Below are positions 1-64,000 of a DNA stretch of 64,000 nt, in pieces. The stretch is taken from assembly GCF_900099965.1 (NCBI RefSeq), contig NZ_FNDJ01000007.1, forward strand, positions 342,995 through 406,994. The letters are read 5' to 3'. Positions within the stretch are counted from its first letter, which is position 1, and each line of letters starts with the position of its first letter. The notes beneath the pieces were generated by a model. That model had not been told where the DNA came from and did no database searches. It saw nothing but the letters and a program-made list of their open reading frames with translations. This DNA is from Nonomuraea jiangxiensis (GTDB lineage Bacteria; Actinomycetota; Actinomycetes; Streptosporangiales; Streptosporangiaceae). The position numbers were made by a program, and so were the translations under genes.

Positions 1-381
1 CGCGATCACCCCGCTGAGGACGATGAGGGCCAGGCTGCTGTCAAGGGCGGTGAACAGCAAGGCTTCGGCCAGCCGCCAGATCGCCATCAGGAAGAGGGCG
101 GCCAGGATCGCCACGCGCCAGGCGGGCCTGATCCGCAGGACGTGCAGCAACGGCCAGGCGAGACCGACCGCGACCCAGCGCCCGACCTCCCACGCCTGCA
201 CCAGGTAGCCAAAGCAGCCGGTGTATTCACCGCATTGCGGGGAGTCAGGGAAAAGCCTGACCATCAGCGCCACCCATCCCAGGAGGGCGATGGGGAGGAT
301 GATCCCGACCACGCCGGCCAGGGCGATTCGCCGACCGGTTCCTTGGCCGGGTAATGATGCATCCGCGCCTGTTGCGACCAT
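1..381 (-). CDS. Membrane protein, C-terminus outside window
   Basis: Reading leftward from an ATG at 381, 127 codons stay open to the window edge, so this is the N-terminal part of a longer protein. After a short Ser/Gly-rich N-terminus there is a hydrophobic helix at about residues 20-42, then a loop with two cysteines (CGEYTGC) that could form an extracytoplasmic disulfide, then at least two more hydrophobic stretches around 60-78 and 85-125. It looks like a small integral membrane protein of the four-helix or sensor-membrane type common in actinomycetes. No family is recognised. It diverges from nothing nearby; the regulator at 456-2939 is on the same strand upstream of it and ends 74 bases before this start, so the two could be cotranscribed. 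Confidence 0.6.
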   Translation of the reverse strand, partial: MVATGADASLPGQGTGRRIALAGVVGIILPIALLGWVALMVRLFPDSPQCGEYTGCFGYLVQAWEVGRWVAVGLAWPLLHVLRIRPAWRVAILAALFLMAIWRLAEALLFTALDSSLALIVLSGVIA

Positions 382-455
382 GTACGCATGGTGACACGCG
401 GGGCGGTACCCGACGATGGACAGATCGCCGACCGTTATTCACCTGAAGCCCCGGG

Positions 456-2939
456 TCAGGCCCTGAGTTCGAGCTCCCGCCGGATGGCCTGCCCCGCCGC
501 GCGGTGCTCGGCGGCGGCGGCCGGGTCCGTCCCGTCGAGGACGGCCGCGATCCCCTCGTGGGCCAGGGCCTCCTTGTGCCGGTAACCCACCTTCGGGGCC
601 AGTTCGAGTGCCTGACGGTGCAGGCGCAGGGCCTCGTCGGGCAGGCCGGCCAGCCGGCAGGTCTCGCCGTACCCGTTGAGGAAGTGAACCTTCCAGTGCT
701 CCTCGAACAGCTCGTCCAGGAGGGCGAACGCCCGCCGGTGGCTGTCCAGCGCCTCCTCGTAGCGGCCCATCTGGCGCAGGGCCACGCCCAGGCAGTTGAG
801 GCACCACGCCTCGTTGTGTCTGTGGCCGTCCTCGCGGGCGACCTCCAGGGCTCGGTGCAGGTGCTCCGCGGCCACGTCCGGTTGCTCGTCGGCGATGGCC
901 ACGCCGAGGGTGATCCGGGCCGTCAGCACGGCCGGCCAGGCGGGCTCGGCGTGCGCGAGATCCAGCACCTCGCGGGCCAGCCGCGCCGCCTCCTCCCTGT
1001 GGCCCAGTTGCAGCATCGCCCAGGCCTCGTACGCGGTCGCATGGGCCGCGCCCATCGGGCACCCGGCCTCCGCGTACAGCTTGCCCGCCAGCCGGAAAAG
1101 GTCGAGTGGCTCCTCGACATAGCCCTGGTCCCACCTCAGGTAGCCCCGGCGCATGACCAGGTCCGCCTCGGAGCGGGTGTCCCCGGCCTGGGACACCAGC
1201 GGTGCCGCCGCCTCGTACGCCGCCCCGGCCTCCGCCATCCGGCCCGCGTTGTAGCGAGCGAAGCCCAGGTCGCTGTGCGCTTCGGCCAGCCGCCACGGGT
1301 CGCCCAGGCGCTGGGCGGCCGACAATGACCGCTCGAACAGCACGTTGAGGTGCGTCGTGCCGCACCGCCTGGCGAAGAACGCCCGCATGAAGCGCGGCAG
1401 CTCGCACGCATGCGCGTCGGCTCCGGCGGCGACCGCCATCTCGAAGGCGCCCATCAGGTTCGTGTACTCCGTGCCGAACCAGCTGAGCGCGGCATGCTTG
1501 TCGGCGAACCGCGGCAGCTCGGCCGGGGCCCGGCCCGCGGAGGCCGCGCGGCTGCCGGACACGTACGGCATGGCGGCGTCGGCGGCGGCCGCGGCGTGTA
1601 CGTAATAGTCGAGCACCCGGCCCAGCGCCTGCTCCCGCTCCTCCGGCGAGTCCTGCTCCGCGGTGGCCCGGCGCGCGTGCTGGTGGACCAGGTCGTGCAG
1701 CGTGTAACGACCGGCCGACGGCTGCTGGACGAGGTGCGCGTCGAGCAGGTCCTCCAGCATCGTCCTGGCACGGCGCAGCGGCACGTCCGCCAGTGCCGCG
1801 GCCACGTATTCGTCGAAGGACGATCCGGACAGCAGGCCCAGCAGCCGGAACAACCGGCGCTCGCCCCGGTCGAGCTGCCGTACGGACATGGCGAACGCGG
1901 TGTCGAACTCGCTCGCGCCCTCCGCCATGCGCTCGACGAGGATGCCCACGGTCCAGCCCGGCCGGTGCCGCAGCCGCGCCCCCGCCAGCCGCAGGGCCAG
2001 CGGCAGATGGCCGCACAACCGCAGCACCTCGGCCGCGGACTCCGGGTCGCGGGCCAGCCGGCCGTCGGGACCCCTGGCGTCGCCACTGGCGCGGGCCAGC
2101 AGCTCCGCGCTCTCCTCCGGGGTCAGTACGTCCAGCGAGACCGGCGGCACCTCCTCCAGGCCCAGCAGCCGGTTACGGCTGGTGATCAGGGCGACGGAGG
2201 CGCCCGCCCCGGGCAGCAGCAGGCGTATCTGGTCAGCGCTCGCGGCATTGTCGAGGACCACGACGGCCCGCCGGCCGGCCAGCTCCGCCCGCCAGCAGGC
2301 GGCCAGGGGCTCGATTCCACCCTCCTGCGGGATCTTCTCCGAGGGCACGTCGAGCGCGGCGAGCAACGCCCGCAGCGCCGGATCGGGATCGAGCGGTTCC
2401 CGCCCGTCGGTGAACCCGTGCAGGTCCAGGTAGAGCTGGGCATCGGGGTAGTCGGCGGCGAGCCGGTGCGCGGCGTGGACCGCCAGACAGGTCTTGCCGA
2501 CGCCCGCCATGCCGTCGATGGCGACCACCCGGTTGCGGTCCACCGCGGCGAGCACGGCGGCGAGCTGGGCCTCACGTCCGGTGAAGTCCGGCACGTCGCG
2601 CGGCAGATCGTTGCGGGGCGGGCGCGGGGCGCCGGCGGGCGGCGACGGGGGCTGGACCTGGCGGCTCGCCTTCGGGGGCGCCGGCAGAGGGCTCGTCGCC
2701 CGTTCCCACAAGGGGCGCAGCGGGCGGGGGTCCCGCTTGACGAGGCGGCAGAGCTCGATCACCACGGGCCAGGGCGCCACCGACTGGCCGTTGAGGTAGC
2801 GCGACAGCGACGACGAGCTGAGCCCCGTGTCCCGCGCCAGAGCTCGTACGCCCCGCCCGGACAACTCCTGGAGCAAGCGCAGCCGGGCCGCCAGTTCGTC
2901 CTGGGGGTCCACCTTCGCCATCCGCTGGTACGCAGCCAC
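456..2939 (-). CDS. XRE/NB-ARC/TPR transcriptional regulator
   Basis: This 827-residue protein has the order of actinomycete STAND-type regulators. Residues ~10-75 are an XRE-like helix-turn-helix (LARDTGLSSSSLSRYLNG). A Pro-rich linker leads to an NB-ARC ATPase whose Walker A motif is GMAGVGKT at about 145 and whose Walker B-like strand is AVVVLDN; the TSRN motif follows. From about 440 to the end is a tetratricopeptide solenoid, with repeats such as AEAHSDLGFARYNAG and NEAWCLNCLGVALRQMGRY. Such proteins bind nucleotide, probably oligomerise on an unknown signal and control nearby genes, often secondary metabolism. The start is GTG at 2939; an ATG six codons later (2921) is an alternative. 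There is no SARP (BTAD) domain, so it is not AfsR itself. The adjacent small membrane protein and the divergent AhpD-like gene are candidate targets. Confidence 0.9.
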   Translation of the reverse strand: MAAYQRMAKVDPQDELAARLRLLQELSGRGVRALARDTGLSSSSLSRYLNGQSVAPWPVVIELCRLVKRDPRPLRPLWERATSPLPAPPKASRQVQPPSPPAGAPRPPRNDLPRDVPDFTGREAQLAAVLAAVDRNRVVAIDGMAGVGKTCLAVHAAHRLAADYPDAQLYLDLHGFTDGREPLDPDPALRALLAALDVPSEKIPQEGGIEPLAACWRAELAGRRAVVVLDNAASADQIRLLLPGAGASVALITSRNRLLGLEEVPPVSLDVLTPEESAELLARASGDARGPDGRLARDPESAAEVLRLCGHLPLALRLAGARLRHRPGWTVGILVERMAEGASEFDTAFAMSVRQLDRGERRLFRLLGLLSGSSFDEYVAAALADVPLRRARTMLEDLLDAHLVQQPSAGRYTLHDLVHQHARRATAEQDSPEEREQALGRVLDYYVHAAAAADAAMPYVSGSRAASAGRAPAELPRFADKHAALSWFGTEYTNLMGAFEMAVAAGADAHACELPRFMRAFFARRCGTTHLNVLFERSLSAAQRLGDPWRLAEAHSDLGFARYNAGRMAEAGAAYEAAAPLVSQAGDTRSEADLVMRRGYLRWDQGYVEEPLDLFRLAGKLYAEAGCPMGAAHATAYEAWAMLQLGHREEAARLAREVLDLAHAEPAWPAVLTARITLGVAIADEQPDVAAEHLHRALEVAREDGHRHNEAWCLNCLGVALRQMGRYEEALDSHRRAFALLDELFEEHWKVHFLNGYGETCRLAGLPDEALRLHRQALELAPKVGYRHKEALAHEGIAAVLDGTDPAAAAEHRAAGQAIRRELELRA

Positions 2940-3115
2940 CGTTTTCGTGCCTCTCTGTCCCGTAGCAGAAGCACTTTACCTGGACGAATCACCGCAGGCC
3001 GAAGCCGTTTCAACTGTCCCACGGTGTCCCACCGTCGTGGCCCTGGCAAGCCCGTGCGGCTGTCATGGAGTCACGCCCCGAGGGACGGGGCGCCGATCCG
3101 GAAGAGGAGAGCACG

Positions 3116-3571
3116 ATGCAGTCCCGTATGCAGAACCCGGCCTTCGTCCTGCCCGACGCGATGCAGCCCATTCAGGCGCTGTTCAAGGCCGTGCACGCCG
3201 GTGGCGTGGACGCTCAGACGCTGGAGCTGGTCCATCTGCGGGTCAGCCAGATCAACGGCTGCAGTGCCTGCGTCGACGCCGGCACCAAGACCGCCCGCAA
3301 GGCCGGGGTGAGCGACGATCGGCTGGCCTCGGTCGTCGCCTGGCGGGAGGCCCCGTACTTCAGCGAGGAGGAGCGCGCGGCGCTCGCGCTGGCCGAGGCC
3401 GCGACCCGGCTGGCCGACCGGGCCGACGCGGTGAGCGACGAGGTCTGGGACAGGGCGGCCACCTATTTCGACGAGAAGCAACTGGCCGCGATCGTGCTGA
3501 TGATCGGCGTCACCAACCTGTTCAACCGGCTCAACGCCACCACCCGGCAGATCGCCGGCGCCTGGGGGTGA
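3116..3571 (+). CDS. AhpD/carboxymuconolactone decarboxylase-family protein
   Basis: A 151-residue protein of the AhpD-like (CMD) fold. The family signature is visible as a helix ending in INGCSACVDAGTK, where the CxxC pair of AhpD-type peroxidase or disulfide reductase proteins sits. The usual histidine three residues after the second Cys is Gly here (CSACVDAG), which may lower activity. The C-terminal helix IGVTNLFNRLNATT is typical of the family. The ATG at 3116 is preferred over the longer in-frame ATG at 3065 because a purine-rich ribosome site (aagaggagag) ends five bases before it. It probably works in detoxification of peroxides or reactive electrophiles. It heads a same-strand run with a DUF1801 protein and a GNAT. 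Confidence 0.88.
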   Translation: MQSRMQNPAFVLPDAMQPIQALFKAVHAGGVDAQTLELVHLRVSQINGCSACVDAGTKTARKAGVSDDRLASVVAWREAPYFSEEERAALALAEAATRLADRADAVSDEVWDRAATYFDEKQLAAIVLMIGVTNLFNRLNATTRQIAGAWG

Positions 3572-3660
3572 GCGGTGCACGGCGTACGCTCTCCGAGCGA
3601 AGCCGGACAAACCGCCGCAATGGCCCACATTCTCATCACTCGCAGACAGGAAGCCTCACC

Positions 3661-4119
3661 ATGACCGAAACGCAGAAGGCCGCCAAGGGCACGTACGACG
3701 GGTTCACCGACGACGAACGAGCCGCGATGAAGGAGCACGCCCAGGAGCTGAAGAAGGCCGCGCGCCGCGGCTCGCGCGCCACCGAGGCCGACGCGGAGCG
3801 CGACGTGCTCGCGAAGATCGCCGAGATGGTGGGGGAGGACCGCCTCCTCGCCGAGCGGATCCACGCCATCATCAGAGCCGGCGCGCCCACCCTGGCGCCG
3901 AAGCTCTGGTACGGAATGCCCGCCTACGCCAAGGCCGGCAAGATCGTCTGCTTCTTCCAGCCCGCGGCCAAGTTCAAGGCGAGGTACGCGACCCTCGGCT
4001 TCAACGACCCGGCGAACCTCGACGACGGCACCATGTGGCCGACCGCGTACGCGCTGACGGACCTGACCGCCGACGACGAGGCACGGATCAGCGCCCTCGT
4101 GAAGCAGGCGGCGAGCTGA
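3661..4119 (+). CDS. DUF1801 (YdhG-like) domain protein
   Basis: 152 residues. A charged helical N-terminus of about 75 residues leads into the DUF1801 core, recognised by APKLWYGMPAYAK and KIVCFFQPAAKFKARYATLGF. These proteins are small cytosolic alpha/beta proteins found widely in actinobacteria; their biochemical role is unknown. Start at ATG 3661, with an aggaagc purine tract just upstream. It lies 89 bases after the AhpD-like gene and 26 bases before the GNAT reading frame, so a single transcript is plausible. Confidence 0.85.
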   Translation: MTETQKAAKGTYDGFTDDERAAMKEHAQELKKAARRGSRATEADAERDVLAKIAEMVGEDRLLAERIHAIIRAGAPTLAPKLWYGMPAYAKAGKIVCFFQPAAKFKARYATLGFNDPANLDDGTMWPTAYALTDLTADDEARISALVKQAAS

Positions 4120-4145
4120 GGCACCCGTCGGGAGCAGGGGCCGCT

Positions 4146-4685
4146 GTGGCGACCTACGAACCCTTCGTACCCCGGAGTGCGACGGAGGACGACCTCGCGG
4201 CCTGGTGCACGGTGTTCAGCGAGGGACAGAGCGAGATGTCCGGCGACCCGCCGCTCGCGTCCGCACTGGCCGAGCGGCTGCTGGCCGAGGAGGAGGCTCC
4301 TCCGGTGCTGCGCTGGGCCGCCCGCGCCGACGGCGCTCGGCCGATCACCGGCGTGGCCGAACTACGGCCCCAGCCGCACGATCCCCGGGTCGGTTTCCTG
4401 CGCCTGTTCGTGGCGGCTCCGGCCCGCCGCAACGGCATCGGCTCCGCCCTGCCGGCCCGGATCGCCGGCGATGCCCGCTCGACGGGGATGGACCGGATCC
4501 AGGCCCTGGCATCGGCCGGGGAACCCGGTGAAGCGTTCGCCGGCACCTGGCCCGGCGTACGGGAGATGGCGGCGCGGGCCTGGGACCGGGCGGCGGTGCG
4601 CGCCTGGGAAGCCCGGATGAGTCAACCAGCGGAACGCGCCGATGCCGGCCGTGAACCGGGCCGTGGGCTACCGGACGGCCGGTGA
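4146..4685 (+). CDS. GNAT acetyltransferase, C-terminally truncated
   Basis: The first ~125 residues match one GNAT domain: an N-terminal RSATEDDLAAW strand-helix, a substrate-side segment ending in VAELRPQPHD, and the acetyl-CoA binding turn APARRNGIGSAL. Proteins with this N-terminus are usually two-domain GNATs of more than 300 residues. Here the reading frame leaves recognisable sequence after GEPGEAFAGTWPG and ends about 50 residues later in low-complexity Arg/Ala/Gly sequence, so the second domain is missing. Start GTG at 4146 follows gggagcagggg; the frame is open further upstream but only over the DUF1801 gene. It may be a decayed gene. A perfect 12-bp hairpin follows it. Confidence 0.6.
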   Translation: MATYEPFVPRSATEDDLAAWCTVFSEGQSEMSGDPPLASALAERLLAEEEAPPVLRWAARADGARPITGVAELRPQPHDPRVGFLRLFVAAPARRNGIGSALPARIAGDARSTGMDRIQALASAGEPGEAFAGTWPGVREMAARAWDRAAVRAWEARMSQPAERADAGREPGRGLPDGR

Positions 4686-4739
4686 ACGGCTCCTGCTGGA
4701 AGGGCCTGTGGGCCATGCGTGAACACCCCCCGCTCAGGG

Positions 4740-4776
4740 GCGTTGGATCGAACGTGCCTGACGCTCGATCCAACGC
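4740..4776. terminator. Bidirectional hairpin between convergent genes
   Basis: A perfect 12-bp inverted repeat (GCGTTGGATCGA at 4740-4751, its complement at 4765-4776) with a 13-nt loop lies between the end of the GNAT gene and the end of the sigma-factor gene. There is no U-tract, as is usual for actinobacterial terminators. Confidence 0.75.
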
Positions 4777-4790
4777 ACCTGGAGGACCGG

Positions 4791-5606
4791 TCAGGCGGCC
4801 GCGCGGGTGAGGCGGGACGACCGGTGATCGGGGCCGGCGGTCAAGGCCTTGCGCAGGTGGGTGAGCGTGGCGCGCAGGATGCGCGAGACGTGCATCTGGG
4901 AGATGCCGAACTCGGCGGCGATCTCGGCCTGCGTCAGGTTGCCGTAGAACCGCAGCAGCAGGATGTTCTTCTCCCGGTACGGCAGGGCGTCGATGAGCGG
5001 CTTGACCGCCTGCGCGTCGACCAGCGTTTCCAGCGTCTGGTCGTAGTCGGGGATGAGATCGCCCAGGCTGGCCGAGTCGCTGTCGTCCGTACCGACCGGC
5101 GCGTCCAGGGACAGGGTGCTGTAGGCCGTCGAAGCGTCCAGGGCCAGCAGCACGTCCTCCTCTGACAGGTTCATCTTGGCGGCCAGTTCGGCCACCGTGG
5201 GCGAGCGGCCCAGCAGCTGGGTGAGCTCGCCGGTGATCCGGTTGAGCTCGGCGCGGCGCTCCTGGTAGACGCGCGGTACCCGGATGGCCCAGGTCCGGTC
5301 GCGGAAGTGTCGCTTGACCTCACCCGTCATGGTGACCGCGGCGTAGCCCCGGAAGTCGTGGCCCAGGCTGGCGTCGAAGCCGTTGATGGCCTTGACCAGG
5401 CCGACGTAGGCGGCCTGCCGCAGGTCCTCCAGCGGTTCGCCGCGGTGGCGGTAGCGGCGGGTGATCTCGGTGACCAGTCCCTGGTGCATCTCGACGAGCC
5501 TCTCGCGCAGCCTCATCCGCTGCTCGTCGGAGGTGTCGGGGTCGACCATGGCCACGAGAAGCTCTTCGGCGGTCATGTCGGTGATCGTGATGTCCTGAAC
5601 GGTCAT
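4791..5606 (-). CDS. SigB/SigF-family RNA polymerase sigma factor
   Basis: 271 residues with sigma-70 regions 2, 3 and 4 in order: region 2 at about 40-110 (EDLRQAAYVGLVKAINGFD, then a FRGYAAVTMTGEVKRHFRD core-binding and -10 segment), region 3 around 120-190 (LGRSPTVAELAAKMNLS), and region 4 with the helix-turn-helix LTQAEIAAEFGISQMHVSRIL. This is the SigB/SigF/SigG group (group 3), which in actinomycetes serves osmotic, oxidative or developmental stress and is controlled by anti-sigma RsbW-type kinases and SpoIIE-type phosphatases. No anti-sigma gene lies beside it. A decayed SpoIIE phosphatase lies 9 kb away, but a link cannot be claimed. Start ATG 5606; a GGGAG sits 13 bases upstream, so a slightly later start is possible. 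Confidence 0.93.
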   Translation of the reverse strand: MTVQDITITDMTAEELLVAMVDPDTSDEQRMRLRERLVEMHQGLVTEITRRYRHRGEPLEDLRQAAYVGLVKAINGFDASLGHDFRGYAAVTMTGEVKRHFRDRTWAIRVPRVYQERRAELNRITGELTQLLGRSPTVAELAAKMNLSEEDVLLALDASTAYSTLSLDAPVGTDDSDSASLGDLIPDYDQTLETLVDAQAVKPLIDALPYREKNILLLRFYGNLTQAEIAAEFGISQMHVSRILRATLTHLRKALTAGPDHRSSRLTRAAA

Positions 5607-5814
5607 GATGTTAGCTGCTCCCAGCTATGCAGGCCGCCCCGCCCAAGACAAAAGCCCAGGCAGAAGCGCGCCTCGTATCTATCGCGAGACGAAGCCCTCT
5701 GCTGGACCTCACCTGATCATTTGCCACTCTCAGGCGCCTTAATCACCCTTGTTGGTAACAATACGGTCACGCCCGCTGGATGGTCGGAACCGAGCCCTCA
5801 TGACCAGGCCGATC

Positions 5815-5845
5815 ACGCCGCCACGGGAACATCCCGCGGCGGCGT
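5815..5845. terminator. Hairpin downstream of the GDPD gene
   Basis: A 14-bp stem with a single G-T mismatch (ACGCCGCC... at 5815, ...GGCGGCGT ending 5845) and a 3-nt loop lies 64 bases past the glycerophosphodiesterase stop codon. It probably ends that transcript. The rest of 5607-5814 is the upstream region of the sigma-factor gene; no clear promoter was identified in it. Confidence 0.7.
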
Positions 5846-5908
5846 CCGGCTTCCCGTCCTACCCAGTCAGGACGGCTGGTGCCGGGAGAAGCCCCGAGGG
5901 CCGCGTGT

Positions 5909-7141
5909 TCATGCGCGTCCGGTAGAGGCGTGGACGGCGCCGTCCCCGGCGAAGGAGACCTTCGCGCCACGCAGGTTCCTGGCGGGTACGGTCACGCAGC
6001 CGCCGTCACCGGTGACCAGGTCGATGCCCTTCCTGCCGTTGCCCTTGGCGAGGTGCACCGTCTTGCCGGGGAAGCCCAGGTCGTTGTCGGCGTTGACCAG
6101 GCACACCTGGTCGGCGTTCGCGCCACGGTCGCGGTCGTCGGCGCGGCCATGGCCGTTGTTCCGCCTCGTCACGATCTTGGAGTCGACGGCCTCGCCGGCC
6201 GCGGCCACGATGAGGGCGGGCTGGTTGGTCTGCACGCCGTCGGCGCCGATCGAACGGGCGAGCTGGAACTGGGCCACCTCCTGCTCCGGTCCCGCGTCGT
6301 AGGCGTGCGGCATGACGACCGCGCACGCGTCGTGGGCGGCGGCGATGGACTCGGGGGCGTACTCGGCAAGGGTCGAGCCGTACACCTTGGCGATCTGCCC
6401 GATCTCGTAGATCAGGTAGCCGGGCTCCCAGTCGCTGCGGTTGTAGATGACCCGGGCGTCAGGCGCGGAGACGAAGACCCGCGGGTCGCCCGAGTTGAAG
6501 ATCGACTCCTCGATCAGACCGTACTTCTTGACCAGGTCCGTGACCTTTCCTTCCTCGGTCACCGAGCCCTTGATGTCGAGCTCGACGCCCCGGCCGGCCC
6601 GCTTGGCGAGGTCGAGGATCTCCTCCAGCGAGGCGATCTGCGCCGGGTCGTACTCGCCGCCCTTCCAGGGCGCGTAGTCGGCGGCGTTGAGGGCGCGCAC
6701 CTCGTCGTAGGTCAGGTCCGTGATGTTGCCGGTGCCGTTGGTGGTGCGGTCCACGGTGGAGTCGTGCAGGGCGACGAACTTGCCGTCCTTGGTCTGCTGG
6801 ACGTCCACCTCGACCAGGTCGACACCGTAGGCGAAGGCGTACTCGTAGGACTTCAGCGTGTTCTCGGGGGCGAGGGTGTTCGCTCCCCGGTGGGCGGAGA
6901 TGATCACGTTCTCGGAGCCCTTGTCCGGGGTCCCTACGTGCTCCCAGCGCTCCGGCTCCGGCACCTGGTCGCACACCGGCGGCTTGACCAGCGGCTTGAG
7001 CTGGGCCAGGATCTGCCGGACCTCGTCGACCCGGGGGTCATCGTCAGCGTGTGCACCGATGGTGCCGACCGCCAGACCAGCGGTCAGTGTGGCGACGGCG
7101 ACCAGCGACCGCACAGCCCGGCGTGCGGTGGGGTACGTCAT
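5909..7141 (-). CDS. Secreted glycerophosphodiester phosphodiesterase
   Basis: 410 residues. A signal peptide (two Arg followed by AVRSLVAVATLTAGLAVG and cleavage near AHA-DDD) leads to a GDPD catalytic TIM barrel. The family hallmark HRGANTLAPENT is present, with the metal-ligand acids in VDLVEVDVQQTKDG and the second histidine in VALHDSTVDRTTNG. The enzyme would hydrolyse glycerophosphodiesters outside the cell, scavenging phosphate and glycerol phosphate. The barrel is followed by about 80 residues rich in Gly and Asp that resemble a cell-surface appendage. The ATG at 7141 is chosen over 7159 because GAGAGG lies eight bases before it and the signal peptide starts there. The gene stands alone, with a hairpin after it. 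Confidence 0.92.
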   Translation of the reverse strand: MTYPTARRAVRSLVAVATLTAGLAVGTIGAHADDDPRVDEVRQILAQLKPLVKPPVCDQVPEPERWEHVGTPDKGSENVIISAHRGANTLAPENTLKSYEYAFAYGVDLVEVDVQQTKDGKFVALHDSTVDRTTNGTGNITDLTYDEVRALNAADYAPWKGGEYDPAQIASLEEILDLAKRAGRGVELDIKGSVTEEGKVTDLVKKYGLIEESIFNSGDPRVFVSAPDARVIYNRSDWEPGYLIYEIGQIAKVYGSTLAEYAPESIAAAHDACAVVMPHAYDAGPEQEVAQFQLARSIGADGVQTNQPALIVAAAGEAVDSKIVTRRNNGHGRADDRDRGANADQVCLVNADNDLGFPGKTVHLAKGNGRKGIDLVTGDGGCVTVPARNLRGAKVSFAGDGAVHASTGRA

Positions 7142-7422
7142 GTCCGATCCTCTCGACAAGCTTGTTGGCGTGCCGAGTATTCAGGTGCTGCCGCACCGCT
7201 CGGTGAATCGCTCTTGGCGATCAAAAGGCGTATTTCCGACGCTTCGGGCAATTAGTCCAATTTCCCCCGGCGATCGGCCCGTGGACGACCCCGAGGGATA
7301 ACCCTCTGGTGGGCCGACCCTGCCGGTTGTGACGATGGCTTCTGACCAGCCGGCCGGCCCGCTCCCTGCGCCCCGAACGCGGCGGCCCGCCGCGCCTCGA
7401 CTCGCCGACAAAGGAGAAAAGC

Positions 7423-7805
7423 ATGTCTCGAACCAGCCACAGGCGAACGGTGACGGCCCTGGCCTGTTTTGTACTGGCGGCCGGGCTTACCACGGCCGTC
7501 TCCTCGCCCGCTCTGGCGGATCACCAGGTGTGGAACATGCACGGAGACAATTACGCCGTAAGTTCTGCGATCTATGACGAGCTGTGGGTCTGCGATCGCG
7601 AGGCCGACAACAACGCCTCCGCATCGAGTACACCCTCAGGTCGGGCGGCGGGACTCGGACTCTGCGCGACGCCAACGGAAGCGCGTCCGGGTGCGGTCAC
7701 ATCGATCTGGGATCGGGGCGCCTCAACCGATGGTGCCTGGCCGAGACCGGCGAAACGTGCACCGGAGCCGATTACACCCGCCCCACCATCCCCCGTCCGC
7801 ACTGA
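7423..7805 (+). pseudogene. Small secreted protein, one-base frameshift
   Basis: The first 64 codons give a clear signal peptide (ALACFVLAAGLTTAVSSPALA) and the start of a mature protein (DHQVWNMHGDNYAV ... ELWVCDREADNN). After position ~7615 frame 1 becomes low-complexity, while frame 3 continues with well-formed sequence (RIEYTLRSGGGTRTLRD, RWCLAETGETCTGADY) to a stop at 7805. Adding one G in the run at 7615 gives NNGLRIEYTLRSGG without a break and a protein of about 128 residues with several cysteines. It resembles the small secreted Cys-containing proteins common in actinomycetes. The shift is either a true one-base deletion or a sequence error. A good ribosome site (aaaggagaaaagc) precedes ATG 7423. 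Confidence 0.7.
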
Positions 7806-7956
7806 GACAGGTGAAGCGGTCCCGGCGCCGCCCACTGCTCCTCGGTAGGAGACCCCGCTCTCTTGCCGCGCCCCGGCTTCTCCCTGGAATTTGACATAAA
7901 GTCAGGGGGGATGCCGGTTCGCGCTGGGGAGTCGGGTTGACGGAAACTCATGGGGC

Positions 7957-8619
7957 GTGGCCGTGCGGGTGATGCTCGCCGACGACGCGCTGCTGTTCCG
8001 GGAAGGGCTGGCCCGGCTCATGGGCGAGGCGGGGTTCGAGGTCACGGGGCAGTGCGGTGACGCCGAGCGGCTGCTCATCCTGGCCCGCTCCCACCGGCCC
8101 GACGTGGCGGTGGTCGACATCCGGATGCCCCCCACGTACACCTCCGAGGGCCTGGACGCGGCGCGGCGGCTGCGGGCGGAGCATCCGGGTCTGGGCGTGC
8201 TGCTGCTGTCGCAGTATGTCGAGACACATCATGCGATGACTCTCGTACGCGACGCCTGCGCGGCGACGGGCGGCGCCGGTTATCTGCTGAAGGACCGGGT
8301 GACCCGGCTGAGCGAGCTGGCCGAGGCGGTGCGCCGCGTGGCCGCGGGCGAGTGCGTGGTCGATCCCGGGCTGGTGAGCCGGCTGGTGTCGCGCCCGCGC
8401 TCCAGCACGGTCCTGGAGGAGCTGACCGGACGGGAGAGCCAGGTGCTCGCCCTGATGGCCGAGGGGCGGTCGAACTCCGCCATCGCCAGGAACATGGGGC
8501 TGAGCCACAAGACCGTGGAGGCGTACGTCCGCAACGTCTTCGACCGGCTCGGGCTCGCCCTCAGCGAGGACGACAACCGCCGGGTGCTCGCCGTGCTGGC
8601 GTACCTGCGCGCCTCATGA
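7957..8619 (+). CDS. NarL/LuxR-family response regulator
   Basis: 220 residues. The receiver domain occupies about 1-125, with the acidic pocket ADD at 8-10, the phospho-acceptor Asp54 in VVDIRMPP, and the Lys of YLLKDR. The C-terminal LuxR-type helix-turn-helix is LTGRESQVLALMAEG...NSAIARNMGLSHKTVEAYVRNVF. Start is GTG at 7957. The stop codon overlaps the ATG of the histidine kinase (ATGA), so the pair is translationally coupled and forms one two-component system. Confidence 0.95.
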   Translation: MAVRVMLADDALLFREGLARLMGEAGFEVTGQCGDAERLLILARSHRPDVAVVDIRMPPTYTSEGLDAARRLRAEHPGLGVLLLSQYVETHHAMTLVRDACAATGGAGYLLKDRVTRLSELAEAVRRVAAGECVVDPGLVSRLVSRPRSSTVLEELTGRESQVLALMAEGRSNSAIARNMGLSHKTVEAYVRNVFDRLGLALSEDDNRRVLAVLAYLRAS

Positions 8620-10445
8620 CAGCGCCCGCCCGCGCCGGCGTCCTCGCCGGGCGGACCGTACGGACCCGTACGGTGTCCGGTCCCCGGCCGGCGGGCCTGG
8701 GCGGTGCGCGCGGCGGCGCGGTCGCGTTCCTGGCCAGCGGCTCCTTCTACGGGGCGGCCGTGATGTGGGGTGGGGCCGATCCGGACGCGGTCGCGGTCGC
8801 CAAGGCGGGCGCCGCGCTCCTGGCGACGTGGTCGTTCTTCGTGGCGGGGTTCGTCGCGCTGGCGCGCAGGCCGGGCAGCATGCTCGGCGCGCTGATGCTC
8901 ACCTCCGGTGCCGTGGGGACGCTCAACAGCCTCACCTATGTGAACCACCCGGTCGCCTACGCGATCGGCAACCTGGCCTCGCCGCTGTTCATCCTGTTGT
9001 GGCTGCACATCGCCATCAGCTTCCCCGAGGAGCGCGGCCGGGCCGGCCCGGCGCGCAGGGTCCTGCTGTACGCGGGCTACTTCGTCATCGTGCCGATCGT
9101 GACGGTCGCGCAGGTGCTCGTTGAACCCGCCCACTACGGCTGTGACACCTGCCCGCCGAGCGGCGTGTTCGCCGCCGGTTACGTCGTGGCCCGGCCCTAC
9201 CAGCTCACCGTCATCGCCGTCTTCACCGTGACGTGCGCGTTGGTCCTGATGGCACTGTGCCTACGCTGGTATCGCGCCTCGCCGCCTCGCCGCCACGTGC
9301 TCCTGCCGATGCTGCCGGCCACCGTGTCGGCTTTCACCCTGGCCGCCGCGGGCTGGGTGGGCACCGCCGTGGACCGCCCCGAGGTCGCCACCGCCGTCCT
9401 GGTCGCCGACTTCGGCGCGTACGCCGCCTCGGCGCTGTGGCCGGTGGGATTCCTCGTCAGCCTGGCCCGCGCCCGCCTGCACCGTTCCGTGGTCGCCGAC
9501 CTGGCCCTCAGCCTGGACGCCCCGCTGCGCCCCGCACAGGTACAGCAGGCGCTGGCGGACGCGCTTCGCGACCCGACGCTGCGGCTGCTCCTCCGGCCAC
9601 CGGATCACGAGCGCTTCGTGGACGTGACCGGGCGACCAGCAGGCCTGCCCACGGCGGCGGAACAGCATGCGGTCACCCTGCTGGAAGGCGGCGCCGGCCA
9701 CGTCGTGGCGCTGGTGCACGATCCCGCGCTGGACGAGGACCCCCGGCTGATCCGGGCCGCCGCCACCACGGTGCTGATGGCGATCGAGAACGAGCGGCTC
9801 AACGCCAAGGTCATGGCACAACTCGCGGAGGTACAGGGCTCGCGGAGCAGGATCGTGGAAGCGATGGACGCGGGCCGCCGCCGCATCGAACGCGACCTGC
9901 ACGACGGCGCCCAGCAGCGACTGGTGAACCTCGCGCTGATGTTGCGGCTGGCACGCTCCCGGCTGGAGGACGGGCATCGCGCCCGCCCGGTCGTCGACGA
10001 GGCGGTCTCGGAGGCGGAGGCCGCCATCGAGGAGCTGCGCGAACTGGCCAGGGGGATCCATCCGGCGATCCTGACCGACGCCGGACTCGGTCCAGCGCTG
10101 GAGTCACTGGCCGAACGCGCACGTCTGCCCGTAAAGGTGCTCGCCCTCCCCGGCCGGCGGCTGCCGCCCACGGTCGAGAGCGCGGTGTACTTCGTCGCCT
10201 CCGAGGCCATCGCGAACGCCGCCAAGCACGCCAGGGCCAACGAAGTGACCGTCGCGGTCGATGAGGAGGGCGGCCTGCTCCGCCTCGTGGTCTCCGACGA
10301 CGGCATCGGCGGCGCCGACCCGCACGGGCCGGGACTGCGCGGCCTCTCCGACCGCATCGCCGCCGCCGGCGGACGGCTCTCCGTCACCAGCTCGCTGTCG
10401 CACGGTACGCGCATCACCGGCGAAATCCCTCTCACCTGGGGATGA
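8616..10445 (+). CDS. NarL-partner sensor histidine kinase (HisKA_3)
   Basis: 609 residues. The N-terminal ~290 residues hold about seven membrane helices. After them comes a soluble segment (VVADLALSLDAPLRPAQVQ). The HisKA_3 dimerisation helix follows, with the phospho-accepting His in RRIERDLHDGAQQRL. The C-terminus is a HATPase_c domain (SEAIANAAKHARANEV, then SDDGIGGADPHGPGLRGLSDR). The start ATG at 8616 overlaps the regulator's stop codon by four bases; the longer open frame upstream lies only over the regulator gene. The kinase is expected to sense a membrane or envelope cue and phosphorylate the response regulator. Confidence 0.95.
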   Translation: MTAPARAGVLAGRTVRTRTVSGPRPAGLGGARGGAVAFLASGSFYGAAVMWGGADPDAVAVAKAGAALLATWSFFVAGFVALARRPGSMLGALMLTSGAVGTLNSLTYVNHPVAYAIGNLASPLFILLWLHIAISFPEERGRAGPARRVLLYAGYFVIVPIVTVAQVLVEPAHYGCDTCPPSGVFAAGYVVARPYQLTVIAVFTVTCALVLMALCLRWYRASPPRRHVLLPMLPATVSAFTLAAAGWVGTAVDRPEVATAVLVADFGAYAASALWPVGFLVSLARARLHRSVVADLALSLDAPLRPAQVQQALADALRDPTLRLLLRPPDHERFVDVTGRPAGLPTAAEQHAVTLLEGGAGHVVALVHDPALDEDPRLIRAAATTVLMAIENERLNAKVMAQLAEVQGSRSRIVEAMDAGRRRIERDLHDGAQQRLVNLALMLRLARSRLEDGHRARPVVDEAVSEAEAAIEELRELARGIHPAILTDAGLGPALESLAERARLPVKVLALPGRRLPPTVESAVYFVASEAIANAAKHARANEVTVAVDEEGGLLRLVVSDDGIGGADPHGPGLRGLSDRIAAAGGRLSVTSSLSHGTRITGEIPLTWG

Positions 10446-10478
10446 GCCCGCCCCTTGACCGTCGCCGCGCACGAACTT

Positions 10479-11453
10479 TCAGGATGAGCCCCCGTAGCGG
10501 GTGGCGATCGTGGTGGCGCGGTCGCGCAGCGAGTCGCGTAACCACTGCGGGGCCAGGGCTTCCGCGTTCGTGCTGAGCTGCCACAGCGCCCATTCGGCGT
10601 GTCTCGGGTCCTGGAAGGTCACCTCCAGCCGCAGCCAGCCGTCCGTGTCGGGTTCCTCGGCGCGGACGGCCAGCGCGGTGCCCAGCAGGTCCTCCCGCCG
10701 CACCGGGTTCACCCGTACCAGCACGGTGACCTGGTCGCCGCCGGCCCGAAACCGCGTGCTGCGTTCCTGCCAGGCCTGGTCCAGATCGACCCGGTCTGGT
10801 CGCTGTGCGGGTTCGGGGAGTTGCTTGGCGGCCAGGACCCGGGACAGCCGGTAGGTGCGGTCCGCGCCCGACCTCGTGGCCAGCAGGTATCCCCGGTCGC
10901 GTACGGTGACCAGGCCGATCGGGTCGACCGTGCGCCACTTCGGGGTCTCGTCCACAGCCGCGTAGTGGATCCGCAGCTTGTGTCCGGCGAGCACCGCGCG
11001 CAGGACCTCGGCCACCACGGTGTCAGGCGCCTCCTCCGTGACCAGCCGGCGCGAGAGGAGGTCGGTCTCCGGGTCGATGAGCAACCGCTCGGCCGCGCCG
11101 GCCGCAGTGTCCCGATAGCTTTCGGGCAGCGCGTCGACCACCTTGAGCATCGCCGAAGCGAGCGCCGAGCCGAGGCCGAACGCCTGCGCGCCCCGCCGCG
11201 ATCCGGCGATCAGCAGGGCAAGGGCCTCGTCGTGGTTGAGTCCGGTGAGCTCGGTACGGAACCCGGGCAACAACGCGAAACCGCCGTGCCGGCCGCGTTC
11301 GGCGTAGACCGGGACGCCGGCCGCGGACAGCGCCTCGATGTCGCGCAGCACGGTGCGGGTGGATACCTCCAGCTCGCGGGCCAGCGCGGTCGCGGACAGC
11401 CGACCGTGCTGCCGCAGCAGCAGCACCAACGAGACCAACCGGTCGGCGCGCAC
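10479..11453 (-). CDS. WYL-domain transcriptional regulator (YafY-like)
   Basis: 324 residues: an N-terminal winged HTH of the DeoR/HTH_11 type (LVSLVLLLRQHGRLSATALARELEVSTRTVLRDIEAL), a central helical part, and a WYL ligand-binding domain followed by the WCX C-terminal extension. The GTG at 11453 (VRADRLVSLV) is preferred because this is where family members begin; a GTG at 11477 gives eight extra residues and would put the start inside the palindrome at 11471-11497. Proteins of this class bind small ligands and usually control a divergent neighbour, here the RidA-family gene. Only 33 bases separate its stop from the convergent histidine-kinase gene. Confidence 0.92.
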   Translation of the reverse strand: MRADRLVSLVLLLRQHGRLSATALARELEVSTRTVLRDIEALSAAGVPVYAERGRHGGFALLPGFRTELTGLNHDEALALLIAGSRRGAQAFGLGSALASAMLKVVDALPESYRDTAAGAAERLLIDPETDLLSRRLVTEEAPDTVVAEVLRAVLAGHKLRIHYAAVDETPKWRTVDPIGLVTVRDRGYLLATRSGADRTYRLSRVLAAKQLPEPAQRPDRVDLDQAWQERSTRFRAGGDQVTVLVRVNPVRREDLLGTALAVRAEEPDTDGWLRLEVTFQDPRHAEWALWQLSTNAEALAPQWLRDSLRDRATTIATRYGGSS

Positions 11454-11470
11454 CCGGAGAACTCTACCGA

Positions 11471-11497
11471 AATACACGACACAGGATGTCGTGTATT
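11471..11497. promoter_or_regulatory. Perfect palindrome, likely WYL-regulator operator
   Basis: An 11-bp perfect inverted repeat (half-site AATACACGACA) with a 5-nt spacer sits in the divergent WYL/RidA intergenic region, ending 18 bases from the WYL start and 94 bases before the RidA start. It is AT-richer than its surroundings. Position and symmetry make it the obvious binding site for the dimeric regulator, controlling both genes. Confidence 0.75.
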
Positions 11498-11590
11498 CGC
11501 TGGCAGGCTCATCAACGCGACCAAAGGATGTCGGCTACCGAGCCGATCGACGTACGTGATGTCGACGAATCGAATGGAGCGAATGTGGCA

Positions 11591-11986
11591 ATGGAGCGAA
11601 CGGCGGTCAACCCGTGGGCGTGGTCGACGGAGCTGGGGTACAACCAGGGTGAGCTCGTCTCCGGGCACACCCGGACGCTGTACTGCTCCGGGCAGACCGC
11701 GATGAGCGGCGAAGGCAGGCCCCAGCATGCCGGTGACATGGCGGCGCAGTTGGCGCTGAGCCTCGACAACCTGGAGGCCGTACTCGGCGAGGCCGGCATG
11801 TCCCTCGCGAACCTCGTCCGGCTCAACGTCTACACCACCGACGTCGATGGGCTGTTCGGGCACTACGGCGTGCTGGCGTCACGGTTGGGCGCCGCCGGGG
11901 TGGCACCGTCCACCACGATGCTCGGGGTGACACGGCTGGCGCTCTCCGACCTGATGGTCGAGCTTGAGGGAACCGCCGTCGCGTGA
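11591..11986 (+). CDS. RidA (YjgF/YER057c/UK114) family protein
   Basis: 131 residues from ATG 11591 (a GTG two codons upstream is equally placed relative to a ggag ribosome site). The family is recognised from HTRTLYCSGQTAMSGEG, the DMAAQLALSLDNLEAVLGEAGMSLANLVRLNVYTTD block and the C-terminal GVTRLALSDLMVELEGTAVA. RidA proteins hydrolyse reactive enamine/imine intermediates, and the conserved Arg is expected just before LNVYTTD. This branch, controlled by a WYL regulator, may act in catabolism of a specific amine rather than in housekeeping. A 12-bp perfect hairpin follows the stop codon. Confidence 0.93.
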   Translation: MERTAVNPWAWSTELGYNQGELVSGHTRTLYCSGQTAMSGEGRPQHAGDMAAQLALSLDNLEAVLGEAGMSLANLVRLNVYTTDVDGLFGHYGVLASRLGAAGVAPSTTMLGVTRLALSDLMVELEGTAVA

Positions 11987-11998
11987 TGCGACCTCGCC

Positions 11999-12028
11999 GC
12001 CGCCTCCGGCAGAACCGCCGGAGGCGGC
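11999..12028 (+). terminator. Terminator of the RidA gene
   Basis: A perfect 12-bp inverted repeat (GCCGCCTCCGGC at 11999-12010 and its complement at 12017-12028) with a 6-nt loop begins 12 bases past the RidA stop codon. Confidence 0.8.
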
Positions 12029-12055
12029 ACGATTGACGAGCTGACGCCGGGTCAT

Positions 12056-12859
12056 TCACGAAGAGTGCGGCTGGGCGGGCTCCCGCTCCGGGGTCGTGCC
12101 GGGGCCGCCTCGGCCGGGCAGCCGAGCGTGGGAGAGCAGAGCCAGCGCCCCCGCGATCACGTGGGGCCAGCCGAACAGGTCCAAAGTGCTGGAGCAGCCA
12201 TGCGGGGCGGACGATAGAAACCAGGCGACCGGGTGGAACAATCCGGGCACCAGCAGCGCCAGCCCGACGAGCGGCGCGCTCGGATGCGCGGCCAGCACGG
12301 CCCCGACAGCAGCCAGGCCGACCCAGATGTAGAGGGCCCCGGCAGTGTCGAGGTGTATCGCGGTCTGCGCCCAGCTGCCCCGCAAATCCGCCCAGCAGCC
12401 GACAAAGACATCGGAGAAGTACCTCCGGGCCAGGGCCTGGCCGAGCACCAGAAGCACGACGGCGCTCCAGAGGGCCGCCCGCGGTCTCGGCAGTTGGTGT
12501 CCCGGGCGGGTCCGCAGCAGGGCGACGACGGCGACCGCGTGGCAGGCCACCACGAGCCACTCACCGCTCCTCTGGCCACAGGGGCTGGTGTAGGGGATGA
12601 CGAGGGTCAGCGCGTTAAGCGCCAGCGTCACCGCCGCGCAGATCGCACCGACTTTGGGGAACTGCCGAGGCGCCCAGAGCGCGAGGAACGCCAGTATGAG
12701 GGGCAGCAGCGTCGAGGCGTATCCGGCGCTCTGCCAGACGGCGGTCTCCAGCGCGCTTGGCTCCATCACCTGGTAGGCGAAATAGCCGCAGCTTTCGAGC
12801 GTCAGGATGGATAACAGAAGCGGTGCGGTGGCGGCCAGGATGGCCAGGGCACGGAACAT
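12056..12859 (-). CDS. Integral membrane protein, unknown function
   Basis: 267 residues with about seven hydrophobic helices (for example ALAILAATAPLLLSILTL and TLLPLILAFLALWAP) and a hydrophilic C-terminal tail rich in Pro, Gly and Glu. Several cysteines fall in predicted outside loops. No family is recognised. ATG 12859 is chosen because GAGAGG lies six bases before it; a TTG two codons upstream is possible. It converges with the RidA gene and stands alone. Confidence 0.7.
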   Translation of the reverse strand: MFRALAILAATAPLLLSILTLESCGYFAYQVMEPSALETAVWQSAGYASTLLPLILAFLALWAPRQFPKVGAICAAVTLALNALTLVIPYTSPCGQRSGEWLVVACHAVAVVALLRTRPGHQLPRPRAALWSAVVLLVLGQALARRYFSDVFVGCWADLRGSWAQTAIHLDTAGALYIWVGLAAVGAVLAAHPSAPLVGLALLVPGLFHPVAWFLSSAPHGCSSTLDLFGWPHVIAGALALLSHARLPGRGGPGTTPEREPAQPHSS

Positions 12860-12952
12860 CGGCAACCTCTCACCGGGCGAATGATCACGGGAGAGAGTAG
12901 CGTCGCGGCCGAAGTGGCCGCGCGGGGCGCACTGGCGAACTCCGCGCAGGCA

Positions 12953-13420
12953 TCAGAGCGGCTGCTCCAGCACGTGTTTCCATTCGGCGAATCCGGCCGC
13001 CGCATAGAAGCCCTTGGCGCCCTCGTTGAAGTCCAGCACGTCGGTCAGCAGCCTCCGGCAACCCTCCAACCTGCCTGCGTCCTTCACGGCCTCGATCAGC
13101 CGACTCGCGACCCCGCCTCTGGCCGCCTGTGGATCCACCGCCAGCTGATCGAGGACGATGAAGGATTCGGCTTGGAGGAACGGGTTTTCCTCGCGACGTA
13201 CGATGACGGCCACGGCATACCCGACCGGACGATCAATCTCGGCGATGAACGCTCGCGTGACGTCTTTGACCAGCTGAGCCGCGAAGTAGTCGGTGAGCTC
13301 CTCTTCGGGTGGGTCGACGCGGTAGACGTCGGGGCGGTGAGCGGCGTGGATCGCATGAACGTGAGGGTTCAGCAGGGCCAGGATTCTGGCGTCCTCTGCT
13401 GCGGCGGCGCGGATCTTCAT
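12953..13420 (-). CDS. GNAT family N-acetyltransferase
   Basis: 155 residues forming a single GNAT domain: MKIRAAAAEDARILALLN at the N-terminus, the beta4 strand ESFIVLDQLAVDPQAARGGVASRLI with the acetyl-CoA pyrophosphate loop, and the C-terminal DFNEGAKGFYAAAGF. The substrate is unknown. Start ATG 13420. Confidence 0.9.
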   Translation of the reverse strand: MKIRAAAAEDARILALLNPHVHAIHAAHRPDVYRVDPPEEELTDYFAAQLVKDVTRAFIAEIDRPVGYAVAVIVRREENPFLQAESFIVLDQLAVDPQAARGGVASRLIEAVKDAGRLEGCRRLLTDVLDFNEGAKGFYAAAGFAEWKHVLEQPL

Positions 13421-13517
13421 GCGGGCACCCTAAATCCAGCCGCTCTCAGGGCCGTCCGAAATGACGATGTGAATGTGCATTACCGACGGCTGCCCAGGTT
13501 GTGTGATCCTCAGTGAG

Positions 13518-14657
13518 ATGCGTAAGGCGACGCGTGTGCTCACTGCACTGGTCCTTGCCGCCATGTGTGTGCCGGCCGCCGATACGGCCCTGGGCGGTGG
13601 TGGGCGGACGGCTGATGACGCTGTTCGGTCGGCGGCGCGCTGGACTGTGAGATACACCGCCTCTGGCGACGAGAACTCCGCGATGAGGGTGATCCCGACG
13701 GCGAGTGGCGGGGCATGGCTGTTCACCACGGGAGCCCGAAGACCCGGCTGGTCGATGCTGCGCTGGGACGGGACCTCCTGGAAACGCTCCACGCCGCCCA
13801 AGCAGTTTGACAAGGCCTGGTCGCTCGAAGTCGGCGGCTCGCCATCCGGGGAAACGATCTGGGCGGCCGCGAGCGTGGCACATGGAGACGAGGACGCGAG
13901 CACAGAGCATCTGTGGCGGTTCTCCGATGGGCGCTGGACGCACCAATTCTCCCGAGACGCGACCTGGACCGGCGTGATCGACATCGCCGTCAGCTCCCGC
14001 GACGATGCCTGGTTCGTCACCTCCATGGATCCGGACGGCGCCCCCTCGGCGGTGCTGCGCTGGGATGGCAGGGCATTGCGTTACCAGGAGGGGCCGGGCG
14101 AGTTCGACATGACCGCGGTCGCTGCGGCGGGGCCGAACGACGTGTGGGTGGTGAGCAGAAGGCAAGGGCCCAGGACACTGCACTGGAACGGCGCAGCCTG
14201 GAAGGAAGTCGATCACCCCTGCGTGGCGGAGTCGGTTCGGTCACCATGTCGGGGGCGGCGCCACCTCGCGTGGATGAGCCTGACGGCACAGCCGGATGGC
14301 CGGGCGTGGGCGGTAGGCCCTGCCTCGGCGGACGGTGGCAGCCCGATCGTGCTGCACTGGGACCGTACCCGATGGACGCAGGTGAGCCTGAACGTGGTTC
14401 AGACAGGCTTGACCGCGGTACGCACCGATCCAGTGAGCGGTCTGTGGATCGCCGCCAGCCCTGCCTCCGGCGCGCCCTATGTGCTCAACCTTCGCGACGG
14501 CAGATGGACCAGATCAACCCTGCCCGGGGGCGGTCCGGCTGATCGCATCATCGACATCGCCCCAGCGCCGGGCACGACGCGGCTCTGGGTCCATACCGTG
14601 CGCCGCGAACTCGCCGGTGACAAGGAGGTTCGGACGGTGTACGAGCTGGTTCAGTGA
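13518..14657 (+). CDS. Secreted beta-propeller-like protein
   Basis: 379 residues from ATG 13518 (MRKATRVLTALVLAAMC), which starts a classical signal peptide; an upstream in-frame ATG adds only a Cys-rich stretch. The mature protein is a series of repeats of about 45 residues with W/D-rich blades (MLRWDGTSWKRS, LWRFSDGRWTHQF, VLRWDGRALRYQ, LHWNGAAWKEV, LHWDRTRWTQV). This is like a propeller of the sort found in extracellular binding proteins. No catalytic residues are apparent. It overlaps by a few bases the end of the decayed phosphatase gene on the other strand. Confidence 0.8.
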   Translation: MRKATRVLTALVLAAMCVPAADTALGGGGRTADDAVRSAARWTVRYTASGDENSAMRVIPTASGGAWLFTTGARRPGWSMLRWDGTSWKRSTPPKQFDKAWSLEVGGSPSGETIWAAASVAHGDEDASTEHLWRFSDGRWTHQFSRDATWTGVIDIAVSSRDDAWFVTSMDPDGAPSAVLRWDGRALRYQEGPGEFDMTAVAAAGPNDVWVVSRRQGPRTLHWNGAAWKEVDHPCVAESVRSPCRGRRHLAWMSLTAQPDGRAWAVGPASADGGSPIVLHWDRTRWTQVSLNVVQTGLTAVRTDPVSGLWIAASPASGAPYVLNLRDGRWTRSTLPGGGPADRIIDIAPAPGTTRLWVHTVRRELAGDKEVRTVYELVQ

Positions 14658-14960
14658 CCCGGCAGCTGTACGGCGATGATCGCGATGTCGTCCCGGCGTG
14701 CCAGGGGCAGCCCGCTGAGCAGTTCGTCACAGAAGACGTCCAGGGGCTCGCGGGCCAGGGAGGCGGCGGTGCGGCGCATGCGTCGCAGCCCCGCATCGAG
14801 GCGCTCTCCTGGCACTTCTACCAGGCCGTCGGTGTGGAGCAGCAGCGTGCTGCCCGGCGGAAGCGTCGCGACGGTGCTGGCGCGCGGCATGTCCCCCTGA
14901 GCGCGTCGCGCACCTGGCTCATGGTGACGGCGGCGGGCCCGTACGGCGGGGTCGGTCCTG
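14651..14960 (-). pseudogene. SpoIIE/PP2C phosphatase remnant
   Basis: The 3' part encodes the C-terminal end of a SpoIIE-type phosphatase: LPPGSTLLLHTDGLVEVPGERLDAGL, then SGLPLARRDDIAIIAVQLPGH. Just upstream, in another frame, is the earlier family segment YGPAAVTMSQVRDALRG (14922 region). The ~100 residues that normally separate these blocks, and the whole N-terminus, are missing. This is an internal deletion with a frame change. Such phosphatases usually act on anti-anti-sigma factors of SigB/SigF-type sigma factors. Confidence 0.7.
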
Positions 14961-15094
14961 AACGGCGACGGCCGCCTTTTGAATCTCTCCCCTCAGTGCT
15001 ATCGGGATGACCGCGCGTAACGTTGCGTGCAGCCGGAAGGGTCACCGGCTCCCACCGCTCCATGAGGCCGATCGAATCCGTCTCGGGTGGTAAG

Positions 15095-15122
15095 GCCGGG
15101 TCCGGCGAGGTCCGGACCCGGC
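15095..15122 (-). terminator. Terminator after the polymorphic toxin
   Basis: A perfect 11-bp inverted repeat (GCCGGGTCCGG at 15095-15105 and its complement at 15112-15122) lies 17 bases past the toxin stop codon. It closes the transcript with no room for a cotranscribed immunity gene. Confidence 0.78.
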
Positions 15123-15138
15123 ATGCGGCTACTTCATC

Positions 15139-18100
15139 TCACGACCCCGGGGGCAGCGGCGGCCGCGGGAACACCCTCGTAGGCGTCCCGTCCTTGAGCA
15201 TGTAGAACTCGATCGACTCCCAGGTGCGCCTCTCCATCCGGTACGCCCGGCGCAACTCGGTCATTTCCCATGCGGTCCCAAGGCCGTTCTTCGGGTCCGC
15301 CACCGTCCGCCAGTCCCCCGGGGGCACCTTGTCTCCGCGCGCCAGCAGGGAGGCCAGCGCCTCGTCGGCGGTCGTGGCGCCGGGGACGCCGTCCAGGGTG
15401 ACGGACAGCCGGACGGAGGAATTGTTCGCCGCCTCGGTGGCGGCGGTCATCCAGAGGGGCCGTCCGTCGCCGTTCGGGGTGGCTACGGCGAACGCCTGCC
15501 TGTTGAAGGTGTACCCGCCGAGGCCCCTGGCCAGGTTGTCCGACCAGGGGTTGATGCCCAGGACGGCGTGATCCCCGGCCTTGACGATGTCCTTGATGCA
15601 GTCGTTGTGCACCAGGACCGGCGTCGAACCCGCGTACACGTAGTACGTGTGGTCGGTCTCGACTTCGAAGTTGTACACGTCGACGCGCCCGTCACTCGCC
15701 GACACCGCCTGGACCCGGTCGGCCTTGCCGGACGGGTCCTGGAGCGCGTCACCAGGGCGGAGGTCCTGCGACTGCGTCCAGCCCTTGCCCTGGACCCAGA
15801 ACCGGTGGCCTTCGGTCACCGACAACGTGCCGCTGTCCGCGGTGATCCGCACCAGTGAGTCCACCGACCGGTGGAACAGCCGTACGACGTCGCGCAGGGT
15901 CCGCCTGCCCGTCGCCGGGTCGGCGGCCCAGACGCGGTCCCCGACCCTGATGTCCTCGATCTTCCTGGGACCGTCCTCGGTGTCGACGAGCGTGCCGGCC
16001 GGGAAACAGTGTCCGGTCGCCAGCGCGTTGCCCGCGGCCCGCTCCAGGCCGGAGATCGCCTCGGCGGGCAGCCCCGAGTAGCGCAGCCGGAACAGCGCCT
16101 GGGTGAAGGCCGTCCCGCTCTGCATGGCCGTACGCAGGGACAGCGCGTACGTGTACCCGGCCTTGATCACCGGTGGGATGACGATCGAGCCGATGGCCCA
16201 CGCGCAACTGGTGGTCGATCCGCCGTCCTGGCCCGTCACCTTGCGCCAGCAGCTGACGTAGTCGTGCACCAGCGCCCTGCCCAGCCCCTGCAGGAAGTTG
16301 ACGACCAGGTCCTTCCCGTTGAAGTGGGTGCGCTTGGTGTAGCGGACGTCGAGCGGGCCGCTGCCCAGGTAGTCGAGCACCAGGGGCCCGGTGCAGTCGG
16401 CGATGCTCCTGCCGGGCTGGGAGCAGGTCTCCAGGTAGTAGTCCTGCGTCCCGTAGAGGTGATACTCCAGGTCGATGTCGCAACCGTTCGTACCGGTGCA
16501 GAAATCCTCCAGGGGATTGATGTCGTAGAGGGCGTCCTCGCTCGGCAGGCTGATCAGGTTGGGGATGCCGGTCGGGCCCGATTCCGAGGCCCTGGCCGCC
16601 TCGCGTTCCTGTTCGGCGGCGGCCTCGGCACGTTCGGCCGCCGCCTGGGCCTGCTCGGCCAGTTCGCGGGCGCGGGCCGCGGCGGCCTCGGCCGTACTGG
16701 CGTCCGTCTCCGCCTGGGTGGCGACGTCGCGGGCCGTGGCCGCGTCGTTCTCGGCGGCGGTGGCCGCGTCACGGGCGGAGGCGGCGTCCTGCTCGGCCGC
16801 GTCGGCCGAGGCGCGGGCGGCGCTCGCGTGCCCCGCCGCGGCGTCGGCGGCCGAGGCCGCGGCAGCCGCGTCCGCCGTGGCCTGGCGGTCGTACTCGACG
16901 GTGTCGGCCTCGGCCTGCACCGCCGCCTTGGCCGCCGTCTTCGCCTCCGCCGCGGAGTCCCGCGCCTTGGCGAGCGAGGCGGCGGCCTTGGCTGCGGAGT
17001 CGGCCGCCTGGGCCGCCGCGACGGCGGCCGCCTTGGCGTCGGCCGTGGCCTGTGCCGCCAACGCCGCGGCCTCCGTGGCGGCCCGTTGCGCCTGTGCCGC
17101 CTTGGCCTGGGCGACGGCGGCCTGCTGCGCGGCCAGCGTCTTGGACGACTGTCCGGTCAGCACGGCCAGACCGGCCGAGGCATCGGTGTCCTTGTACGGC
17201 GAACCGAGCTCGATCGCGTCGTTGGCCGGCTTTATCACCTGGGCCGCGGAGTCGCGTGCGGCCACCGCGGCCTGGGCGGTGGAGTAGGCGAACCCGGCGG
17301 TACGGACCGCGTCGACGTGGGCCGCGTCGGCCTCCCTGCGCGCGACGACGGCGTTCGCCTTGGCGGTGACCGCCTTGGCCTTGGCCGTGTCGGCGAGGAT
17401 CTTGGCCAGGCGGACGTTCTCCGCCGCCGCCTCGGAGGCGGCGATGGCGTCGGCCGCCGCGGCGTGGGCCTTCTTGACGGCGGCGTTCGTGATGGCCACG
17501 TCGCGCTGGGCGGCGTCGGAGGCGGCCCGAGCGCGGGAGGCGGCGGCCTCGGCGCGCGTGGCGGCCTCGCGGGCGGCGGTCGCGGCCTCGGTGGCCTCGG
17601 TGGCGGCGGCGCGGGCGCTAGCTGCGGCGGCGGTCGCCCGGTCGGCGGCGGCCCGTGCCTGGGTGGCGGCGGCCCGCGCGTCCTGCGCGGCGTCGGTGCC
17701 CTCGACGGCGGCGGCGTGCGCCTCGCGCGCGGCGGCCTTGGCCGTCAGGGCGTCCCGCTCGGCTTCAGCCTCCACCGCCTTGTTGCGCGCGTCGCGCGCC
17801 TTGCGCTCGGCCTCCAGCGCCGCGGTCTTCCTCTCCGCCGCCGTGCCGCCCGCCGCCTCGGCGTCGCTGAGCGCGGCAGCCGCCACCTGCCGCTGGTTCT
17901 GGGCGGTGGCCTCGGCCGTCCTGGCCTTGGCCCGTTCCCCGGCGGCGATCTCCTTCTGCGCCTCGGCTCTGTCACGCTCGGCCTCGGCGGTCGCCCGCCT
18001 GCTTCTGGCGTCGGCGGCGGCGGCCTCGGCCTCCTGCTCGGCGGCCTCGGCCCTGCTCTGGGCCTGCTTGGCCTTGGTGGCGTTGAGCGCGGCCTCGGCG

Positions 18101-19578
18101 GCCTGCGCGGCAGCCCCGTCGGCGGCCGCCTTGGCCTGCGCGGCGGCCTCCTCGGCTGCGATGCGCCGGAACTCGGCCTGCGTGGCGTGCGCCTGTGTCT
18201 CGGCCAGTGCCATCAGGGTCTTGCTGTCGGCGGCCGAGGCGCGGGTGGCGTTGGAGGCGGTCTCGGTGGCCTTGGCCACGGCCTTCGCGGCGGCGGCGGA
18301 GGCCCGGGTGACCTGGACGGCCTGCTGGCCGTAGAGCAGGCCCCGGCCGCGGGGCAGGCCGGCGGCGTCGGCGATCGCGTACGCGGCCTGCTGGGCGGCC
18401 ACGGCCGAGGCGGCGTGCTCCTGGGCGGACTGGGCCGCCCTGGAGGCGACGAACACCCTGCCGAGCGCCATCGCCTGCGCCTTGACGATGTCGTTCTTGA
18501 CCTGGGTGAACTCGGCCGCGTCCGGATAACTCGGGTTCGCGGAGGTCTGCTTCAGCCAGAACGCCTGCCAGTCGGCCAGCCGGACCGCGATGATCGACTG
18601 ACCGAGCGCCTCGCCCAGGGCCTGGGTGGCGACCTGGAGGTCGGCCGTGGCCTGCGCCTCCTCCTTGAGGATCGTGTCACGCTGGACCCGCTGGCCGTCG
18701 ACCTCCTGCTGCCACTCCGCCGAGGCCGTGGCGAACTCGGCCTCAAGCACCTTGTACGGGTCGGGCGGGTTCTGCGTGGTGCAGGAGGCGTATCGGGCCT
18801 TGAGGTTCTCGACGTCGACCCGGAACTCCATGCTGTCCGGCGCGGGCGCGCTGGTCGGGAACCCGCCGGTGGCCAGGAAGGCCCGGGCGTCGTCGGCGTA
18901 CATGGGGTGCATGAAGGTCATGTCCTCCCACGCACGCCACCCCTCGTAGTCCTTCTCCATCGTGTAGCGCTCGGCGGCGATGGCGTTGACCGCGTCCACG
19001 GACTGCCTGCTGGCCACAGGTGTCTGGTCGTCGTAGAAGTCGGACTCGCCCTGCCAGTACTGGTTGTTGATCCAGCCGATCAGGCCCACTTTGGTGAACG
19101 GGCTGTCCGTCCGGCCGATCGTCTGGAACCCGGCGTGCGTGTAGCCATCCGGGGGCGTGACGGAGAGGGGCTGCTCCCACACTGCGCGGCGGCCGTCCAG
19201 CTCGTCCCCTTTGGCCGAGGCTCGTTCGCCGTCTTTGTCGTAGGCGGCGCTCAGCGGCGTGGGCGGCTCGGTCCAGTACTCGGGGTTGGCGGCCCGCAGC
19301 AGGTCGGTGTCGGTGCCGACGAGCCCGGCGCGGGCGACGGCCTTCAGGTCCTGGCCGCCCTTGCGCTGCACGACGGTGAGCAGGCACTGGGCCGCGCGCA
19401 CCTCGGCGGCGTGCGCGAGGTCGTATTCGCCTTCGCCGGCACCGGTGTCGGCGAAGGCGGCGGCCGGGCGGATCCCGGGAAGGGGCACGATCTGCGCGCC
19501 GCCGACGACGACCGCGGCGCAGGTGAGGGCCGCGGCGATCGCCCGCAGCCGCCCTAATAGGGGGATATTGGTAGGCAT
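15139..19578 (-). CDS. Secreted Ala-rich polymorphic toxin with HINT domain
   Basis: 1479 residues. Residues 1-42 are a signal peptide. A globular region follows to ~370 (EYDLAHAAEVRAAQCLLTV; TPPDGYTHAGF). Residues ~377-1000 are a continuous Ala/Glu/Arg heptad-like coiled stalk (AAADRATAAAASARAAAT), interrupted once near 793. A Cys-bearing region of ~190 residues leads to a HINT domain at 1189-1326, which starts HCFPAGTLVDTEDG (nucleophile Cys1191), carries TEGHRFWV and ends VLVHN. The unique tip, 1327-1479, follows the HINT cleavage site and is the presumed toxin. It ends in RRAYRMERRTWESIEFY; its activity is not recognised. The design matches pretoxin-HINT polymorphic toxins used against neighbours. 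ATG 19578 is chosen because the signal peptide starts there. It is cotranscribed with the VCBS protein, and no immunity gene follows. Confidence 0.9.
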   Translation of the reverse strand: MPTNIPLLGRLRAIAAALTCAAVVVGGAQIVPLPGIRPAAAFADTGAGEGEYDLAHAAEVRAAQCLLTVVQRKGGQDLKAVARAGLVGTDTDLLRAANPEYWTEPPTPLSAAYDKDGERASAKGDELDGRRAVWEQPLSVTPPDGYTHAGFQTIGRTDSPFTKVGLIGWINNQYWQGESDFYDDQTPVASRQSVDAVNAIAAERYTMEKDYEGWRAWEDMTFMHPMYADDARAFLATGGFPTSAPAPDSMEFRVDVENLKARYASCTTQNPPDPYKVLEAEFATASAEWQQEVDGQRVQRDTILKEEAQATADLQVATQALGEALGQSIIAVRLADWQAFWLKQTSANPSYPDAAEFTQVKNDIVKAQAMALGRVFVASRAAQSAQEHAASAVAAQQAAYAIADAAGLPRGRGLLYGQQAVQVTRASAAAAKAVAKATETASNATRASAADSKTLMALAETQAHATQAEFRRIAAEEAAAQAKAAADGAAAQAAEAALNATKAKQAQSRAEAAEQEAEAAAADARSRRATAEAERDRAEAQKEIAAGERAKARTAEATAQNQRQVAAAALSDAEAAGGTAAERKTAALEAERKARDARNKAVEAEAERDALTAKAAAREAHAAAVEGTDAAQDARAAATQARAAADRATAAAASARAAATEATEAATAAREAATRAEAAASRARAASDAAQRDVAITNAAVKKAHAAAADAIAASEAAAENVRLAKILADTAKAKAVTAKANAVVARREADAAHVDAVRTAGFAYSTAQAAVAARDSAAQVIKPANDAIELGSPYKDTDASAGLAVLTGQSSKTLAAQQAAVAQAKAAQAQRAATEAAALAAQATADAKAAAVAAAQAADSAAKAAASLAKARDSAAEAKTAAKAAVQAEADTVEYDRQATADAAAAASAADAAAGHASAARASADAAEQDAASARDAATAAENDAATARDVATQAETDASTAEAAAARARELAEQAQAAAERAEAAAEQEREAARASESGPTGIPNLISLPSEDALYDINPLEDFCTGTNGCDIDLEYHLYGTQDYYLETCSQPGRSIADCTGPLVLDYLGSGPLDVRYTKRTHFNGKDLVVNFLQGLGRALVHDYVSCWRKVTGQDGGSTTSCAWAIGSIVIPPVIKAGYTYALSLRTAMQSGTAFTQALFRLRYSGLPAEAISGLERAAGNALATGHCFPAGTLVDTEDGPRKIEDIRVGDRVWAADPATGRRTLRDVVRLFHRSVDSLVRITADSGTLSVTEGHRFWVQGKGWTQSQDLRPGDALQDPSGKADRVQAVSASDGRVDVYNFEVETDHTYYVYAGSTPVLVHNDCIKDIVKAGDHAVLGINPWSDNLARGLGGYTFNRQAFAVATPNGDGRPLWMTAATEAANNSSVRLSVTLDGVPGATTADEALASLLARGDKVPPGDWRTVADPKNGLGTAWEMTELRRAYRMERRTWESIEFYMLKDGTPTRVFPRPPLPPGS

Positions 19579-19610
19579 GTCAGCCGTTTCTTTGAAGCGG
19601 AGTACCGGGA

Positions 19611-20510
19611 TCAGAACAGGGCGTTGAAGGCGTTCCACCCGGAAGCGCCGATCTGCACCCGGGCGGCGAAGGGGGCGGAGGAGACCCCGGTGCCCTTGAA
19701 CAACCACAACGCGCCGGCCGAGTCGCGGGCGATCAGGTCGGCCTTGCCGTCCGCGTTGTTGTCGCCGGTGGAGACGAGGGCGGTGTAGGCGCCCCAGCCG
19801 GTTCCCGCGCTGATGCGGGTCCCCAGGATCTGGTTGGCGACGATGCTGCCCGTTCCCGGATAGATGTAGAGCGTGCCGGTGGTGGTCCTGGCCAGCAGGT
19901 CGTTCTTGCCGTCACCGGTGTAGTCGCCGTACCCGGCCAGGGCGTTCATGGTGTCCCAGCCGGACGCTCCGGCCTGGGCACGCGCCGACAGGCCCCCGTC
20001 GGAGCGTCCCGGGATGAGCCACAGGGCACCGGCCGTGTCCCGCGCGATGATCTCGGGGGCTGCGCTGCTTCCCATGTTGCCCGGGGTCATGATCAGGTTG
20101 TAGATGTCCATGTTCCCGGCGACGTGCATGGATGAGCTGCCGCGCTCGGCGGTGTAGAAGAGCATGCCGCCGAGGCGGAAGAACAGGTCGTTGCCCGCGC
20201 CGCTCTCAGAGGTGTTGGCGCGCAGGATCGCGGTGGCCGCCGCGAAGCCGCCCCCCAGGTCGACGGGGGCCTGAAAGCCGCCGGCCGCGCCTTTGGGCTC
20301 GTACGCCAGCAGGTGGCCGTCGCTGCTTCTGCGTACGAACAGGGGCGACATCGGCGCGGCGGCGGCCGCCTGGACGGTCTGCCCGGAGGCGGCGGCCACG
20401 GGTTCGGGCGCCAGGGCCGGGCCGATTACCAGAGCGGCGGCCAAGGCCATCACGACCAGGACCCGCCGTGCGGAGGTGATGAACGTAGTCGTCCTTCGAC
20501 GCAATATCAC
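19611..20510 (-). CDS. Secreted FG-GAP/VCBS-repeat protein
   Basis: 299 residues from GTG 20510, which has GGAAGG seven bases upstream; the ATG at 20525 overlaps that ribosome site. A long signal peptide (VLVVMALAAALVIGPALAPEPVAAA) precedes FG-GAP repeats. Calcium-binding loops are visible as GDYTGDGKNDLLAR and GDNNADGKADLIAR, each followed by LYIYPGTG- or LWLFKGTG-type strands. These are extracellular propeller modules. The stop codon is 32 bases before the toxin start, so the two form an operon; in this arrangement the propeller may serve as a surface anchor or export partner of the toxin. Confidence 0.85.
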   Translation of the reverse strand: MILRRRTTTFITSARRVLVVMALAAALVIGPALAPEPVAAASGQTVQAAAAAPMSPLFVRRSSDGHLLAYEPKGAAGGFQAPVDLGGGFAAATAILRANTSESGAGNDLFFRLGGMLFYTAERGSSSMHVAGNMDIYNLIMTPGNMGSSAAPEIIARDTAGALWLIPGRSDGGLSARAQAGASGWDTMNALAGYGDYTGDGKNDLLARTTTGTLYIYPGTGSIVANQILGTRISAGTGWGAYTALVSTGDNNADGKADLIARDSAGALWLFKGTGVSSAPFAARVQIGASGWNAFNALF

Positions 20511-20656
20511 TAGATTTCCTTCCATGACCAGGTCATGCAGCAGTTCGGTGGCCGCCTGCCGTCCGGCGTGGTCCCTGGGGCCGGACCGGGCCGCGGGAAT
20601 GGCGGACGTCGGCGGACGGCGCGGTGAAGCGGCGGCCCCGACGGTTCCGACGGCGT

Positions 20657-21892
20657 TCAATGCGCGGTCACGTCGAGCCCGCGTCTCATGCGGAGCGGGG
20701 AGAGGAAGACCGGCAGGAAGGCCGTCGCCAGGACGCACGCGCCCACCCACAACGTGACGTGCACGCCGGCCAGCTCGCCGATCAGGCCGGCCACGGCGGA
20801 ACCGACCGCCAGGGCGCCGGTCAGCAGGGTACGGAAGGTGGCGTTCATCCGGCCGAGCAGGGCATCCGGAGTCATGCGCTGCCGCAGGCTGACGCCGAGC
20901 ACGTTGTCCATGCCCGTCTTGAACATCACCAGCAGATAACCGGCTCCCGCCAGCCACAACCCGGCGCCACGGTCGATGAAGGGGAGCGTCAGGCTCGCGG
21001 GCGCCAGACAGAGGCCGACGAACGCCAGCGCCCGGCCGTGACCGAGCCGATCGGCGACGGGCCGGGCGCAGCGGGCGCCGAGGAGCAGTCCGACGCCGCC
21101 CACCGCCCAGAACAGGCCCAGCGTCGCCGCCGGGTAGCCGAGTTCCCGGACGAACAGCACCGGCAGCATGGTGTTGACGATCTGGGAGCCGAAGTTGTTC
21201 AGGGTCGCGGTGAACGCCAGGGCGCGCAGTTCGGCGCTGCCCAGAACGTGCCGCACCCCTTGCGCGATCTGCGTACGCAGCCGGGCGGGCCGTACGGATG
21301 AGCGTGGAGCCGGCGTACTGGGCAGGGCGGTGAGCCGTACGGCCGAGATCAGGTAGGCGCCCGCCGTACAGGCCGTGGCCACGGGTGCGGTGAGCACCTG
21401 GACAAGACCGCCGCCCGCCCCTCGCCCGGCGACATTGCCCACGGCGATGAGGCTCATCGTGGCCGCGTTCGCCGCGACGAGGCGGTCACGGCCCACCAAC
21501 TGCGGCAGCACGCTCTGGGAGCCGACGTCGAAGAACACGGTGGCGCAGCCGTTCAGCACGGCCACCAGGTACAGCTGTTCCAGGGTGAGCACGTCCAGCC
21601 ACCACGCGATCGGCAGCGAGGCCGACAGCGCCGCGCGTGCCAGATCCGCGGTGATCAGCACATGCCGGTGGGACATCCTGTCCATCCACGCCCCGGCGGG
21701 CAGGCCGATCACCAGGAAGGCCACCGTGCTCAGCGTGGCCAGCGCCCCGACCTGGCCGGGGCTCGCCTCCAGCGCGGAGACGGCGATCAGGGGAAGGGCG
21801 ATGTAGCCGACATTGGTGCCGAACTGGCTGAGCGTGGACGCGGTGAACAGGACGCGAAAGCCCGCCACCTGCCACGGAGAACCGGGGTGCAT
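20657..21892 (-). CDS. MFS transporter (enterobactin exporter EntS-like)
   Basis: 411 residues, about 12 membrane helices. The N-terminal half carries WQVAGFRVLFTASTLSQFGTNVGYIALPL and the MFS loop-2 motif GAWMDRMSHR. The second half starts near AELRALAFTATLNNFG and ends RRGLDVTAH. The arrangement matches the MFS_3/EntS-type drug or siderophore exporters. The ATG at 21892 lies eight bases after the stop of the EamA gene, so the two transporters form an operon; the long open frame upstream of 21892 is only the EamA gene read in another frame. Confidence 0.9.
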   Translation of the reverse strand: MHPGSPWQVAGFRVLFTASTLSQFGTNVGYIALPLIAVSALEASPGQVGALATLSTVAFLVIGLPAGAWMDRMSHRHVLITADLARAALSASLPIAWWLDVLTLEQLYLVAVLNGCATVFFDVGSQSVLPQLVGRDRLVAANAATMSLIAVGNVAGRGAGGGLVQVLTAPVATACTAGAYLISAVRLTALPSTPAPRSSVRPARLRTQIAQGVRHVLGSAELRALAFTATLNNFGSQIVNTMLPVLFVRELGYPAATLGLFWAVGGVGLLLGARCARPVADRLGHGRALAFVGLCLAPASLTLPFIDRGAGLWLAGAGYLLVMFKTGMDNVLGVSLRQRMTPDALLGRMNATFRTLLTGALAVGSAVAGLIGELAGVHVTLWVGACVLATAFLPVFLSPLRMRRGLDVTAH

Positions 21893-21900
21893 GGTCCGGT

Positions 21901-22821
21901 TCAATCGGCGGTCGAACCGGTGCCGCCGCGGCTGCCGGCGAGGTGGATCGGGTGAGGTGGTGTTCGCCGGGTCAGCCCGACCCCGAGAAGGACCACGGCC
22001 ATCCCGGCGATGACGCGGAGGGTGAGCTCCTCGTCGAGAACGAGCGCACCCAGGGCCACTGAGACGACCGGCAACAGATAGCCGACGACGGCCGCGCTGG
22101 TGGCGCCTTCGTCCTCGATGAGGCGGAAGTTGAGGTAGAAGGTGACCCCGGTGCAGAAGACGCCCAGGATGACGACGGCGACCAGCGCCGTCACGTCCGC
22201 CTCGGCCGGGACGGCGCCACTGACGGCCAGGACGGGCGCGCTCAGGCCGGCGGCCATCAGGAGCTGGGCCGCCGAGAGCGCGACAGGGGCGCCTCTGCCG
22301 ACGAGCTCGCGTCCCATGTAGGCGAAGGCCACGGCATAGCTCGCCGCGCCGCCGAGCATGGCCAGGACTCCCCAGGTCAGCGGCCCGCTCCCCTGCCAGG
22401 GCGCGAAGATCAGCAACGTGCCCGCGAAACCGAGCAGCAGCCCGGCCAGGCGTACCGGACGAAGCCCGCGCTCGGTTCCGATGGCCATGCCGACCAGCAA
22501 CGACCACAGCGGCGTCGTCGCGTTCAGCGCTCCGGCCATCCCGCTGCTCGTGGACTCGACGCCGACCGCGAACAGCAGGAACGGCAGGGCGTTGCAGAAG
22601 AAGGCGGCCACGACGAGTCGGCCCCAGGTGGCTCGATCGCGCGGCAGGCGCCGGCCCGTCATGCGGGCCAGGACGACGAGCGCCAAGGCCCCGAACGCCG
22701 AACGGGCGACGGTGACCTGCAACGGGCTCAGACCGTGATCCAGAGCGACCTTGATCCACAGGAAGGCCGACCCCCACAGTAGGGCGAGCACGGCTATGCG
22801 CGTCCACGCCTTGTGGGTCAT
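21901..22821 (-). CDS. EamA-family (DMT) transporter
   Basis: 306 residues with ten hydrophobic helices in two EamA repeats: the first starts WTRIAVLALLWGSAFLWIKVAL, the second LTWGVLAMLGGAASYAVAFAYMGREL. Features such as SSGMAGALNATTPLW are typical of RhaT/DMT exporters of amino acids or metabolites. ATG 22821 is preferred (ggcgga ribosome site); an earlier in-frame start at 22902 adds 27 charged residues. It is the first gene of a two-transporter operon. Confidence 0.92.
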   Translation of the reverse strand: MTHKAWTRIAVLALLWGSAFLWIKVALDHGLSPLQVTVARSAFGALALVVLARMTGRRLPRDRATWGRLVVAAFFCNALPFLLFAVGVESTSSGMAGALNATTPLWSLLVGMAIGTERGLRPVRLAGLLLGFAGTLLIFAPWQGSGPLTWGVLAMLGGAASYAVAFAYMGRELVGRGAPVALSAAQLLMAAGLSAPVLAVSGAVPAEADVTALVAVVILGVFCTGVTFYLNFRLIEDEGATSAAVVGYLLPVVSVALGALVLDEELTLRVIAGMAVVLLGVGLTRRTPPHPIHLAGSRGGTGSTAD

Positions 22822-22960
22822 CGTCCGCCTTTCGTCCCGCCGTTCCAGATGAACGTTGCCGTGGTCGGACTCGACAGCACAAGTGCAAGATTGTGCACTC
22901 ACCTTTAAGCAGAGCTACATGCTTTGGCGCACAGCGCCCGCAGGCCCCCGCCCAGAAGCC

Positions 22961-23059
22961 GAGATGGTCCCCCCGATTGGCTCCCATCGACTTCCAGACA
23001 TGAGAAAAGGGCCCCCGGACTACTCCGAAGACCCCTCTCACCTGCGGCTTCTTGGTGGG
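22961..23059. repeat. Repeat copy A of a tRNA-Ala flanking sequence
   Basis: About 97 bases here are ~90% identical to 36501-36597, the segment just outside tRNA-Ala. The shared part includes GATTGGCTCCCATCG, the tRNA terminator hairpin (GGGCCCCCGG...CCGAAGACCC) and the tRNA's CCA end (TTGGTGG). Here no tRNA follows; the sequence continues GTGTTCACGAA. This could be the far end of an integrative element or a displaced relic of one. Confidence 0.75.
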
Positions 23060-23069
23060 TGTTCACGAA
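23049..23069 (+). repeat. 21-bp direct repeat, copy 1
   Basis: Twenty-one bases, from TTCTTGGTGG to GTTCACGAA, are repeated exactly at 24166-24186. The two copies bracket the oxidoreductase gene. The inner part GGGTGTTCACGAA resembles a sequence at 35295-35306, where a transposase is truncated. Confidence 0.8.
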
Positions 23070-23085
23070 AGGGTGTGGCCTGCGG

Positions 23086-23991
23086 TCAGAAGACGAGAGC
23101 GATCTTTCCTGTCAACTGGCCGCGGCGGAAGCGCTCGTGCGCTTCTCGCACGTCTCGCAGGCTGTATTCGGAGTCGAGTCGCACCTTCACCTGGCCCGCA
23201 TCTACGATCTTGGCCAGTTCGGCGAGCCCCGCACCGTCCTCGCGTACCTGGTTGACCGTGGTGCGAACCGAGCGGTGGGACAGGTCCGGCACGGGTCCGG
23301 CCTGGGTGGCGATGGAGACATAGCGGCCTTCGTCGACGACAGCGTCCGTCACGAACGCGCCGAAGGTGTCGAAAACGGCGTCATAGGCGGCTGCGGGCAG
23401 AGCCGCCCGGTCGGTTGTGGCCCATTCAGCCCCGAGTTTCCGGACCACTTCAACCTGGGCCGGCCTGGACACCAGCGCGTCGACCCGTGCGCCACGCGCT
23501 CGGGCAAGCTGGACGGCCAGGCCGCCGACGGCGCCGGCCGCTCCCGCGACCAGCAACCGTTCTCCTGCGCGAATGTCGAGCCAGTCCAGCGTCTGAGCAG
23601 CGGTGAGCCCAGGCAGTGGCAGCGTCGCCGCTTCCACCAGGCTGATGGTTGAGGGTGCGACGGCAAGAGCGTTGTCCGGCATGGCCACGAGATCGGCCCA
23701 GGTTCCTCGACCGGTGTCAAGCTGGTGAGACATCCCGAAGACCCTCTCACCCACAGGCAGTTCGCTGGTGCCGCTGTCGACGACGATGCCCGCCAGTTCC
23801 CAACCCAAGATCATCGGCAGGGGTGGGGCGCCCTCGCCGATGGCGCCTTCACGCGTCTTGTCGTCCACGGGGTTGATGGCGGAGGCGACAACGCGCACCA
23901 GCACCTGGCCGTCCCGGGGACGAGGTGCTGACGCCTCCGTCAAGGTCAGGACGTCAGGGTCGCCGAAGTGGTCGATCCGTACGATACGCAT
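23086..23991 (-). CDS. NADP-dependent quinone oxidoreductase (MDR family)
   Basis: 301 residues of the medium-chain dehydrogenase/reductase superfamily, zinc-independent quinone-reductase branch. It has the N-terminal GroES-like fold (MRIVRIDHFGDPDVLTLTE, then VASAINPVDDKTREG) and the Rossmann glycine motif AGAAGAVGGLAVQLARARG, and it ends RRGQLTGKIALVF. Start ATG 23991 has GGGAG seven bases upstream; the open frame before it is unlikely to be translated. The enzyme would reduce quinones or enones with NADPH. The gene is bracketed by exact 21-bp repeats and so may have moved as a unit. Confidence 0.92.
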   Translation of the reverse strand: MRIVRIDHFGDPDVLTLTEASAPRPRDGQVLVRVVASAINPVDDKTREGAIGEGAPPLPMILGWELAGIVVDSGTSELPVGERVFGMSHQLDTGRGTWADLVAMPDNALAVAPSTISLVEAATLPLPGLTAAQTLDWLDIRAGERLLVAGAAGAVGGLAVQLARARGARVDALVSRPAQVEVVRKLGAEWATTDRAALPAAAYDAVFDTFGAFVTDAVVDEGRYVSIATQAGPVPDLSHRSVRTTVNQVREDGAGLAELAKIVDAGQVKVRLDSEYSLRDVREAHERFRRGQLTGKIALVF

Positions 23992-24165
23992 GCTCAACTC
24001 CCTCAGTGTTCGATAGGCATCCAACGCTAAGGGATGCTGTTCCCCACTCCTCATGGGGTGCGTCGGCGGGAGCGAGGGGCCCCTTGACCAGCCTGGCTTG
24101 CGATAGCGCTCAAGAGTTGAAGCGCAGTCGGACACCTATAGCGCATCTGCGTCCCGCCTGAATCT

Positions 24166-24186
24166 TTCTTGGTGGGTGTTCACGAA
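24166..24186 (+). repeat. 21-bp direct repeat, copy 2
   Basis: Exact copy of 23049-23069, in the same orientation. The flanks differ from copy 1 except for a short CCTG...C stretch upstream. Confidence 0.8.
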
Positions 24187-24239
24187 TAGTGCCGGCGCAG
24201 GGGTGGAGTAGCTACTTAAAAGGTCGCGTGGTCGTTAGA

Positions 24240-24677
24240 GTGCTCGCTGTGCCGCTTCCTGATCTTCCCTCTGGTCGTGCCGGCCGCTCCTGGGTCGGCT
24301 TCATCATGGTCATGCTGTTCATGGCCGCCTGTTCAGTGCAGTTACCTGAGGATTCGACGCGCCCCTTGGTCGATCTACGGACAGAGGTCAAGGGAAAGAT
24401 TCTTCTGCATCATGTCGCCGACTCGGGCGACCAGACTGAATGGGTCGGAAAGCTGAAGGCGGGGAACTTGTACAAGGTCGCTGTCGATTGCGTCGGTTCC
24501 CAGGGAATGATGACGATCGTGCCCCGCAAGGGCTGGACGACGGCACGGCAGTGCAGCGCGGGATTCGGGACGTACACGGTCGACAATCGCCCCGCTTCGA
24601 CGCCGGAAGTAGAGACGCTGATGATCAAGGCGCCGCGTGGTGCCAGATGGGCTGTGCTGGCAGTCCAAACCTCGTAA
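24240..24677 (+). CDS. Small lipoprotein, unknown function
   Basis: About 145 residues. A hydrophobic helix ends in a lipobox (LFMAAC), so the protein should be lipidated at that Cys and anchored outside the membrane. The mature part (~110 residues) holds two more cysteines, in VDCVGSQG and ARQCSAGF, and a DNRPASTPEVETL loop; it looks like a compact beta-domain. The start is uncertain: GTG 24240 gives a signal of normal length, while GTG 24249 or 24189 are in frame. No family is recognised. It converges with the secreted protein at 24825. Confidence 0.6.
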   Translation: MLAVPLPDLPSGRAGRSWVGFIMVMLFMAACSVQLPEDSTRPLVDLRTEVKGKILLHHVADSGDQTEWVGKLKAGNLYKVAVDCVGSQGMMTIVPRKGWTTARQCSAGFGTYTVDNRPASTPEVETLMIKAPRGARWAVLAVQTS

Positions 24678-24735
24678 GTGGCCGAGAGGCCCGAGACCTG
24701 AGCCTGCACTCCCTGCACGGAGCCACCGGGAAAAG

Positions 24736-24765
24736 CCCCCAACCGGCGACGATGCCGACTGGGGG
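24736..24765. terminator. Hairpin between convergent genes
   Basis: CCCCCAACCGGC at 24736-24747 pairs with GCCGACTGGGGG at 24754-24765 with two mismatches and a 6-nt loop. It sits between two convergent stop codons. Confidence 0.5.
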
Positions 24766-24824
24766 AATCGTGGTGCGAGAACGTCCGCGATCGGACTCCG
24801 TCCACCCGGCCCGGAGCAGGTTTC

Positions 24825-25628
24825 TCAGGCGACCTGGGAGGACGCGGCCGACCAGGAGTTGCACGCGGCCGGGTTGCCGCCGGCGTAACCACGCTTGATC
24901 CAGGCGCGCACGTTGGCCGGCTTGCCCATTACCCGCTTCTCACTGGAGGCACGTGCGGCGTCGCCCTTTACCAGGGTCAGCAAGTGGTTCCAGTCTTTGC
25001 CGGATCGCCCCCTCATCGGCGAGACGCTCTTCAGAAAGGCGGCGGCGAAGCAGTCCGACTGGAGGTTGTGGCGCCGGAACTGCTCGCTCAGCTCGGACTT
25101 CGAGCTGGTCGGGATCGCCTGGAAGGCGTCCTCTATGCCGACCATGTTCTGGACGTGCATGCCGTAATGGGAGGACACAAGGTGGAACAACCAGAGGTCC
25201 GAGGGGTCATCCATCAGGTCCTTGCCGATCTGGAAGACCAGCGTGCTGGTCTTGGCGCAGTAATAGGCCTGGGAGCTGTCCACGGTCACGTCGAAGCCGC
25301 AGTACTTCTTGGGAATCCGGTCCATGTGCTGGACCTTGGCAGGCTTGTACGGCAGGCCGGCCTTGGTGAGGTGCTGTTTCCAGGTCTTTCCCAAGCAGGC
25401 GGCGACCGCGTTGATGTACGCCCGGGCCTGCGTGCGGTTGTTGCGCTGGACCCGCGGCTCCTTGCAGGTCGTCTTCGGCAGCAGGCCGGCCTTGTAGAGC
25501 GGGTTGTCGATCAGCTTGGGGTGCTTGACGGGGTAGGCCGCGGTCTGCGCGGCTGCCGTGCCGGATAAGGGGACGATGAGGGCACCCGCGAGCGCCGCGA
25601 TCGTAAAGGATTTCACGAAGCGTGACAA
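24825..25628 (-). CDS. Secreted YpfJ-like metallopeptidase homologue, zinc motif lost
   Basis: 267 residues with a signal peptide (SFTIAALAGALIVPLSGTAAAQ). The body resembles the putative neutral zinc metallopeptidase (YpfJ) family: NAVAACLGKTWKQHL, KKYCGFDVTV, YYCAKTSTLVF, then HNLQSDCFAAAFLKSV. Where active members have a HExxHH helix, this protein reads SHYGMHVQ. The first zinc-ligand His is Ser, the catalytic Glu is His and the second ligand His is Met. It is therefore likely to be catalytically dead and to act, if at all, as a binding protein. Four or more cysteines suggest disulfides. Start ATG 25628; it is divergent from the gene at 25774. Confidence 0.75.
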   Translation of the reverse strand: MSRFVKSFTIAALAGALIVPLSGTAAAQTAAYPVKHPKLIDNPLYKAGLLPKTTCKEPRVQRNNRTQARAYINAVAACLGKTWKQHLTKAGLPYKPAKVQHMDRIPKKYCGFDVTVDSSQAYYCAKTSTLVFQIGKDLMDDPSDLWLFHLVSSHYGMHVQNMVGIEDAFQAIPTSSKSELSEQFRRHNLQSDCFAAAFLKSVSPMRGRSGKDWNHLLTLVKGDAARASSEKRVMGKPANVRAWIKRGYAGGNPAACNSWSAASSQVA

Positions 25629-25773
25629 TAGGGTCTGTCCTTACTCCATGACAACCCGAACTCTTTCCCACCCCCTTCGCGCAAGGAGCGTCCGGCCGCT
25701 TGATGAGACACCCGTACCATGCCGGAGGGCCGATATCTTTCGTAGCCGAATCCTGCGCCGGAAAGGACCTGTC

Positions 25774-26871
25774 TTGCTCTCTCGCCTTGCTATGATCAGT
25801 CGGCCGTGGATGGTTTTCTGGGCCATCTTGGTCGCGCTCTGTGTCGGCGCGGTGACGATATTCTTGACAACGGCGCGGACGGCTCCGTCCCCCTCGGAGG
25901 GCGCCAGGAGATATCTGCTTTTCGCCACCCCTTTCCCCACCGTCATGGATCTCGCCACCGGCAAAATCCTGGAGGAAATACCGTCGCCGGACGGAACGCT
26001 CACCGAATACGCCACTTTCGCCCGCGACACGGCCCCGGGGACCTACCTCGCGGTCACCGTGGAGCGCCCACCGGGCTATGACCCGCGGCAAAGCCCACGC
26101 GGCGCCAAATCCACAATTCATCGGCTCACGATGGACGCCCAAGGGGTGGTCAAAGTGCAGGGCACCGCCTCTGGCGAAATAGAAGGAGTCATCCGCAGCC
26201 TCGCCGTATCCCCGGCAGGGGAGATCGCCTACGCGCGTACGACCGCCGACAAGAAGGACAACCTCTTATCCTTCGCCGGCGTGCTCGGCACCACCTCCGA
26301 ATGGCCGGTCGAGGACCCTTACCGCCTGTACTGGAGCGACGAGAACACACTGGTCTTCCCGTCGAGAGCCGAACCCCCGTGGACGCTCCGCACCAAGGAG
26401 AACGGCGAGCGTTTCATCGCCGGCGGCGGATTCCTGCCCACCCGCGAGGTCAGGACCGGAGCAGCCGGGAAATTGCCGGTCCCACCGGATCTGACGTCCT
26501 ACGGAATGGTGCAGCTCCCGGACCGCCGGATGATCTGGGCGACGGCGTCCCCGGACGACAGCGACATCATGTCCCTCGTCCTCTACGACGGGCCCACATC
26601 GATCGGGACCGTGTACCAGCCTCCCCGAGGAAAGATCGTCTCGATGACTCTGGACCCCACCGGTAGCCACCTGCTGGTCGGCCACGAAATCGCCCGGTCC
26701 ACGGGCACCGGCATGGACGACTTCACGCACGACCAGAAGCTCATCCGGATCGACCTGCGGCAGGCAACCGGCCTGACCACCCCTGCCACGAGCACCCGCC
26801 GAGACCTCGCCTTCCCGCAGCAGGTCGTCTGGCAGGGCAACGACCTGGCCCTCGAAGAAATCGCCTGGTAG
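25774..26871 (+). CDS. Membrane-anchored beta-propeller-like protein
   Basis: About 365 residues. One N-terminal transmembrane helix (PWMVFWAILVALCVGAVTIFLTTA) is followed by a large outside domain. That domain has repeated short beta segments (RYLLFATPFPTVMDLATGKI, VIRSLAVSPAGEIAYAR, YRLYWSDENTLVF, GKIVSMTLDPTGSHLLVG) that suggest a WD40/YncE-like propeller. No enzyme motif is seen. TTG 25774 is preferred since AAAGGA lies six bases upstream; ATG 25792 is the alternative. Similar propeller proteins occur elsewhere in this window (13518, 50558, 61824). Confidence 0.7.
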   Translation: MLSRLAMISRPWMVFWAILVALCVGAVTIFLTTARTAPSPSEGARRYLLFATPFPTVMDLATGKILEEIPSPDGTLTEYATFARDTAPGTYLAVTVERPPGYDPRQSPRGAKSTIHRLTMDAQGVVKVQGTASGEIEGVIRSLAVSPAGEIAYARTTADKKDNLLSFAGVLGTTSEWPVEDPYRLYWSDENTLVFPSRAEPPWTLRTKENGERFIAGGGFLPTREVRTGAAGKLPVPPDLTSYGMVQLPDRRMIWATASPDDSDIMSLVLYDGPTSIGTVYQPPRGKIVSMTLDPTGSHLLVGHEIARSTGTGMDDFTHDQKLIRIDLRQATGLTTPATSTRRDLAFPQQVVWQGNDLALEEIAW

Positions 26872-27251
26872 CCGCTGCGGCCCCGCCACCGCCAGGCGAA
26901 GGCCCCGCTCGACCGACCGGTGACGAAGGGTACTGCGTTCGAGGTTGCTGCGGCACTATCCCGACAGCGGACAACTGGTCCGCGATCGGGCTCCGCGCAC
27001 CTGCACGGCGACGCTGGTTTCCGCACCGTAGCCGGGGCGCAGGAGGCGGGTGGTCACTGGCGTTCGCGACCTTGACCCGGCTGAAGCGGGTGAGGCCGCG
27101 CCTGCGGCTGAATCGCGTCGACGTCGAAGTGACAACCCGGGGGCGTCTGCGCAACGCCTCCGAAACGGGGACACCCCCATTCAGCCGTCCTCTGTCGCCG
27201 CATCGACCGCGGGGACGCTCAGCCGGCACAACCGATCGGGACGAGGCGCCG
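26872..27251. other. Intergenic stretch without a convincing gene
   Basis: Between two convergent genes. Open frames exist on both strands but are Arg/Pro/Gly-rich with no conserved motif. No clear hairpin was found. Confidence 0.5.
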
Positions 27252-28016
27252 TTAGTCGGCTTCCAGTACGAAGAACAGGAAGCTCAGGAACCTCGTGCCA
27301 GTGCGCTCGCGGAACTCCTCGGGGAACAGTTCGCGGGCTTCCGGCACATACGGCGGTTCGCTGATGACGCTGATGCGAAAGCCGGCCGCGGTGAAGGCCT
27401 CGGTCATCGCGTGCAGCGGCCGGTCCCAGAAACTCATCTGGGCGCTCTGCCCGCCCATGGTCCATTCTTCGACCCGGTTACGGGTTCCGAAATAGCTGGG
27501 CTTTTCCCCGGCCATGGCACGCATGAGGGTGATCACGAAAGGATGGTCGACCGAGACGAGGAGTCGGCCGCCCGGCCTCAGCACGCGTCGCAGCTCGGCC
27601 AGTGTCGGTCCCCAGTCTTCCAGGTAGTGCAGCACCAGAGACGCGGTGACGTCGTCGAATGTCCCGTCGGGAAAAGGTAGCGGGCCGGCCAGGTCGGCGA
27701 CCCGCAGGTCCGCGTCGGCGCCCAGCCGCCGTCGGGCCAGCTCCAGCATCCCCGCACTCGCGTCGATGCCGGTCATGATGGCGCCTCGATCGCGCAGCGC
27801 GGAGAAGAGGGGACCCGAGCCGCAGCCGGCGTCGAGGATCCGCCGACCGGTCACGTCCCCGGCGAGCTCCAGCATCGCGGGCCGTTCGTAGTATGCGTTC
27901 ACGAGGCTGGTCTCGTTCTCGGCCGAGTACCCCTCGGCGATCATGTCGTAGGCGTTGAACGGGGAGGGCTGTGCGGTCTCAACGTGATCTTCGGGCATGG
28001 TAGGCATGCGGGCCAT
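27252..28016 (-). CDS. SAM-dependent methyltransferase (class I)
   Basis: 254 residues. The SAM-binding fold is clear: motif I ILDAGCGSGPLFSALRDRG, the acidic loop MTGIDASAGML, then DDVTASLVLHYLEDW and LRRVLRPGGRLLVSVDHPF. It belongs to the broad Methyltransf_11 group of small-molecule methyltransferases; the substrate is unknown. Three in-frame ATGs (28016, 28007, 27998) lie close together with no good ribosome site before any; the first is listed. Confidence 0.92.
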   Translation of the reverse strand: MARMPTMPEDHVETAQPSPFNAYDMIAEGYSAENETSLVNAYYERPAMLELAGDVTGRRILDAGCGSGPLFSALRDRGAIMTGIDASAGMLELARRRLGADADLRVADLAGPLPFPDGTFDDVTASLVLHYLEDWGPTLAELRRVLRPGGRLLVSVDHPFVITLMRAMAGEKPSYFGTRNRVEEWTMGGQSAQMSFWDRPLHAMTEAFTAAGFRISVISEPPYVPEARELFPEEFRERTGTRFLSFLFFVLEAD

Positions 28017-28077
28017 TGTGGACCAGCGGTATCGGTGACACAGACATACGGCTCGTTTGCCGTGATTGAGTGCTTCA

Positions 28078-28194
28078 ATGGACGGCGGCTGGACCGGCAT
28101 GAAGGTCGCCCAACTGGCTGTCTCCATGATTTTCTGGATCGCCCTCCCCGTGACGTTCCGCGCGCTGCGTGTGCTCCGTAAGGAGGTTCACTGA
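28078..28194 (+). CDS. 38-codon membrane peptide before the esterase gene
   Basis: An ATG at 28078 opens 38 codons whose middle is one hydrophobic helix (VAQLAVSMIFWIALPVTF), followed by a basic tail (RALRVLRKEVH) as in single-span positive-inside peptides. Its stop codon ends one base before the ATG of the erythromycin-esterase-like gene, and that gene's ribosome site (aaggagg) lies inside the last codons. This gives tight translational coupling. It may be a true small protein or the tail of a deleted membrane-protein gene. Confidence 0.45.
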   Translation: MDGGWTGMKVAQLAVSMIFWIALPVTFRALRVLRKEVH

Positions 28195-28195
28195 C

Positions 28196-29416
28196 ATGAG
28201 GCGGGCCCTTCCCGTGGTGGCCGCACTCGCGCGGCTGGCCGGGTGCGGCGGCGTGGACACCACCGGTGTGACGTCCTCGGCCGTCGTCCCGCTGCCGGAG
28301 GCCACGCTCGACGCCGCGGCCAACGACCGGGTGGTCGGCATCGGCGAGGCGACCCACGGCAACAAGGAGTTCGTCCAGGTCCGCCTGCAGGTCATCAAGA
28401 CCCTGGTGGAACGGCATGGCTTCCGCGCCGTCGCGCTGGAGGCCGACTTCGGCGGCACGGCCGTCGCCGACGACTACGTGACGGGCGGCCAGGGCACCGC
28501 CGAGGACGCCGCCAAGGCGCTCGGCTTCGACCTCTACCGCACCCGTGACACGGCCGGCCTCCTGCGCTGGATCCACGACCACAACGCCACCGTGCCCGAC
28601 GCCGAGAAGGTCCATCTTCTCGGCTTCGACATGCAGCGGTACGACCGCAACAAGGAGCGCCTGCTGCGCCACCTCACCGACGTGGATCCTGCGCGGGCGG
28701 CCTCCGCCGAGCGCTCGCTGTCCGGCCTCACCGACGCCACCCGCACCTCACCGCCTCCTGCCGGGGCCAAGGACGCCGTCGCAGGCGTCATCAGCCTGCT
28801 GAAGAGCAAGCGCGAGGCGTACGTACGGGCCGGCTCCGAGCAGGCGTACGCCGTGGCGGTCCACCACGCCGAGATAATCCGGCAGGGCGTCGAGCTCCAG
28901 TCCTCGGGCAACGACTACATCGCCAAGCGCGACGCCTGGATGGCCGAGAACATCGGCTGGATCGCCGGCCAGGCGAAGGGCAAGATCATCGTAGCCGCGC
29001 ACAACGGCCACATCGACAAGAGCGGGGCCGCCTACTCCTTCGAGTCGATGGGCCGCAGGCTCGCCGCCACGTACGGGGACGACTACTTCGCGATCGGCAC
29101 CGACTTCGGCACCAGCACCTTCATCACCAAGGACTCCATGTCGGGCCGCCGCCAGAAGTTCACCGTGGAGACCGACGCGCCCCTGGCCAAGCTCTTCGGC
29201 GGCGAGCCGATGGGCTACGTGGACATCGCCCAGGCCTCTGCCGACCCGGCCAACCGCAGGCTGCTCAACGCGAAGGTGCCCATGGGCAGCGTCGGTGACG
29301 AGTTCTCCGCCCTGTTCAGCAAGCTGAGCAAGATGTACACCGTCGCGACGGTCCCGGCCAAGGCCTACGACGCCCTGGTGTACGTCCCGCACGCCGGCCC
29401 GGTGACACCCCTCTGA
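28196..29416 (+). CDS. Erythromycin esterase-family lipoprotein
   Basis: 406 residues. The N-terminus has a short hydrophobic signal ending in a lipobox-like LARLAGC. The erythromycin esterase domain follows: VVGIGEATHGNKEF with the catalytic-type His and Glu, ALEADFGG, LLRWIHDHN, and KIIVAAHNGHIDK. The EreA/EreB superfamily hydrolyses macrolide lactones in resistance strains, but most environmental members, including secreted ones, have unknown substrates. Resistance to macrolides should not be assumed. A strong ribosome site (aaggagg) ends nine bases before ATG 28196. Confidence 0.9.
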   Translation: MRRALPVVAALARLAGCGGVDTTGVTSSAVVPLPEATLDAAANDRVVGIGEATHGNKEFVQVRLQVIKTLVERHGFRAVALEADFGGTAVADDYVTGGQGTAEDAAKALGFDLYRTRDTAGLLRWIHDHNATVPDAEKVHLLGFDMQRYDRNKERLLRHLTDVDPARAASAERSLSGLTDATRTSPPPAGAKDAVAGVISLLKSKREAYVRAGSEQAYAVAVHHAEIIRQGVELQSSGNDYIAKRDAWMAENIGWIAGQAKGKIIVAAHNGHIDKSGAAYSFESMGRRLAATYGDDYFAIGTDFGTSTFITKDSMSGRRQKFTVETDAPLAKLFGGEPMGYVDIAQASADPANRRLLNAKVPMGSVGDEFSALFSKLSKMYTVATVPAKAYDALVYVPHAGPVTPL

Positions 29417-29689
29417 TCACTGGCCGACACGTAGCCGCCGCCAAATCGCCGATGCCCTTGGCATCACCCACGGAGCCGCGCACCGGCCCCCGGCCTACCA
29501 GCAAGCGCGACGGTCCCGATCACATCCAGGGATGGGAGTACGGCATGCAACGCAGGTGTTCTACAGAGCAGTGGCGGAGCAGCTCAGCGGCCGCCGTCTC
29601 CGTCGTCCCTGCGCTCGCTGTCGTGGCGGGCAATTGTGGACTCTGGGGTGATATCTGCCCCCGCCGCGATACCTAATGAATGGCGGGCG

Positions 29690-30925
29690 TCACGCCTGCC
29701 GGGTGTGGCTGAGGTCGGCGACCGCCTCGACGACATGGTCCACTTCCTCTTCGGTGTTGTAGTAGTGCGGCGACAGGCGCAGGCACCAGTCGATGTCCTT
29801 GTCGCCGAAGTCGAACTGCGCGAAGTGGCGGAAGCTGAGTGCCGAGTTGATCCGGCGTGCGTCCATGGCGGCCTTGAACGGCTCCGGTTGCCAGCCGTCG
29901 ATGGCGAAGGTGACCAGGGCGCCCAGGTGCCGGCCGTGGTCGAGCACGCGGATGCCCGGCAGGTCGGCGAGCCTGTCACGCAGGACTGCGGCCAGGGCTG
30001 GGGTACGGCGGGCGATGGCGTCCATGCCGACCTGGCGGGCGTAGCGTGCGGCCGCGGCGCAGCCGAGGACGATGGCGTAGGGGAACTCCCAGTCCTCGAA
30101 CCTGGCTGCCGTCTCGACGGGCTGGTAGCGGTCCGGCGAGACCCAGCGCGCGCCGTACATGTCGATGAACAGCGGTTCGTAGCCGGCGCGCAGGACGCGG
30201 TCGGATACGTACAGGAAGCCCGAGCCGCGGGGGCCGCGCAGAAACTTGCGGCAGGTGGCGGTGAGCAGGTCGCAGCCGATCTCCGCGACGTCGACGGGGT
30301 ACTGGCCGACCGACTGGCAGGCGTCGACCAGGTACAGCAGGTCCAGTTCGCGGCAGTGCCGGCCGATCTCGGCGACCGGCTGGACCAGGCCGGAGTTGGT
30401 GGGAATGTGGGTGGCGGCCACCAGGCGGGGCCGGTGTTCGCGCATCAGGGCGGCCATCGCCGCCACGTCCACCCCGCCCTCGGGGGCGTCGGGAGCGTGC
30501 ACCACGCGCACGCCGAACCTCTTGCTCAGCGACAGGAAGGCGATCTGGTTGGAGATGAAGTCGTTGCGGGTGGTGAGGATGACGTCACCGGCCTCGAACG
30601 GGATCGCCGACAGGGCGGTGGAGAACGCGTGGGTGGCGCTACCGGCGAACGCGATGTTCTCCGGAGCGCAATTGATCAGCGCGGCGGTCTCGGCGTAGAA
30701 CTCCCGCACCTGATCGGCGCGGGCGGCCGCCGACTCATAACCACCGATGCTCGCCTCGAGTTGGAGGTGGTCGACCATCGCGGTCAGCACCGGCGCGGCC
30801 ATCAAACCGCACCCTGCATTGTTGAAGTGCACGACGTGGTCGGTGCCAGGGGTATCCGCGCGCAGAGCCGCGATGTCCAGAAGCGATTCTGTCAGAATTC
30901 CGGAAGCGCTATTATCCTTATTCAT
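29690..30925 (-). CDS. Class V PLP aminotransferase (isopenicillin-N-epimerase-like)
   Basis: 411 residues with fold type I PLP enzyme features: VHFNNAGCGLMAAPV at the start, FAGSATHAFSTAL (cofactor phosphate region), YLVDACQSVGQYPVDV with the pyridine-N Asp, and the Schiff-base Lys in TATCRKFLRGPRGSGFLY. The family includes cysteine desulfurases, kynureninases and isopenicillin N epimerases; the RGPRG signature suits the epimerase/desulfurase-like branch, but the substrate is unknown. The ATG at 30925 overlaps the start codon of the divergent MocR-type regulator and has no ribosome site, so the mRNA may be leaderless. MocR regulators commonly control a neighbouring PLP enzyme. Confidence 0.9.
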   Translation of the reverse strand: MNKDNSASGILTESLLDIAALRADTPGTDHVVHFNNAGCGLMAAPVLTAMVDHLQLEASIGGYESAAARADQVREFYAETAALINCAPENIAFAGSATHAFSTALSAIPFEAGDVILTTRNDFISNQIAFLSLSKRFGVRVVHAPDAPEGGVDVAAMAALMREHRPRLVAATHIPTNSGLVQPVAEIGRHCRELDLLYLVDACQSVGQYPVDVAEIGCDLLTATCRKFLRGPRGSGFLYVSDRVLRAGYEPLFIDMYGARWVSPDRYQPVETAARFEDWEFPYAIVLGCAAAARYARQVGMDAIARRTPALAAVLRDRLADLPGIRVLDHGRHLGALVTFAIDGWQPEPFKAAMDARRINSALSFRHFAQFDFGDKDIDWCLRLSPHYYNTEEEVDHVVEAVADLSHTRQA

Positions 30926-30936
30926 GCCGAATAGTA
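30910..30936. promoter_or_regulatory. Face-to-face -10 elements of overlapping divergent starts
   Basis: TATTAT at 30910-30915 lies nine bases before the MocR ATG (30924). TACTAT on the other strand (30936-30931) lies five bases before the aminotransferase ATG (30925). Each hexamer is placed so that transcription would begin at or next to the start codon, giving leaderless messages. No good -35 box is seen for either. The local AT content is well above the surroundings. Confidence 0.5.
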
Positions 30937-32336
30937 GCAGTTCTGCTGAGTTGGCCACCAGGATGCGCGCGATGATCGACCGGTTGTCCCCGGGCGACCG
31001 GTTGCCCAGCAGCCGCGAGCTGATCCGGCGCTTCCAGGTCGGCCCCGCGACCGTGTCGCAGGCGATCGCCGTGCTCGCCGCCGAGGGCCTGGTGGTCACC
31101 CGTCCAGGCAGCGGCACGTACGTGGCGGCCCGCGTCCAGCGGCGTGCCGAAGTGGCCGATACCGCCTGGCAGACTGTCACCCTCGCCGATCGGAGCGTGG
31201 ACACCCGCCTCCTCACCGGCACGATCGGCGAGCCACCGGCGGGGACGATCATGTTGGACGGGGGATACCTGCATCGATCGCTCCAGCCCACGCAGATCCT
31301 GACAGCGGCGCTGGCCCGGGCCGCGCGCCGCCCCGACGCCTGGGACCGCGCCCCCGCCGGCGGCCTGGCGGCCCTGCGCAGCGTGTTCGCTGCCATGGCC
31401 GGCGACGGCGTGAGCGCGGACGACATCCTGGTCACCGCCGGCGGGCAGAGCGCCCTGTCCATGGCGTTCCGGGCCATCGCGGCGCCGGGTGACCCCGTCC
31501 TGGTGGAGTCGCCCACCTATCCGGGGGCGATCGCCGCCGCCAGGGCAGCCGGCCTACGCCCGGTACCGGTGCCGATGGATGCCGACGGCCTGCAGCCCGA
31601 CCTCCTGGCCGACGCTTTCGCCATGACCCGCGCCCGGCTGCTGTACTGCCAGCCGACCCATCACAATCCCACCGGCACCACGCTCGCGCCACAACGCCGC
31701 CGGCAGATCGTCGATGCCGCCAGGGCGGCGGGCGCGTTCGTGATCGAGGACGACTTCGCGAGGTACCTCGGCCACGGTACTCCGGTGCCGCCTCCCCTGC
31801 TGGCCGGTGATCGCCATGGCACCGTGGTCCACCTGACCTCGCTCACCAAACCGGCGGCGCCGAGCCTGCGCATCGGCGCCCTGGTGGCCCGTGGCCCGGT
31901 GCTGGAACGCCTGCGCGCCACCCGCCTGGTCGACGACTTCTTCGTCACCCGCCCGCTCCAAGAGGCAGCGCTCGAACTCCTCAGCTCCCCCAACTGGGAA
32001 CGGCATCTCCGTTCTCTGGCCGCAACCCTCCGGGAACGCTGCGCAGCACTGGCGGCCGCCGTCACGCACCAACTTCCGCACTGGACCCTCACCCGCATCC
32101 CCACGGGTGGGCTTCACCTGTGGGTCCGCCTTCCGTACGGCACCGACGACACCGTGGCCGCCGACACGGCCCGTCAGTACGGCGTCGCCGTCAGCGCCGG
32201 TCACCGCTACTTCGCCACCGAACGCCCGGCGGCCTACCTACGCCTCGGCTTCGCCGCCACCGCCGACCGCACGGAGCTGACCGAGGCCGCACGCCGACTC
32301 GCGTCCGCCCACGAGCAGGCCGCCGGCACGCGCTGA
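30924..32336 (+). CDS. MocR-type GntR/aminotransferase regulator
   Basis: 470 residues. An N-terminal GntR winged helix (SPGDRLPSSRELIRRFQVGPATVSQAIAVLAAEGLV) is fused to a fold type I aminotransferase-like domain. The cofactor-binding Lys is seen in LTSLTKPAAPSLRIG, and the substrate/PLP loop is QPTHHNPTGTTL. MocR/PdxR/GabR proteins bind PLP or an amino-acid adduct and act on a divergent gene, here the class V aminotransferase. The ATG at 30924 forms, with the other gene's ATG, the four-base palindrome CATG. Confidence 0.93.
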   Translation: MPNSSSSAELATRMRAMIDRLSPGDRLPSSRELIRRFQVGPATVSQAIAVLAAEGLVVTRPGSGTYVAARVQRRAEVADTAWQTVTLADRSVDTRLLTGTIGEPPAGTIMLDGGYLHRSLQPTQILTAALARAARRPDAWDRAPAGGLAALRSVFAAMAGDGVSADDILVTAGGQSALSMAFRAIAAPGDPVLVESPTYPGAIAAARAAGLRPVPVPMDADGLQPDLLADAFAMTRARLLYCQPTHHNPTGTTLAPQRRRQIVDAARAAGAFVIEDDFARYLGHGTPVPPPLLAGDRHGTVVHLTSLTKPAAPSLRIGALVARGPVLERLRATRLVDDFFVTRPLQEAALELLSSPNWERHLRSLAATLRERCAALAAAVTHQLPHWTLTRIPTGGLHLWVRLPYGTDDTVAADTARQYGVAVSAGHRYFATERPAAYLRLGFAATADRTELTEAARRLASAHEQAAGTR

Positions 32337-32601
32337 TCGAGGCGCCGGACCACATCCATCGGCGTACCTCCTGACACTCCACCGACCTGCGGAGACGCAC
32401 AGATCCTGGAGGTGCCGGCACGATCGCCGACCTGCCGCACGACGCGCCTGGCTCGGCCGCACGTTGATGGCTTGACCGGGGTGCGTGCCGGCCATCGAAA
32501 CCATGGCGCTTGGCGCCATCAACACCGATATGCGGGTGCACCCGCCGCCGATGAAGTCAGCACGACGTGGACGAGCTCGCCCGGCTGCTGACCACCGCCG
32601 G

Positions 32602-33804
32602 TCAGGTCAATATGTCGGAGCTACGGGGCGTTTGCCCGGCACGTGTGCCGTTCGCGACAGTCAGCGTGGCAGCGGCCAGCATCAGTACGGCGGCCAGGTG
32701 CGGCAGGTGGGCCGCGCCCCACCCTTCGAGTGCCAACGCCCCCGCCCCTCCCGACAGCGACACGGCGAGGTAGAGGGCGGACTGGTAGAGCGAAGTGATC
32801 AGGCCGGAGCCGGGTCCGGCCAGGGTGATGAGGAGGTGCTGCTGCGGTGTCGTGACCGAGAAGGACAGGAATCCGACGATCATGATGATCGCGACAGCCG
32901 CCCCGAGAGTGCCGCGGCCCAGTGGGGTGAGGGCGAAGGCCGCGGCCAGGATCAGCGTCACGGCCACGATCACGCGGCGGGGGCCGTACCGGTCGGCCAG
33001 GTGCCCGGCGGTGAGGTTGCCCACCGTCCCGGACAGGCCGTAGACCAGCAGCAGGACGGCCAGGCCCGAAGTACCCGCGTACGCGGGGGCGAAGACCTCG
33101 CTGACGTAGGTGTAGGGAATGTAGATGCCGGTGAAGGCCACCACGGTGGTGACCAGCAGGCCGACGATCCGCCGGTTGCGCAGCGGCGCCAGGAACGCGC
33201 GCAGGTCGCCGTTGCCCTGCCCGGTGGCCGAGGGCAGGCGGAGCCCGATGGCGGGGGCGGCGACCAGGGCGAGCGCGGTGACGAGCCACATCGCGGCCCG
33301 CCAGTCGGCCAGGCCGCCGATCAGCGTGCCGAGTGGTGCTCCGAGGACCAGTGCGGTGGTCACGCCGAGCATCACGATGGAGATCGCGCGGCCGCGTTCT
33401 CGGTCTCCCGCCAGAAGTGCCGCTGTCGCGCTGGCGGTCGCGGTGAACAGCGCGGCCCCGGCGGCGGCGACCACTCTGGAGGCCAGGACCAGGTCGTACG
33501 AGGGGGCCAGCGCGGTGATCGCGTTGCCTGCCGCGAACACCGCCAGCGCGGTGACGAGCACCCTTCTGCGCGGCCACGAGGCGGTCAGGGCGGCCAGCAC
33601 CGGTGCGAGCACCGCGTAGGAGATGGAGAACACCGTCACAAGCTGGCCGGCCGCGGCCACGCTGACGTGCAGTGACGTGGCGATGGAGGGCAGCAGGCCG
33701 GCGACGACGAAGCCGTCGGTGCCGACGGCGAAGGCGCCGAAGGCCAGGACCGCGGTGTGGGGGCGCCAGCGTACTGGGGCTTCGGTATGTGTAGGTGACG
33801 TCAT
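32602..33804 (-). CDS. MFS drug-efflux transporter (DHA1, AraJ/Cmx-like)
   Basis: 400 residues with 12 hydrophobic helices. Features of the DHA1 family are AVGTDGFVVAGLLPSIA in helix 1, the loop-2 region LTASWPRRRVLV and the second-half signature GNLTAGHLADRYGPRRV. Such proteins export sugars or antibiotics such as chloramphenicol. ATG 33804 follows GGAAGAG. The gene is divergent from an ArsR-family repressor, with operator-like repeats between, so expression is probably induced by a ligand or metal of that repressor. Confidence 0.92.
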   Translation of the reverse strand: MTSPTHTEAPVRWRPHTAVLAFGAFAVGTDGFVVAGLLPSIATSLHVSVAAAGQLVTVFSISYAVLAPVLAALTASWPRRRVLVTALAVFAAGNAITALAPSYDLVLASRVVAAAGAALFTATASATAALLAGDRERGRAISIVMLGVTTALVLGAPLGTLIGGLADWRAAMWLVTALALVAAPAIGLRLPSATGQGNGDLRAFLAPLRNRRIVGLLVTTVVAFTGIYIPYTYVSEVFAPAYAGTSGLAVLLLVYGLSGTVGNLTAGHLADRYGPRRVIVAVTLILAAAFALTPLGRGTLGAAVAIIMIVGFLSFSVTTPQQHLLITLAGPGSGLITSLYQSALYLAVSLSGGAGALALEGWGAAHLPHLAAVLMLAAATLTVANGTRAGQTPRSSDILT

Positions 33805-33820
33805 GACACTCTTCCGATGC

Positions 33821-33873
33821 GTATCGGTAATTACGATGCTAATCGTAATATTGCTCCGACGGGTATCGTAATA
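33821..33873. promoter_or_regulatory. ArsR-type operator cluster
   Basis: A perfect inverted repeat of ATTACGAT with a 4-nt spacer (33830-33849) is flanked by two more half-sites: GTATCGGTAAT at 33821 and TATCGTAATA at 33864. The cluster is AT-rich and lies between the MFS and ArsR starts, as expected for an operator of both. Confidence 0.75.
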
Positions 33874-33907
33874 GCTGTCGTCATCGGACATGTCGAGGGG
33901 GGAAGCG

Positions 33908-34222
33908 ATGCAGACCTGGATGGGGCAGCCCGACCTCGACGAGATCGACGTGGCCACGGTGCTGCAGGCGCTGGCCGATCCGATGCGACTGCGCATCGTC
34001 CGGCTGCTCGACCAGGTTGAGGAGTCCACCTGTACGGCGCTCGATCTGCCGGTGAAGGTATCGACGGTGTCACACCACGTCAACGTCCTGCGCCACAGCG
34101 GCGTGGTCTCCACCAGAATCGAGGGCACCGCCCGGCCCAGTCGCCTACGCCGCGACGATCTGGAGCGCCGCTTCCCCGGCCTGCTGTCCTCCATTCTCGC
34201 GGCCACCCCGCCGAAGGCGTAG
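33908..34222 (+). CDS. ArsR-family transcriptional repressor
   Basis: 104 residues with an ArsR winged helix: VLQALADPMRLRIVRLLDQ, then LPVKVSTVSHHVNVLRHSGVVSTRIEGTARP. The N-terminal region has no metal-binding ELCVCDL-type motif; only one Cys is present (ESTCTAL). It is therefore probably a non-metal or redox-type ArsR. ATG 33908 is preferred (ggggggaa just upstream) over 33890. It is divergent from the MFS transporter and probably represses it. Confidence 0.93.
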   Translation: MQTWMGQPDLDEIDVATVLQALADPMRLRIVRLLDQVEESTCTALDLPVKVSTVSHHVNVLRHSGVVSTRIEGTARPSRLRRDDLERRFPGLLSSILAATPPKA

Positions 34223-34278
34223 CCAGGGGGTGCCGGAGAAATGAGTCGGGGAGCGCGATGAGCCGTACGGTCTCGCCC

Positions 34279-34428
34279 ATGAAGCTGCTCTCCGTCAACA
34301 TCGGCCGCCCCAGGCCCAACCCCTGGAAGAAGCTGGGCGCGACGGGCATCGACAAGCGGCCGGTGCGGGGCCCGGTGGCGGTGAGCGCGCCCGGCCCGAA
34401 GGGCACCGGCGAGGTCGGCCCAGGGCGT
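34279..34428 (+). pseudogene. MOSC-domain gene, truncated after 50 codons
   Basis: The first 50 codons (MKLLSVNIGRPRPN, GIDKRPVRGPVAVS, PKGTGEVG) match the N-terminus of YiiM-like MOSC proteins, which bind molybdenum cofactor. After about 34425 the sequence becomes that of the transposase element, and no continuation is found beyond it. Confidence 0.8.
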
Positions 34429-35306
34429 GTTTCAGAAGTGGTGGCCTCATAGCCAGGTGTCGATCACGGCGATGTGGACGGTGGCTTCGTAGCGAACGGC
34501 AAGCTTGTCGTAACGGGTAGCCACCACTCGGTAGCCCTTGAGTCTGTTGATGCCGCATTCCACCGCATGGCGCAGCTTGTACGCCTCGGAGTCGAACGCC
34601 GGTGGCCGGCCGCCCTGGGACCCCTTCCTGCGCCGGGCGGCGGCTTGGTCCAGCTTGATCGGGATGGTGGCCTTGATGCCGCGCCTGCGCAGGTAACGGC
34701 GATTGCCACGCGAGCTGCAGGCCTTATCGGCCAGCACCCGGTGCGGCCGGGTACGGGGCCGACCCCCGCCAAGACGTGGCACCCGGATGCCCTCCAAGAC
34801 CGCCGTGAATTGCGGGCTGTCACCACGCTGCCCGGCCGTCAGCACGATCGACAGCGCCCTACGGCCCTGCTCGGTGGCCAGGTGCAGCTTGGTGCTCAAG
34901 CCACCACGGGAACGCCCCAGCCCGTGATCGGCCGGCTCCTCCCGCACACCGCCCGGCGACTCCACCTGCAGATCCCCCTTTTCCGCGCCCCGGCGGCGTG
35001 CTGATGGGCCCGGCAGACGCTGGAGTCGACACTCACATCCCAGCCGATCAGCCCGGCCGCGTCCGCCCGAGCCTGCAAGACGGTCAGGACCTGCTGCCAG
35101 ATGCCGGCACGCTGCCAACGCCGGAACAATCCGTAGATCGTCTGCCGGCACCCGTACCGCTCCGGCACGTTCCGCCACGGCGCACCCACCCGCACCCGCC
35201 ACCGGATCCCATCGATGAGCTGCCGTTTCGTCCAAATCGACGGGCGCCCCGACCTCCGGCCCACGGGCAGCAGCGGCTCCAGCACCGCCCACTGGGGTGT
35301 TCGCGA
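34429..35306 (-). mobile_element. IS5-family insertion element (IS427-like), truncated
   Basis: The element carries one transposase split in two frames. The left edge lies where the MOSC gene breaks. At the right edge the transposase loses its N-terminus at GGGTGTTCGCGA (35295-35306). No matching terminal inverted repeats were found at these two edges, so the right end is probably truncated. Confidence 0.75.
34447..35294 (-). pseudogene. IS5-type DDE transposase, two frames
   Basis: The first frame (35294 to about 34900) gives QWAVLEPLLPVGRRSGRP, TKRQLIDGIRWRVRVGAPWRNVPERYG and DVSVDSSVCRAHQHAAGARKRG, including the first DDE Asp. In the -1 frame the protein continues DLQVESPGGVREEPADHGLGRSRGG, then RPHRVLADKACSSRGNRRYL (second Asp) and AVECGINRLKGYR (Glu) to the stop at 34447. 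The frames meet at an A4G5 tract, where -1 slippage is expected in the IS427 subgroup. The N-terminal ~10 residues of family members are missing. Confidence 0.8.
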
Positions 35307-35354
35307 GTACCCATGAGCTAGACCGATACGGCCAACTGAAGATCGCTTCCCGCC

Positions 35355-36020
35355 TCACCGAAGATCGTTTCCCGCCGCCTCGGCCCTTGAGGCCCGCCGC
35401 CGTACGCGCAGGAAACGGGCAATCACGAGGCCGACAGCCACAGCGGCCGCCGTCCACACGACCCACTGCCCGATGTTCCTGAGCACATCGTTCCTGCCCG
35501 GTGGCAGCACGGCCATCTGGACGGCCGCGCCGACCGGCACGGTCAGCCGGGCGAGCACACCGATCACTCCCGGATGCCCAGCGCAGGCTCCGATGGCACC
35601 GAGTACCGGACCGAACAAGGCGCTCGCCACCCACCAGTAGACCGTGTCGTGGACGTAGGAGCCGGATGAGACGTCGTGGACGATCGTGTCGGCGATGTAG
35701 TAGGTAGCGGTGGCGGCGAGCAAGGCCACCACGCCGACGACGGCGCCCCGCGCCAGGCGGCGGCCCGTGAGAACGCCCCCTTGACCACGGGTGGCCCGCC
35801 ATCCCGCCAGCACCCCCAGTCCCGCCCATGCCCAGCCGGCGTCCAGCAGGATGCTGACGATCTCCATGATCGACCACCCTCGGATGGTGGCCTCGGCGCT
35901 TTCCAGATCCACGGTCAGAGTGGCCGCGGCGTTGGCCAGCGAGGTGGCGGCGCCGAATACCGCGCCGACGGCCAGGGCGCTCAGCAGGGAGATGAAGCTG
36001 GGCCGCGGGATGGTGGTCAT
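35355..36020 (-). CDS. Membrane protein (DUF6518-like)
   Basis: 221 residues with about six hydrophobic helices: FISLLSALAVGAVFGAATSLAN, EIVSILLDAGWAWAGLGVLAGW, ARGAVVGVVALLAATATYYIAD, then WWVASALFGPVLGAIGACA. The tail is basic. This resembles the DUF6518 family of actinobacterial membrane proteins; no function is known. ATG 36020 is where the hydrophobic pattern begins; the frame stays open 41 codons further upstream. Confidence 0.75.
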   Translation of the reverse strand: MTTIPRPSFISLLSALAVGAVFGAATSLANAAATLTVDLESAEATIRGWSIMEIVSILLDAGWAWAGLGVLAGWRATRGQGGVLTGRRLARGAVVGVVALLAATATYYIADTIVHDVSSGSYVHDTVYWWVASALFGPVLGAIGACAGHPGVIGVLARLTVPVGAAVQMAVLPPGRNDVLRNIGQWVVWTAAAVAVGLVIARFLRVRRRASRAEAAGNDLR

Positions 36021-36119
36021 GGGCGGCTTTCTACCAGATTGGTGGCCGGCCCACAGGGCCGCGCTCAAGCGCCCGTCGTGAGTTCGCGGAGGGCTTCTAA
36101 GGACGGCTGAGCAGCAGCA

Positions 36120-36489
36120 ATACGGAGGGCAGAAGCACCACACCCGCCAACTCGCTCAGAAGCTCAAGGCGGGGCGAGGCATGGCAAGATCACAACCTGG
36201 TGTTCTGCAAGAGCGTCGGCACCCAACTGGACGCATCGAACGTGCGGCGGGCATTCCGCAAGATCACCAAGGCAGCGGAGATCGGACCCACATGGAGCCC
36301 GCGAAACTGCGTCACTCGTTCGCTTCCATCATGAGTGACCAGGGCGTACCCATCGAGACCATCGCCGATCTCGTCGGACACGCGGGCACCATCGTCACAG
36401 AAGCGGTCTACCGGCACCAACTCAGACCGGTGATCACCAAGGGTGCCCACACGATGAACACCATCTTCGGCGACAGCCGACACGGGTAG
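36120..36489 (+). pseudogene. Tyrosine recombinase (integrase) C-terminal remnant
   Basis: Two frames together give the C-terminal catalytic part of an actinomycete integrative-element integrase: WQDHNLVFCKSVGTQLDASNVRRAF, a frameshift near 36300, then LRHSFASIMSDQGVPIETIADLVGH (the HxxR-type region and helix), and the catalytic Tyr in AVYRHQLRPVI. One missing base near 36302 would join them as SPRELRHSF. The N-terminal two thirds are absent. It ends about 100 bases from tRNA-Ala, the usual place of such integrases. Confidence 0.8.
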
Positions 36490-36500
36490 AGAATCCGAGT

Positions 36501-36597
36501 GAGATGGCTCCCCGATTGGCTCCCATCGACTTCCAGACATGAGGAAAGGGCCTCCGGACTACGCCGAAGACCCTGCTCACCTGCATCTTCTTGGTGG
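36501..36597. repeat. Repeat copy B beside tRNA-Ala
   Basis: About 97 bases shared at ~90% identity with 22961-23057. This copy sits between the integrase remnant and tRNA-Ala and includes the tRNA terminator and CCA end. Confidence 0.75.
36548..36573 (-). terminator. Terminator of tRNA-Ala
   Basis: On the minus strand GGGTCTTCGG pairs with CCGGAGGCCC (10 bp with G-U pairs) around a 6-nt loop, followed by TTTCCTC, 19 bases past the tRNA CCA end. Confidence 0.75.
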
Positions 36598-36668
36598 AGA
36601 TGAGGGGATTCGAACCCCTGACCCCTTCGATGCGAACGAAGTGCGCTACCGGACTGCGCTACATCCCC
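36592..36668 (-). tRNA. tRNA-Ala (CGC)
   Basis: A full cloverleaf can be folded: acceptor GGGGATG/CATCTCC with the G3-U70 wobble that marks alanine tRNAs, a D-arm with GCGC stems, anticodon stem CTTCG/CGAAG with loop TTCGCAT (anticodon CGC), and a T-arm AGGGG TTCGAAT CCCCT. Discriminator A is followed by an encoded CCA. It lies next to an integrase remnant, so it has probably served as an integration site. Confidence 0.95.
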
Positions 36669-36717
36669 AAGGACTTGATTAGATTAGCAAACTCCCAAGG
36701 GTCCTCGCGCCACCCAT

Positions 36718-37296
36718 TCAGTCCCCCACCGCCCGCTTGGGCGGCTCCGCGTACTGGTCGAAGAGGACGTCCGCGTGCAGAGGCGTGAGATCGATGATCT
36801 CGGCCTTCGACTCCTCCGTCACGCGCCGCTGCTCGCGGGCACGCCGCCGCCGCTCTACGCGGGCCAGGCGGACGCGTTCGCGGCGTTCCCTGTCCACCTG
36901 TACGGCGATGCGCAGAAACGCCATGTACGCCAGCATGATGACCCCAGAGGGCGCCACGCCCCACCACGGGATCATCTCGACCGCGGCCGTCACCACGGAG
37001 GCCAGCACCAGCAGGGCGGTGAAGAACAGCAGGCGGCGCCGGCGGGCCACGATGATGGCGCGGCGGCGCAGCCGGAACTGGCGGACGTCGACCTTCTCGA
37101 CCTCGACCGTTCCATCTTCCTCGTCGGTGTCGGAAGGGGCCAGACTGTCCAGGTCGGGCAGGGCGTGTTCGCCGGTGTAGTGCTCTTCGAGTTCGGCCAG
37201 TTCGGCGAGGTTTGTCTTGTCCCTGCGCAACCACATGGGAATCAGGACGCACAACCACATAACGACGATGGCCAAATAGAGGAGGACGCCGCTCAC
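36718..37296 (-). CDS. sepX: SepX/GlpR-like divisome membrane protein
   Basis: 192 residues. An N-terminal membrane helix (GVLLYLAIVVMWLCVLIPMWL) is followed by an acidic cytosolic loop (DSLAPSDTDEEDGTVEVEKV) and a basic stretch. A hairpin of two helices comes next (LLFFTALLVLASVVTAAVEMI; GVIMLAYMAFLRIAVQV), and the tail is long and Arg/Glu-rich. The topology and the location one gene from glp/moeA match the conserved actinobacterial protein called SepX in Streptomyces and GlpR in Corynebacterium. That protein is a partner of the gephyrin-like Glp in cell division. GTG 37296 is chosen because ccggaggtggtc places GGAGG five bases upstream. Assignment rests on topology and synteny. Confidence 0.8.
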   Translation of the reverse strand: MSGVLLYLAIVVMWLCVLIPMWLRRDKTNLAELAELEEHYTGEHALPDLDSLAPSDTDEEDGTVEVEKVDVRQFRLRRRAIIVARRRRLLFFTALLVLASVVTAAVEMIPWWGVAPSGVIMLAYMAFLRIAVQVDRERRERVRLARVERRRRAREQRRVTEESKAEIIDLTPLHADVLFDQYAEPPKRAVGD

Positions 37297-37420
37297 GACC
37301 ACCTCCGGGCAGCACAAAGACGCGAGTGTGCTCGTCGCGTCATCAATGTGCTCACGTCACGCACCGTAAGACCGCGTGTCACTGATTGACGAGCATTCGG
37401 TGCGGTGTGTCGCGAGATCG

Positions 37421-38065
37421 TCAAACCTCTTCGACGGGAGACCCACCGTGAGCCGCTGACTCACGAGCGCGACGCCACTGCACGAGCAGCCCGCCAGGAA
37501 CGTCCTCGACGGTCAGCGCGTAGCAAATGTGGTCGCGCCAGGCTCCGTCGATGTGGAGTTGGCGACGCCGAATGCCTTCTTCCCGGAAACCGAGCTTCTC
37601 AACCACCCTACGGCTGGCTTGGTTCTCGGGGCGGATGTTCGCTTCGAGCCGATGCAATCCGGTGGTGAAGAAGCAGTGGTCAACGGCCATGGCGAGGGCG
37701 GTGGGCGTGATGCCGCGGCCGGCCAGCCCGCCGTCGACCCAGTAACCGACCTGGGCGGAACGGGCGGATCCCCACACCACGGCCCCCACGGTCAACTGCC
37801 CTGCGAACCGCCCCCCGTACGTGATCACCCAGGGCAACGCCAGCCCCTGCCTGGCCTCGCGGCGCAGGGTGCCGACCATGGAGATGTACGGGCCGAGGCC
37901 GGTCCTGAACAGCGGTGTCTCAGGGTTGCTCGGCTCCCAGGGACGCAGCCAGTCGGCGTTGCGCAGCCGGGTCTCGCGCCACACACGTACGTCACCCAGC
38001 CGCAGCGGCCGAAGGCCTACCGGGCCTTCGTTGAGGATTGCCGGCCAGCCACGAAGTCGATCCAC
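37421..38065 (-). CDS. RimJ-like GNAT N-acetyltransferase
   Basis: 214 residues. The GNAT fold of the RimJ/RimL type (Acetyltransf_3) is recognised from VGLRPLRLGDVRVWRETRLRN, DWLRPWEPSNPE, VGYWVDGGLAGRGITPTALAMAV and GLHRLEANIRPENQASRRVVEKLGF. These enzymes acetylate N-terminal or other amino groups. GTG 38065 is preferred, with gatgagaga just upstream. It lies between moaB and sepX in a conserved order and is probably cotranscribed with them. Confidence 0.9.
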   Translation of the reverse strand: MDRLRGWPAILNEGPVGLRPLRLGDVRVWRETRLRNADWLRPWEPSNPETPLFRTGLGPYISMVGTLRREARQGLALPWVITYGGRFAGQLTVGAVVWGSARSAQVGYWVDGGLAGRGITPTALAMAVDHCFFTTGLHRLEANIRPENQASRRVVEKLGFREEGIRRRQLHIDGAWRDHICYALTVEDVPGGLLVQWRRARESAAHGGSPVEEV

Positions 38066-38120
38066 TCTCTCATCATCCCCCCAATGGGAACAATGTCGCC
38101 ACGGATCATCGAATCCAAGG

Positions 38121-38603
38121 TCAGCGCGGGTGATCACCACCCCGGACCTGATCAACCGCGTGCCGCAGAATCGGCGCGAGCACCGCGACACCATCGCGCA
38201 CCCCCCCGGATGATCCGGGCAAATTTACGATCAAGGTGTCACCCGCCTGTCCCGCCAGCCCTCTCGACAAGATAGAAGTAGGCACCTTTTCCCGATTTGA
38301 CTGTCTGATCGCCTCGGCTATGCCGGGGATTTCCCGGGAAATGACCCGGGCCGTCATCTCCGGCGTGAGGTCCATGGGCGTCAGCCCCGTCCCCCCGGTG
38401 GTCACGATGACGTCATAGCCGCCCGCCAGCCCGTCACGCAACGCCCTTTCGACGGCCTCGCCGTCGGGCACCACCAGGGGCCCCGCCACGACGTCGCATC
38501 CCGCCTCGCGCCGCAGCAACTCGGCGAGCAGCGGCCCGGATTTATCCTCATATATCCCGGCCGACGCCCGGTTCGACACGGTGATCACCAGCGCCCGGAT
38601 CAC
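38121..38603 (-). CDS. Molybdopterin adenylyltransferase-like (MoaB/Mog)
   Basis: 160 residues, MoaB/Mog fold: VIRALVITVSNRASAGIYED, then the dinucleotide-binding TTGGTGLTPMDLTPE and LIVNLPGSSGGVRDGV. Mog/MoaB proteins adenylylate molybdopterin before metal insertion. GTG 38603 overlaps the moaC stop codon (GTGA), so translation is coupled. Confidence 0.92.
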   Translation of the reverse strand: MIRALVITVSNRASAGIYEDKSGPLLAELLRREAGCDVVAGPLVVPDGEAVERALRDGLAGGYDVIVTTGGTGLTPMDLTPEMTARVISREIPGIAEAIRQSNREKVPTSILSRGLAGQAGDTLIVNLPGSSGGVRDGVAVLAPILRHAVDQVRGGDHPR

Positions 38604-39076
38604 GCCGGCTCCCTGGTCCAGCGGCCGGTCTTGCCGCCCAGCTTCTCCTCCACCCGTACGTCCGTGATCACCGCGCCCGGATCGACCGCCTTGACCATGT
38701 CGATCAGCGCCAGAGCGGCCACCGAGACCGCCGTCAACGCCTCCATCTCCACCCCGGTGCGGTCGGCCGTCTTCGCCCGGCACGTGATCCCCACGCCCCA
38801 GTCCTCGACGTCCAGGGTGACCTCCACCCCGTGCAGGCCGATCGGATGGCAGAGCGGAATGAGATCGGGCGTCCGCTTCGCTCCCATGATCCCTGCGATC
38901 CGCGCCACCCCCAGCGCATCGCCCTTGGGCACCTCACCCGACCGCAGCAGCCGCACCACCTCGGCCGACAGCAGCACCCGCCCGGTGGCCGTGGCGGAGC
39001 GAGCCGACACGTCCTTGGCGGAAACGTCCACCATGCGGGCGGCACCGGTCTCATCGATATGGGTGAATTCGCTCAA
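38600..39076 (-). CDS. moaC: Cyclic pyranopterin monophosphate synthase MoaC
   Basis: 158 residues, the normal length. Conserved features are FTHIDETGAARMVDVSAKD, PLCHPIGLHGVEV and DRTGVEMEALTAVSVAALALIDM, with the catalytic acids and lysines of MoaC. It converts the cyclohydrolase product of MoaA into cyclic pyranopterin monophosphate in molybdenum-cofactor synthesis. Its ATG overlaps the glp/moeA stop codon (ATGA), and its stop overlaps the next gene. moaA itself is not in the window. Confidence 0.96.
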   Translation of the reverse strand: MSEFTHIDETGAARMVDVSAKDVSARSATATGRVLLSAEVVRLLRSGEVPKGDALGVARIAGIMGAKRTPDLIPLCHPIGLHGVEVTLDVEDWGVGITCRAKTADRTGVEMEALTAVSVAALALIDMVKAVDPGAVITDVRVEEKLGGKTGRWTREPA

Positions 39077-40260
39077 ATCCGGATCACCTCCACCGAAGCC
39101 CCCTCGGCCACCTCGGTCACGTCCTCGGGCACCACGATCAGCGCGTTCGCCATCGCCAGGGCGGCGAGCTGATGAGAGCCCTGACCGTGCACCGGCGAGA
39201 CCGTGCCGTCGGCGGCCAGCACGCCGCGCAGGAACGACCGTCGCCCGGCCGGCGAGCGCAGTGTGCCCGTGACCTGGGCGGTCACCGTCTCCAGCACGTC
39301 GCCGGACAGCCCGCGCATCTTGTTCAGCGCAGGACGTACGAAGAGCAGGAAGGATACGAAGGACGAAACCGGATTGCCGGGAAGGGCGAAGATCGGCACC
39401 CGGTCCTCCCCCAGGACGCCGAACCCCTGCGGCATCCCCGGCTGCATCGCCACCTTCTCGAACTGAACCGTGCCGAGCGGGGACAAAGCCTGCTTGACCG
39501 GCTCGTAGGCCCCCATGGACACGCCACCGCTGGTGATGAGGGCGTCAGCGCGTACGAGATGGGTGTCGAGCTGATCGAGCAGCACGGCCGGATCGTCCCC
39601 CACCGACCCCGCGCGGAACCCGTCGGCGCCCGCCTCCCGCACGGCGGCGGCCAGGGTGTAGCTGTTGGACTCCCAGATCTGCCCGGGCAGCAACGACGTG
39701 CCCGGCTCGACCAGCTCCGCGCCGGTGGAGATGACGACCACCCGGGGCCGCGGCCGGGCCCAGACCCGCCGCCGCCCCACCCCGGCGATGATGCCGAGCT
39801 GCGCGGGACCGATCACGGTGCCCGGTTTGAGAACGACCTCACCGGACTGTACGTCCTCCCCCGCCCGCCGGATCGCGTTGCCCGCCTCGACCGGGCGATC
39901 GATAAGCACGGAGGCGGTGCCACCGTCCGTCCACTCCACCGGCACCACGGCATCGGCCCCCACGGGCAGCGGAGCCCCGGTCATGATGCGCACGGCATGA
40001 CCCGGCCCCACGGCCCGCAACTCCACGGACCCGGCAGCCACGTCGTCGATCACCGGCAGCCTGACCGGAGCCTGCGCCACGTCCTCGGCCCGCACCGCGT
40101 AACCGTCCATGGCCGAGTTGTCGAACGGCGGCAGCGGCACCGGCGAGGTGACCTCCTCGGCCAGCGTCGCCCCGAGGGTCTGCTCCAGCTCAAGCTCCAG
40201 CGGCGCCAGCGGACGCACCGTGGCCAGGATCTCGGCCAGATGCTCCTCAACCGATTTCAT
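39073..40260 (-). CDS. glp: Gephyrin-like MoeA protein (Glp)
   Basis: 395 residues with MoeA domains in order: SVEEHLAEILATVRPL, the active-site PPFDNSAMDGYAVRAED, GPGHAVRIMTGAPLPVGADAV, VISTGAELVEPG, the MoCF-binding LITSGGVSMGAYEPVKQ, and GNPVSSFVSFLLFVRP. MoeA inserts molybdenum into adenylylated molybdopterin. The copy located between galU and moaC/sepX in actinobacteria is the paralogue Glp, which in Corynebacterium acts in cell division with GlpR. Which role applies here cannot be told from sequence alone. It overlaps galU by 14 bases. Confidence 0.93.
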   Translation of the reverse strand: MKSVEEHLAEILATVRPLAPLELELEQTLGATLAEEVTSPVPLPPFDNSAMDGYAVRAEDVAQAPVRLPVIDDVAAGSVELRAVGPGHAVRIMTGAPLPVGADAVVPVEWTDGGTASVLIDRPVEAGNAIRRAGEDVQSGEVVLKPGTVIGPAQLGIIAGVGRRRVWARPRPRVVVISTGAELVEPGTSLLPGQIWESNSYTLAAAVREAGADGFRAGSVGDDPAVLLDQLDTHLVRADALITSGGVSMGAYEPVKQALSPLGTVQFEKVAMQPGMPQGFGVLGEDRVPIFALPGNPVSSFVSFLLFVRPALNKMRGLSGDVLETVTAQVTGTLRSPAGRRSFLRGVLAADGTVSPVHGQGSHQLAALAMANALIVVPEDVTEVAEGASVEVIRI

Positions 40261-41149
40261 CGAGGAACTCCCGCAGCCACGGCACGAAGTCCGGCGCGAG
40301 ATCCTCCCGGCCCGCGGCGAACTTCACCACCGTCCGCAAATAGTCGAGCTTGTCGCCGGTGTCGTAACGGCGCCCCCTGAACAGCACGCCATGCACGGGC
40401 CCGCCCTCCTCGCGGCCACGGGTCGCGAGCGTACGCAGCGCGTCGGTGAGCTGGATCTCGCCCCCGCGCCCCGGCGGCGTGTTCTCCAGCACCTCGAACA
40501 CCGCCGGATCGATCACGTAACGCCCGATGATCGCCCAATTGGACGGCGCCTCGTCGGCCGGCGGCTTCTCCACCAGATCGGTCACGCGGACGACGTCATC
40601 CTCGGCGGTGGCCTCGATGGTGGCGACGCCGTACAGGGAGACCTGCTCCCTCGGCACCTCCATCAGCGCGATCACACTCCCGCCGAACGTGTCACGCACC
40701 TCGATCATGCGCTTGAGCAACTGGTCTCGATAGTCGATCAGGTCGTCACCGAGCAGACACGCGAACGGATGGTCACCCACGTGGTGCTTCGCGCACAGCA
40801 CGGCGTGGCCGAGGCCCTTCGGCTCGCCCTGGCGCACGTAGTGGAGCGTCGCGAGGGAGGCGGGCTCACGCACCTGGGACAGCCGGTGCTCGTCTCCCTT
40901 GGCCTCAAGGGCCTCCTCCAACTCGAACGCGCGGTCGAAATGGTCCTCAATCGACCGTTTGTTTTTGCCCGTGACCATGAGCACGTCGAGGAGCCCGGCG
41001 GAGGCCGCCTCTTCGACGACATACTGGATGGCGGGCTTGTCGACGATGGGCAACATCTCCTTGGGTGTCGCTTTGGTCGCCGGGAGGAACCGGGTGCCCA
41101 GACCCGCGGCGGGCACAACGGCTTTCGTCACAGGTTCGAAGTCAGCCAT
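40247..41149 (-). CDS. galU: UTP-glucose-1-phosphate uridylyltransferase
   Basis: 300 residues, full length. The nucleotide-binding motif AAGLGTRFLPATKATPKEMLPIVDKP, the segment VRQGEPKGLGHAVLCAKHHVG, LLGDDLIDY and VEKPPADEAPSNWAIIGRYV are all present. It makes UDP-glucose from UTP and glucose-1-phosphate for glycans and trehalose. It is the first gene of the minus-strand unit, and its start is only 17 bases from the divergent 5-FCL gene. Confidence 0.97.
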   Translation of the reverse strand: MADFEPVTKAVVPAAGLGTRFLPATKATPKEMLPIVDKPAIQYVVEEAASAGLLDVLMVTGKNKRSIEDHFDRAFELEEALEAKGDEHRLSQVREPASLATLHYVRQGEPKGLGHAVLCAKHHVGDHPFACLLGDDLIDYRDQLLKRMIEVRDTFGGSVIALMEVPREQVSLYGVATIEATAEDDVVRVTDLVEKPPADEAPSNWAIIGRYVIDPAVFEVLENTPPGRGGEIQLTDALRTLATRGREEGGPVHGVLFRGRRYDTGDKLDYLRTVVKFAAGREDLAPDFVPWLREFLDEIG

Positions 41150-41166
41150 GAGTAGACCCTAGTGGA
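41150..41166. promoter_or_regulatory. 17-bp divergent promoter region
   Basis: Only 17 bases separate the galU ATG from the 5-FCL GTG. A TAGGGT hexamer reads toward galU and TAGACCCTA reads toward 5-FCL. Both start codons would be very near the +1, so both messages may be leaderless, and each -35 region must lie inside the other gene. Confidence 0.45.
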
Positions 41167-41742
41167 GTGCCTGTGGACAAGCTGAAACTGCGCCGCGAGA
41201 TCAACGCCGCGCGTACCTCGCTCTCCCCAGAACAACTGCGGACAAACGCCGTCAAGGTCCGTGAAACGCTGCTTGATCAACCGTGGGTTCAGATGGCCGG
41301 TTTGGTGGCCTGCTACTGGTCAGCGGGGTCGGAGCCGGATACGCACGGGTTGGTGTTCGCTCTCTGGAAACACGGCGCGACAGTGATCCTTCCCGTGCTT
41401 CGCGCGGATAATGACCTGGATTGGGCGGTGTACGACGGGCCGGACACCCTTGCCCCGGGCCGTCACGGAATTATGGAGCCGGTCGACACGCGCCGCGGCG
41501 TGGACGCCATCCGTACCGCCGCACTCGTCATCGTGCCCGCCCTCGCCGTGGACCGGCGCACAGGGATACGTCTCGGCCGCGGCGGCGGCTCGTACGACCG
41601 GGCCCTGGCCAGGGTCGGCCCGAACGTTCCCACCGTGGCGTTGCTTCACGAGGGTGAGTTGATCGAAGGTGTTCCCGCGGAGCCGCACGATCATCACGTT
41701 CGTTTTGCGATGACCCCTGAGGGACTCACTAGTCTTATGTGA
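41167..41742 (+). CDS. 5-formyltetrahydrofolate cyclo-ligase
   Basis: 191 residues. Features are KLRREINAARTSLSPEQL, a C-terminal active-site loop LAVDRRTGIRLGRGGGSYDRAL (the conserved GYGxGxYDR-like phosphate/folate site) and PHDHHVRFAMTPEG. The ATP-dependent enzyme converts 5-formyl-THF to 5,10-methenyl-THF. GTG 41167 is used; GTG 41173 is also possible. The antiporter gene starts 23 bases after its stop codon. Confidence 0.93.
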   Translation: MPVDKLKLRREINAARTSLSPEQLRTNAVKVRETLLDQPWVQMAGLVACYWSAGSEPDTHGLVFALWKHGATVILPVLRADNDLDWAVYDGPDTLAPGRHGIMEPVDTRRGVDAIRTAALVIVPALAVDRRTGIRLGRGGGSYDRALARVGPNVPTVALLHEGELIEGVPAEPHDHHVRFAMTPEGLTSLM

Positions 41743-41765
41743 ACACAGGGACGGGAGGGAGCCAG

Positions 41766-43271
41766 ATGACGGTAGATGTCTGGCTTCTCCTTGGTGGCGC
41801 AATTGTCATCGCGGCCATCGGCTTCGTACGCATCGCGCATCGCACCGGTCTGCCCAGCCTTCTGGTGTTCCTGGGGTTCGGTCTGGTTCTTGGGGAAGCC
41901 GGATTTGGAATCCCTTTTGACAATCCACAACTCGCCCAGCAGATCGGACTGACGGCGCTGGCCGTAATCCTGGCCGAAGGTGGCCTCACTACCAATTGGT
42001 CACATGTGCGGCAGTCCGTACCCATGGCCGTGGTGCTGGCGACCGTGGGCGTGACGGTCAGCATCGTCGTGGTGGCGCTGGTCGTGGAGGCCCTGCTGGG
42101 CATCGACCGGACGACGGCCCTCATCCTCGGCGCGGTGCTGGCCTCCACGGACGCCGCGGCGGTCTTCTCGGTGCTGCGCCGGTTGCCGCTGCCACCGCGG
42201 CTGGCGGGCGTGCTGGAAGCGGAATCCGGTTTCAACGACGCACCCACCGTCATCGCCGTCGTACTGCTCAGCGGGGCCACGCAGTCGTCTGCGACCGTAG
42301 GAACGTTCCTGCTGGAGAGCGGAGTCGAGCTGGTCATCGGCGCCGCGGTGGGCCTCGCCGTCGGCCCCGCGGGCGCCTATGCGATGCGTCGCGTCGCCCT
42401 GCCCGCCTCCGGCCTCTATCCCATCGCCGTGCTGGCGCTAACCTTCGTCTCGTACGGCGGCGCGGTGCTGCTGCACGGCTCCGGTTTCCTGGCCGTCTAT
42501 CTGGCGGCGCTCATCCTGGGCAATTCGCGGCTGCCGCACCGGGCGGCGACCAGGGGGTTCGCCGAGGGGGCGGCCTGGCTGGCGCAGATCGGGCTGTTCG
42601 TCATGCTGGGCCTGCTGGCCAGCCCGGAGGAGATGCCGACCGCCATCGTGCCCGGCCTGATCGCCGGCACCGTCCTGGTGCTGCTGGCCCGGCCGCTGTC
42701 GGTGGTGGCGAGTTCCCTGCTGGCGTGGGCCCTGCGGCTGGGCCGGGTGACCTGGCGGGAGCAGGCGTTCCTGTCGTGGGCCGGGCTGCGCGGCGCGATC
42801 CCGATCGTGCTCGCCACCATTCCGTGGGCGTCCGGCGTCACGGGTTCCAAGGAGATCTTCAACGAGGTCTTCGTGATCGTGATCGTGTTCACACTGCTGC
42901 AGGGGCCGACGCTGCCGTTCGTGGCCCGGCTGCTCCGGGTGAGCGCGCCCGCAGAGGCACACGACCTGGCCGTGGAGTCCGCGCCGCTGGAGGAGCTCAA
43001 GGCGGACCTGCTGCAGATCAAGGTCCCGGTCGGCTCGCAACTGCACGGCGTGGAGATCTTCGAGCTCCGCCTTCCCGCCGGCGCCGCCGTGACGCTGGTG
43101 GTCCGCGACGGCAAATCGTTCGTACCGGACACCACCACCAGGATCAGGGTGCACGACCAGCTCCTGCTCGTCACCACCGCGGCCTGCCGCGACGAGGTGG
43201 AGCGCCGCCTGCGCGCCGTGAGCCGGCGCGGCAAGCTGGCGGGATGGTACGGGGAGCGGGGGTTGGAATAG
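41766..43271 (+). CDS. K+/H+ (CPA1, NhaP2-like) antiporter with RCK_C
   Basis: 501 residues. About 12-13 membrane helices form the Na+/H+ exchanger fold, with the exchange-site region LAEGGLTTNWSHV and TDAAAVFSVLRR...ESGFNDAPTVIAVVLL (the conserved DD/ND-type motif). After residue ~390 comes a TrkA-C (RCK_C) ligand domain (VPVGSQLHGVEIFELRLPAGAAV...RVHDQLLLVT). This is the K+/H+ antiporter NhaP2/CvrA organisation, acting in potassium and pH control. ATG 41766 has gggaggga upstream. Confidence 0.95.
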   Translation: MTVDVWLLLGGAIVIAAIGFVRIAHRTGLPSLLVFLGFGLVLGEAGFGIPFDNPQLAQQIGLTALAVILAEGGLTTNWSHVRQSVPMAVVLATVGVTVSIVVVALVVEALLGIDRTTALILGAVLASTDAAAVFSVLRRLPLPPRLAGVLEAESGFNDAPTVIAVVLLSGATQSSATVGTFLLESGVELVIGAAVGLAVGPAGAYAMRRVALPASGLYPIAVLALTFVSYGGAVLLHGSGFLAVYLAALILGNSRLPHRAATRGFAEGAAWLAQIGLFVMLGLLASPEEMPTAIVPGLIAGTVLVLLARPLSVVASSLLAWALRLGRVTWREQAFLSWAGLRGAIPIVLATIPWASGVTGSKEIFNEVFVIVIVFTLLQGPTLPFVARLLRVSAPAEAHDLAVESAPLEELKADLLQIKVPVGSQLHGVEIFELRLPAGAAVTLVVRDGKSFVPDTTTRIRVHDQLLLVTTAACRDEVERRLRAVSRRGKLAGWYGERGLE

Positions 43272-43338
43272 GTGTTTGGCGCAATCGGTTACCATTAGCA
43301 GTCGCATCGCTCGAGTGCCAGATCTGAAGGAGGAGCGC

Positions 43339-43653
43339 GTGCCGACATACCAGTACGCCTGCAACGACTGTGGGCAGCAGCTCGAGGTCGTTCAGAAGTT
43401 CACCGACGATGCGCTGAAGGTTTGCCCGAATTGCGAGGGAAACCTGCGGAAGGTCTTCTCCGCTGTCGGCATCGTGTTCAAGGGGTCCGGCTTCTACAAG
43501 ACGGACAGCCGCTCCACGTCGACCGCGTCCTCGTCCTCGTCTTCTTCCTCGTCGAAGTCCACCGAGACCAAGTCCGGCGACTCCGGCTCGAGCTCCAGCT
43601 CCGGGTCCGGCTCCTCAACCCCCGCCGCCACCCCCGCCGCAGCCTCAAGCTGA
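43339..43653 (+). CDS. FmdB-family zinc-ribbon protein
   Basis: 104 residues. A zinc ribbon (PTYQYACNDCGQQLEVVQ...VCPNCEGNLRKVFS) is followed by GIVFKGSGFYKTDSR and a long low-complexity tail of Ser, Thr and Ala. FmdB-type regulators were named from a formamidase operon, but most small members have no known target. GTG 43339 follows aaggaggagcgc, a strong ribosome site; the frame upstream of it lies over the antiporter end. Confidence 0.93.
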   Translation: MPTYQYACNDCGQQLEVVQKFTDDALKVCPNCEGNLRKVFSAVGIVFKGSGFYKTDSRSTSTASSSSSSSSSKSTETKSGDSGSSSSSGSGSSTPAATPAAASS

Positions 43654-43880
43654 CCCGCCCAACCTGCGTAGCCCCGACCATCCGGCTCGGCACGGTCCGG
43701 CCGGATATGTGTGGACCTCTTGCGCGCGGACCTGCTGGGTTCGCACCGGCTTGCGGTCAAACCCGCAGTCCGCGCGTATACGCACGGTCGGCGGTCGCGC
43801 CTGCGCGCAGCAGCGCATTAAGGGCGGCTTGGTCGCCCCGATGCCCTGACCTTGGCATTGGAACAAACCTTCGGGCCCGG

Positions 43881-44267
43881 CTATCCGTCTCCGTGCTGCA
43901 CCAGGCAGAACGGATGCCCCGCGGGATCAGCATAGATTCGCCAGCCCTGCGCATCGGAATCATCGTCCAACACCGTCGCTCCCCGGGCGAGCACCTGCTC
44001 TTCGGCCCGGTCCAAGTCAGCGACACCGAAATCCAGATGGAACTGCTGCGGCCGGTCCGGGTCTGGCCACAGCGGCGGCCTGTAGTCCGCTACCTGCTGG
44101 AAGGCGAGCACCAGGCCGGACGGCGTGTGCAACGTCGCCCAATCATCACCAACTGACCATCGCCGATCCGGCTGATTGACGATCCCACCAAGCAGCGACC
44201 GGTAGAACTCGGCAAGTTCCTCAGGAGCAGAGCAGTCCAGCACCACACACTGCAGATCCGCAATCAT
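43881..44267 (-). CDS. VOC (glyoxalase/bleomycin-resistance) family protein
   Basis: 128 residues: LQCVVLDCSAPEELAEFYRSLLGG at the N-terminus, DRPQQFHLDFGVADLDRAEEQVLARGA in the middle, and WRIYADPAGHPFCLVQH at the C-terminus. This is one complete VOC module with the family metal-ligand positions (H in QFHLDF, and CLV following AGHPF). The substrate is unknown. The 227 bases between it and FmdB contain no gene. Confidence 0.92.
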   Translation of the reverse strand: MIADLQCVVLDCSAPEELAEFYRSLLGGIVNQPDRRWSVGDDWATLHTPSGLVLAFQQVADYRPPLWPDPDRPQQFHLDFGVADLDRAEEQVLARGATVLDDDSDAQGWRIYADPAGHPFCLVQHGDG

Positions 44268-44733
44268 CCACGGATCCTAAGTGGCCCGCCAGGACGAAAT
44301 CGCCTCAAATTCGAACCGCCAAGCCGAAACCCGAAGCCTGCCCACTGACACCACTCCCAGCGACTCCTTCCCGCCCGCCGGACTGCACCGCCGCTTCCAT
44401 CCCCCGCCCCGCCCGGCCGGCCGGCAACCACCACACCGCCCCCACCCGAGCCCCGCCTTGCCGGCACCGCCGTCCACCCACGCCTTACCCGCCCCACTCC
44501 GCGATCTTCCGATCATGCGGACCCGACCGCCTCCCCAGAAGGTTCGCCCCCGTCACCCCACCCGCAGCCACCCTCAAGACCAGCCACGGCGCAGCAACCC
44601 TCCACACCCCGGCGGCAGCGCTCACTGAAGTTTCCGGAGGTAGCCCAGGGGCCCCTCACACCGCATCAGAGTTATCCACAGAACGCGATTCCGCTGACGC
44701 AAGGCCTTCCCCACTCCGGCTACTCTCAGCGCC
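44268..44733. other. C-rich intergenic stretch
   Basis: No conserved gene. The plus strand is very rich in C and A and poor in G between 44330 and 44620. Open frames here are Pro/His/Arg low-complexity. An AT-richer part near 44680 (GTTATCCACAG) precedes the MTA phosphorylase gene and may hold its promoter. Confidence 0.6.
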
Positions 44734-45540
44734 ATGGTCACTCGCGCAGACATCGGCGTCATCGGCGGCTCAGGCTTCTATTCGCTTCTCGACGACGCGG
44801 AGCAGATCGAGCTCGCCACCCCCTACGGCCCCCCGAGCGATGTCGTCACGGTCGGACGCATCGGCTCGCGCGCCGTGGCATTCATCCCACGGCACGGACG
44901 AGATCACCGTTTCCCCCCGCACCGCATCCCCTATCGTGCCAACCTCTGGGCACTGCGCTCACTCGGCGTCCGCCAGGTGCTCGCCCCCAGCGCCGTAGGC
45001 TCGCTGAGAGCGGAGTACGGCCCCGGAGCCTTGGTCATCCCCGACCAACTCGTGGACCGCACTTCTGGACGCATCCAGACTTATTACGACACAGACGGTG
45101 CGGTGCACGTGTCATTCGCCGACCCGTACTGCCCGTCAGGCCGAGCCGTAGCCGTGCGGACCGCACGATCCGGCGGCTGGGAAACCGTCGACGGCGGCAC
45201 CTTGGTGGTGATCGAGGGCCCGCGCTTCTCCACGCGAGCCGAGTCGCAGTGGTTCGCGGGCAACGGGTGGTCGATCGTGGGCATGACCGGTTTCCCCGAG
45301 GCGGTTCTGGCCCGCGAGTTGGCCCTGTGCTACACCTCGTTGTCCCTGGTGACCGACCATGACGCCGGCGTTGAGGCCGGTCAGGGCGTGACCCATGACG
45401 AGGTCCTGGAGTTCTTCGCCCAAAACGTCACGCGCATGCGCACCTTGGTGGCCGAGACCGTGGAGGCCCTTCCCGAAGAGCGCACCTGCCCCTGCGGCTC
45501 CGCCCTCGACGGCATCAAGCTGCCCTTCGAGCTACCGTGA
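44734..45540 (+). CDS. S-methyl-5'-thioadenosine phosphorylase family
   Basis: 268 residues. Features of the PNP/MTAP (Mtap_PNP) family are ADIGVIGGSGFYSLL, FIPRHGRDHRFPPHRIPYRANLWALR (phosphate/base pocket), LVVIEGPRFSTRAES and NGWSIVGMTGFPEAVLARELALCYTSLSLVTDHDAG. The enzyme phosphorolyses methylthioadenosine (or a purine nucleoside) in purine and methionine salvage. The stop codon overlaps the GTG of the SAF-domain gene, giving translational coupling. Confidence 0.94.
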   Translation: MVTRADIGVIGGSGFYSLLDDAEQIELATPYGPPSDVVTVGRIGSRAVAFIPRHGRDHRFPPHRIPYRANLWALRSLGVRQVLAPSAVGSLRAEYGPGALVIPDQLVDRTSGRIQTYYDTDGAVHVSFADPYCPSGRAVAVRTARSGGWETVDGGTLVVIEGPRFSTRAESQWFAGNGWSIVGMTGFPEAVLARELALCYTSLSLVTDHDAGVEAGQGVTHDEVLEFFAQNVTRMRTLVAETVEALPEERTCPCGSALDGIKLPFELP

Positions 45541-46121
45541 TCCAGACCTGGATGCAGCGCTTCGGCCGTCGCCGCCGCCTCATCGCGGCGGGACTGGCCG
45601 GCCTGGCCGTCATCTCCGCCTTCCTCGCCACCCGCCCAACCCCACCGCCTTCCACCGTCCTGGTGGCCGCCCGCGATCTCTCCCCCGGCCGGCTGAGCCC
45701 AGGCGATCTCCACCCAACCCCTCTCAATCACCCGCCCGCAGGCGCAGTCCGTACGTCCGTGGCCGGCCAGATCCTGGCAACCCCCATGCGCAAGGGCGAG
45801 CCGCTGACCGACGTACGCCTCCTCCGCTCATACCCCCTGCCCCCAGGCATGGTCGCGACCCCCGTACGCATCGCGGACCCAGCGGCCGCGAAGCTCCTCT
45901 CCCCCGGCTCCACGATCGGCGTCCTGGCAGCCTGGGAGGAAGGCCAACCGGCCCACACGATCGCCGAAGACCTCACCGTCATCACGATCCCCGCAGCAGA
46001 CACCGACGAGAGCAACGGCACATTACTCGTACTGGCGACGACCCCAGCCCAAGCGGCCAACCTCGCCTCCGCCCAGACCACCGGCCATCTCGCGATCACC
46101 ATCAACCCTAACTCTCAGTAA
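45537..46121 (+). CDS. SAF-domain protein (CpaB/RcpC-like)
   Basis: 194 residues. One N-terminal membrane helix (LIAAGLAGLAVISAFLATRP), then a SAF domain (TVLVAARDLSPGRLSPGDLHP...GQILATPMRKGEPLTDVRL) and a C-terminal SAF-like/RcpC segment (VRIADPAAAKLLSPGSTIGVLAA). CpaB/RcpC proteins work in Flp-pilus assembly, but such small actinobacterial members without other pilus genes have unknown function. GTG 45537 overlaps the MTAP stop codon; mscL starts 23 bases after its end. Confidence 0.9.
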   Translation: MIQTWMQRFGRRRRLIAAGLAGLAVISAFLATRPTPPPSTVLVAARDLSPGRLSPGDLHPTPLNHPPAGAVRTSVAGQILATPMRKGEPLTDVRLLRSYPLPPGMVATPVRIADPAAAKLLSPGSTIGVLAAWEEGQPAHTIAEDLTVITIPAADTDESNGTLLVLATTPAQAANLASAQTTGHLAITINPNSQ

Positions 46122-46144
46122 TCGTTCCGCTACCATCCCTTGCC

Positions 46145-46543
46145 ATGAACGGATTCAAGAAGTTCCTCATGCAAGGAAACGTCATAGACCTGGCCGTGGC
46201 GGTTGTCATCGGAGCGGCGTTCAACGCGATCGTCCAGTCGTTCGTGGCGGACCTCCTCACCCCGCTGATCTCGGCGTTCGGCGGCCTACCCGACTTCTCC
46301 TCGCTCAAGGTCACCGTCGGCCAGTCGAACTTCATGTACGGCAGCTTCATCAACTCCGTCCTCTCGTTCCTGATGGTCGCCGCAGTGGTCTACTTCCTGG
46401 TGGTGAGGCCGTACACGCATTTCAAGGAGCGCAGCGCCGCCAGGGTCGAGGCGAAGACGCGCGAATGTCCCGAATGCCTGTCCGAGATCCCCAAGGCCGC
46501 CTCCCGCTGCGCCTTCTGCAGCTGCGAGGTCGTCGCGGTCTAA
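46145..46543 (+). CDS. mscL: Large-conductance mechanosensitive channel MscL
   Basis: 132 residues. FKKFLMQGNVIDLAVAVVIGAAFNAIVQSFVADLLTPL is the N-terminal helix and first pore helix; the second is SFINSVLSFLMVAAVVYFLVV. After the helical bundle there is a zinc-ribbon tail (CPECLSEIPKAASRCAFC), common in actinobacterial MscL. The channel opens under membrane tension and releases solutes during osmotic downshock. The gap after it (46544-46842) shows no gene. Confidence 0.97.
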   Translation: MNGFKKFLMQGNVIDLAVAVVIGAAFNAIVQSFVADLLTPLISAFGGLPDFSSLKVTVGQSNFMYGSFINSVLSFLMVAAVVYFLVVRPYTHFKERSAARVEAKTRECPECLSEIPKAASRCAFCSCEVVAV

Positions 46544-46842
46544 TACGTTCACCACAGCCCGGATGGTGAGTTCGCCCCGCTCTCGCCACCGGTGAGGCGT
46601 GTGCGATGTCGTCCGCGCAGTTGACGAGACAGTTGAGAGATCTCCCCTTTCGATCACATTTCGCCGATCAAAGACTTGATCCGCCGTCGATCTCCGCTAC
46701 ACCGCCGGGGGATGAAAACACACCTCAGTAACCACGACGATCTCCACGATCATGAACTAGCTGCGACTATGTGCTCACAGCAAGTGGGACCCGGCCGCCA
46801 AGGACGTGGGGTCCCTTCCAGCCACCGCAAAGGTAGGAGTAC

Positions 46843-47241
46843 GTGGACGTAGAAGCGGAGATTCTGGAATTGAAACTCCGTCTGGAAGCCCTCGAAACGA
46901 CCGCACGTTCCGGTGGCCCAGTCTCCGGCGACGTCGAGCCACAGCGCCGGCACCCGAACACTCCGGCGGTACGCCACACGGGCATAGAAGGCATACAACC
47001 CGACATCACCACGACATCGATCGCCGTCACCGAGGTGAAGGCCGACATAGCACAACTACATACCGAGATGACCCAGGACATCGCAGCCCTCAACGTCGAG
47101 GTCACCGGCCTGCGATGGCACCTGTACCAGCTTCTGACAGTCACCCGCTCCGAGATGGAGCAGAAGTTCGACTCACTGCGCTGCGAAATGATCGAGCTGG
47201 GCCTCAGGCTCGATCGCCTGCTGGAAAAACACGGCGCATAA
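46843..47241 (+). CDS. Coiled-coil protein, unknown function
   Basis: 132 residues from GTG 46843 (ggtagga ribosome site upstream). The start (VDVEAEILELKLRLEALE) and the region after residue ~65 (AVTEVKADIAQLHTEMTQDIAALNVEVTGL) are heptad-like, as is the C-terminal EMIELGLRLDRLLEKHGA. A short Pro/Arg linker joins them. It resembles actinobacterial coiled-coil proteins without catalytic domains. It converges with the peptidase gene. Confidence 0.65.
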   Translation: MDVEAEILELKLRLEALETTARSGGPVSGDVEPQRRHPNTPAVRHTGIEGIQPDITTTSIAVTEVKADIAQLHTEMTQDIAALNVEVTGLRWHLYQLLTVTRSEMEQKFDSLRCEMIELGLRLDRLLEKHGA

Positions 47242-47252
47242 CCTCGGCTCGG

Positions 47253-47279
47253 GCCCCCGACCACCACAACCTCGGGGGC
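47253..47279. terminator. Hairpin between convergent genes
   Basis: GCCCCCGA at 47253-47260 pairs perfectly with TCGGGGGC at 47272-47279, between the coiled-coil and peptidase stop codons. Confidence 0.65.
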
Positions 47280-47319
47280 TCACGCCAACCACCACCAGCA
47301 GCAGGCACGTACCCAGCCC

Positions 47320-48390
47320 CTAGAGAAGCTGCTTGTCGATCGTGGGATCGTACTCCCAATGCCACGGCTCGAACGGATTGCTGTAAGCCCACGAGGGATG
47401 AAACCACCCGTACCTCTTCGAGTTCTTCTCCATCCACACGAACTCCGTGGACCCGGACCTCTCCACCCCTCCACACAGGTCGACCGCCAGCCCCAGCCCG
47501 TGGTTGCTCCGCCCCGGCACAGCCGCGAACCCCGGCCGCCGATAGTAGATCGACTGCTGCTCGGCCAGGCTGCGGTAAGCATCGGTCACGCACATGGGCT
47601 TCCCGAACCGCTGCCGATAAGCCTCGTTCAGACTCACGAACGCGATCGTCGCGTCAGCCCTCAGGCTGAACCCCTTCTGCTGCAACGGACAGAGCATGCC
47701 CTGCGGAATCAGCCCGTTGGGATATTGGTCTGCCGTAGCCGCCCGCAGCGGATTGCACCCCAGCGCCGCCCGTCCCACCTTGTCGACCTTGATGCCCAGC
47801 TTCACCAGCGCGGCGGTCAACGACTTCACGATCTTGTCGGACCGCTGCCGAAGCGTGTCCACCTCGGCCGCGAGCTGAGCCTCGGCCAGCAAGTTCCCCG
47901 CCCGAAGCTCCTGGGCCTCACCCGCCAGCCGCTCGGCCTCCTTGGTGAGCACGCTGGTCCGCTCGACAGCCTTCTGCCGCGTGGTCACGATCTGAGTCGC
48001 ATCGCTGAGCGCCCGCAGGGTGTGCCCATCGGCCTCACCGGTCAAGAACGGAAATATCCCACCAGCCACGAGCGGCTGCTCGTACAGCAACTCGACCATC
48101 TGCGACACCGGCTGCCGCATGACCGCAAGCCGCTGCTCCATCTCCTGCAACGAGGTGAGCTTGGTCTTGAGCTCTTTCTCGGAGGCGGCGATACTCGCCC
48201 GTCGCTGCTCAAGCGCCTTGGTGGCGTCCTCGAGCTCCTTGGCCGACCGCTCGGCCTCTTTGCGCAACTCGGTCAGGTTGGACGGATCCTGCCGCTCCTG
48301 CACCTGCGCCTGGGCCTCGACTCCAGGCAGGAAGAGAGAAGCCATCGCCATGACGACCGCGATCAGACCCGCTGATCGAGGGGCTGGCAC
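47320..48390 (-). CDS. Secreted M15 (VanY-type) D,D-carboxypeptidase with coiled coil
   Basis: 356 residues. A signal peptide (AGLIAVVMAMASLFLPGVEAQ) is followed by a coiled coil of about 130 residues (LTELRKEAERSAKELEDATKALEQRR...), like hydrolase-regulating coils of RipA/EnvC type. The C-terminal M15B peptidase domain carries CVTDAYRSLAEQQ, the zinc motif SNHGLGLAVDLC and the His of PWHWEYDP. The enzyme would trim the terminal D-Ala of peptidoglycan stems. Regulation through the coil is likely. Start ATG 48390. Confidence 0.93.
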   Translation of the reverse strand: MPAPRSAGLIAVVMAMASLFLPGVEAQAQVQERQDPSNLTELRKEAERSAKELEDATKALEQRRASIAASEKELKTKLTSLQEMEQRLAVMRQPVSQMVELLYEQPLVAGGIFPFLTGEADGHTLRALSDATQIVTTRQKAVERTSVLTKEAERLAGEAQELRAGNLLAEAQLAAEVDTLRQRSDKIVKSLTAALVKLGIKVDKVGRAALGCNPLRAATADQYPNGLIPQGMLCPLQQKGFSLRADATIAFVSLNEAYRQRFGKPMCVTDAYRSLAEQQSIYYRRPGFAAVPGRSNHGLGLAVDLCGGVERSGSTEFVWMEKNSKRYGWFHPSWAYSNPFEPWHWEYDPTIDKQLL

Positions 48391-48480
48391 GTTCGACTCC
48401 TCCGTTTGCTAACTCGTTACCCGGGTCAGGCACGCACGTTACTACAGCCCCCCGAGTGCCCGGACCGAACTCCGGAGAGC

Positions 48481-48681
48481 TGTTATGAGACAAAAAGCCC
48501 ACTTTGTACCCCTAGCCCCACCAACCAGCAACAACTCCCACCACAAGCCTGGAGTTCCACCCCATACCCCACATACCACCGCAACCCTTCCAACCCCTTA
48601 AGCCACAGCCCCCGCTCTCCCACCCCACAAACGCGACGACCCCCACCCAACCCCACCACCAGCACCCTGAACCCGCCCCGG
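48481..48681. other. Strand-skewed A/C-rich intergenic segment
   Basis: About 200 bases with very little G on the plus strand and dense runs of C and CCA/ACC. No coding motif is found on either strand; open frames here are low-complexity. It lies between the start of the peptidase gene and the end of the next protein gene. Confidence 0.7.
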
Positions 48682-49173
48682 TCACCTACCAGAAGCCCAA
48701 ATATCACCGGGTCCGCCCTCCAACACCGCCTCCCCCGCTTCCTCCTCCCGACACAACTCCCACAACCAGGTGTTCACCCACTCACCCGGACAACTCTCCC
48801 GAGTCTGCCTGGGCACAGCTACCGGGGCACGCCTCGGTGCCACCGCAGGCGCAGGCGCAGGCGTAAGCGGCCCCACAACCGCATCCCCACGCCCGACAGC
48901 AACGGCAGCAGAAGCCCGCGCCCGACGAACAACCCACGCAGGCACCGGCACACTGGCCGCATACCGCCGATCGGGATGAGGAGGCTCCGGCACCAACACC
49001 GGCTCAAACGCCATCCTCACCTGGCTCTCCCCCACCACAGAGCCCCCGACCTCGGCCTCAAGCCCCCGCATCTCCCCAGCCAACAACCCCCCGGCAAGGA
49101 TCGCCGGCGCCAGCAACGCCCCGAACAACACCACGGGCCGCCGACGGGCTTGTGTGCATCGCCTCCTGGTCAC
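48682..49173 (-). CDS. Secreted or membrane-anchored Pro/Ala-rich protein
   Basis: 163 residues. A basic N-terminus and one hydrophobic helix (PVVLFGALLAPAILAGGLLAGE) precede a mature part rich in Pro, Ala and Arg (PAPAPAVAPRRAPVAVPRQ). The C-terminal end is better ordered, with cysteines and tryptophans (ESCPGEWVNTWLWELCREE). The Cys/Trp end looks like a small folded module on a flexible stalk. No family is recognised. Start ATG 49173. Confidence 0.65.
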   Translation of the reverse strand: MTRRRCTQARRRPVVLFGALLAPAILAGGLLAGEMRGLEAEVGGSVVGESQVRMAFEPVLVPEPPHPDRRYAASVPVPAWVVRRARASAAVAVGRGDAVVGPLTPAPAPAVAPRRAPVAVPRQTRESCPGEWVNTWLWELCREEEAGEAVLEGGPGDIWASGR

Positions 49174-49323
49174 ACGCGAACGCTATCCACGCCCATCGCG
49201 CAAGAATCTGATCACTTGTCATGCCTTTACCGCAGCTCAGAGCACCCATAACCAACCCAGCCAAACTCATCTCGATCCCACGTCCCACGCACTGCCATAC
49301 TTTCGCTAGGCTTACTGCAGTCC

Positions 49324-49396
49324 GCCTCCGTAGCTCAGGGGATAGAGCACCGCTCTCCTAAAGCGGGTGCCGCAGGTTCGAATCCTGCCGGGGGCA
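49324..49396 (+). tRNA. tRNA-Arg (CCT)
   Basis: Acceptor GCCTCCG/CGGGGGC, D-arm around AGCTCAGGGGATAGAGC, anticodon stem CCGCT/AGCGG with loop CTCCTAA (anticodon CCT), and T-arm CGCAG GTTCGAATC CTGC. CCA is not encoded. Its 3' half, from the anticodon stem-loop onward, is duplicated at 60749. This tRNA is therefore the attachment site of the island to its right. Confidence 0.96.
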
Positions 49397-50150
49397 CTCA
49401 CCTGGATAGGCATTTCAGGCCACTGACCTGCGGTTTCTCAGCCGCAGGTCTTTTGTTTTGTGGCCCTTGATAGGCAGCCGACGGTGCCCGCACGCAGCCG
49501 TAAGACCATGATCAGGGGACATACACGGGATGATCTTAACCACGTTTCCCCAGGTCAAACCGTGATTCTGGGCCATCCGGGTGTCAGCGGCCCGCTACGA
49601 ACGCCCGGGGTACCGGACAACGACTGCCGCTGATCGTGCCAAATATGTGCGTATAACCCAAGCTTCACCCCGCCCCGGCCGTCGCAGTTGAGGACGTCGG
49701 CTCTCCTCGTGCCCTGGCCAGGCAGGGCTTAGATGCTGGCGGCGCGGCGTTCTCAGTACAGTGTCGGGGTGGCAGGTGAGCTGCGAGTGGACAGCTGGAT
49801 CTGGTCGGTACGGCTCACCAAGACTCGTTCGATCGCGTCCGACGCCCGCCGAGGCGGTCACGTCCGGGTCAACGGGATGCGGGTCAAGCCCGCGCACGCC
49901 GTACGGGCTACGAGGTCCGGCTGCAGCGCGAGGGACGCGAACGCATCGTGGACGTCTCCCGCACCATCACCAAGCGCGTCGGAACCGCCCGTCTTAGCCG
50001 CCGAGTGCTACGCGTCGACAAGCGCCCTCCGCCCCCTCCTCACGAGGAGACCGTGACAGTGACCGTCCGAGCTCGTGGCGCGGGCCGCCCCACCAAACGC
50101 GAACGCCGCAGCATCGACAAGCTGCCCGCACACCCGATGATGGAGCGGCA
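49352..50150 (+). repeat. Island direct repeat, left copy (attL-like)
   Basis: About 800 bases, starting exactly at GCTCTCCTAAAG in the tRNA-Arg anticodon region, recur at 60749-61556 with roughly 90-95% identity. The repeat covers the tRNA 3' half, its terminator, a non-coding stretch of ~300 bases and an S4-domain gene. Confidence 0.92.
49425..49460 (+). terminator. Rho-independent terminator of tRNA-Arg
   Basis: GACCTGCGG at 49425-49433 pairs perfectly with CCGCAGGTC at 49442-49450, followed by TTTTGTTTTG. In the right-hand repeat copy (60822-60847) one stem base is changed. Confidence 0.9.
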
Positions 50151-50226
50151 GCGAGGCAGCGCGCCCGCCCGGAGTGATCAAGCAGATCACATCGAACTGG
50201 ATACGCAGAGGCAACCGGCCTGTTAG
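49769..50226 (+). pseudogene. S4-domain RNA-binding protein (HSP15-like), frameshifted
   Basis: The first frame gives VDSWIWSVRLTKTRSIASDARRGGHVRVNGMRVKPAHAVR, a clear S4 domain of the HSP15/heat-shock ribosome-binding type. It then goes out of frame near 49908. Another frame continues EVRLQREGRERIVDVSRTITKRVGTA and RRVLRVDKRPPPPPHEE...RGAGRPTKRERRSIDKL. Compared with the right copy, a few bases are missing at the GDEVRL junction (…cgggtcggagacgag… in the other copy). Likely inactive. Confidence 0.8.
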
Positions 50227-50557
50227 GCACCCCCAAAACCGCACCGGTCCGCTCGCTCGGCTCCGACCACGTCATCGACACCAAGAAAGCACTACACGTG
50301 CGACACCAACCGGTACGACCTGCTGCTGGACCATCGCGAACCGCGGCGTGCCCGCGAACAGGCGCGTGCTGCGGCGTAATGGTGGAGTGCGCGCCTTTCC
50401 CCTGGTCAGCGGGTCGGCCCGGTGCGGCGGGTCGTGCTGCCGTCATCATCGACCATCGCCGGCTCCATGCCCGAGTGGGTGGATCGGGCCGACTGACGGA
50501 CACCGTCGATGATGCTTATCGAGCACCTCATAGACCGTCTCGCGCATCGTGACGACA
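50151..50557. other. Degenerate stretch inside the island
   Basis: No gene. Translated pieces such as IKQITSNWIRRGNRP are short and frameshifted. This is the point just after the left repeat ends, so it probably holds degraded mobile DNA. Confidence 0.5.
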
Positions 50558-51553
50558 TCACATGCCGCTGACCGCCTCCTCGGTGGTTCCGGCGATGGCG
50601 TAGGCGCGCTCGAGGAGGACCGATTCAGTGGCGACGTCGATGCCGTAGACCTTCACCCGCACCACCTTGAACCCGACCTTCCTGACCATCCGCAGCGTGG
50701 AGTCACCCGTCCAGTCGAGCCTGACATCCGTATCGACCTCCATAATCCTGTCCTCGGCAAGGTCCCGCTCCACCTTCTGGCCCGACGCCGGCACGGAGAA
50801 CGTGGCGGTGACCAGCCCGCTCTCCAGGTCGTACAGGGCGATCTTCGGTTTGCGACCGGTGACGTAGACGGCCACGGTGCGCCCGTCGGCGTTCAGCGCG
50901 GCGGTGGCAGCGTTGTCGCCGATGAGCCGAGGCGGCACGACACTGGCGGTCCGCTTGCCCTTCAGGTCGTGAACGCTGAGCCTGCCGGACTTGTCGTCGT
51001 CCGTCCTGACCAGGATCTGGTCGCCGTCACCGCTGAAGCTCAAGGCATCTTCATGCACGGAAACTCCCGGCACCTTGCCCAGCAGGGCACCGGTGGCAGC
51101 GTCGTACACCCGCGCGGGATGGCCGGCGAAGCCGGACCAGCAGCAGTCCACCGCCACCAGGGAGCCGTCATACGACATCGTCACGCGGGTGAGATCGAGC
51201 TCCGACTTCGACGGCCACGCCTTGGCCTGCGAGACTCGTGTGCGGCCGTCGAGGTCGCGGACGACGAGCCGGGCGTCCTTGGCCCTGATGTAGGCGAGGC
51301 GGCGGCCGTCACCGCTGACGTCGACCGCGTCCGACCACCGGCCCACCCCGCTGAGCGAGTGGCGCTTGCCGTCGGTCGTCCGGAACCACCAAGGACCACA
51401 CCACGCGGCATTACGCGGGTCCTTGTCGCAGTCGGAGGCGGCGGCATACCGGATCGGGGCGGACACCTCACCTGCGGGAACGACCGCGCGAGCGGTACCC
51501 GGGGCGGCCATGAGCGCCGAGAAGACAGCCAGCGCCCCACAAAGGATCTTCAC
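50558..51553 (-). CDS. Secreted WD40/propeller-like protein
   Basis: 331 residues with a signal peptide (ILCGALAVFSALMAAPGTARA). The mature region has propeller-type strands: SGVGRWSDAVDVSGDGRRLAYIR, VTMSYDGSLVAVDCC, EDALSFSGDGDQILVR, TAALNADGRTVAVYV. Cysteines occur early and at CC in the third blade. It probably binds or senses something on the cell surface; no enzyme motif is visible. Start ATG 51553. Confidence 0.75.
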   Translation of the reverse strand: MKILCGALAVFSALMAAPGTARAVVPAGEVSAPIRYAAASDCDKDPRNAAWCGPWWFRTTDGKRHSLSGVGRWSDAVDVSGDGRRLAYIRAKDARLVVRDLDGRTRVSQAKAWPSKSELDLTRVTMSYDGSLVAVDCCWSGFAGHPARVYDAATGALLGKVPGVSVHEDALSFSGDGDQILVRTDDDKSGRLSVHDLKGKRTASVVPPRLIGDNAATAALNADGRTVAVYVTGRKPKIALYDLESGLVTATFSVPASGQKVERDLAEDRIMEVDTDVRLDWTGDSTLRMVRKVGFKVVRVKVYGIDVATESVLLERAYAIAGTTEEAVSGM

Positions 51554-52180
51554 ACGGGATTGGACCTCTCATCGCCGCGCAAGGTTGATCGCGATTCAAC
51601 AACGGACCCTGCGCTTCAGATCCCCCGCCAGCGCGTTGATCGCGGTTCCCCTCCAGCCTCAGAACCTTTTAGCATGTCCCGGTGGACCACCGCAGCCTGC
51701 AGGGCGAGCTCCCTTCTGCGCCGGTACGACGACGACTGCTACTACTACTTGACCGACATCATCTGGACATCCAATACCCGGTTCACCCCGCGGAAGCGAA
51801 ATACCGAACTTCGGATTCATCCCAGCCGGTGTGCGCGACCGGTATGAACAGGCGTTTCGGCGATCACAGCAAGTTCGTACAGCCGAAGAGAAACCCTGCT
51901 ATTCGCTCATCGCCCATCATCCATGGCCACTTTGAACCCTATCAGCGATCGTTCCAGCGAAGGGTTCTGAATCGTTGATGGCGCCGATAAACGACAGTGT
52001 TCGAGAAACAGCGCTGTCTTAACACAGCAGGTCGATTGTGGTTTGACTCGCGCGGGCAGAACGTTCACCGATATCCTGCCTGCTTCATCTACATCAGCGT
52101 ACAAGTCCAATTATATCCCGAGATCGCGATATGCCTATTCATATTGAATCGCGCCATGGCCGCCATGAGAGGGCAGACAC
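51554..52180. other. AT-richer leader region of the island gene
   Basis: No credible gene in 627 bases. The last ~200 bases are clearly lower in GC than the rest of the window and contain A/T-rich words (ATTATAT, TATGCCTATTCATATTGAAT). They probably hold the promoter of the gene at 52181. A good ribosome site (gagagggc) ends eight bases before its ATG. Confidence 0.6.
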
Positions 52181-54340
52181 ATGACCAATGAGCACCAGCT
52201 CGAACGTGCCGATACGACACAAAACTCCGTCTCCGCAAGTTTTATTGATTGGCTAGAGGGTGACACTGCGGATGCGGCACCGGATATCGGTCTTACGGAA
52301 CTCCCTCCCGTTGCACAAGCCCTCTGCACTCGGCTAAAGAAGGGAAATATCGACCTTCCTTGGATGCTCGAGCGCCTGGTCAGCCACCCCTCAGGTGTAG
52401 CACTCCTGCAGGCTGCCCTACCAGGGTGCTGGGAAGCGGCAATAAGGGCATTTCCTGCGACTCCGAGCCGGAACCCATATAAGTCTCACGGACAGTATGG
52501 ACATGAACGGCATTGTAAAGGTTCGAACGATATCTGCGGCGCTCTTGTCTACGCCACGCTAAGCCTTGCACCGAACCATGACATAGAAACTCTTCATCAT
52601 CTCAACCATGACGATCTGCGCTTTCTTATGGGCGCAGCCCAGTATGATCACAATCTCCTTCGGTACCTTCTGATGTGGGCATCGATACAACCAGAAGACA
52701 ACAGCCGCTGGCGCTGGGAGAACGAGATCCCAAAGTCCTCTATTTGGGGATTCGTATCAGACGGAATCGAGCTAGTGTTCACCGAACACAGCCGAGAGTG
52801 GAATGACGCTCTATGGCAATCTCCCGCCGGCATTGCCCTCGCCGAGGAAATGATCTGCAGTCTTGACATTGCCACTCTCCGTGCTTACGGTCACCGTCTT
52901 CTCGGCACGTATCAAGATTTGCTCGTAGAAGTAGCGAAACTTGATCCGTCCGTGGCTCGAGCTGTAGGCAACGACCGGATGGTGGTTGAGACCTTCCCAA
53001 CCCCTGATTTTTCGACATCCGATTCAGTAGTGGTCGCGGAGGCACTTCCGTTCATTCCGCTAGCGTTCCTCGAGCAACAGACGCTCCAGGCTGGCTGGGC
53101 AGCCGGCCTGAAGTTGCACAGGACAGATCTCCCACGAACTGTGGGATCAGTCGCTCAAGTTTTGGGAAAGAGCCAAAGCGAAGTGGACGGTACAATTCTG
53201 AGCGGCATGGCACTGCTATGGGCCGACCTGCAACAACTAACCGAGTATAAGAGAGACGAATGGAAGCATCGCGACCAGATTCGTGGTGTACATTCACGAC
53301 TGTCGAAGCACCTCGAGTCTTCGCCAGATGCATGGGCAGTATCCGCTCACGAAATACTCAGGCAGGCAGACTCTCTGGACTCGGACCACATTGATCTTCT
53401 CGCCCTTGCAGCGGCCTACCATGCCACTGTTCGCAGAAAGATTGAGGAGATCGCGGTGGACGACTCAGATCGTGCGACGCGCGACCGGGCTCAAGGCATA
53501 CTAGCGCTTATATCTGGCGTCATGTCCCCCAATACAGACCTTCACCGATGGCTCGCCGATAGCGCAGCACGAGCTTTCGATGGCGTGCCACTATTTCCAC
53601 ATCCACTAACATCGCTAGCAAGAACCTGGATAGGTTCGACCGAAGTCGAAGACACAATCTCTCGATCGCTACGTCAAGCTATGGCCCTCTTTAGCGTCTG
53701 GGCCAAGTCGCAGGGTGCGGCCCAAGAGGAGTTGGCAACCGGAGTATTGCTCACAGAGCTCAAAACAGCTTTTCGGAATGTCTCGCTGCGACTTGCTGCT
53801 GGGGGCAATTCACGTCTGGCGCAGACCATCGCCGTCCGTCAGCGCCCAGTTACCAAGACAGAGGAAAGTACATGGGGATGCGATATTGCGCTGCTACTCA
53901 ACGCCGATATCCGGCCCTCTGCTTTCATACGAAGTGCCGAACTCGTTCAGGTGAAGAAATCTGAGGCGTTTGGGGACACCTCGAGCTCTCCGAATGAGAG
54001 ATGGCGCATAGATGTGCAGCAGTTGCTTACGCTCCTCGAGCGGTCGGAGTCATCTAGCTATTGGCTCATCCTCTCCACCGGTGAAGTTCTTTGCGTGACT
54101 GCGCGTTGGATTTTTGGCCTTATCGCCGGCGGAAATGCGCTGGGCCAAAATACCGCTACTGTGAACTACAACGATGTGCGCCATACGGCAGTACTAGTAG
54201 AGCAGTTCATGTCCGAACTATTTCTCGGCATCTGGGTCGGCTCCGTTAATGAGCAGACTCTGAAATTCGCGCGCGGCGAAGACAGCAGCGTGACACCGCG
54301 AAATATCTTTGAGATCGCCATCACTGCAGGAGGCCAATGA
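52181..54340 (+). CDS. Unknown 719-residue protein with Mrr-like nuclease end
   Basis: 719 residues with base and codon use unlike the neighbours: many A/T-ending codons, and lower GC than the flanking genes. No signal peptide or membrane helix. The first ~560 residues are largely helical and of no recognised family (HGQYGHERHCKGSND and NHDIETLHHLNHDDL are notable His-rich points). From ~560 the sequence reads STWGCDIALLLN (Asp568), then AELVQVKKSE (Glu587, Gln590, Lys592, Lys593), then WRIDVQQLL. This D...E-x-x-Q-x-K-K spacing is that of PD-(D/E)xK nucleases of the Mrr restriction-enzyme group. Taken with its place in a tRNA island among nuclease and helicase relics, a defence role is inferred, not shown. 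Alternatives are a DNA-repair or island-maintenance protein. Confidence 0.8.
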   Translation: MTNEHQLERADTTQNSVSASFIDWLEGDTADAAPDIGLTELPPVAQALCTRLKKGNIDLPWMLERLVSHPSGVALLQAALPGCWEAAIRAFPATPSRNPYKSHGQYGHERHCKGSNDICGALVYATLSLAPNHDIETLHHLNHDDLRFLMGAAQYDHNLLRYLLMWASIQPEDNSRWRWENEIPKSSIWGFVSDGIELVFTEHSREWNDALWQSPAGIALAEEMICSLDIATLRAYGHRLLGTYQDLLVEVAKLDPSVARAVGNDRMVVETFPTPDFSTSDSVVVAEALPFIPLAFLEQQTLQAGWAAGLKLHRTDLPRTVGSVAQVLGKSQSEVDGTILSGMALLWADLQQLTEYKRDEWKHRDQIRGVHSRLSKHLESSPDAWAVSAHEILRQADSLDSDHIDLLALAAAYHATVRRKIEEIAVDDSDRATRDRAQGILALISGVMSPNTDLHRWLADSAARAFDGVPLFPHPLTSLARTWIGSTEVEDTISRSLRQAMALFSVWAKSQGAAQEELATGVLLTELKTAFRNVSLRLAAGGNSRLAQTIAVRQRPVTKTEESTWGCDIALLLNADIRPSAFIRSAELVQVKKSEAFGDTSSSPNERWRIDVQQLLTLLERSESSSYWLILSTGEVLCVTARWIFGLIAGGNALGQNTATVNYNDVRHTAVLVEQFMSELFLGIWVGSVNEQTLKFARGEDSSVTPRNIFEIAITAGGQ

Positions 54341-54405
54341 AATACCAATCGCAGATCAATCGATGACCCTTAAGGTAGCGATCCAAGTGGGCAACGTCCG
54401 ATAAC

Positions 54406-54630
54406 TTATATCGACGTCCGCGGGGAATCGCGCGCGGGTGCGGCACCGCTGACAGAGACAGCACCGGTAAATCCAGTCGCCCGTTCAGCCACCGGTCGAG
54501 AAACCCCGAGGCGCCGTTTGGCAACCGCTCCCATCCCACGCCGTGTGGCGTCCAGCAGCACCTTAGGCCACTCGGCCAGCCTGCCGCTGACCGGCCACCA
54601 GCACGCCCCACCCTCGTCAAACACCCTCAC
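54406..54630 (-). CDS. Short ORF, second of a coupled pair
   Basis: 74 residues from a GTG that overlaps the previous gene's stop (GTGA). VFDEGGACWWPVSGRLAEWPKVLLDATRRG looks like a genuine folded segment. After residue ~32 the parallel frame gives more convincing sequence (WERLPNGASGFLDRWLNGRLDLP), so a frameshift probably breaks it. Possibly a SMI1/KNR4-like remnant; the assignment is weak. Confidence 0.35.
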   Translation of the reverse strand: MRVFDEGGACWWPVSGRLAEWPKVLLDATRRGMGAVAKRRLGVSRPVAERATGFTGAVSVSGAAPARDSPRTSI

Positions 54631-55034
54631 AATCGCAACCCGTCCAGCTCGGGCGCGATCGGCGACGCAACCACCTGTTCCCCGCTGCCCGCCGCTAACG
54701 CAATCGCTCGCTCACCACAGCTTCTTCCGCGTTCAGGTCGAGGCGCTCCGGCGTCCCGGAGACAAAGTGCCAACCAGCTTCCCCCGGCTGTCTCGCAGAC
54801 AAGCGCGGCATAGGCCTCGGGCACCCCCGTGGCCGCCTCGACCCTCGCTGCCTTCTCGGCGACCAACGCGAGCGACGCTCCCGCATAGGAACTTTCTCCT
54901 GCACGTCCTTCAACGCAAGGGGGCGGGCTTCCAGGCATACGAAGGCGACACCGCAGGCAGGCCTCGCCCAGGCTCAGGCTGCCGCTCACCCGCCCGGCGA
55001 GCACTTCCGTCATAGAAGCGTAGTCTGCTCGCAT
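54627..55034 (-). CDS. Hypothetical protein upstream of the coupled short ORF
   Basis: 135 residues from ATG 55034 (or 55013). The sequence (SLSLGEACLRCRLR, VEAATGVPEAYAALVCETAGGSWLALCLRD) is Ala/Gly/Arg-rich but has a coding-like pattern, and its stop overlaps the next start. No family is recognised. The 340 bases before it have no clear gene. Confidence 0.35.
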   Translation of the reverse strand: MRADYASMTEVLAGRVSGSLSLGEACLRCRLRMPGSPPPCVEGRAGESSYAGASLALVAEKAARVEAATGVPEAYAALVCETAGGSWLALCLRDAGAPRPERGRSCGERAIALAAGSGEQVVASPIAPELDGLRL

Positions 55035-55400
55035 TCGCCGTGTTGCTCCACGGGATGACCGTCTTGGCCTCGTGTGGGTCACGACGGGTCTTCGACCGTA
55101 TGCGCGTCCTTTTCCATCAGCATGCCGATCGCGATCATCTCCGTCGACCTGATCCCGAGCGTCTGCCCAGTGTGGGTCGCCGCGATGCAGGCCGTGTGCA
55201 CCCTGCCGATCGTCCGAGCCGCTTTCGGCCATCTACGGCCCCGTCCTGCGCGCCGTGTCCCCCAGGGCTTCCGAGACCGGGTGACGCCCACACAGGGGTT
55301 TCATGTGGCCGTCTGACCTGTTTGCGATTACGGATGAAACCCGCACGGTGCGGGCGTTGAATCGTTCATACAAGAGTTGGCCGACCTAGGGACGGATGAC

Positions 55401-55847
55401 ATGCCTCTTGAGGGTGAGTACGAACCCAGCACTGCGCAGTGGGTACGTGAGCAAGTGGAACTGTACGAGAACTCCGGCGGTACCAAGGGCACGACCTTGA
55501 GAGACACGGGATTGCCCGTCATTGTGATGACCAACCTGGGCGCCAAGAGCGGCAAGATCCGCAAGACGCCACTGATGCGTGTGGAACATGAAGGCCGATA
55601 TGCCGTGGTCGCCTCGCAGGGCGGCGCTCCCAAGCACCCCGTCTGGTATTTCAACCTCAAGTCCGAGCCCCGTGTGGAGCTTCAGGACGGCCCGGTCAAG
55701 CAGGACATGAGGGCTCGTGAAGTGACTGGCGCGGAGAAGGCCGAATGGTGGCAGCGTGCGGTGGCGGCGTATCCGCCGTATGCCGACTACCAGAAGAAGA
55801 CGGACCGGGAGATCCCGGTGTTCGTACTGGAGCCGGTCGAAGTCTGA
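55401..55847 (+). CDS. F420-dependent nitroreductase-family (Ddn-like) protein
   Basis: 148 residues of the deazaflavin-dependent split beta-barrel family: [70 protein letters not shown] and FVLEPV. Members use reduced coenzyme F420 to reduce quinones, nitro or unsaturated compounds, which agrees with an actinomycete host. ATG 55401 (MPLEGEYEP) has agggacgg upstream; the start at 55377 is less likely. Confidence 0.92.
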
Positions 55848-55966
55848 TCGCAGGGAAAGCCTGCCCACTGGACGCGTGCCACCGCGGCCGCCAGCACCTG
55901 TGAATCCTCGCGCTCGCCGTCGCCGCGGGACTTCTGCGTGCTTCTTGTGGGCAGGTGGCTGCACGG

Positions 55967-56302
55967 TCAATCGTCGCTGCCCGTGGGCTCATAGATCGAC
56001 CTTGCGCGGGCTTCCTCGAACGTCGGGAGGCTCGTGATGGGGTCGGCTGACGTGAAGGTGAAGCCATCCACGACCGGCGGCGGCGGCGGTTCGAAGTCGA
56101 CGGTGAGGATGGGCGGGTGGAGCGTGCCCTGGCACTGTTCCCGCGGGGCGGTGGTGCAGCCGCCTGCCTCGTCGGTACGGTAGCGCCGCCAGTTGGTGAT
56201 GTCGGATTCGCTGCCGGCGGCGAGCTGGATGCCGTGGTTGGGCTCGCCGTCCACCCATGCCTGGACGATGTCGTCGAGGGTGATGTTCGAACTGCCCACC
56301 AA
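55967..56302 (-). pseudogene. DNRLRE-domain polymorphic-toxin fragment
   Basis: The piece ITLDDIVQAWVDGEPNHG, IQLAAGSESDITNWRRYR, then PPILTVDFEPPPPP and the short end ARSIYEPTGSDD is the C-terminal edge of a DNRLRE (surface adhesion) module as in YD-repeat toxins. It has no start, signal peptide or toxin part, so it is a relic. Confidence 0.65.
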
Positions 56303-56690
56303 CGCGCTTCAACTCGACCTTGCGATCGTCGACAACAGTTCCAAGGTAATCATCGCTGGAGAGGCGAAACGCTCCGTAGCGGCGCTAACCGTTCTACGCG
56401 AACCCGTGCAACAACGATTCGCCGAAGAACCACCTGGCGAGGAACAAAGAAACGAGGCGATGAGGCCCGCCAACTCGCATGGCGCCTTTGGACAGTCTCA
56501 CCGCAGGTGACCTGGCTCATCGGCCCCGGCCATCGAGAGGCATACGAGACGGAGACCTACCCACTGCGGCTGAACCCGATGCCCAGACTGCCCCATGCCC
56601 GCCTGCTCGGCCTGGAGCAAGAACCCGGCCGGCCCATCGCCATGCCAAACCTGATGGCAGACTACCCACGCAAGTCCAAACCCACTCTCA
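56303..56690 (+). pseudogene. ExK-type nuclease-like fragment
   Basis: One frame reads ALQLDLAIVDNSSKVIIAGEAKRSVAAL, with Asp, Asp and GEAK spaced as in PD-(D/E)xK restriction-type nucleases. A second frame continues AWRLWTVSPQVTWLIGPGHREAYE and YPLRLNPMPRLPHA. Neither has a start or a proper end, so at least one frameshift and truncations are present. It may be a decayed relative of a restriction or defence protein. Confidence 0.5.
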
Positions 56691-56826
56691 TGCCGCAAGC
56701 TGAGCGGCGGGCGATAGACCGCACCGGGTCTGCCGAATTGCGTGCGTTCATAGGAGTCGGGCTGTGGCACGGCCTTCGAACGCACCGTCTCCCGACAGGG
56801 CAGTCGAGACCACGGCAGCCGTCCTC

Positions 56827-57996
56827 TCAAGCCTCCGTCTCAGATGCAGAGACACTTACGAGCGCATGACGGATCACGGTGACCGGATCGCCAAGGTGGT
56901 AGACGCGCTCGCTGGGTTCGATGTTGTCGAGGAACTCCTGGTACCGCACGGCGTACGCGAGATGCGCGAGCGGTTCGGCGATCCGTAGCGCCTCGGCCGG
57001 ACGTGACCGGGGTAGCGCGGCGGTCCATGCTGCGATCCATGCGTTGGCCGCTGCGCGACGTCGGTCTGTCGGCAGGTAGTCGATCGCGCGCAACCCGTCC
57101 AGGACTGGGTTGCCCAGGTGCGCGTCGGCGAAATCGAGGACGACCAGGGAGTCGTCGCCGCAGCGCCAGTTGCCGGGGTGGAAGTCGCCGTGTACGACCG
57201 TGTCGGGCAGGCCGCAGTCGGCCAGCATCTCCCATCGCCATTGCAGGCTTCTGGCAGCGTGCAGTTCCTCGGGGCTCAGTTCGGCGCCGACCGGACCGTC
57301 GAGCAGGTCACGGACGGCGGCGGACAGAATCTCCGGGCGACGATCCGGTATGCCGTGTGGTGGCGGGTCGATGCGGGCCTGTGCGGTGGCCAGGCGATGC
57401 ACGGCGTCCGCCACGATATCTGGGGACGCGTCCCAGCAGTCTTTGCCGGGAACGTCTGTCAGCAGCAGGCGACCCGGCGCACTGGCCAAGACGGTCGGCA
57501 CCAAGCCCGGATCGACCTGGGCGATCGCGGCGATGGCGACCGGCTCGGCGGCGGCGAAGGGAGGTATGGCCTTGAGCCAGACCGGTCCATCGGCGGTTGG
57601 CAAGCGGAACAGACCTGCCAGGTTCCAGGTCTTGCGCTGTGCCGGCCGATCGGTGAGGTCGACGTACTGGGATGCCCACGCGAAGAGTTCTCGGAGGCCA
57701 GACGCTCGTGCCCAGGGCAGTCGGAGCGGGTGGTCATCGTCGACGAAATCGCAGGTGCCCAGGTTCCCGGGTGGTTGGAGTGCTTCTACGTGGTAGGTGA
57801 CATGGCCGCCGCGGCCCCCGTCGGATCCTTCGACGGTAAGCAGTCGCAGGACGACGACTTGCACGCCCAGCGTCTCCTCCAGATGCGCGACGACCGGCTC
57901 GACCTCGGCCCACCATGGGATGTCGACATGGAATGGACCGACCACCCCGACGCACGTGTTGCCGTACGTCACTATTGCTGTCACAACGCGTCCCAT
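56827..57996 (-). CDS. Aminoglycoside-phosphotransferase-family kinase
   Basis: 389 residues. The N-terminal ~140 residues (ETLGVQVVVLRLLTVEGSDGG, GHVTYHVEALQPPG) form a Nudix-like or accessory segment. The APH kinase domain follows: KTWNLAGLFRLPTADGPVWLKAIP (ATP-site Lys), the catalytic loop VVHGDFHPGNWR and the metal site LDFADAHLGNPVLDGL. Members phosphorylate small molecules, not only aminoglycosides. ATG 57996 is used; the frame upstream is open but less convincing. It converges with nothing on its left and lies inside the island. Confidence 0.9.
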   Translation of the reverse strand: MGRVVTAIVTYGNTCVGVVGPFHVDIPWWAEVEPVVAHLEETLGVQVVVLRLLTVEGSDGGRGGHVTYHVEALQPPGNLGTCDFVDDDHPLRLPWARASGLRELFAWASQYVDLTDRPAQRKTWNLAGLFRLPTADGPVWLKAIPPFAAAEPVAIAAIAQVDPGLVPTVLASAPGRLLLTDVPGKDCWDASPDIVADAVHRLATAQARIDPPPHGIPDRRPEILSAAVRDLLDGPVGAELSPEELHAARSLQWRWEMLADCGLPDTVVHGDFHPGNWRCGDDSLVVLDFADAHLGNPVLDGLRAIDYLPTDRRRAAANAWIAAWTAALPRSRPAEALRIAEPLAHLAYAVRYQEFLDNIEPSERVYHLGDPVTVIRHALVSVSASETEA

Positions 57997-58179
57997 CCCG
58001 CCAGTGTGACCCCCCTCCTCAAGACCTCGACCGAATAGCGGGCCGATGCGCGTCGGTACGTGGCCAGCGGGATCGGACCGCTTCTGGCACCGAGCCCGTG
58101 CCCGGGATGGAGGGCCCGGCTCGCCCACCTAACGGGTGCTCGGGCCGCGGAGCCCGGAGAGCCGCCGGACGTGCTTCGC

Positions 58180-58447
58180 TCGGAGCTACGTCATGTGGCG
58201 CCGCCGCTGAACCCTGTGATGCCCTTGCATTCCCCCGCCCGCTACGGCAAGAACGAAGTGCCGGCCGCCTTCGGAGTCGACAAGGCCCGCTCATATGAGG
58301 GAGGGGGTCAAGTACGTACAGGAGCACCAGGCGGACCTGTTCTTCGTCACCATCGACAAGTCCGAGGACCGCTACTCCCCCACCAGGCTCTACCACGAAC
58401 CGGGCGATCGGTTTCCGCAACTCGGCATCCCCGTGCGCCAGCGCTAG
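58180..58447 (+). pseudogene. DUF3427-type helicase C-terminal remnant
   Basis: One frame gives VMPLHSPARYGKNEVPAAFGVDKAR, and another, entered at a poly-G run near 58306, gives EGVKYVQEHQADLFFVTIDKSEDRYSPTRLYHE. Together they match the DUF3427 domain carried by some DEAD/DEAH helicases. The rest of the helicase is gone and the end (LGIPVRQR) is not family-like. Confidence 0.7.
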
Positions 58448-60075
58448 CCGACGACGGGGAGTACAACGGCGGAGGACCTGCCCGGGTCGTGGAAGATTGC
58501 CTGATCCGCGGTGAGCATGCGGGTGGCGGTGCCGAGGGCCGCGCCGGTGCCCGGGTTGCGGGCCACCCGGGGGTAGGCACCGCTGCACACGTGAAGCCGG
58601 ACGCGGTGCCCGGCGCGGAAGCGGTGCGCGGTCGGCCAGAGCTGCACCTCGACCCTTCGCACGCCGTCACCGTCCGGGTCCGGCGCGTCTGGTGTCAGGC
58701 GTCGCATGCCCTCGCACAGGTTGAGCGACTCGCCTTTCGGGCTGACGTCGCACAGCCGTACGACGACGTCGGTGTGCATGCGGTCGGACCGCATGTACAG
58801 CTCCGCGCCGACGGGGCCGACGATCTCCAGGTCGTCGGTCAAGACGGGGCTGGTGAAGGTGAGCACGTCGTGGCGGCGCTCCAGCCGGCGCTGGTCGGCC
58901 GGTCTGCCGTGGCCGGTGATCGAGGGGCCGGAGATGCAGGGCGTGGGATTCGCAGGGTCGTATCGGTAGGTGTCCGGGGCCGACTGGAGCGGATCCACCG
59001 GGGCGAGCCCGCCGTCGGGCTGGAGCCGCCATCTCTCCTCACGGATGCCGGGCACCGGCCAGTAGGAGAACTCGCGCCACTCGCCGGCTCCCGTGACGTA
59101 CAGGCGGACGGGGTTGTCCCGTAGCTCCGAGGGATCGCCGGTGAGGTGGGCGCGGAACCAGGTGAGCGCCTCGCTCACTGCGGCGCGCATCATTCGGCCG
59201 TCGGAGTGAGACCAGGGTCCGATCGTGAGGTAGGGCCGTCGGCCTGCCGCGCGCAGCGCCGCGTAGTCCTTGAGCTGCCACGGCAGGAAGATGTCGTACC
59301 AGCCGCCCATCATGTTCACCGGCGCCTCAACCGCGGCTACGGTGGCGCTGAAATCGCGCCTGGCCCAGAACGGTGTCTGCGGCCCGTTCTGCAGCACCTC
59401 CTGGAAGAAACTGCTCTGCTGCCCGGTGGCGAGCGCGTCGAGCTCGGCTAGCGGACGGCCCGACAGCGCGGCGCGCCGGGCGCGGCGGGGCGAGACGAAA
59501 TCCGCGGTCAGCCATGAGAGCGGACGTTCCATCCGGGCCGTCATGTCGACCCATGTCAGTGCGGCCTCCAGGGCGAAGCCGCCCCCGTAGTACATCGCGT
59601 CGTGGAACTGTGACGCGGTCACCTGAGTCGCCATCGCCTTCAGTTCGGGACCTGCTTCGGCGGCGATCGCCCACTGGGCGAAGCCGCTGTAGCTGGGGCC
59701 GAACATGGCGAACGAGCCGTCGAACCATGGTTGCGCCCGCAGCCAGTCCACCGTGGCGAGGCCGTCGTCGCGCTCGTCGCCGAGTGGATCGAACGCACCG
59801 CCGGAGCCGAACCCCCCGCGGACGCTCTGCACCACCGCGTGGAAGCCGTGCGCGGCGAAGACGTAGCCGAAGAGCATTCCGAACGGACCCCGCCGGCCGT
59901 ACGGTGAGCGGACCAGGATCGTCGGGGAACGATCCACACCCACCGGCAGGTAGTGATCGCTGAGCAGGGCCACGCCCTCCGCGACCGGAACGGCCAGGTC
60001 CCGCTGCACGGCGACATGGTGGCAGCCACGAGGCAACCGCATCGCGACCGCCCCCAGCCGACGAGCCCACCCCAT
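58444..60075 (-). CDS. CocE/NonD-family serine hydrolase
   Basis: 543 residues. The alpha/beta-hydrolase part includes ILVRSPYGRRGPFG, VVQSVRGGFGSGGAFDPLGDERDDG and the nucleophile elbow MFGPSYSGFAQW (Ser128). The conserved NMMGGWYDIFLPWQLKDY carries the Asp, and IGPWSHSDGR the His. The C-terminal jelly-roll (X-Pro dipeptidyl-peptidase C) domain runs from about 360 to the end (LVVG). Members hydrolyse esters or acyl peptides such as cocaine and glutaryl compounds. Start ATG 60075. Confidence 0.95.
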   Translation of the reverse strand: MGWARRLGAVAMRLPRGCHHVAVQRDLAVPVAEGVALLSDHYLPVGVDRSPTILVRSPYGRRGPFGMLFGYVFAAHGFHAVVQSVRGGFGSGGAFDPLGDERDDGLATVDWLRAQPWFDGSFAMFGPSYSGFAQWAIAAEAGPELKAMATQVTASQFHDAMYYGGGFALEAALTWVDMTARMERPLSWLTADFVSPRRARRAALSGRPLAELDALATGQQSSFFQEVLQNGPQTPFWARRDFSATVAAVEAPVNMMGGWYDIFLPWQLKDYAALRAAGRRPYLTIGPWSHSDGRMMRAAVSEALTWFRAHLTGDPSELRDNPVRLYVTGAGEWREFSYWPVPGIREERWRLQPDGGLAPVDPLQSAPDTYRYDPANPTPCISGPSITGHGRPADQRRLERRHDVLTFTSPVLTDDLEIVGPVGAELYMRSDRMHTDVVVRLCDVSPKGESLNLCEGMRRLTPDAPDPDGDGVRRVEVQLWPTAHRFRAGHRVRLHVCSGAYPRVARNPGTGAALGTATRMLTADQAIFHDPGRSSAVVLPVVG

Positions 60076-60748
60076 GACCCCATGCTATGAACTGCGCCCT
60101 GGCGCCCGAACGGTATGGCCCGCGAACGGGCGCCATGGTTACGCCTGCCGACAATCGCATCCGCCCGGGTCATGACCATGTGGGCTCCTGTCCAAGCTGA
60201 GCCCTCGCGACCGACGGCATCCGAGAAGCGGTCAAATGACGGCAACCCGATCAACTCGGCCCGGAACTGCCTGAGCAGCTTCTCGTCCACCTGATCCGGC
60301 TGCGGCTCCGTGCGCACGTTGATTGCCAGCCAGTCGGACCGTTTGTCGGCGTCCACGGTCGAGAACTCCGCAGCTCGAGATAATCGCGGATCTCCCGGCG
60401 GCGCTGGTCCATCGTCCGGCCCGACCATTCATCCAGGCCCAGCGTGCTACCTAAAACCTTGGTCCGAGGCGGACAGGACCTTCTCTGCAGCCCAATGGGC
60501 GAACCGCCGGGTGATGAGCGGGCACGTCGCTCCTGCTTGGTGTGTCAGGCGACACTTACGTAGGTCGAAGCACCCGCATCTGAAGAGCGGGAACGCCTCG
60601 CGTACCCCTCGCCACGAACATCTTTCTGACCAGGCCAAACAGCAGCTAAGTGATCCACAGTGAGAGGCTACTGCAGATGAGCAGGCGCACATCGACCAGC
60701 ACCCGCATATCACTCATTGCAAGGCATACTGGACTCCATTCAGGTCGA
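60076..60748. other. Degenerate right part of the island
   Basis: No intact gene. A minus-strand piece (EFSTVDADKRSDWLAINVRTE...LLRQFRAELIGLPSF) hints at an unknown decayed gene at 60200-60430. Nothing recognisable as an integrase is found up to the right repeat. Confidence 0.5.
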
Positions 60749-61556
60749 GCTCTCCTAAAGCGGGTGCCGCAGGTTCGAATCCTGCCGGGGGCACTCACCT
60801 AGATAGGCATTTTCGGCCCCTGACCTGCGGTTTCTCAGCAGCAGGTCTTTTGTTTTTGTGGCCCTGGTACGCAGCCGACGGTGCCCGCATGCAGCCGTAA
60901 GACCATGATCAGGGGACATATGCGGGATGATCTTGACCACGTTTCCCCAGGTCAAACCATGATTGTGGGCCATCCGGGTGTCAGCGGCCCGCTACGACCG
61001 CCCGGGGTACCGGACAACGACAGCCGCTGATCGTGCCAAATACGTGCGTCCAATCCGAGCTTCACCCCGCCCCGGCCGTCGCTATTGAGGACGTCGGCAC
61101 CCCTCGTGCCCTGGCCAGGCAAGCCTTGGATGCTGGCGGCGCGGCGTTCTCAGTACAGTGTCGGGGTGGCAGGTGAGCAGCTGAGTGTGCGAGTGGACAG
61201 CTGAATCTGGTCGTACGGCTCACCAAGACTCGTTCGATCGCGTCCGACGCCTGCCGAGGCGGTCACGTCCGGGTCAGCGGGATGCGGGTCAAGCCCGCGC
61301 ACGCCGCGCGGGTCGGAGACGAGGTCCGGCTGCGGCACGAGGGACGCGAACGGCATCGTGGTCGTCTTCTGCTCCATCACCAAGCGCGTCGGCGCTGCCG
61401 TGGCCCCCGAGTGCTACGTCGACAAGAGCCCTCCGCCCCCGCCTCGCGAGAAGACCGTGGCAGTGGCCGTCCGGGCTCATGGCGCGGGGCACCCCACCAA
61501 ACGCGAACGCTGCAGCCTCGACAAGCTGCTCGCACGCCCGATGGCGGAGGGGCGTG
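60749..61556 (+). repeat. Island direct repeat, right copy (attR-like)
   Basis: Matches 49352-50150. It begins inside the anticodon region (GCTCTCCTAAAG), so only the tRNA 3' half is present and no functional tRNA is encoded here. Just upstream the sequence is unrelated to the tRNA 5' half. Confidence 0.92.
61166..61556 (+). pseudogene. S4-domain protein, second decayed copy
   Basis: The start VRVDS is followed by a stop where the left copy has Trp (TGG to TGA near 61203), then by frameshifts. Later pieces are intact in other frames: MRVKPAHAARVGDEVRLRHEGRERH, SITKRVGAAVAPECYVDKSPPPPPREK and GAGHPTKRERCSLDKL. It is non-functional, and its lesions differ from those in the left copy. Confidence 0.85.
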
Positions 61557-61606
61557 GTAGAGGGGTTGATCACCACAATCAGTACCGTCACCACCAGGAG
61601 CTTCGG

Positions 61607-61730
61607 GTGCTGTTCTATCGTGCCGCCGTCGATTTGTCGCATCAGACGCTGAACTACGTCGCCGGGGTGATCCGGCGCCATCGCGGTTTCGACGAGCTCA
61701 CGAAGAAGCCAAGCTGGGGCTATAACCGTC
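61607..61730 (+). pseudogene. Transposase N-terminal fragment
   Basis: VLFYRAAVDLSHQTLNYVAGVIRRHR is the start of an IS5-superfamily transposase with the N-terminal HTH_Tnp module. The frame then loses similarity. It sits directly beyond the right repeat. Confidence 0.65.
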
Positions 61731-61823
61731 ATCGTCCGACCGTGCGGTGGTGCTGTGCGCACACCAGCGGGGACGGGTGCCTTGAGGGCGTCCGTCGATT
61801 CCAGACGCCCTCCAGGGTTCGTG

Positions 61824-63506
61824 TCAGCCGTCCTTGACGGTGACCCGGTAAGGCGCCCCCGCCGGTTCGGACAGGCCGTTTCCGGCCCACCGCGCGAGGT
61901 AGATATGGCGGCCGCTGGTGGCCGGCGTGTCGGTGAAAGTGAAGGTGCCGTCATCGCTGACGGAGACCGGGGGCAGCATGGTGCTCGCGGAGGTGTCGCC
62001 GCTTCGCACAGTCCGCTTCACCGTGAGGGTGGCGCCCGGCGGGGGCGGGTTGCCGCCCGTTTCCAGTACGCCGCTGAAGCGCATCTCCGTACCGGTGGTG
62101 CCGAGCGCCGGTCCGGTCATGGTGAGGGAAGAGCGGTGTCTGACCCTCACGATCGCCACCGTGCTGCTTGCGCGGGTGATGTCATCACCGGCCCAGGCGA
62201 CGGTATAGACCACCTTGCCGACACCGGGTGGCCGGTCCGTGATGGTGAAGGTGCCGTCGGCTGCCGTGGTCACACGGTCGAGCCGCTCGCGGGTTCCGCC
62301 GGGCAGGCGGCGGGTCACCTTGAGCGGCTGCGCGCCGAGTGCCGAGCCGTCGACTCGGGTGAGTTGTCCGGTGATGAGGACTTCCGTGCCCGTCGGCACC
62401 CGTGGCGAAGTGGTCAACGTCAGCCGCGACATCGGGAGGGCGACGTCTGGCAGCCGCCATAGGTGCAGCCGGTCGGCCGAGGTGCGCAGCAGGGCATAGA
62501 CGTCGGCGCCGGCGAAGGCGATACTGCCCACGACCAGGGTGCCGGCCGGGTTGTCTGCCGACAGCAGTTCGGCTCCCGTCGCGGCGTCATAGAGGGTGAG
62601 GTCGATGCCGGGCGGCCTACGGCCGCCGACGAGGTAGGTGTCATCGGAATTGATCGCGACACTGACCAGTGACGTTCCGTAGCCTCCGTAGGCGAGGGTC
62701 GGGAACAGGGTGGTGGTGTCATAGCGCATGAACCGGGTGGGATCGCTGGCCGCCGCGACCACGGCCGAGCCGTCGGAGGTCAGCACGACGTCTTGCAGGC
62801 CGGACATGAGCCACGTGTGACCGGAGATCGTGCCGCGTAGCGTCGGCGTCTCCTGGCCGATGTCGTAGACGGTGAGAGAGGCAGGGCTGCTGAAGGTCTG
62901 GCCGGCCACGAGGGTGCCGCCGGCGGCCGCGATGGCGGGAGGCCCGCTGTACAGCCGGGGTGGGAACAGGATCGGGGTCGGCGTCGCCTCTGTCACGTTC
63001 AGGCCGATGACGCCGGCCTGCCAGTTCCGGTCGCAGCCACGGCCGATCCACAGGTGGTCGCCTGACAGCGCCAGGGTGGAGGGGCATGGGTGCTCGGCCA
63101 GCCCGATCCGCCGGGTAATCGTCAGGGTGGCGGTGTCGATTTCGGCTACCTCGTTCGACCCGTGCAGGGCCGCGTACAGGCGGGTGCCGTCCGGGGTCAG
63201 GGCCAGCTCGTGCACCTGGGACAGGCCGGTGATGGCGCCGGTGACGTCACCGCCGGAGTTTGCGACGACGATCCGGTCGCCGGCGGAGACGAATACCCGG
63301 CCGTCGCCGACGGCAAGGTCGGTGACTGAGGACACGCCCAGGGTCACGCCGAGGTCGGTCGTGGTTCCCACGTCCGAGACCACGGGGGAGGGCGGAGCAG
63401 CTTGGGATGGGGCGGCGAGCAGGCCGGTCGTCACGATCACGGCAAGGCCGAGCGTGGCTAATCGGCGGATGAGCAAGGACGAGGCGAGGTGTGGACGCTG
63501 CTGCAT
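61824..63506 (-). CDS. Secreted beta-propeller protein with Ig-like repeats
   Basis: 560 residues. Signal peptide LATLGLAVIVTTGLLAAPSQA. Residues ~35-370 form a YncE-like propeller: DLAVGDGRVFVSAGDRIVVANSGGDV, VHELALTPDGTRLYAALHGSNEVAEID, DVVLTSDGSAVVAAASD. Two bacterial Ig-like domains of about 95 residues follow (LTTSPRVPTGTEVLITGQLTRVDG; RHRSSLTMTGPALGTTGTEMRFSG), the last ending in VTVKDG. This is a surface or wall-associated protein of unknown ligand. ATG 63506 is chosen because GGAG lies six bases upstream; three earlier in-frame starts exist. Confidence 0.82.
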   Translation of the reverse strand: MQQRPHLASSLLIRRLATLGLAVIVTTGLLAAPSQAAPPSPVVSDVGTTTDLGVTLGVSSVTDLAVGDGRVFVSAGDRIVVANSGGDVTGAITGLSQVHELALTPDGTRLYAALHGSNEVAEIDTATLTITRRIGLAEHPCPSTLALSGDHLWIGRGCDRNWQAGVIGLNVTEATPTPILFPPRLYSGPPAIAAAGGTLVAGQTFSSPASLTVYDIGQETPTLRGTISGHTWLMSGLQDVVLTSDGSAVVAAASDPTRFMRYDTTTLFPTLAYGGYGTSLVSVAINSDDTYLVGGRRPPGIDLTLYDAATGAELLSADNPAGTLVVGSIAFAGADVYALLRTSADRLHLWRLPDVALPMSRLTLTTSPRVPTGTEVLITGQLTRVDGSALGAQPLKVTRRLPGGTRERLDRVTTAADGTFTITDRPPGVGKVVYTVAWAGDDITRASSTVAIVRVRHRSSLTMTGPALGTTGTEMRFSGVLETGGNPPPPGATLTVKRTVRSGDTSASTMLPPVSVSDDGTFTFTDTPATSGRHIYLARWAGNGLSEPAGAPYRVTVKDG

Positions 63507-63734
63507 GTGCATCTCCATCGAGAGGGGAACGGGGTTGCTTCTCAGCCGGCCCGGCGCGCCAATCCGGGGTGGAACGCTGGTCAGGGAACCGGTCAAAGCG
63601 CTGGTCAAGGGTGGATCATGACGATCTTATCCATCGGGCGCGTCCTCGTGATCACCAAGAGGCCCTAACCCGTAATGAGAACTCCTGTCCCTTCCCCATC
63701 AAGTTGGCGCGCCAGCCATTCGTGCCTCCCGATA

Positions 63735-63823
63735 GTGCTCCCCACGCGTGCGGGGATGGTCCCGCAACGCTGGCAGACCTGGGAGCGATCCTGGGTGTTC
63801 CCCACGCACGCGGGGATGGGCCC
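63735..63823 (+). CRISPR. Two-repeat CRISPR remnant, type I-E-like
   Basis: Two 29-bp repeats, GTGCTCCCCACGCG...ATGGTCCC at 63735-63763 and GTGTTCCCCACGCA...ATGGGCCC at 63795-63823, differ at four positions. The inner palindrome CCCCACGCG/CGCGGGG type and the length are those of actinomycete type I-E arrays. A single 31-nt spacer (63764-63794) lies between them. No third repeat follows within 61 bases and no cas gene is in the window. Confidence 0.85.
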
Positions 63824-63824
63824 C

Positions 63825-64000
63825 CGCCACCTGGGGACGCGGTGCCTTGTACGTCGCGCTGCCCGCCACGCCCCGCCCGGCCGGCTCGGCGTGCTCGGCC
63901 GGGCGGCTCAGGTACGCGGCCAATATCGTGCGGCAGCCCAACTGTGGAAGGACGCCACTCGCCACGGTGATACCCGCGCCGCCACCGAGCTCGTGCGGCA
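63825..64000 (+). CDS. Partial open frame at window edge
   Basis: A frame open to the end of the window reads ...VLGRAAQVRGQYRAAAQLWKDATRHGDTRAATELVR, reminiscent of a tetratricopeptide-like repeat. There is no clear start codon or ribosome site, so it may be a fragment of a gene that continues beyond the window. Confidence 0.25.

Follow-up and report, generated by a model that had tools for sequence, protein, structure and literature searches.

Among the closest described counterparts of the locus reported here are the three-box MocR divergons surveyed by Suvorova and Rodionov (2016, PMC5320631). According to the excerpts of that survey available to us, these share with our locus a regulator that joins a GntR domain to an aminotransferase fold, a divergently-transcribed partner gene, the order of the boxes, and their constant spacing; a layout of two direct boxes and one inverted box is the commonest among the MocR operators described (245 of 761 regulons). 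The YczR-YczE divergons of Actinobacteria (Milano et al. 2016, PMC4944035) similarly combine, in the excerpted text, a MocR regulator and a divergent membrane protein gene with direct and inverted repeats. On the promoter side, the available part of a report on bidirectional promoters (Warman et al. 2026, PMC12825309) describes a single site with two mutually exclusive polymerase orientations, and the excerpted account of Mycobacterium tuberculosis prpD and its regulator (Cortes et al. 2013, PMC3898074) presents a divergent pair in which both regulator and target are leaderless.

The locus of interest lies in a 64,000-nt stretch of Nonomuraea jiangxiensis DNA (hereafter, the window), and consists of two genes that diverge from a single CATG palindrome. 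On the minus strand, a 411-aa frame (29690–30925) starts at ATG 30925–30923, ends at 29690, and encodes a class V PLP-dependent enzyme (PF00266, E 1e-49). On the plus strand, a 470-aa frame (30924–32336) starts at ATG 30924–30926, ends at 32336, and encodes a MocR-type regulator: it carries an N-terminal GntR winged helix (PF00392, residues 9–67) and a C-terminal class I aminotransferase-like domain (PF00155, residues 144–459), both above cut-off. The two genes overlap by 2 bp at their starts, leaving no intergenic DNA, and the entire control module spans about 65 bp (30878–30943). With fair confidence, we read this anatomy as a leaderless, face-to-face promoter pair whose -10 elements lie inside a MocR operator, through which the regulator would probably shut both genes.

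More precise names for the two proteins were tried and rejected. The regulator falls short of the curated cut-offs for both PdxR (NF052282; 241.5 bits vs 320) and YczR (NF052290; 239.4 bits vs 487.4); by likeness to other MocRs, we take SLTKPAAPSLRIG to contain its candidate PLP lysine. The best-scoring solved chains for the enzyme are cysteine desulfurases. The catalytic cysteine of class V cysteine desulfurases lies in an HCA loop; the HCA of 6wci and 5b7s aligns with HFA (RHFAQ) in the enzyme. Since Phe stands opposite the loop Cys in both alignments, cysteine desulfurase activity is unlikely. A match to EgtE (TIGR04343) reached 154.5 bits, against a cut-off of 400.

The flanks of the pair were compared across 12 relatives, and those in the window found no counterpart (only flanks were compared, an all-frame comparison around the pair being spoiled by antisense frames). 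In five of the 12 (L009, L010, L012, L013 and L018), the enzyme gene is accompanied on the same strand by what we take to be an MFS-like transporter frame, with which it perhaps forms an operon. Within the window, positions 32602–34222 presumably hold an MFS-like gene (minus) that lies close and head to head with an ArsR-like regulator gene (plus, ATG 33890), and the overlapping frames at 34447–35877 look to us like an IS5-type transposase, perhaps broken.

Each gene has a TANNNT hexamer close to its start codon. The MocR gene promoter (CGC-TATTAT, CGNTANNNT; 30907–30915, plus) carries its hexamer TATTAT at 30910–30915, 8 nt before the ATG, while the enzyme gene promoter (TGC-TACTAT, an extended -10, TGNTANNNT; 30931–30939, minus) carries TACTAT at 30936–30931, 5 nt before the ATG. 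The two -10s face each other across 15 bp. The first T of TANNNT lies 14 bp (plus) and 11 bp (minus) from the start codon, in keeping with the placement given for leaderless genes in the available part of PMC3160421 (first T ~12 bp upstream of the start codon). In M. tuberculosis, the excerpted text of PMC3898074 reports TANNNT centred 7–12 bp upstream of 73% of primary starts, part of the motifs being preceded by CGN or TGN, and initiation that favours a purine, most often between C at -1 and T at +2. The palindrome at 30923–30926 reads C-A-T on both strands; it supplies two start codons and, presumably, the initiator of both promoters. Over 116 distinct homologous rows, the window's own (L059) among them, the interval 4–16 nt upstream of each start holds no SD-like 4-mer. 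A scan for sigma-70 two-hexamer promoters returned nothing, and there is no TTGACA-like -35; such a scan is uninformative for TANNNT promoters. The initial annotation had described a divergent MocR/PLP-enzyme pair with start codons in a common CATG, facing -10-like hexamers near the ATGs and an absence of ribosome sites, all of which we find as claimed. Its proposals of leaderless starts and overlapping promoters likewise gain support, the former from the conserved TANNNT at leaderless distance, the absence of SD-like sequences and the conserved CATG, which together point to leaderless starts.

The shared-start arrangement is far from chance. The window has 233 CATGs, and no other is flanked on both strands by TANNNT at 4–9 nt; in 100 random first-order windows matched in composition, such CATGs numbered 0.02 on average, with at least one in 2 of the 100. 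The pattern TANNNT-N7-CATG-N4-ANNNTA matches the 11.8-Mb own genome twice (reversed control: 0). The second match is the start of a paralogous MocR gene (52% identity), with an EamA relative on the opposite strand.

Superimposed on the two promoters is a set of repeated boxes. Box L (GAAGCGCTATTATC; 30903–30916, plus) lies over the MocR -10, and is inverted, around 30923, relative to box R (GAACTGCTACTATT; 30930–30943, minus), which lies over the enzyme gene's -10 and within the MocR codons. Box D (GAAGCGATTC; 30880–30889, plus), contained in CAGAAGCGATTCTG at 30878–30891, is a direct repeat of L at a distance of 23 bp and occupies the -35 region of the MocR promoter; it keeps this 23-bp register yet has no TANNNT. 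The window's boxes contain neither TGT nor TGG, one or other of which is present in most MocR motifs of the excerpted survey (PMC5320631); TACTGT occurs in the R boxes of many relatives. Upstream of the enzyme gene's promoter no repeat box was found, unlike in classical MocR activation.

The repeat geometry holds across relatives. The L/R dyad around 30923 averages 11.7 of 18 identities (next best offset, 7.0), and the D/L direct repeat at 23 bp averages 9.2 of 18 (at most 6.2 for other spacings). Both are best in all five groups of homologues, narrowly in one; margins are slight in the six-row group from other classes (dyad, 8.5 vs 8.0; direct repeat, 6.5 vs 6.3). In shuffles that ignore relatedness, the agreement of L with R exceeds all 5000, the weaker agreement of D with L is equalled by 35 of 5000, and that of D with R is equalled by 920 of 5000 and is not significant. 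Furthermore, L and R both read GTTA instead of GCTA in 11 of the 116 rows, and only one of them does so in 5; three lineages supply the double changes, namely a section of the enzyme-paired clade, L136, and family f58. Five rows of that family, which lies outside the class (L192–L196), carry TAACGTTA instead of TAGCGCTA in L and GTTA in R. A regulon search of the own genome with GWAVYGYTAYTNT gave three matches, compared with six for the reversed control; two of the three are L and R themselves. The third (C18:213340) was rejected as a further target: it lies within a 303-aa frame that we take to be tatC, and the reversed control exceeds the matches.

Within the family, 37 of 341 genomes, among them the own genome, carry relatives of the PLP enzyme (75–100% identity, E up to 1e-120); two genomes of another family within the class have them too, as do named genomes of Nonomuraea, Planotetraspora, Streptosporangium and Kribbella. 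For the next-best 22 enzyme matches of the class search (43–48%), MocR is absent from the available flanking DNA. Merging of identical 120-nt start regions left 42 rows: 38 with both genes, one with MocR alone (L020), and three with the enzyme alone (L064, L076 and L084; the DNA of L084 breaks off some 70 bases from where the enzyme gene starts). Not counted among these 42 are the separated MocR copies L124 (a repeat of L020), L125 and L126. CATG is present in all 42 distinct start regions of the pair. In the plus hexamer, T at -14 and A at -13 are present in 42/42 rows and T at -9 in 41/42; the minus promoter retains the T, A and T of TANNNT, plus the TG, in 42/42. Both hexamers keep a fixed spacing throughout the 42 rows, a single row having one altered hexamer base. 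Over all groups, CATG is found in 116/116 rows, six of which (L191–L196) were picked by a pattern containing CATG and are no test of it; the A of the plus hexamer is missing in five (L142, L146, L147, L149 and L150). The columns kept in at least 97% of the 116 rows are those of GNTANNNT and CATG, for which the promoters alone could account.

Conservation also extends to positions where the encoded proteins do not call for it. A or T fills the wobble position of enzyme codons 5, 7 and 13 and of MocR codons 4 and 6 in all 42 rows, four of which lack one of the frames; the wobble base of enzyme codon 13, which lies in box D, is invariant. Past codon 18, A/T wobble averages 5.6% in the enzyme genes and 8.9% in the MocR genes, and no position there reaches 95%. 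Bases that are rare beyond codon 18 are thus constant in the start region: selection acts on the DNA and not on the peptide alone. These start-region statistics are anchored column counts rather than codon statistics with tblastn-placed starts, because indels dilute the first codons under the latter.

Three genomes in which the pair has come apart provide a further view of the boxes: L and R are recognisable at both genes. Planotetraspora kaengkrachanensis (L020) has the enzyme gene downstream of MocR, with a separate D-L-CATG-R segment for each, so that the segment occurs twice (2900–3010 and 4690–4780). Genomes G574 and G416 carry the likely MocR orthologue (66% and 63%, respectively) on another contig; the separated genes have kept R, and L is recognisable but has one otherwise nearly invariant base altered in L125, L126 and L084. 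In L125 and L126, box L is without the G at -16. The MocR start of G574 (L125) is GTG rather than ATG, and so CATG is lost there. Boxes likewise persist in L076 and L020, where a frame is gone. A box that outlives its role as a promoter in this way points to an operator.

The module extends well beyond the enzyme-paired regulators. We examined (i) the 28 best MocR matches with a locus, the own genome and L030 excepted (L031–L058), and (ii) 40 chosen from among the further listed MocR matches, at 40–54% identity in one search and 37–52% in another (L134–L173). CATG together with at least five of six hexamer bases, at the fixed spacing, was found in 28/28 homologues at 53–58% identity, 20/20 at 46–52%, and 20/20 at 37–44%; both hexamers are complete in 63 of the 68, with one base altered in the other five. 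For L134–L173, an in-frame CATG lies within 45 nt of the aligned start in 37/40, and in 40/40 once the interval was widened to -90..+30 and the best-scoring CATG taken. Among more distant MocRs (32–39% identity), none of 10 has the module. A search of 396 genomes from the phylum with a strict module pattern, which misses the window's own module, gave 23 matches, against none for the reversed control. Every match is a MocR start, 22 of them with an EamA relative on the opposite strand; the remaining one (L196) faces an 85-aa frame without any match. Six of the 23 belong to families f58 and f87, outside the class.

In the 68 homologues, the partner frame is EamA-like in 57 (Pfam EamA was confirmed for the two tested) and a short leader frame in 11. 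A tree of the first 230 MocR residues (96 rows, midpoint root; two short rows dropped, and the enzyme-paired group thinned to 22) places the PLP-enzyme-paired MocRs in one clade (100/99) inside an otherwise EamA-paired group (99/94). These results indicate that the module stayed while the partner gene was exchanged. The 11 leader frames, all from family f17 (L137–L141, L143, L145, L148, L151–L153), are 27–59 aa long, and in each the stop overlaps the start of the next frame by 4 or 8 nt. That following frame (42–96 aa) has a hydrophobic stretch and the sequence GPDTRD (GPDSRD in L152); the two small frames tested reached no Pfam family at cut-off, and the one tested against NCBIfam gave no match. 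Possibly, the f17 frames amount to a leaderless, translationally-coupled small membrane protein. Since the overlap of stop and start is maintained despite variable leader length, it can be argued that the minus ATG is really translated. Finally, unrelated partners begin alike: M-xxx-[NDS]-S-A, which is box L in translation, opens 27/42 enzyme rows and 59/68 of the others.

The anatomy, its conservation, the repeat geometry, the constraint beyond coding and the exchange of partners can be read directly from the sequences; from them we infer the following mechanism. Two face-to-face promoters, each with its own TANNNT, would start transcription within 1–2 bases of each other at CATG, the palindrome serving as start codon and initiator on both strands; with starts at CATG, both mRNAs would be leaderless (the plus-side spacer of 8 nt would also allow a start 1–2 nt before the ATG). 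The MocR protein would bind D, L and R, that is, two direct boxes and one inverted. As L and R contain both -10s, bound MocR would block its own gene and the partner gene alike, and a PLP-linked ligand would presumably alter MocR binding and release both. We prefer double repression over activation because of the lack of a repeat upstream of the enzyme gene's promoter. Mutual exclusion of polymerases is expected from the geometry only; the conservation can be explained without it, and it may be inactive at basal level.

Could the polymerases suffice by themselves? The initial annotation had proposed a switch without any further operator, in which polymerases exclude each other; the repeats would then simply be two promoter copies. 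Both -10s are indeed conserved and facing, 15 bp apart, and the footprint of a polymerase on one -10 would cover the other. However, box D has no TANNNT and nevertheless keeps its register and its rare wobble bases, separated genes retain a box that they do not need as a promoter, and at five E. coli bidirectional promoters basal transcription is too low for polymerase competition, according to the excerpted report (PMC12825309). We therefore consider competition on its own improbable. The claim that no further operator exists is not supported: the conservation of D, L and R extends to wobble positions in the two genes, changes in L and R are paired, and boxes persist where genes have separated. 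It is somewhat easier to imagine, albeit still unlikely, that the boxes are elements of an alternative sigma factor or other general promoter elements rather than MocR sites. The nearly invariant columns are precisely GNTANNNT and CATG, and TGN and CGN before TANNNT are among the mycobacterial promoter features in the consulted part of PMC3898074; against this, the strict pattern matches MocR starts alone (23/23), L and R drift jointly within lineages, and D has no -10. Both regions are translated, and it might be supposed that N-terminal peptides are kept for protein function and the DNA pattern merely follows. This we find barely credible, given invariant A/T wobble bases that are otherwise rare, a common M-xxx-[NDS]-S-A start in unrelated partners, and boxes that survive without a frame in L076 and L020.

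Two alternatives concern how the genes are read and regulated. The plus spacer is long (8 nt), as might be expected if the transcripts were leadered and came from farther promoters, or if translation began at internal starts and CATG were unused. The absence of SD-like 4-mers on either side in 116/116 rows, and the 11/11 f17 leaders that end on the following start codon whatever their length, make this very improbable. A doubtful but realistic alternative is the classical MocR divergon in the style of GabR or PdxR, with self-repression, activation of the partner, and a ligand that chooses between direct and inverted boxes. Here, the identical three-box order and divergent partner fit, as does the shift of PdxR between direct and inverted repeats with PLP described in the excerpts of PMC5320631. 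Yet, relative to the start of the enzyme gene, D and L are on the downstream side, with no repeat found upstream of its promoter, so that contact with polymerase would be unusual. Repression of both genes from boxes that contain both -10s thus remains our preferred reading.

More broadly, we are inclined to see here a portable, phylum-wide module, in which a shared start palindrome would combine three roles, as translation start and as transcription initiator of either strand and as midpoint of the regulator's operator, regulatory DNA would dictate the first residues of unrelated proteins, and the partner would be exchangeable (EamA transporter, PLP enzyme, or leader peptide plus small membrane protein). 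Protein-coding DNA here doubles as control DNA, in an arrangement that recurs in many relatives with differing partner genes. The module is small enough for complete testing, and raises the question of the extent to which a single site can serve both polymerase competition and a repressor. Natural experiments are on offer in the form of separated genes, exchanged partners and paired L/R changes, the last of which could reveal which MocR residues read which bases. Searches of an open-access library gave us no description of MocR divergons with a shared start codon, which is no proof of absence, and no papers joining MocR, EamA and a divergent arrangement.

Set beside the known systems, taken as their excerpted reports describe them, the locus departs from each in a particular way. 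In M. tuberculosis, no shared start codon is described for the prpD pair (PMC3898074). In bidirectional promoters of the Warman/Grainger type, starts are most often 18, and also 10 or 23, bp apart (PMC12825309); here they would coincide at CATG. Symmetric -10s are present at the locus but face inward, and each promoter would lie within the other gene's transcribed DNA. YczR-YczE divergons have 27–274 bp of intergenic DNA, the motif GGCCA/TGGCC, and YczE rather than EamA or a PLP enzyme as partner (PMC4944035). In the same report, the uniqueness of the YczR motif was checked in noncoding regions only; operator searches restricted in this way to intergenic or noncoding DNA would miss the present module, because its boxes lie in coding sequence. 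Finally, in contrast to the three-box divergons of PMC5320631, the boxes here are inside both coding sequences, a 2-bp gene overlap replaces the intergenic region, and both -10s are covered by L and R.

Follow-up and report, generated by a model that had tools for sequence, protein, structure and literature searches.

The question raised by this locus is what a long gene of foreign composition does in an actinomycete island. The gene lies at positions 52181-54340 (forward strand) of the window, by which we mean the whole 64,000-nucleotide stretch of Nonomuraea jiangxiensis DNA that was analysed. As had been claimed in the original prediction, this interval is a single uninterrupted open frame; it encodes a protein of 719 residues (P0001) with a predicted helical N-terminal region followed by a predicted PD-(D/E)xK nuclease domain. 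The low GC and foreign composition reported earlier were also confirmed. GC in the gene stretch was 54-56% compared to 61-79% in the rest of the window, and the GC3 of the frame was 0.55 compared to about 0.7-0.95 for most of the other genes. Because homologues of its protein exist, the 719-residue frame is a real gene, and a foreign one.

The borders of the island, which had been described as tRNA-bounded, could be placed more sharply. A tRNA search identified tRNA-Arg(CCT) at 49324-49397 (+) as the integration site. An ~800-bp direct repeat starts within this tRNA (left copy, 49352-50149, +) and recurs downstream (right copy, 60749-61553, +, which includes the tRNA 3' end), and the two copies are 89.5% identical. 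Since the repeat starts in the tRNA and recurs downstream, the gene is contained in an 11.4-kb block with a copy of the tRNA 3' end at either side. The tRNA-Ala at 36592 does not border the island. Downstream of the same tRNA, related genomes of the genus contain several additional copies of its 3' end spaced tens of kb apart, and in one such genome (G293) the ~180 bp preceding each internal copy match positions 60570-60748 of the window. The tRNA-Arg(CCT) gene is thus a hotspot of repeated integration or accretion in the genus (L047-L050). No integrase was recognized in the window's island, so the hotspot blocks may be mobilized in trans. In G293 a Wadjet type II set (JetA-JetB-JetC; L050, 11866-19069) occupies the same hotspot, immediately after one of the repeat copies, and this counts in favor of a defence function for the gene studied here.

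The last ~240 residues of the protein almost certainly adopt a PD-(D/E)xK nuclease fold, judging from the model and the conserved residues. Alignments, together with a model of residues 515-686, define residues 483-719 (53627-54337, +) as the conserved nuclease domain of the family. The modeled core consists of a helix (516-540), three strands (550-556, 569-577 and 581-593), a second helix (612-621) and a final strand (626-630), which is the helix-strand-strand-strand-helix-strand topology of the superfamily core. The signature residues fall where this topology places them and were invariant in an alignment of 18 family sequences: glutamates E516 and E517 in helix 1 (53726-53731, +), D568 where the second strand begins (53882-53884, +) and Q590 and K592 of the QxK motif, Q590-V-K592-K593, on the third strand (53948-53959, +). 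Q614, in the helix that follows the third strand (54020-54022, +), was likewise found in all 18, and K593 in 17 of them. The aspartate and the QxK residues had been singled out in the original prediction. E587, which had been named with them as a catalytic residue, does not belong to the site, because this position varies between relatives, which carry D, T or I; the helix glutamate is E516/E517 instead.

In structural comparisons the best match to the model of residues 515-686 was the archaeal resolvase Hjc (2wiz; Z 8.5, rmsd 3.1, 117 of 125 residues), followed by RecU (2fco, 1y1o, 5fdk and 1zp7; Z 7.6-8.3), the SSV nuclease D212 (Z 7.5), the SPARDA nuclease (Z 5.6) and PvuII (Z 5.5). A separate model of a Pseudomonas relative gave Z 8.0 with RecU and Z 7.2 with Hjc. 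Our assignment of the fold is based on an alignment Z of about 8 taken with the motif and the topology; a Z of about 8 alone could be due to chance, but the fold was accepted because several nuclease families of one superfamily match and the conserved residues fit it. With Foldseek, searches with whole models returned no E-value below 0.001, and the lists were dominated by helical repeat proteins.

The nuclease fold was therefore predicted correctly at the level of the superfamily, but the proposed membership of the Mrr group did not hold up. Pfam gave no match of the protein to Mrr_cat (PF04471) up to E = 1, and hhalign against 20 Mrr_cat domains returned a probability of 0.3%, compared to 0.4% for the reversed control. 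Because the profile comparison was no better than the reversed control, the domain is placed outside Mrr_cat, though in the same superfamily, and the folds closest to it are those of Hjc and RecU. The (D/E)...QxK site of Mrr_cat is present (D568, Q590-x-K592), and the helix glutamate, the aspartate and QxK follow one another in the same sequence order in both; this site is common to other branches of the superfamily and is not diagnostic. These results bear on the suggestion that the protein is a classical modification-dependent (type IV, Mrr-like) restriction enzyme whose N-terminal region reads modified DNA, which would be a special case of the explanation that we favor below. Some Mrr_cat nucleases have a large N-terminal recognition part. 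The long N-terminal region here could recognize modified DNA, the QxK motif and the spacing of the aspartate are Mrr-like, and no companion methyltransferase gene recurs beside the relatives. Set against this are the failed profile comparison and the lack of Mrr_N or any other modification-reader domain among Pfam matches of the protein, and we regard a type IV enzyme as rather unlikely.

The resemblance to Holliday junction resolvases is one of fold. For Hjc (2wiz, 2wcw, 4tkd), 111-120 residues of the nuclease core can be superposed (Z 7.6-8.5), at a sequence identity of 11-14% to the 719-residue protein, in which the third-strand motif is QxK. Whereas Hjc is a free enzyme of ~125 residues, the domain described here forms the C-terminus of proteins of 500-720 residues that carry a helical region. 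RecU, the bacterial Holliday junction resolvase (2fco, 5fdk, 1zp7), aligns over 126-135 residues (Z 7.6-8.3) but has neither an N-terminal helical region of comparable size nor a defence context; it is a housekeeping enzyme of Firmicutes. A profile search of PDB sequences found no match to the solved members of either group. That the closest folds of the model are those of junction resolvases, not defence proteins, counts against a defence reading. It would agree with a nuclease that serves mobile elements in recombination or repair, that is, a Holliday-junction or branched-DNA resolvase with a helical scaffold that aids replication or integration while defence genes merely travel along with it. 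The distribution and the neighbors of the relatives, considered below, bear on this alternative.

The region preceding the nuclease domain, residues 1-482 (52181-53626, +), is mostly helical according to the model and the alignments, as had been anticipated, and is presumed to be a sensor. Outside the nuclease domain the model is weak (mean pLDDT 56), and because pLDDT is below 50 for residues 84-333 we make no claim about the fold of that segment. The model of residues 132-324 of the Pseudomonas relative is an alpha-solenoid that resembles HEAT/karyopherin repeats with Z up to 10. A karyopherin or importin identity was rejected; helical repeats match widely, and the region is read as alpha-solenoid-like at most. 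Residues ~330-482 could be aligned with the Streptomyces relatives, and residues 1-330 gave no convincing alignment to any group. The length of the N-terminal region also differs between groups, from ~480 residues here to 455 in Gammaproteobacteria, 390 in Sphingobium, 280 in cyanobacteria and 250 in Streptomyces. Streptomyces members (L015-L017, L003-L005) begin with CPxH...CxxC, a possible zinc-binding motif that is lacking in the window protein.

Among relatives, Ka/Ks was 0.27-0.65 in the N-terminal region compared to 0.15-0.43 in the C-terminal region and was higher in the former in 12 of 12 pairs. By this sequence-based measure both the N-terminal region and the nuclease domain are under purifying selection. 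The difference between them would fit a sensor under changing pressure and would also fit simple relaxation.

The N-terminal part had been described as unlike anything known, and the same proved true of the whole protein, which had no match among Pfam, NCBIfam, PADLOC and PHROGs models or PDB sequences. PADLOC 2.0.0 gave no match for it or for five relatives, apart from one hit at chance level. Relatives were gathered from plasmids, IMG/VR prophages and GTDB genomes, and a mixed alignment was required as the query: the single protein matched nothing in genome contigs or viral contigs, and in viral contigs neither a Streptomyces protein nor an actinobacterial alignment gave a match. Plasmids of three Streptomyces strains encode proteins that are 30% identical to the C-terminal 380 residues (E as low as 8e-31), and the last ~240 residues match plasmid proteins of cyanobacteria and enterobacteria. 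Overall, relatives span Actinomycetota, Cyanobacteriota and Alpha- and Gammaproteobacteria (Streptomyces, Tolypothrix/Microchaete, Sphingobium, Klebsiella, Enterobacter, Raoultella, Rahnella, Pseudomonas and Stenotrophomonas), some of them on plasmids and some in prophages. The family is nonetheless rare. When 343 genomes of its taxonomic family were searched with the profile, the only positive was the window's own genome, and this was also the only one among 396 genomes sampled from the phylum; one further genome of the taxonomic family (G027) gave a weak hit (E 5e-4 over 106 residues).

Relatives repeatedly lie next to known defence genes. On Klebsiella and Enterobacter plasmids and in K. 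grimontii, Hachiman HamA-HamB and PD-Lambda-3_B are nearby, and in E. cancerogenus the relative is flanked by Abi (PD-T4-5) and PD-Lambda-4_A upstream and by Lamassu LmuA downstream. The Tolypothrix relative is directly 3' of HmaC in an Hma-like set, that of Streptomyces NBC_00015 is divergent to PDC-S28, and that of Pseudomonas H1h adjoins PDC-M49A. In Pseudomonas ZH-FAD an Ankyrin defence protein lies on one side and an ArdA-like gene, identified by eye, on the other, and the Rahnella relative has as a neighbor an SMC-like ATPase with LmuB/PtuA matches. The Sphingobium relative is preceded by co-directional genes for an AAA ATPase, a helicase and an AbiGi antitoxin, with AbiEii/AbiGii nearby. 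PADLOC matches below 1e-80 were obtained for 8 of 53 neighbor proteins compared to none of the 38 other genes of the window, a control drawn from another genome than most of the neighbors counted; at 1e-15 the control matches belonged to general families (WYL, SspA, DndA and mad2). No PADLOC-recognized neighbor was present at L005, L017 or L025, and L021 is in an ordinary-looking region. Recurrent siting beside known defence genes, a general mark of anti-phage defence genes, is thus a feature of the relatives. The expectation that the gene and its homologues would be found in defence islands was borne out for the relatives, which occur in defence islands, plasmids and prophages, and for the window insofar as its island is an integrated one; PADLOC recognized no other defence gene in the window's own island, which weighs against a defence role.

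The same data weigh on the mobile-element resolvase. Relatives do reside on plasmids and in two prophages (L011, L012), close to a RusA-like resolvase gene in L011 and adjoining UmuC/UmuD-like genes in L012, as might be expected of a nuclease that serves such elements. However, the L011 prophage already has its own RusA-like gene, defence genes are strongly enriched next to the relatives, and the family is absent from the 50,697 phage records searched and from all but a few plasmids, unlike a maintenance gene of the element itself. We consider a resolvase of this kind improbable.

A second alternative is that the protein is an abortive-infection toxin silenced by a partner, such as the AbiGi-like antitoxin present at some loci, and not a self-contained sensor and nuclease. 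On the Sphingobium plasmid pEP2 (L072, 7273-9816) the AbiGi-family antitoxin gene is located 9 bp upstream and in the same direction, in an apparent four-gene operon that includes the AAA ATPase and helicase genes. No such partner was present at the other loci or upstream of the window gene, and a partnered toxin is accordingly given little credence. More generally, no partner gene recurred across independent loci, from which it follows that the gene is likely to be a single-gene unit that works alone, as the original prediction had proposed.

Taken with the neighborhoods, these findings make a defence role for the family very likely. We place at roughly three in four the probability that the gene product is a nuclease that acts on its own against phages or mobile elements and is made up of a helical sensor and a PD-(D/E)xK domain, a reading in which we infer the activity, the substrate, the sensing and the phage target. 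In such a protein the large alpha-helical N-terminal region would restrain or direct a C-terminal PD-(D/E)xK domain of the Hjc/RecU/Mrr-like fold type and would sense a DNA or protein structure associated with the invader. Upon recognition the nuclease would cut DNA, either that of the invader only or all cellular DNA in an abortive response; the chances that it cleaves invader DNA directly seem evenly balanced. We suggest, tentatively, that one conserved nuclease domain is paired with group-specific helical sensors, so that the family may be a broad single-gene immune family in which the effector is re-aimed by exchange of the sensor.

The literature searched yielded no described system with this architecture and no paper naming the accessions of five of the relatives, and the family probably constitutes an undescribed phage defence encoded by one gene. 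It is best read as a new family of an established type of system, the single-protein PD-(D/E)xK defence. The DefensePredictor study (PMC13092281) validated 13 PD-(D/E)xK systems in E. coli, and these resemble the present family in having a nuclease effector domain within an otherwise unknown protein and in their defence context. That screen used E. coli, whereas blastn against 5,426 complete E. coli genomes gave no match to the present family, which may therefore differ from the 13 systems.

Since the family is unnamed in Pfam, NCBIfam, PADLOC and PHROGs, it is missed by defence-annotation tools built on them, and it has been overlooked on IncU-type Klebsiella and Enterobacter plasmids, in Pseudomonas and in actinomycetes. 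Should it prove to be a one-gene defence, it would be simple to clone and test, and the variable N-terminal region would allow the sensed trigger to be addressed by comparing relatives.

Several individual loci have features of their own. Directly upstream of a Pseudomonas relative (L025, 6583-8448) is a gene for a 621-residue product that, by eye, resembles a dsDNA nuclease with a QMKR motif and has no match in Pfam or PADLOC. The copy of Streptomyces pseudogriseolus (L018, 8903-10354) looks broken, its frame being interrupted across the N-terminal and nuclease parts. At three other Streptomyces loci (L004, L015, L016) the next gene after the relative is ~450-610 codons long, and the product of the one at L015 has a Schlafen AlbA_2 domain.
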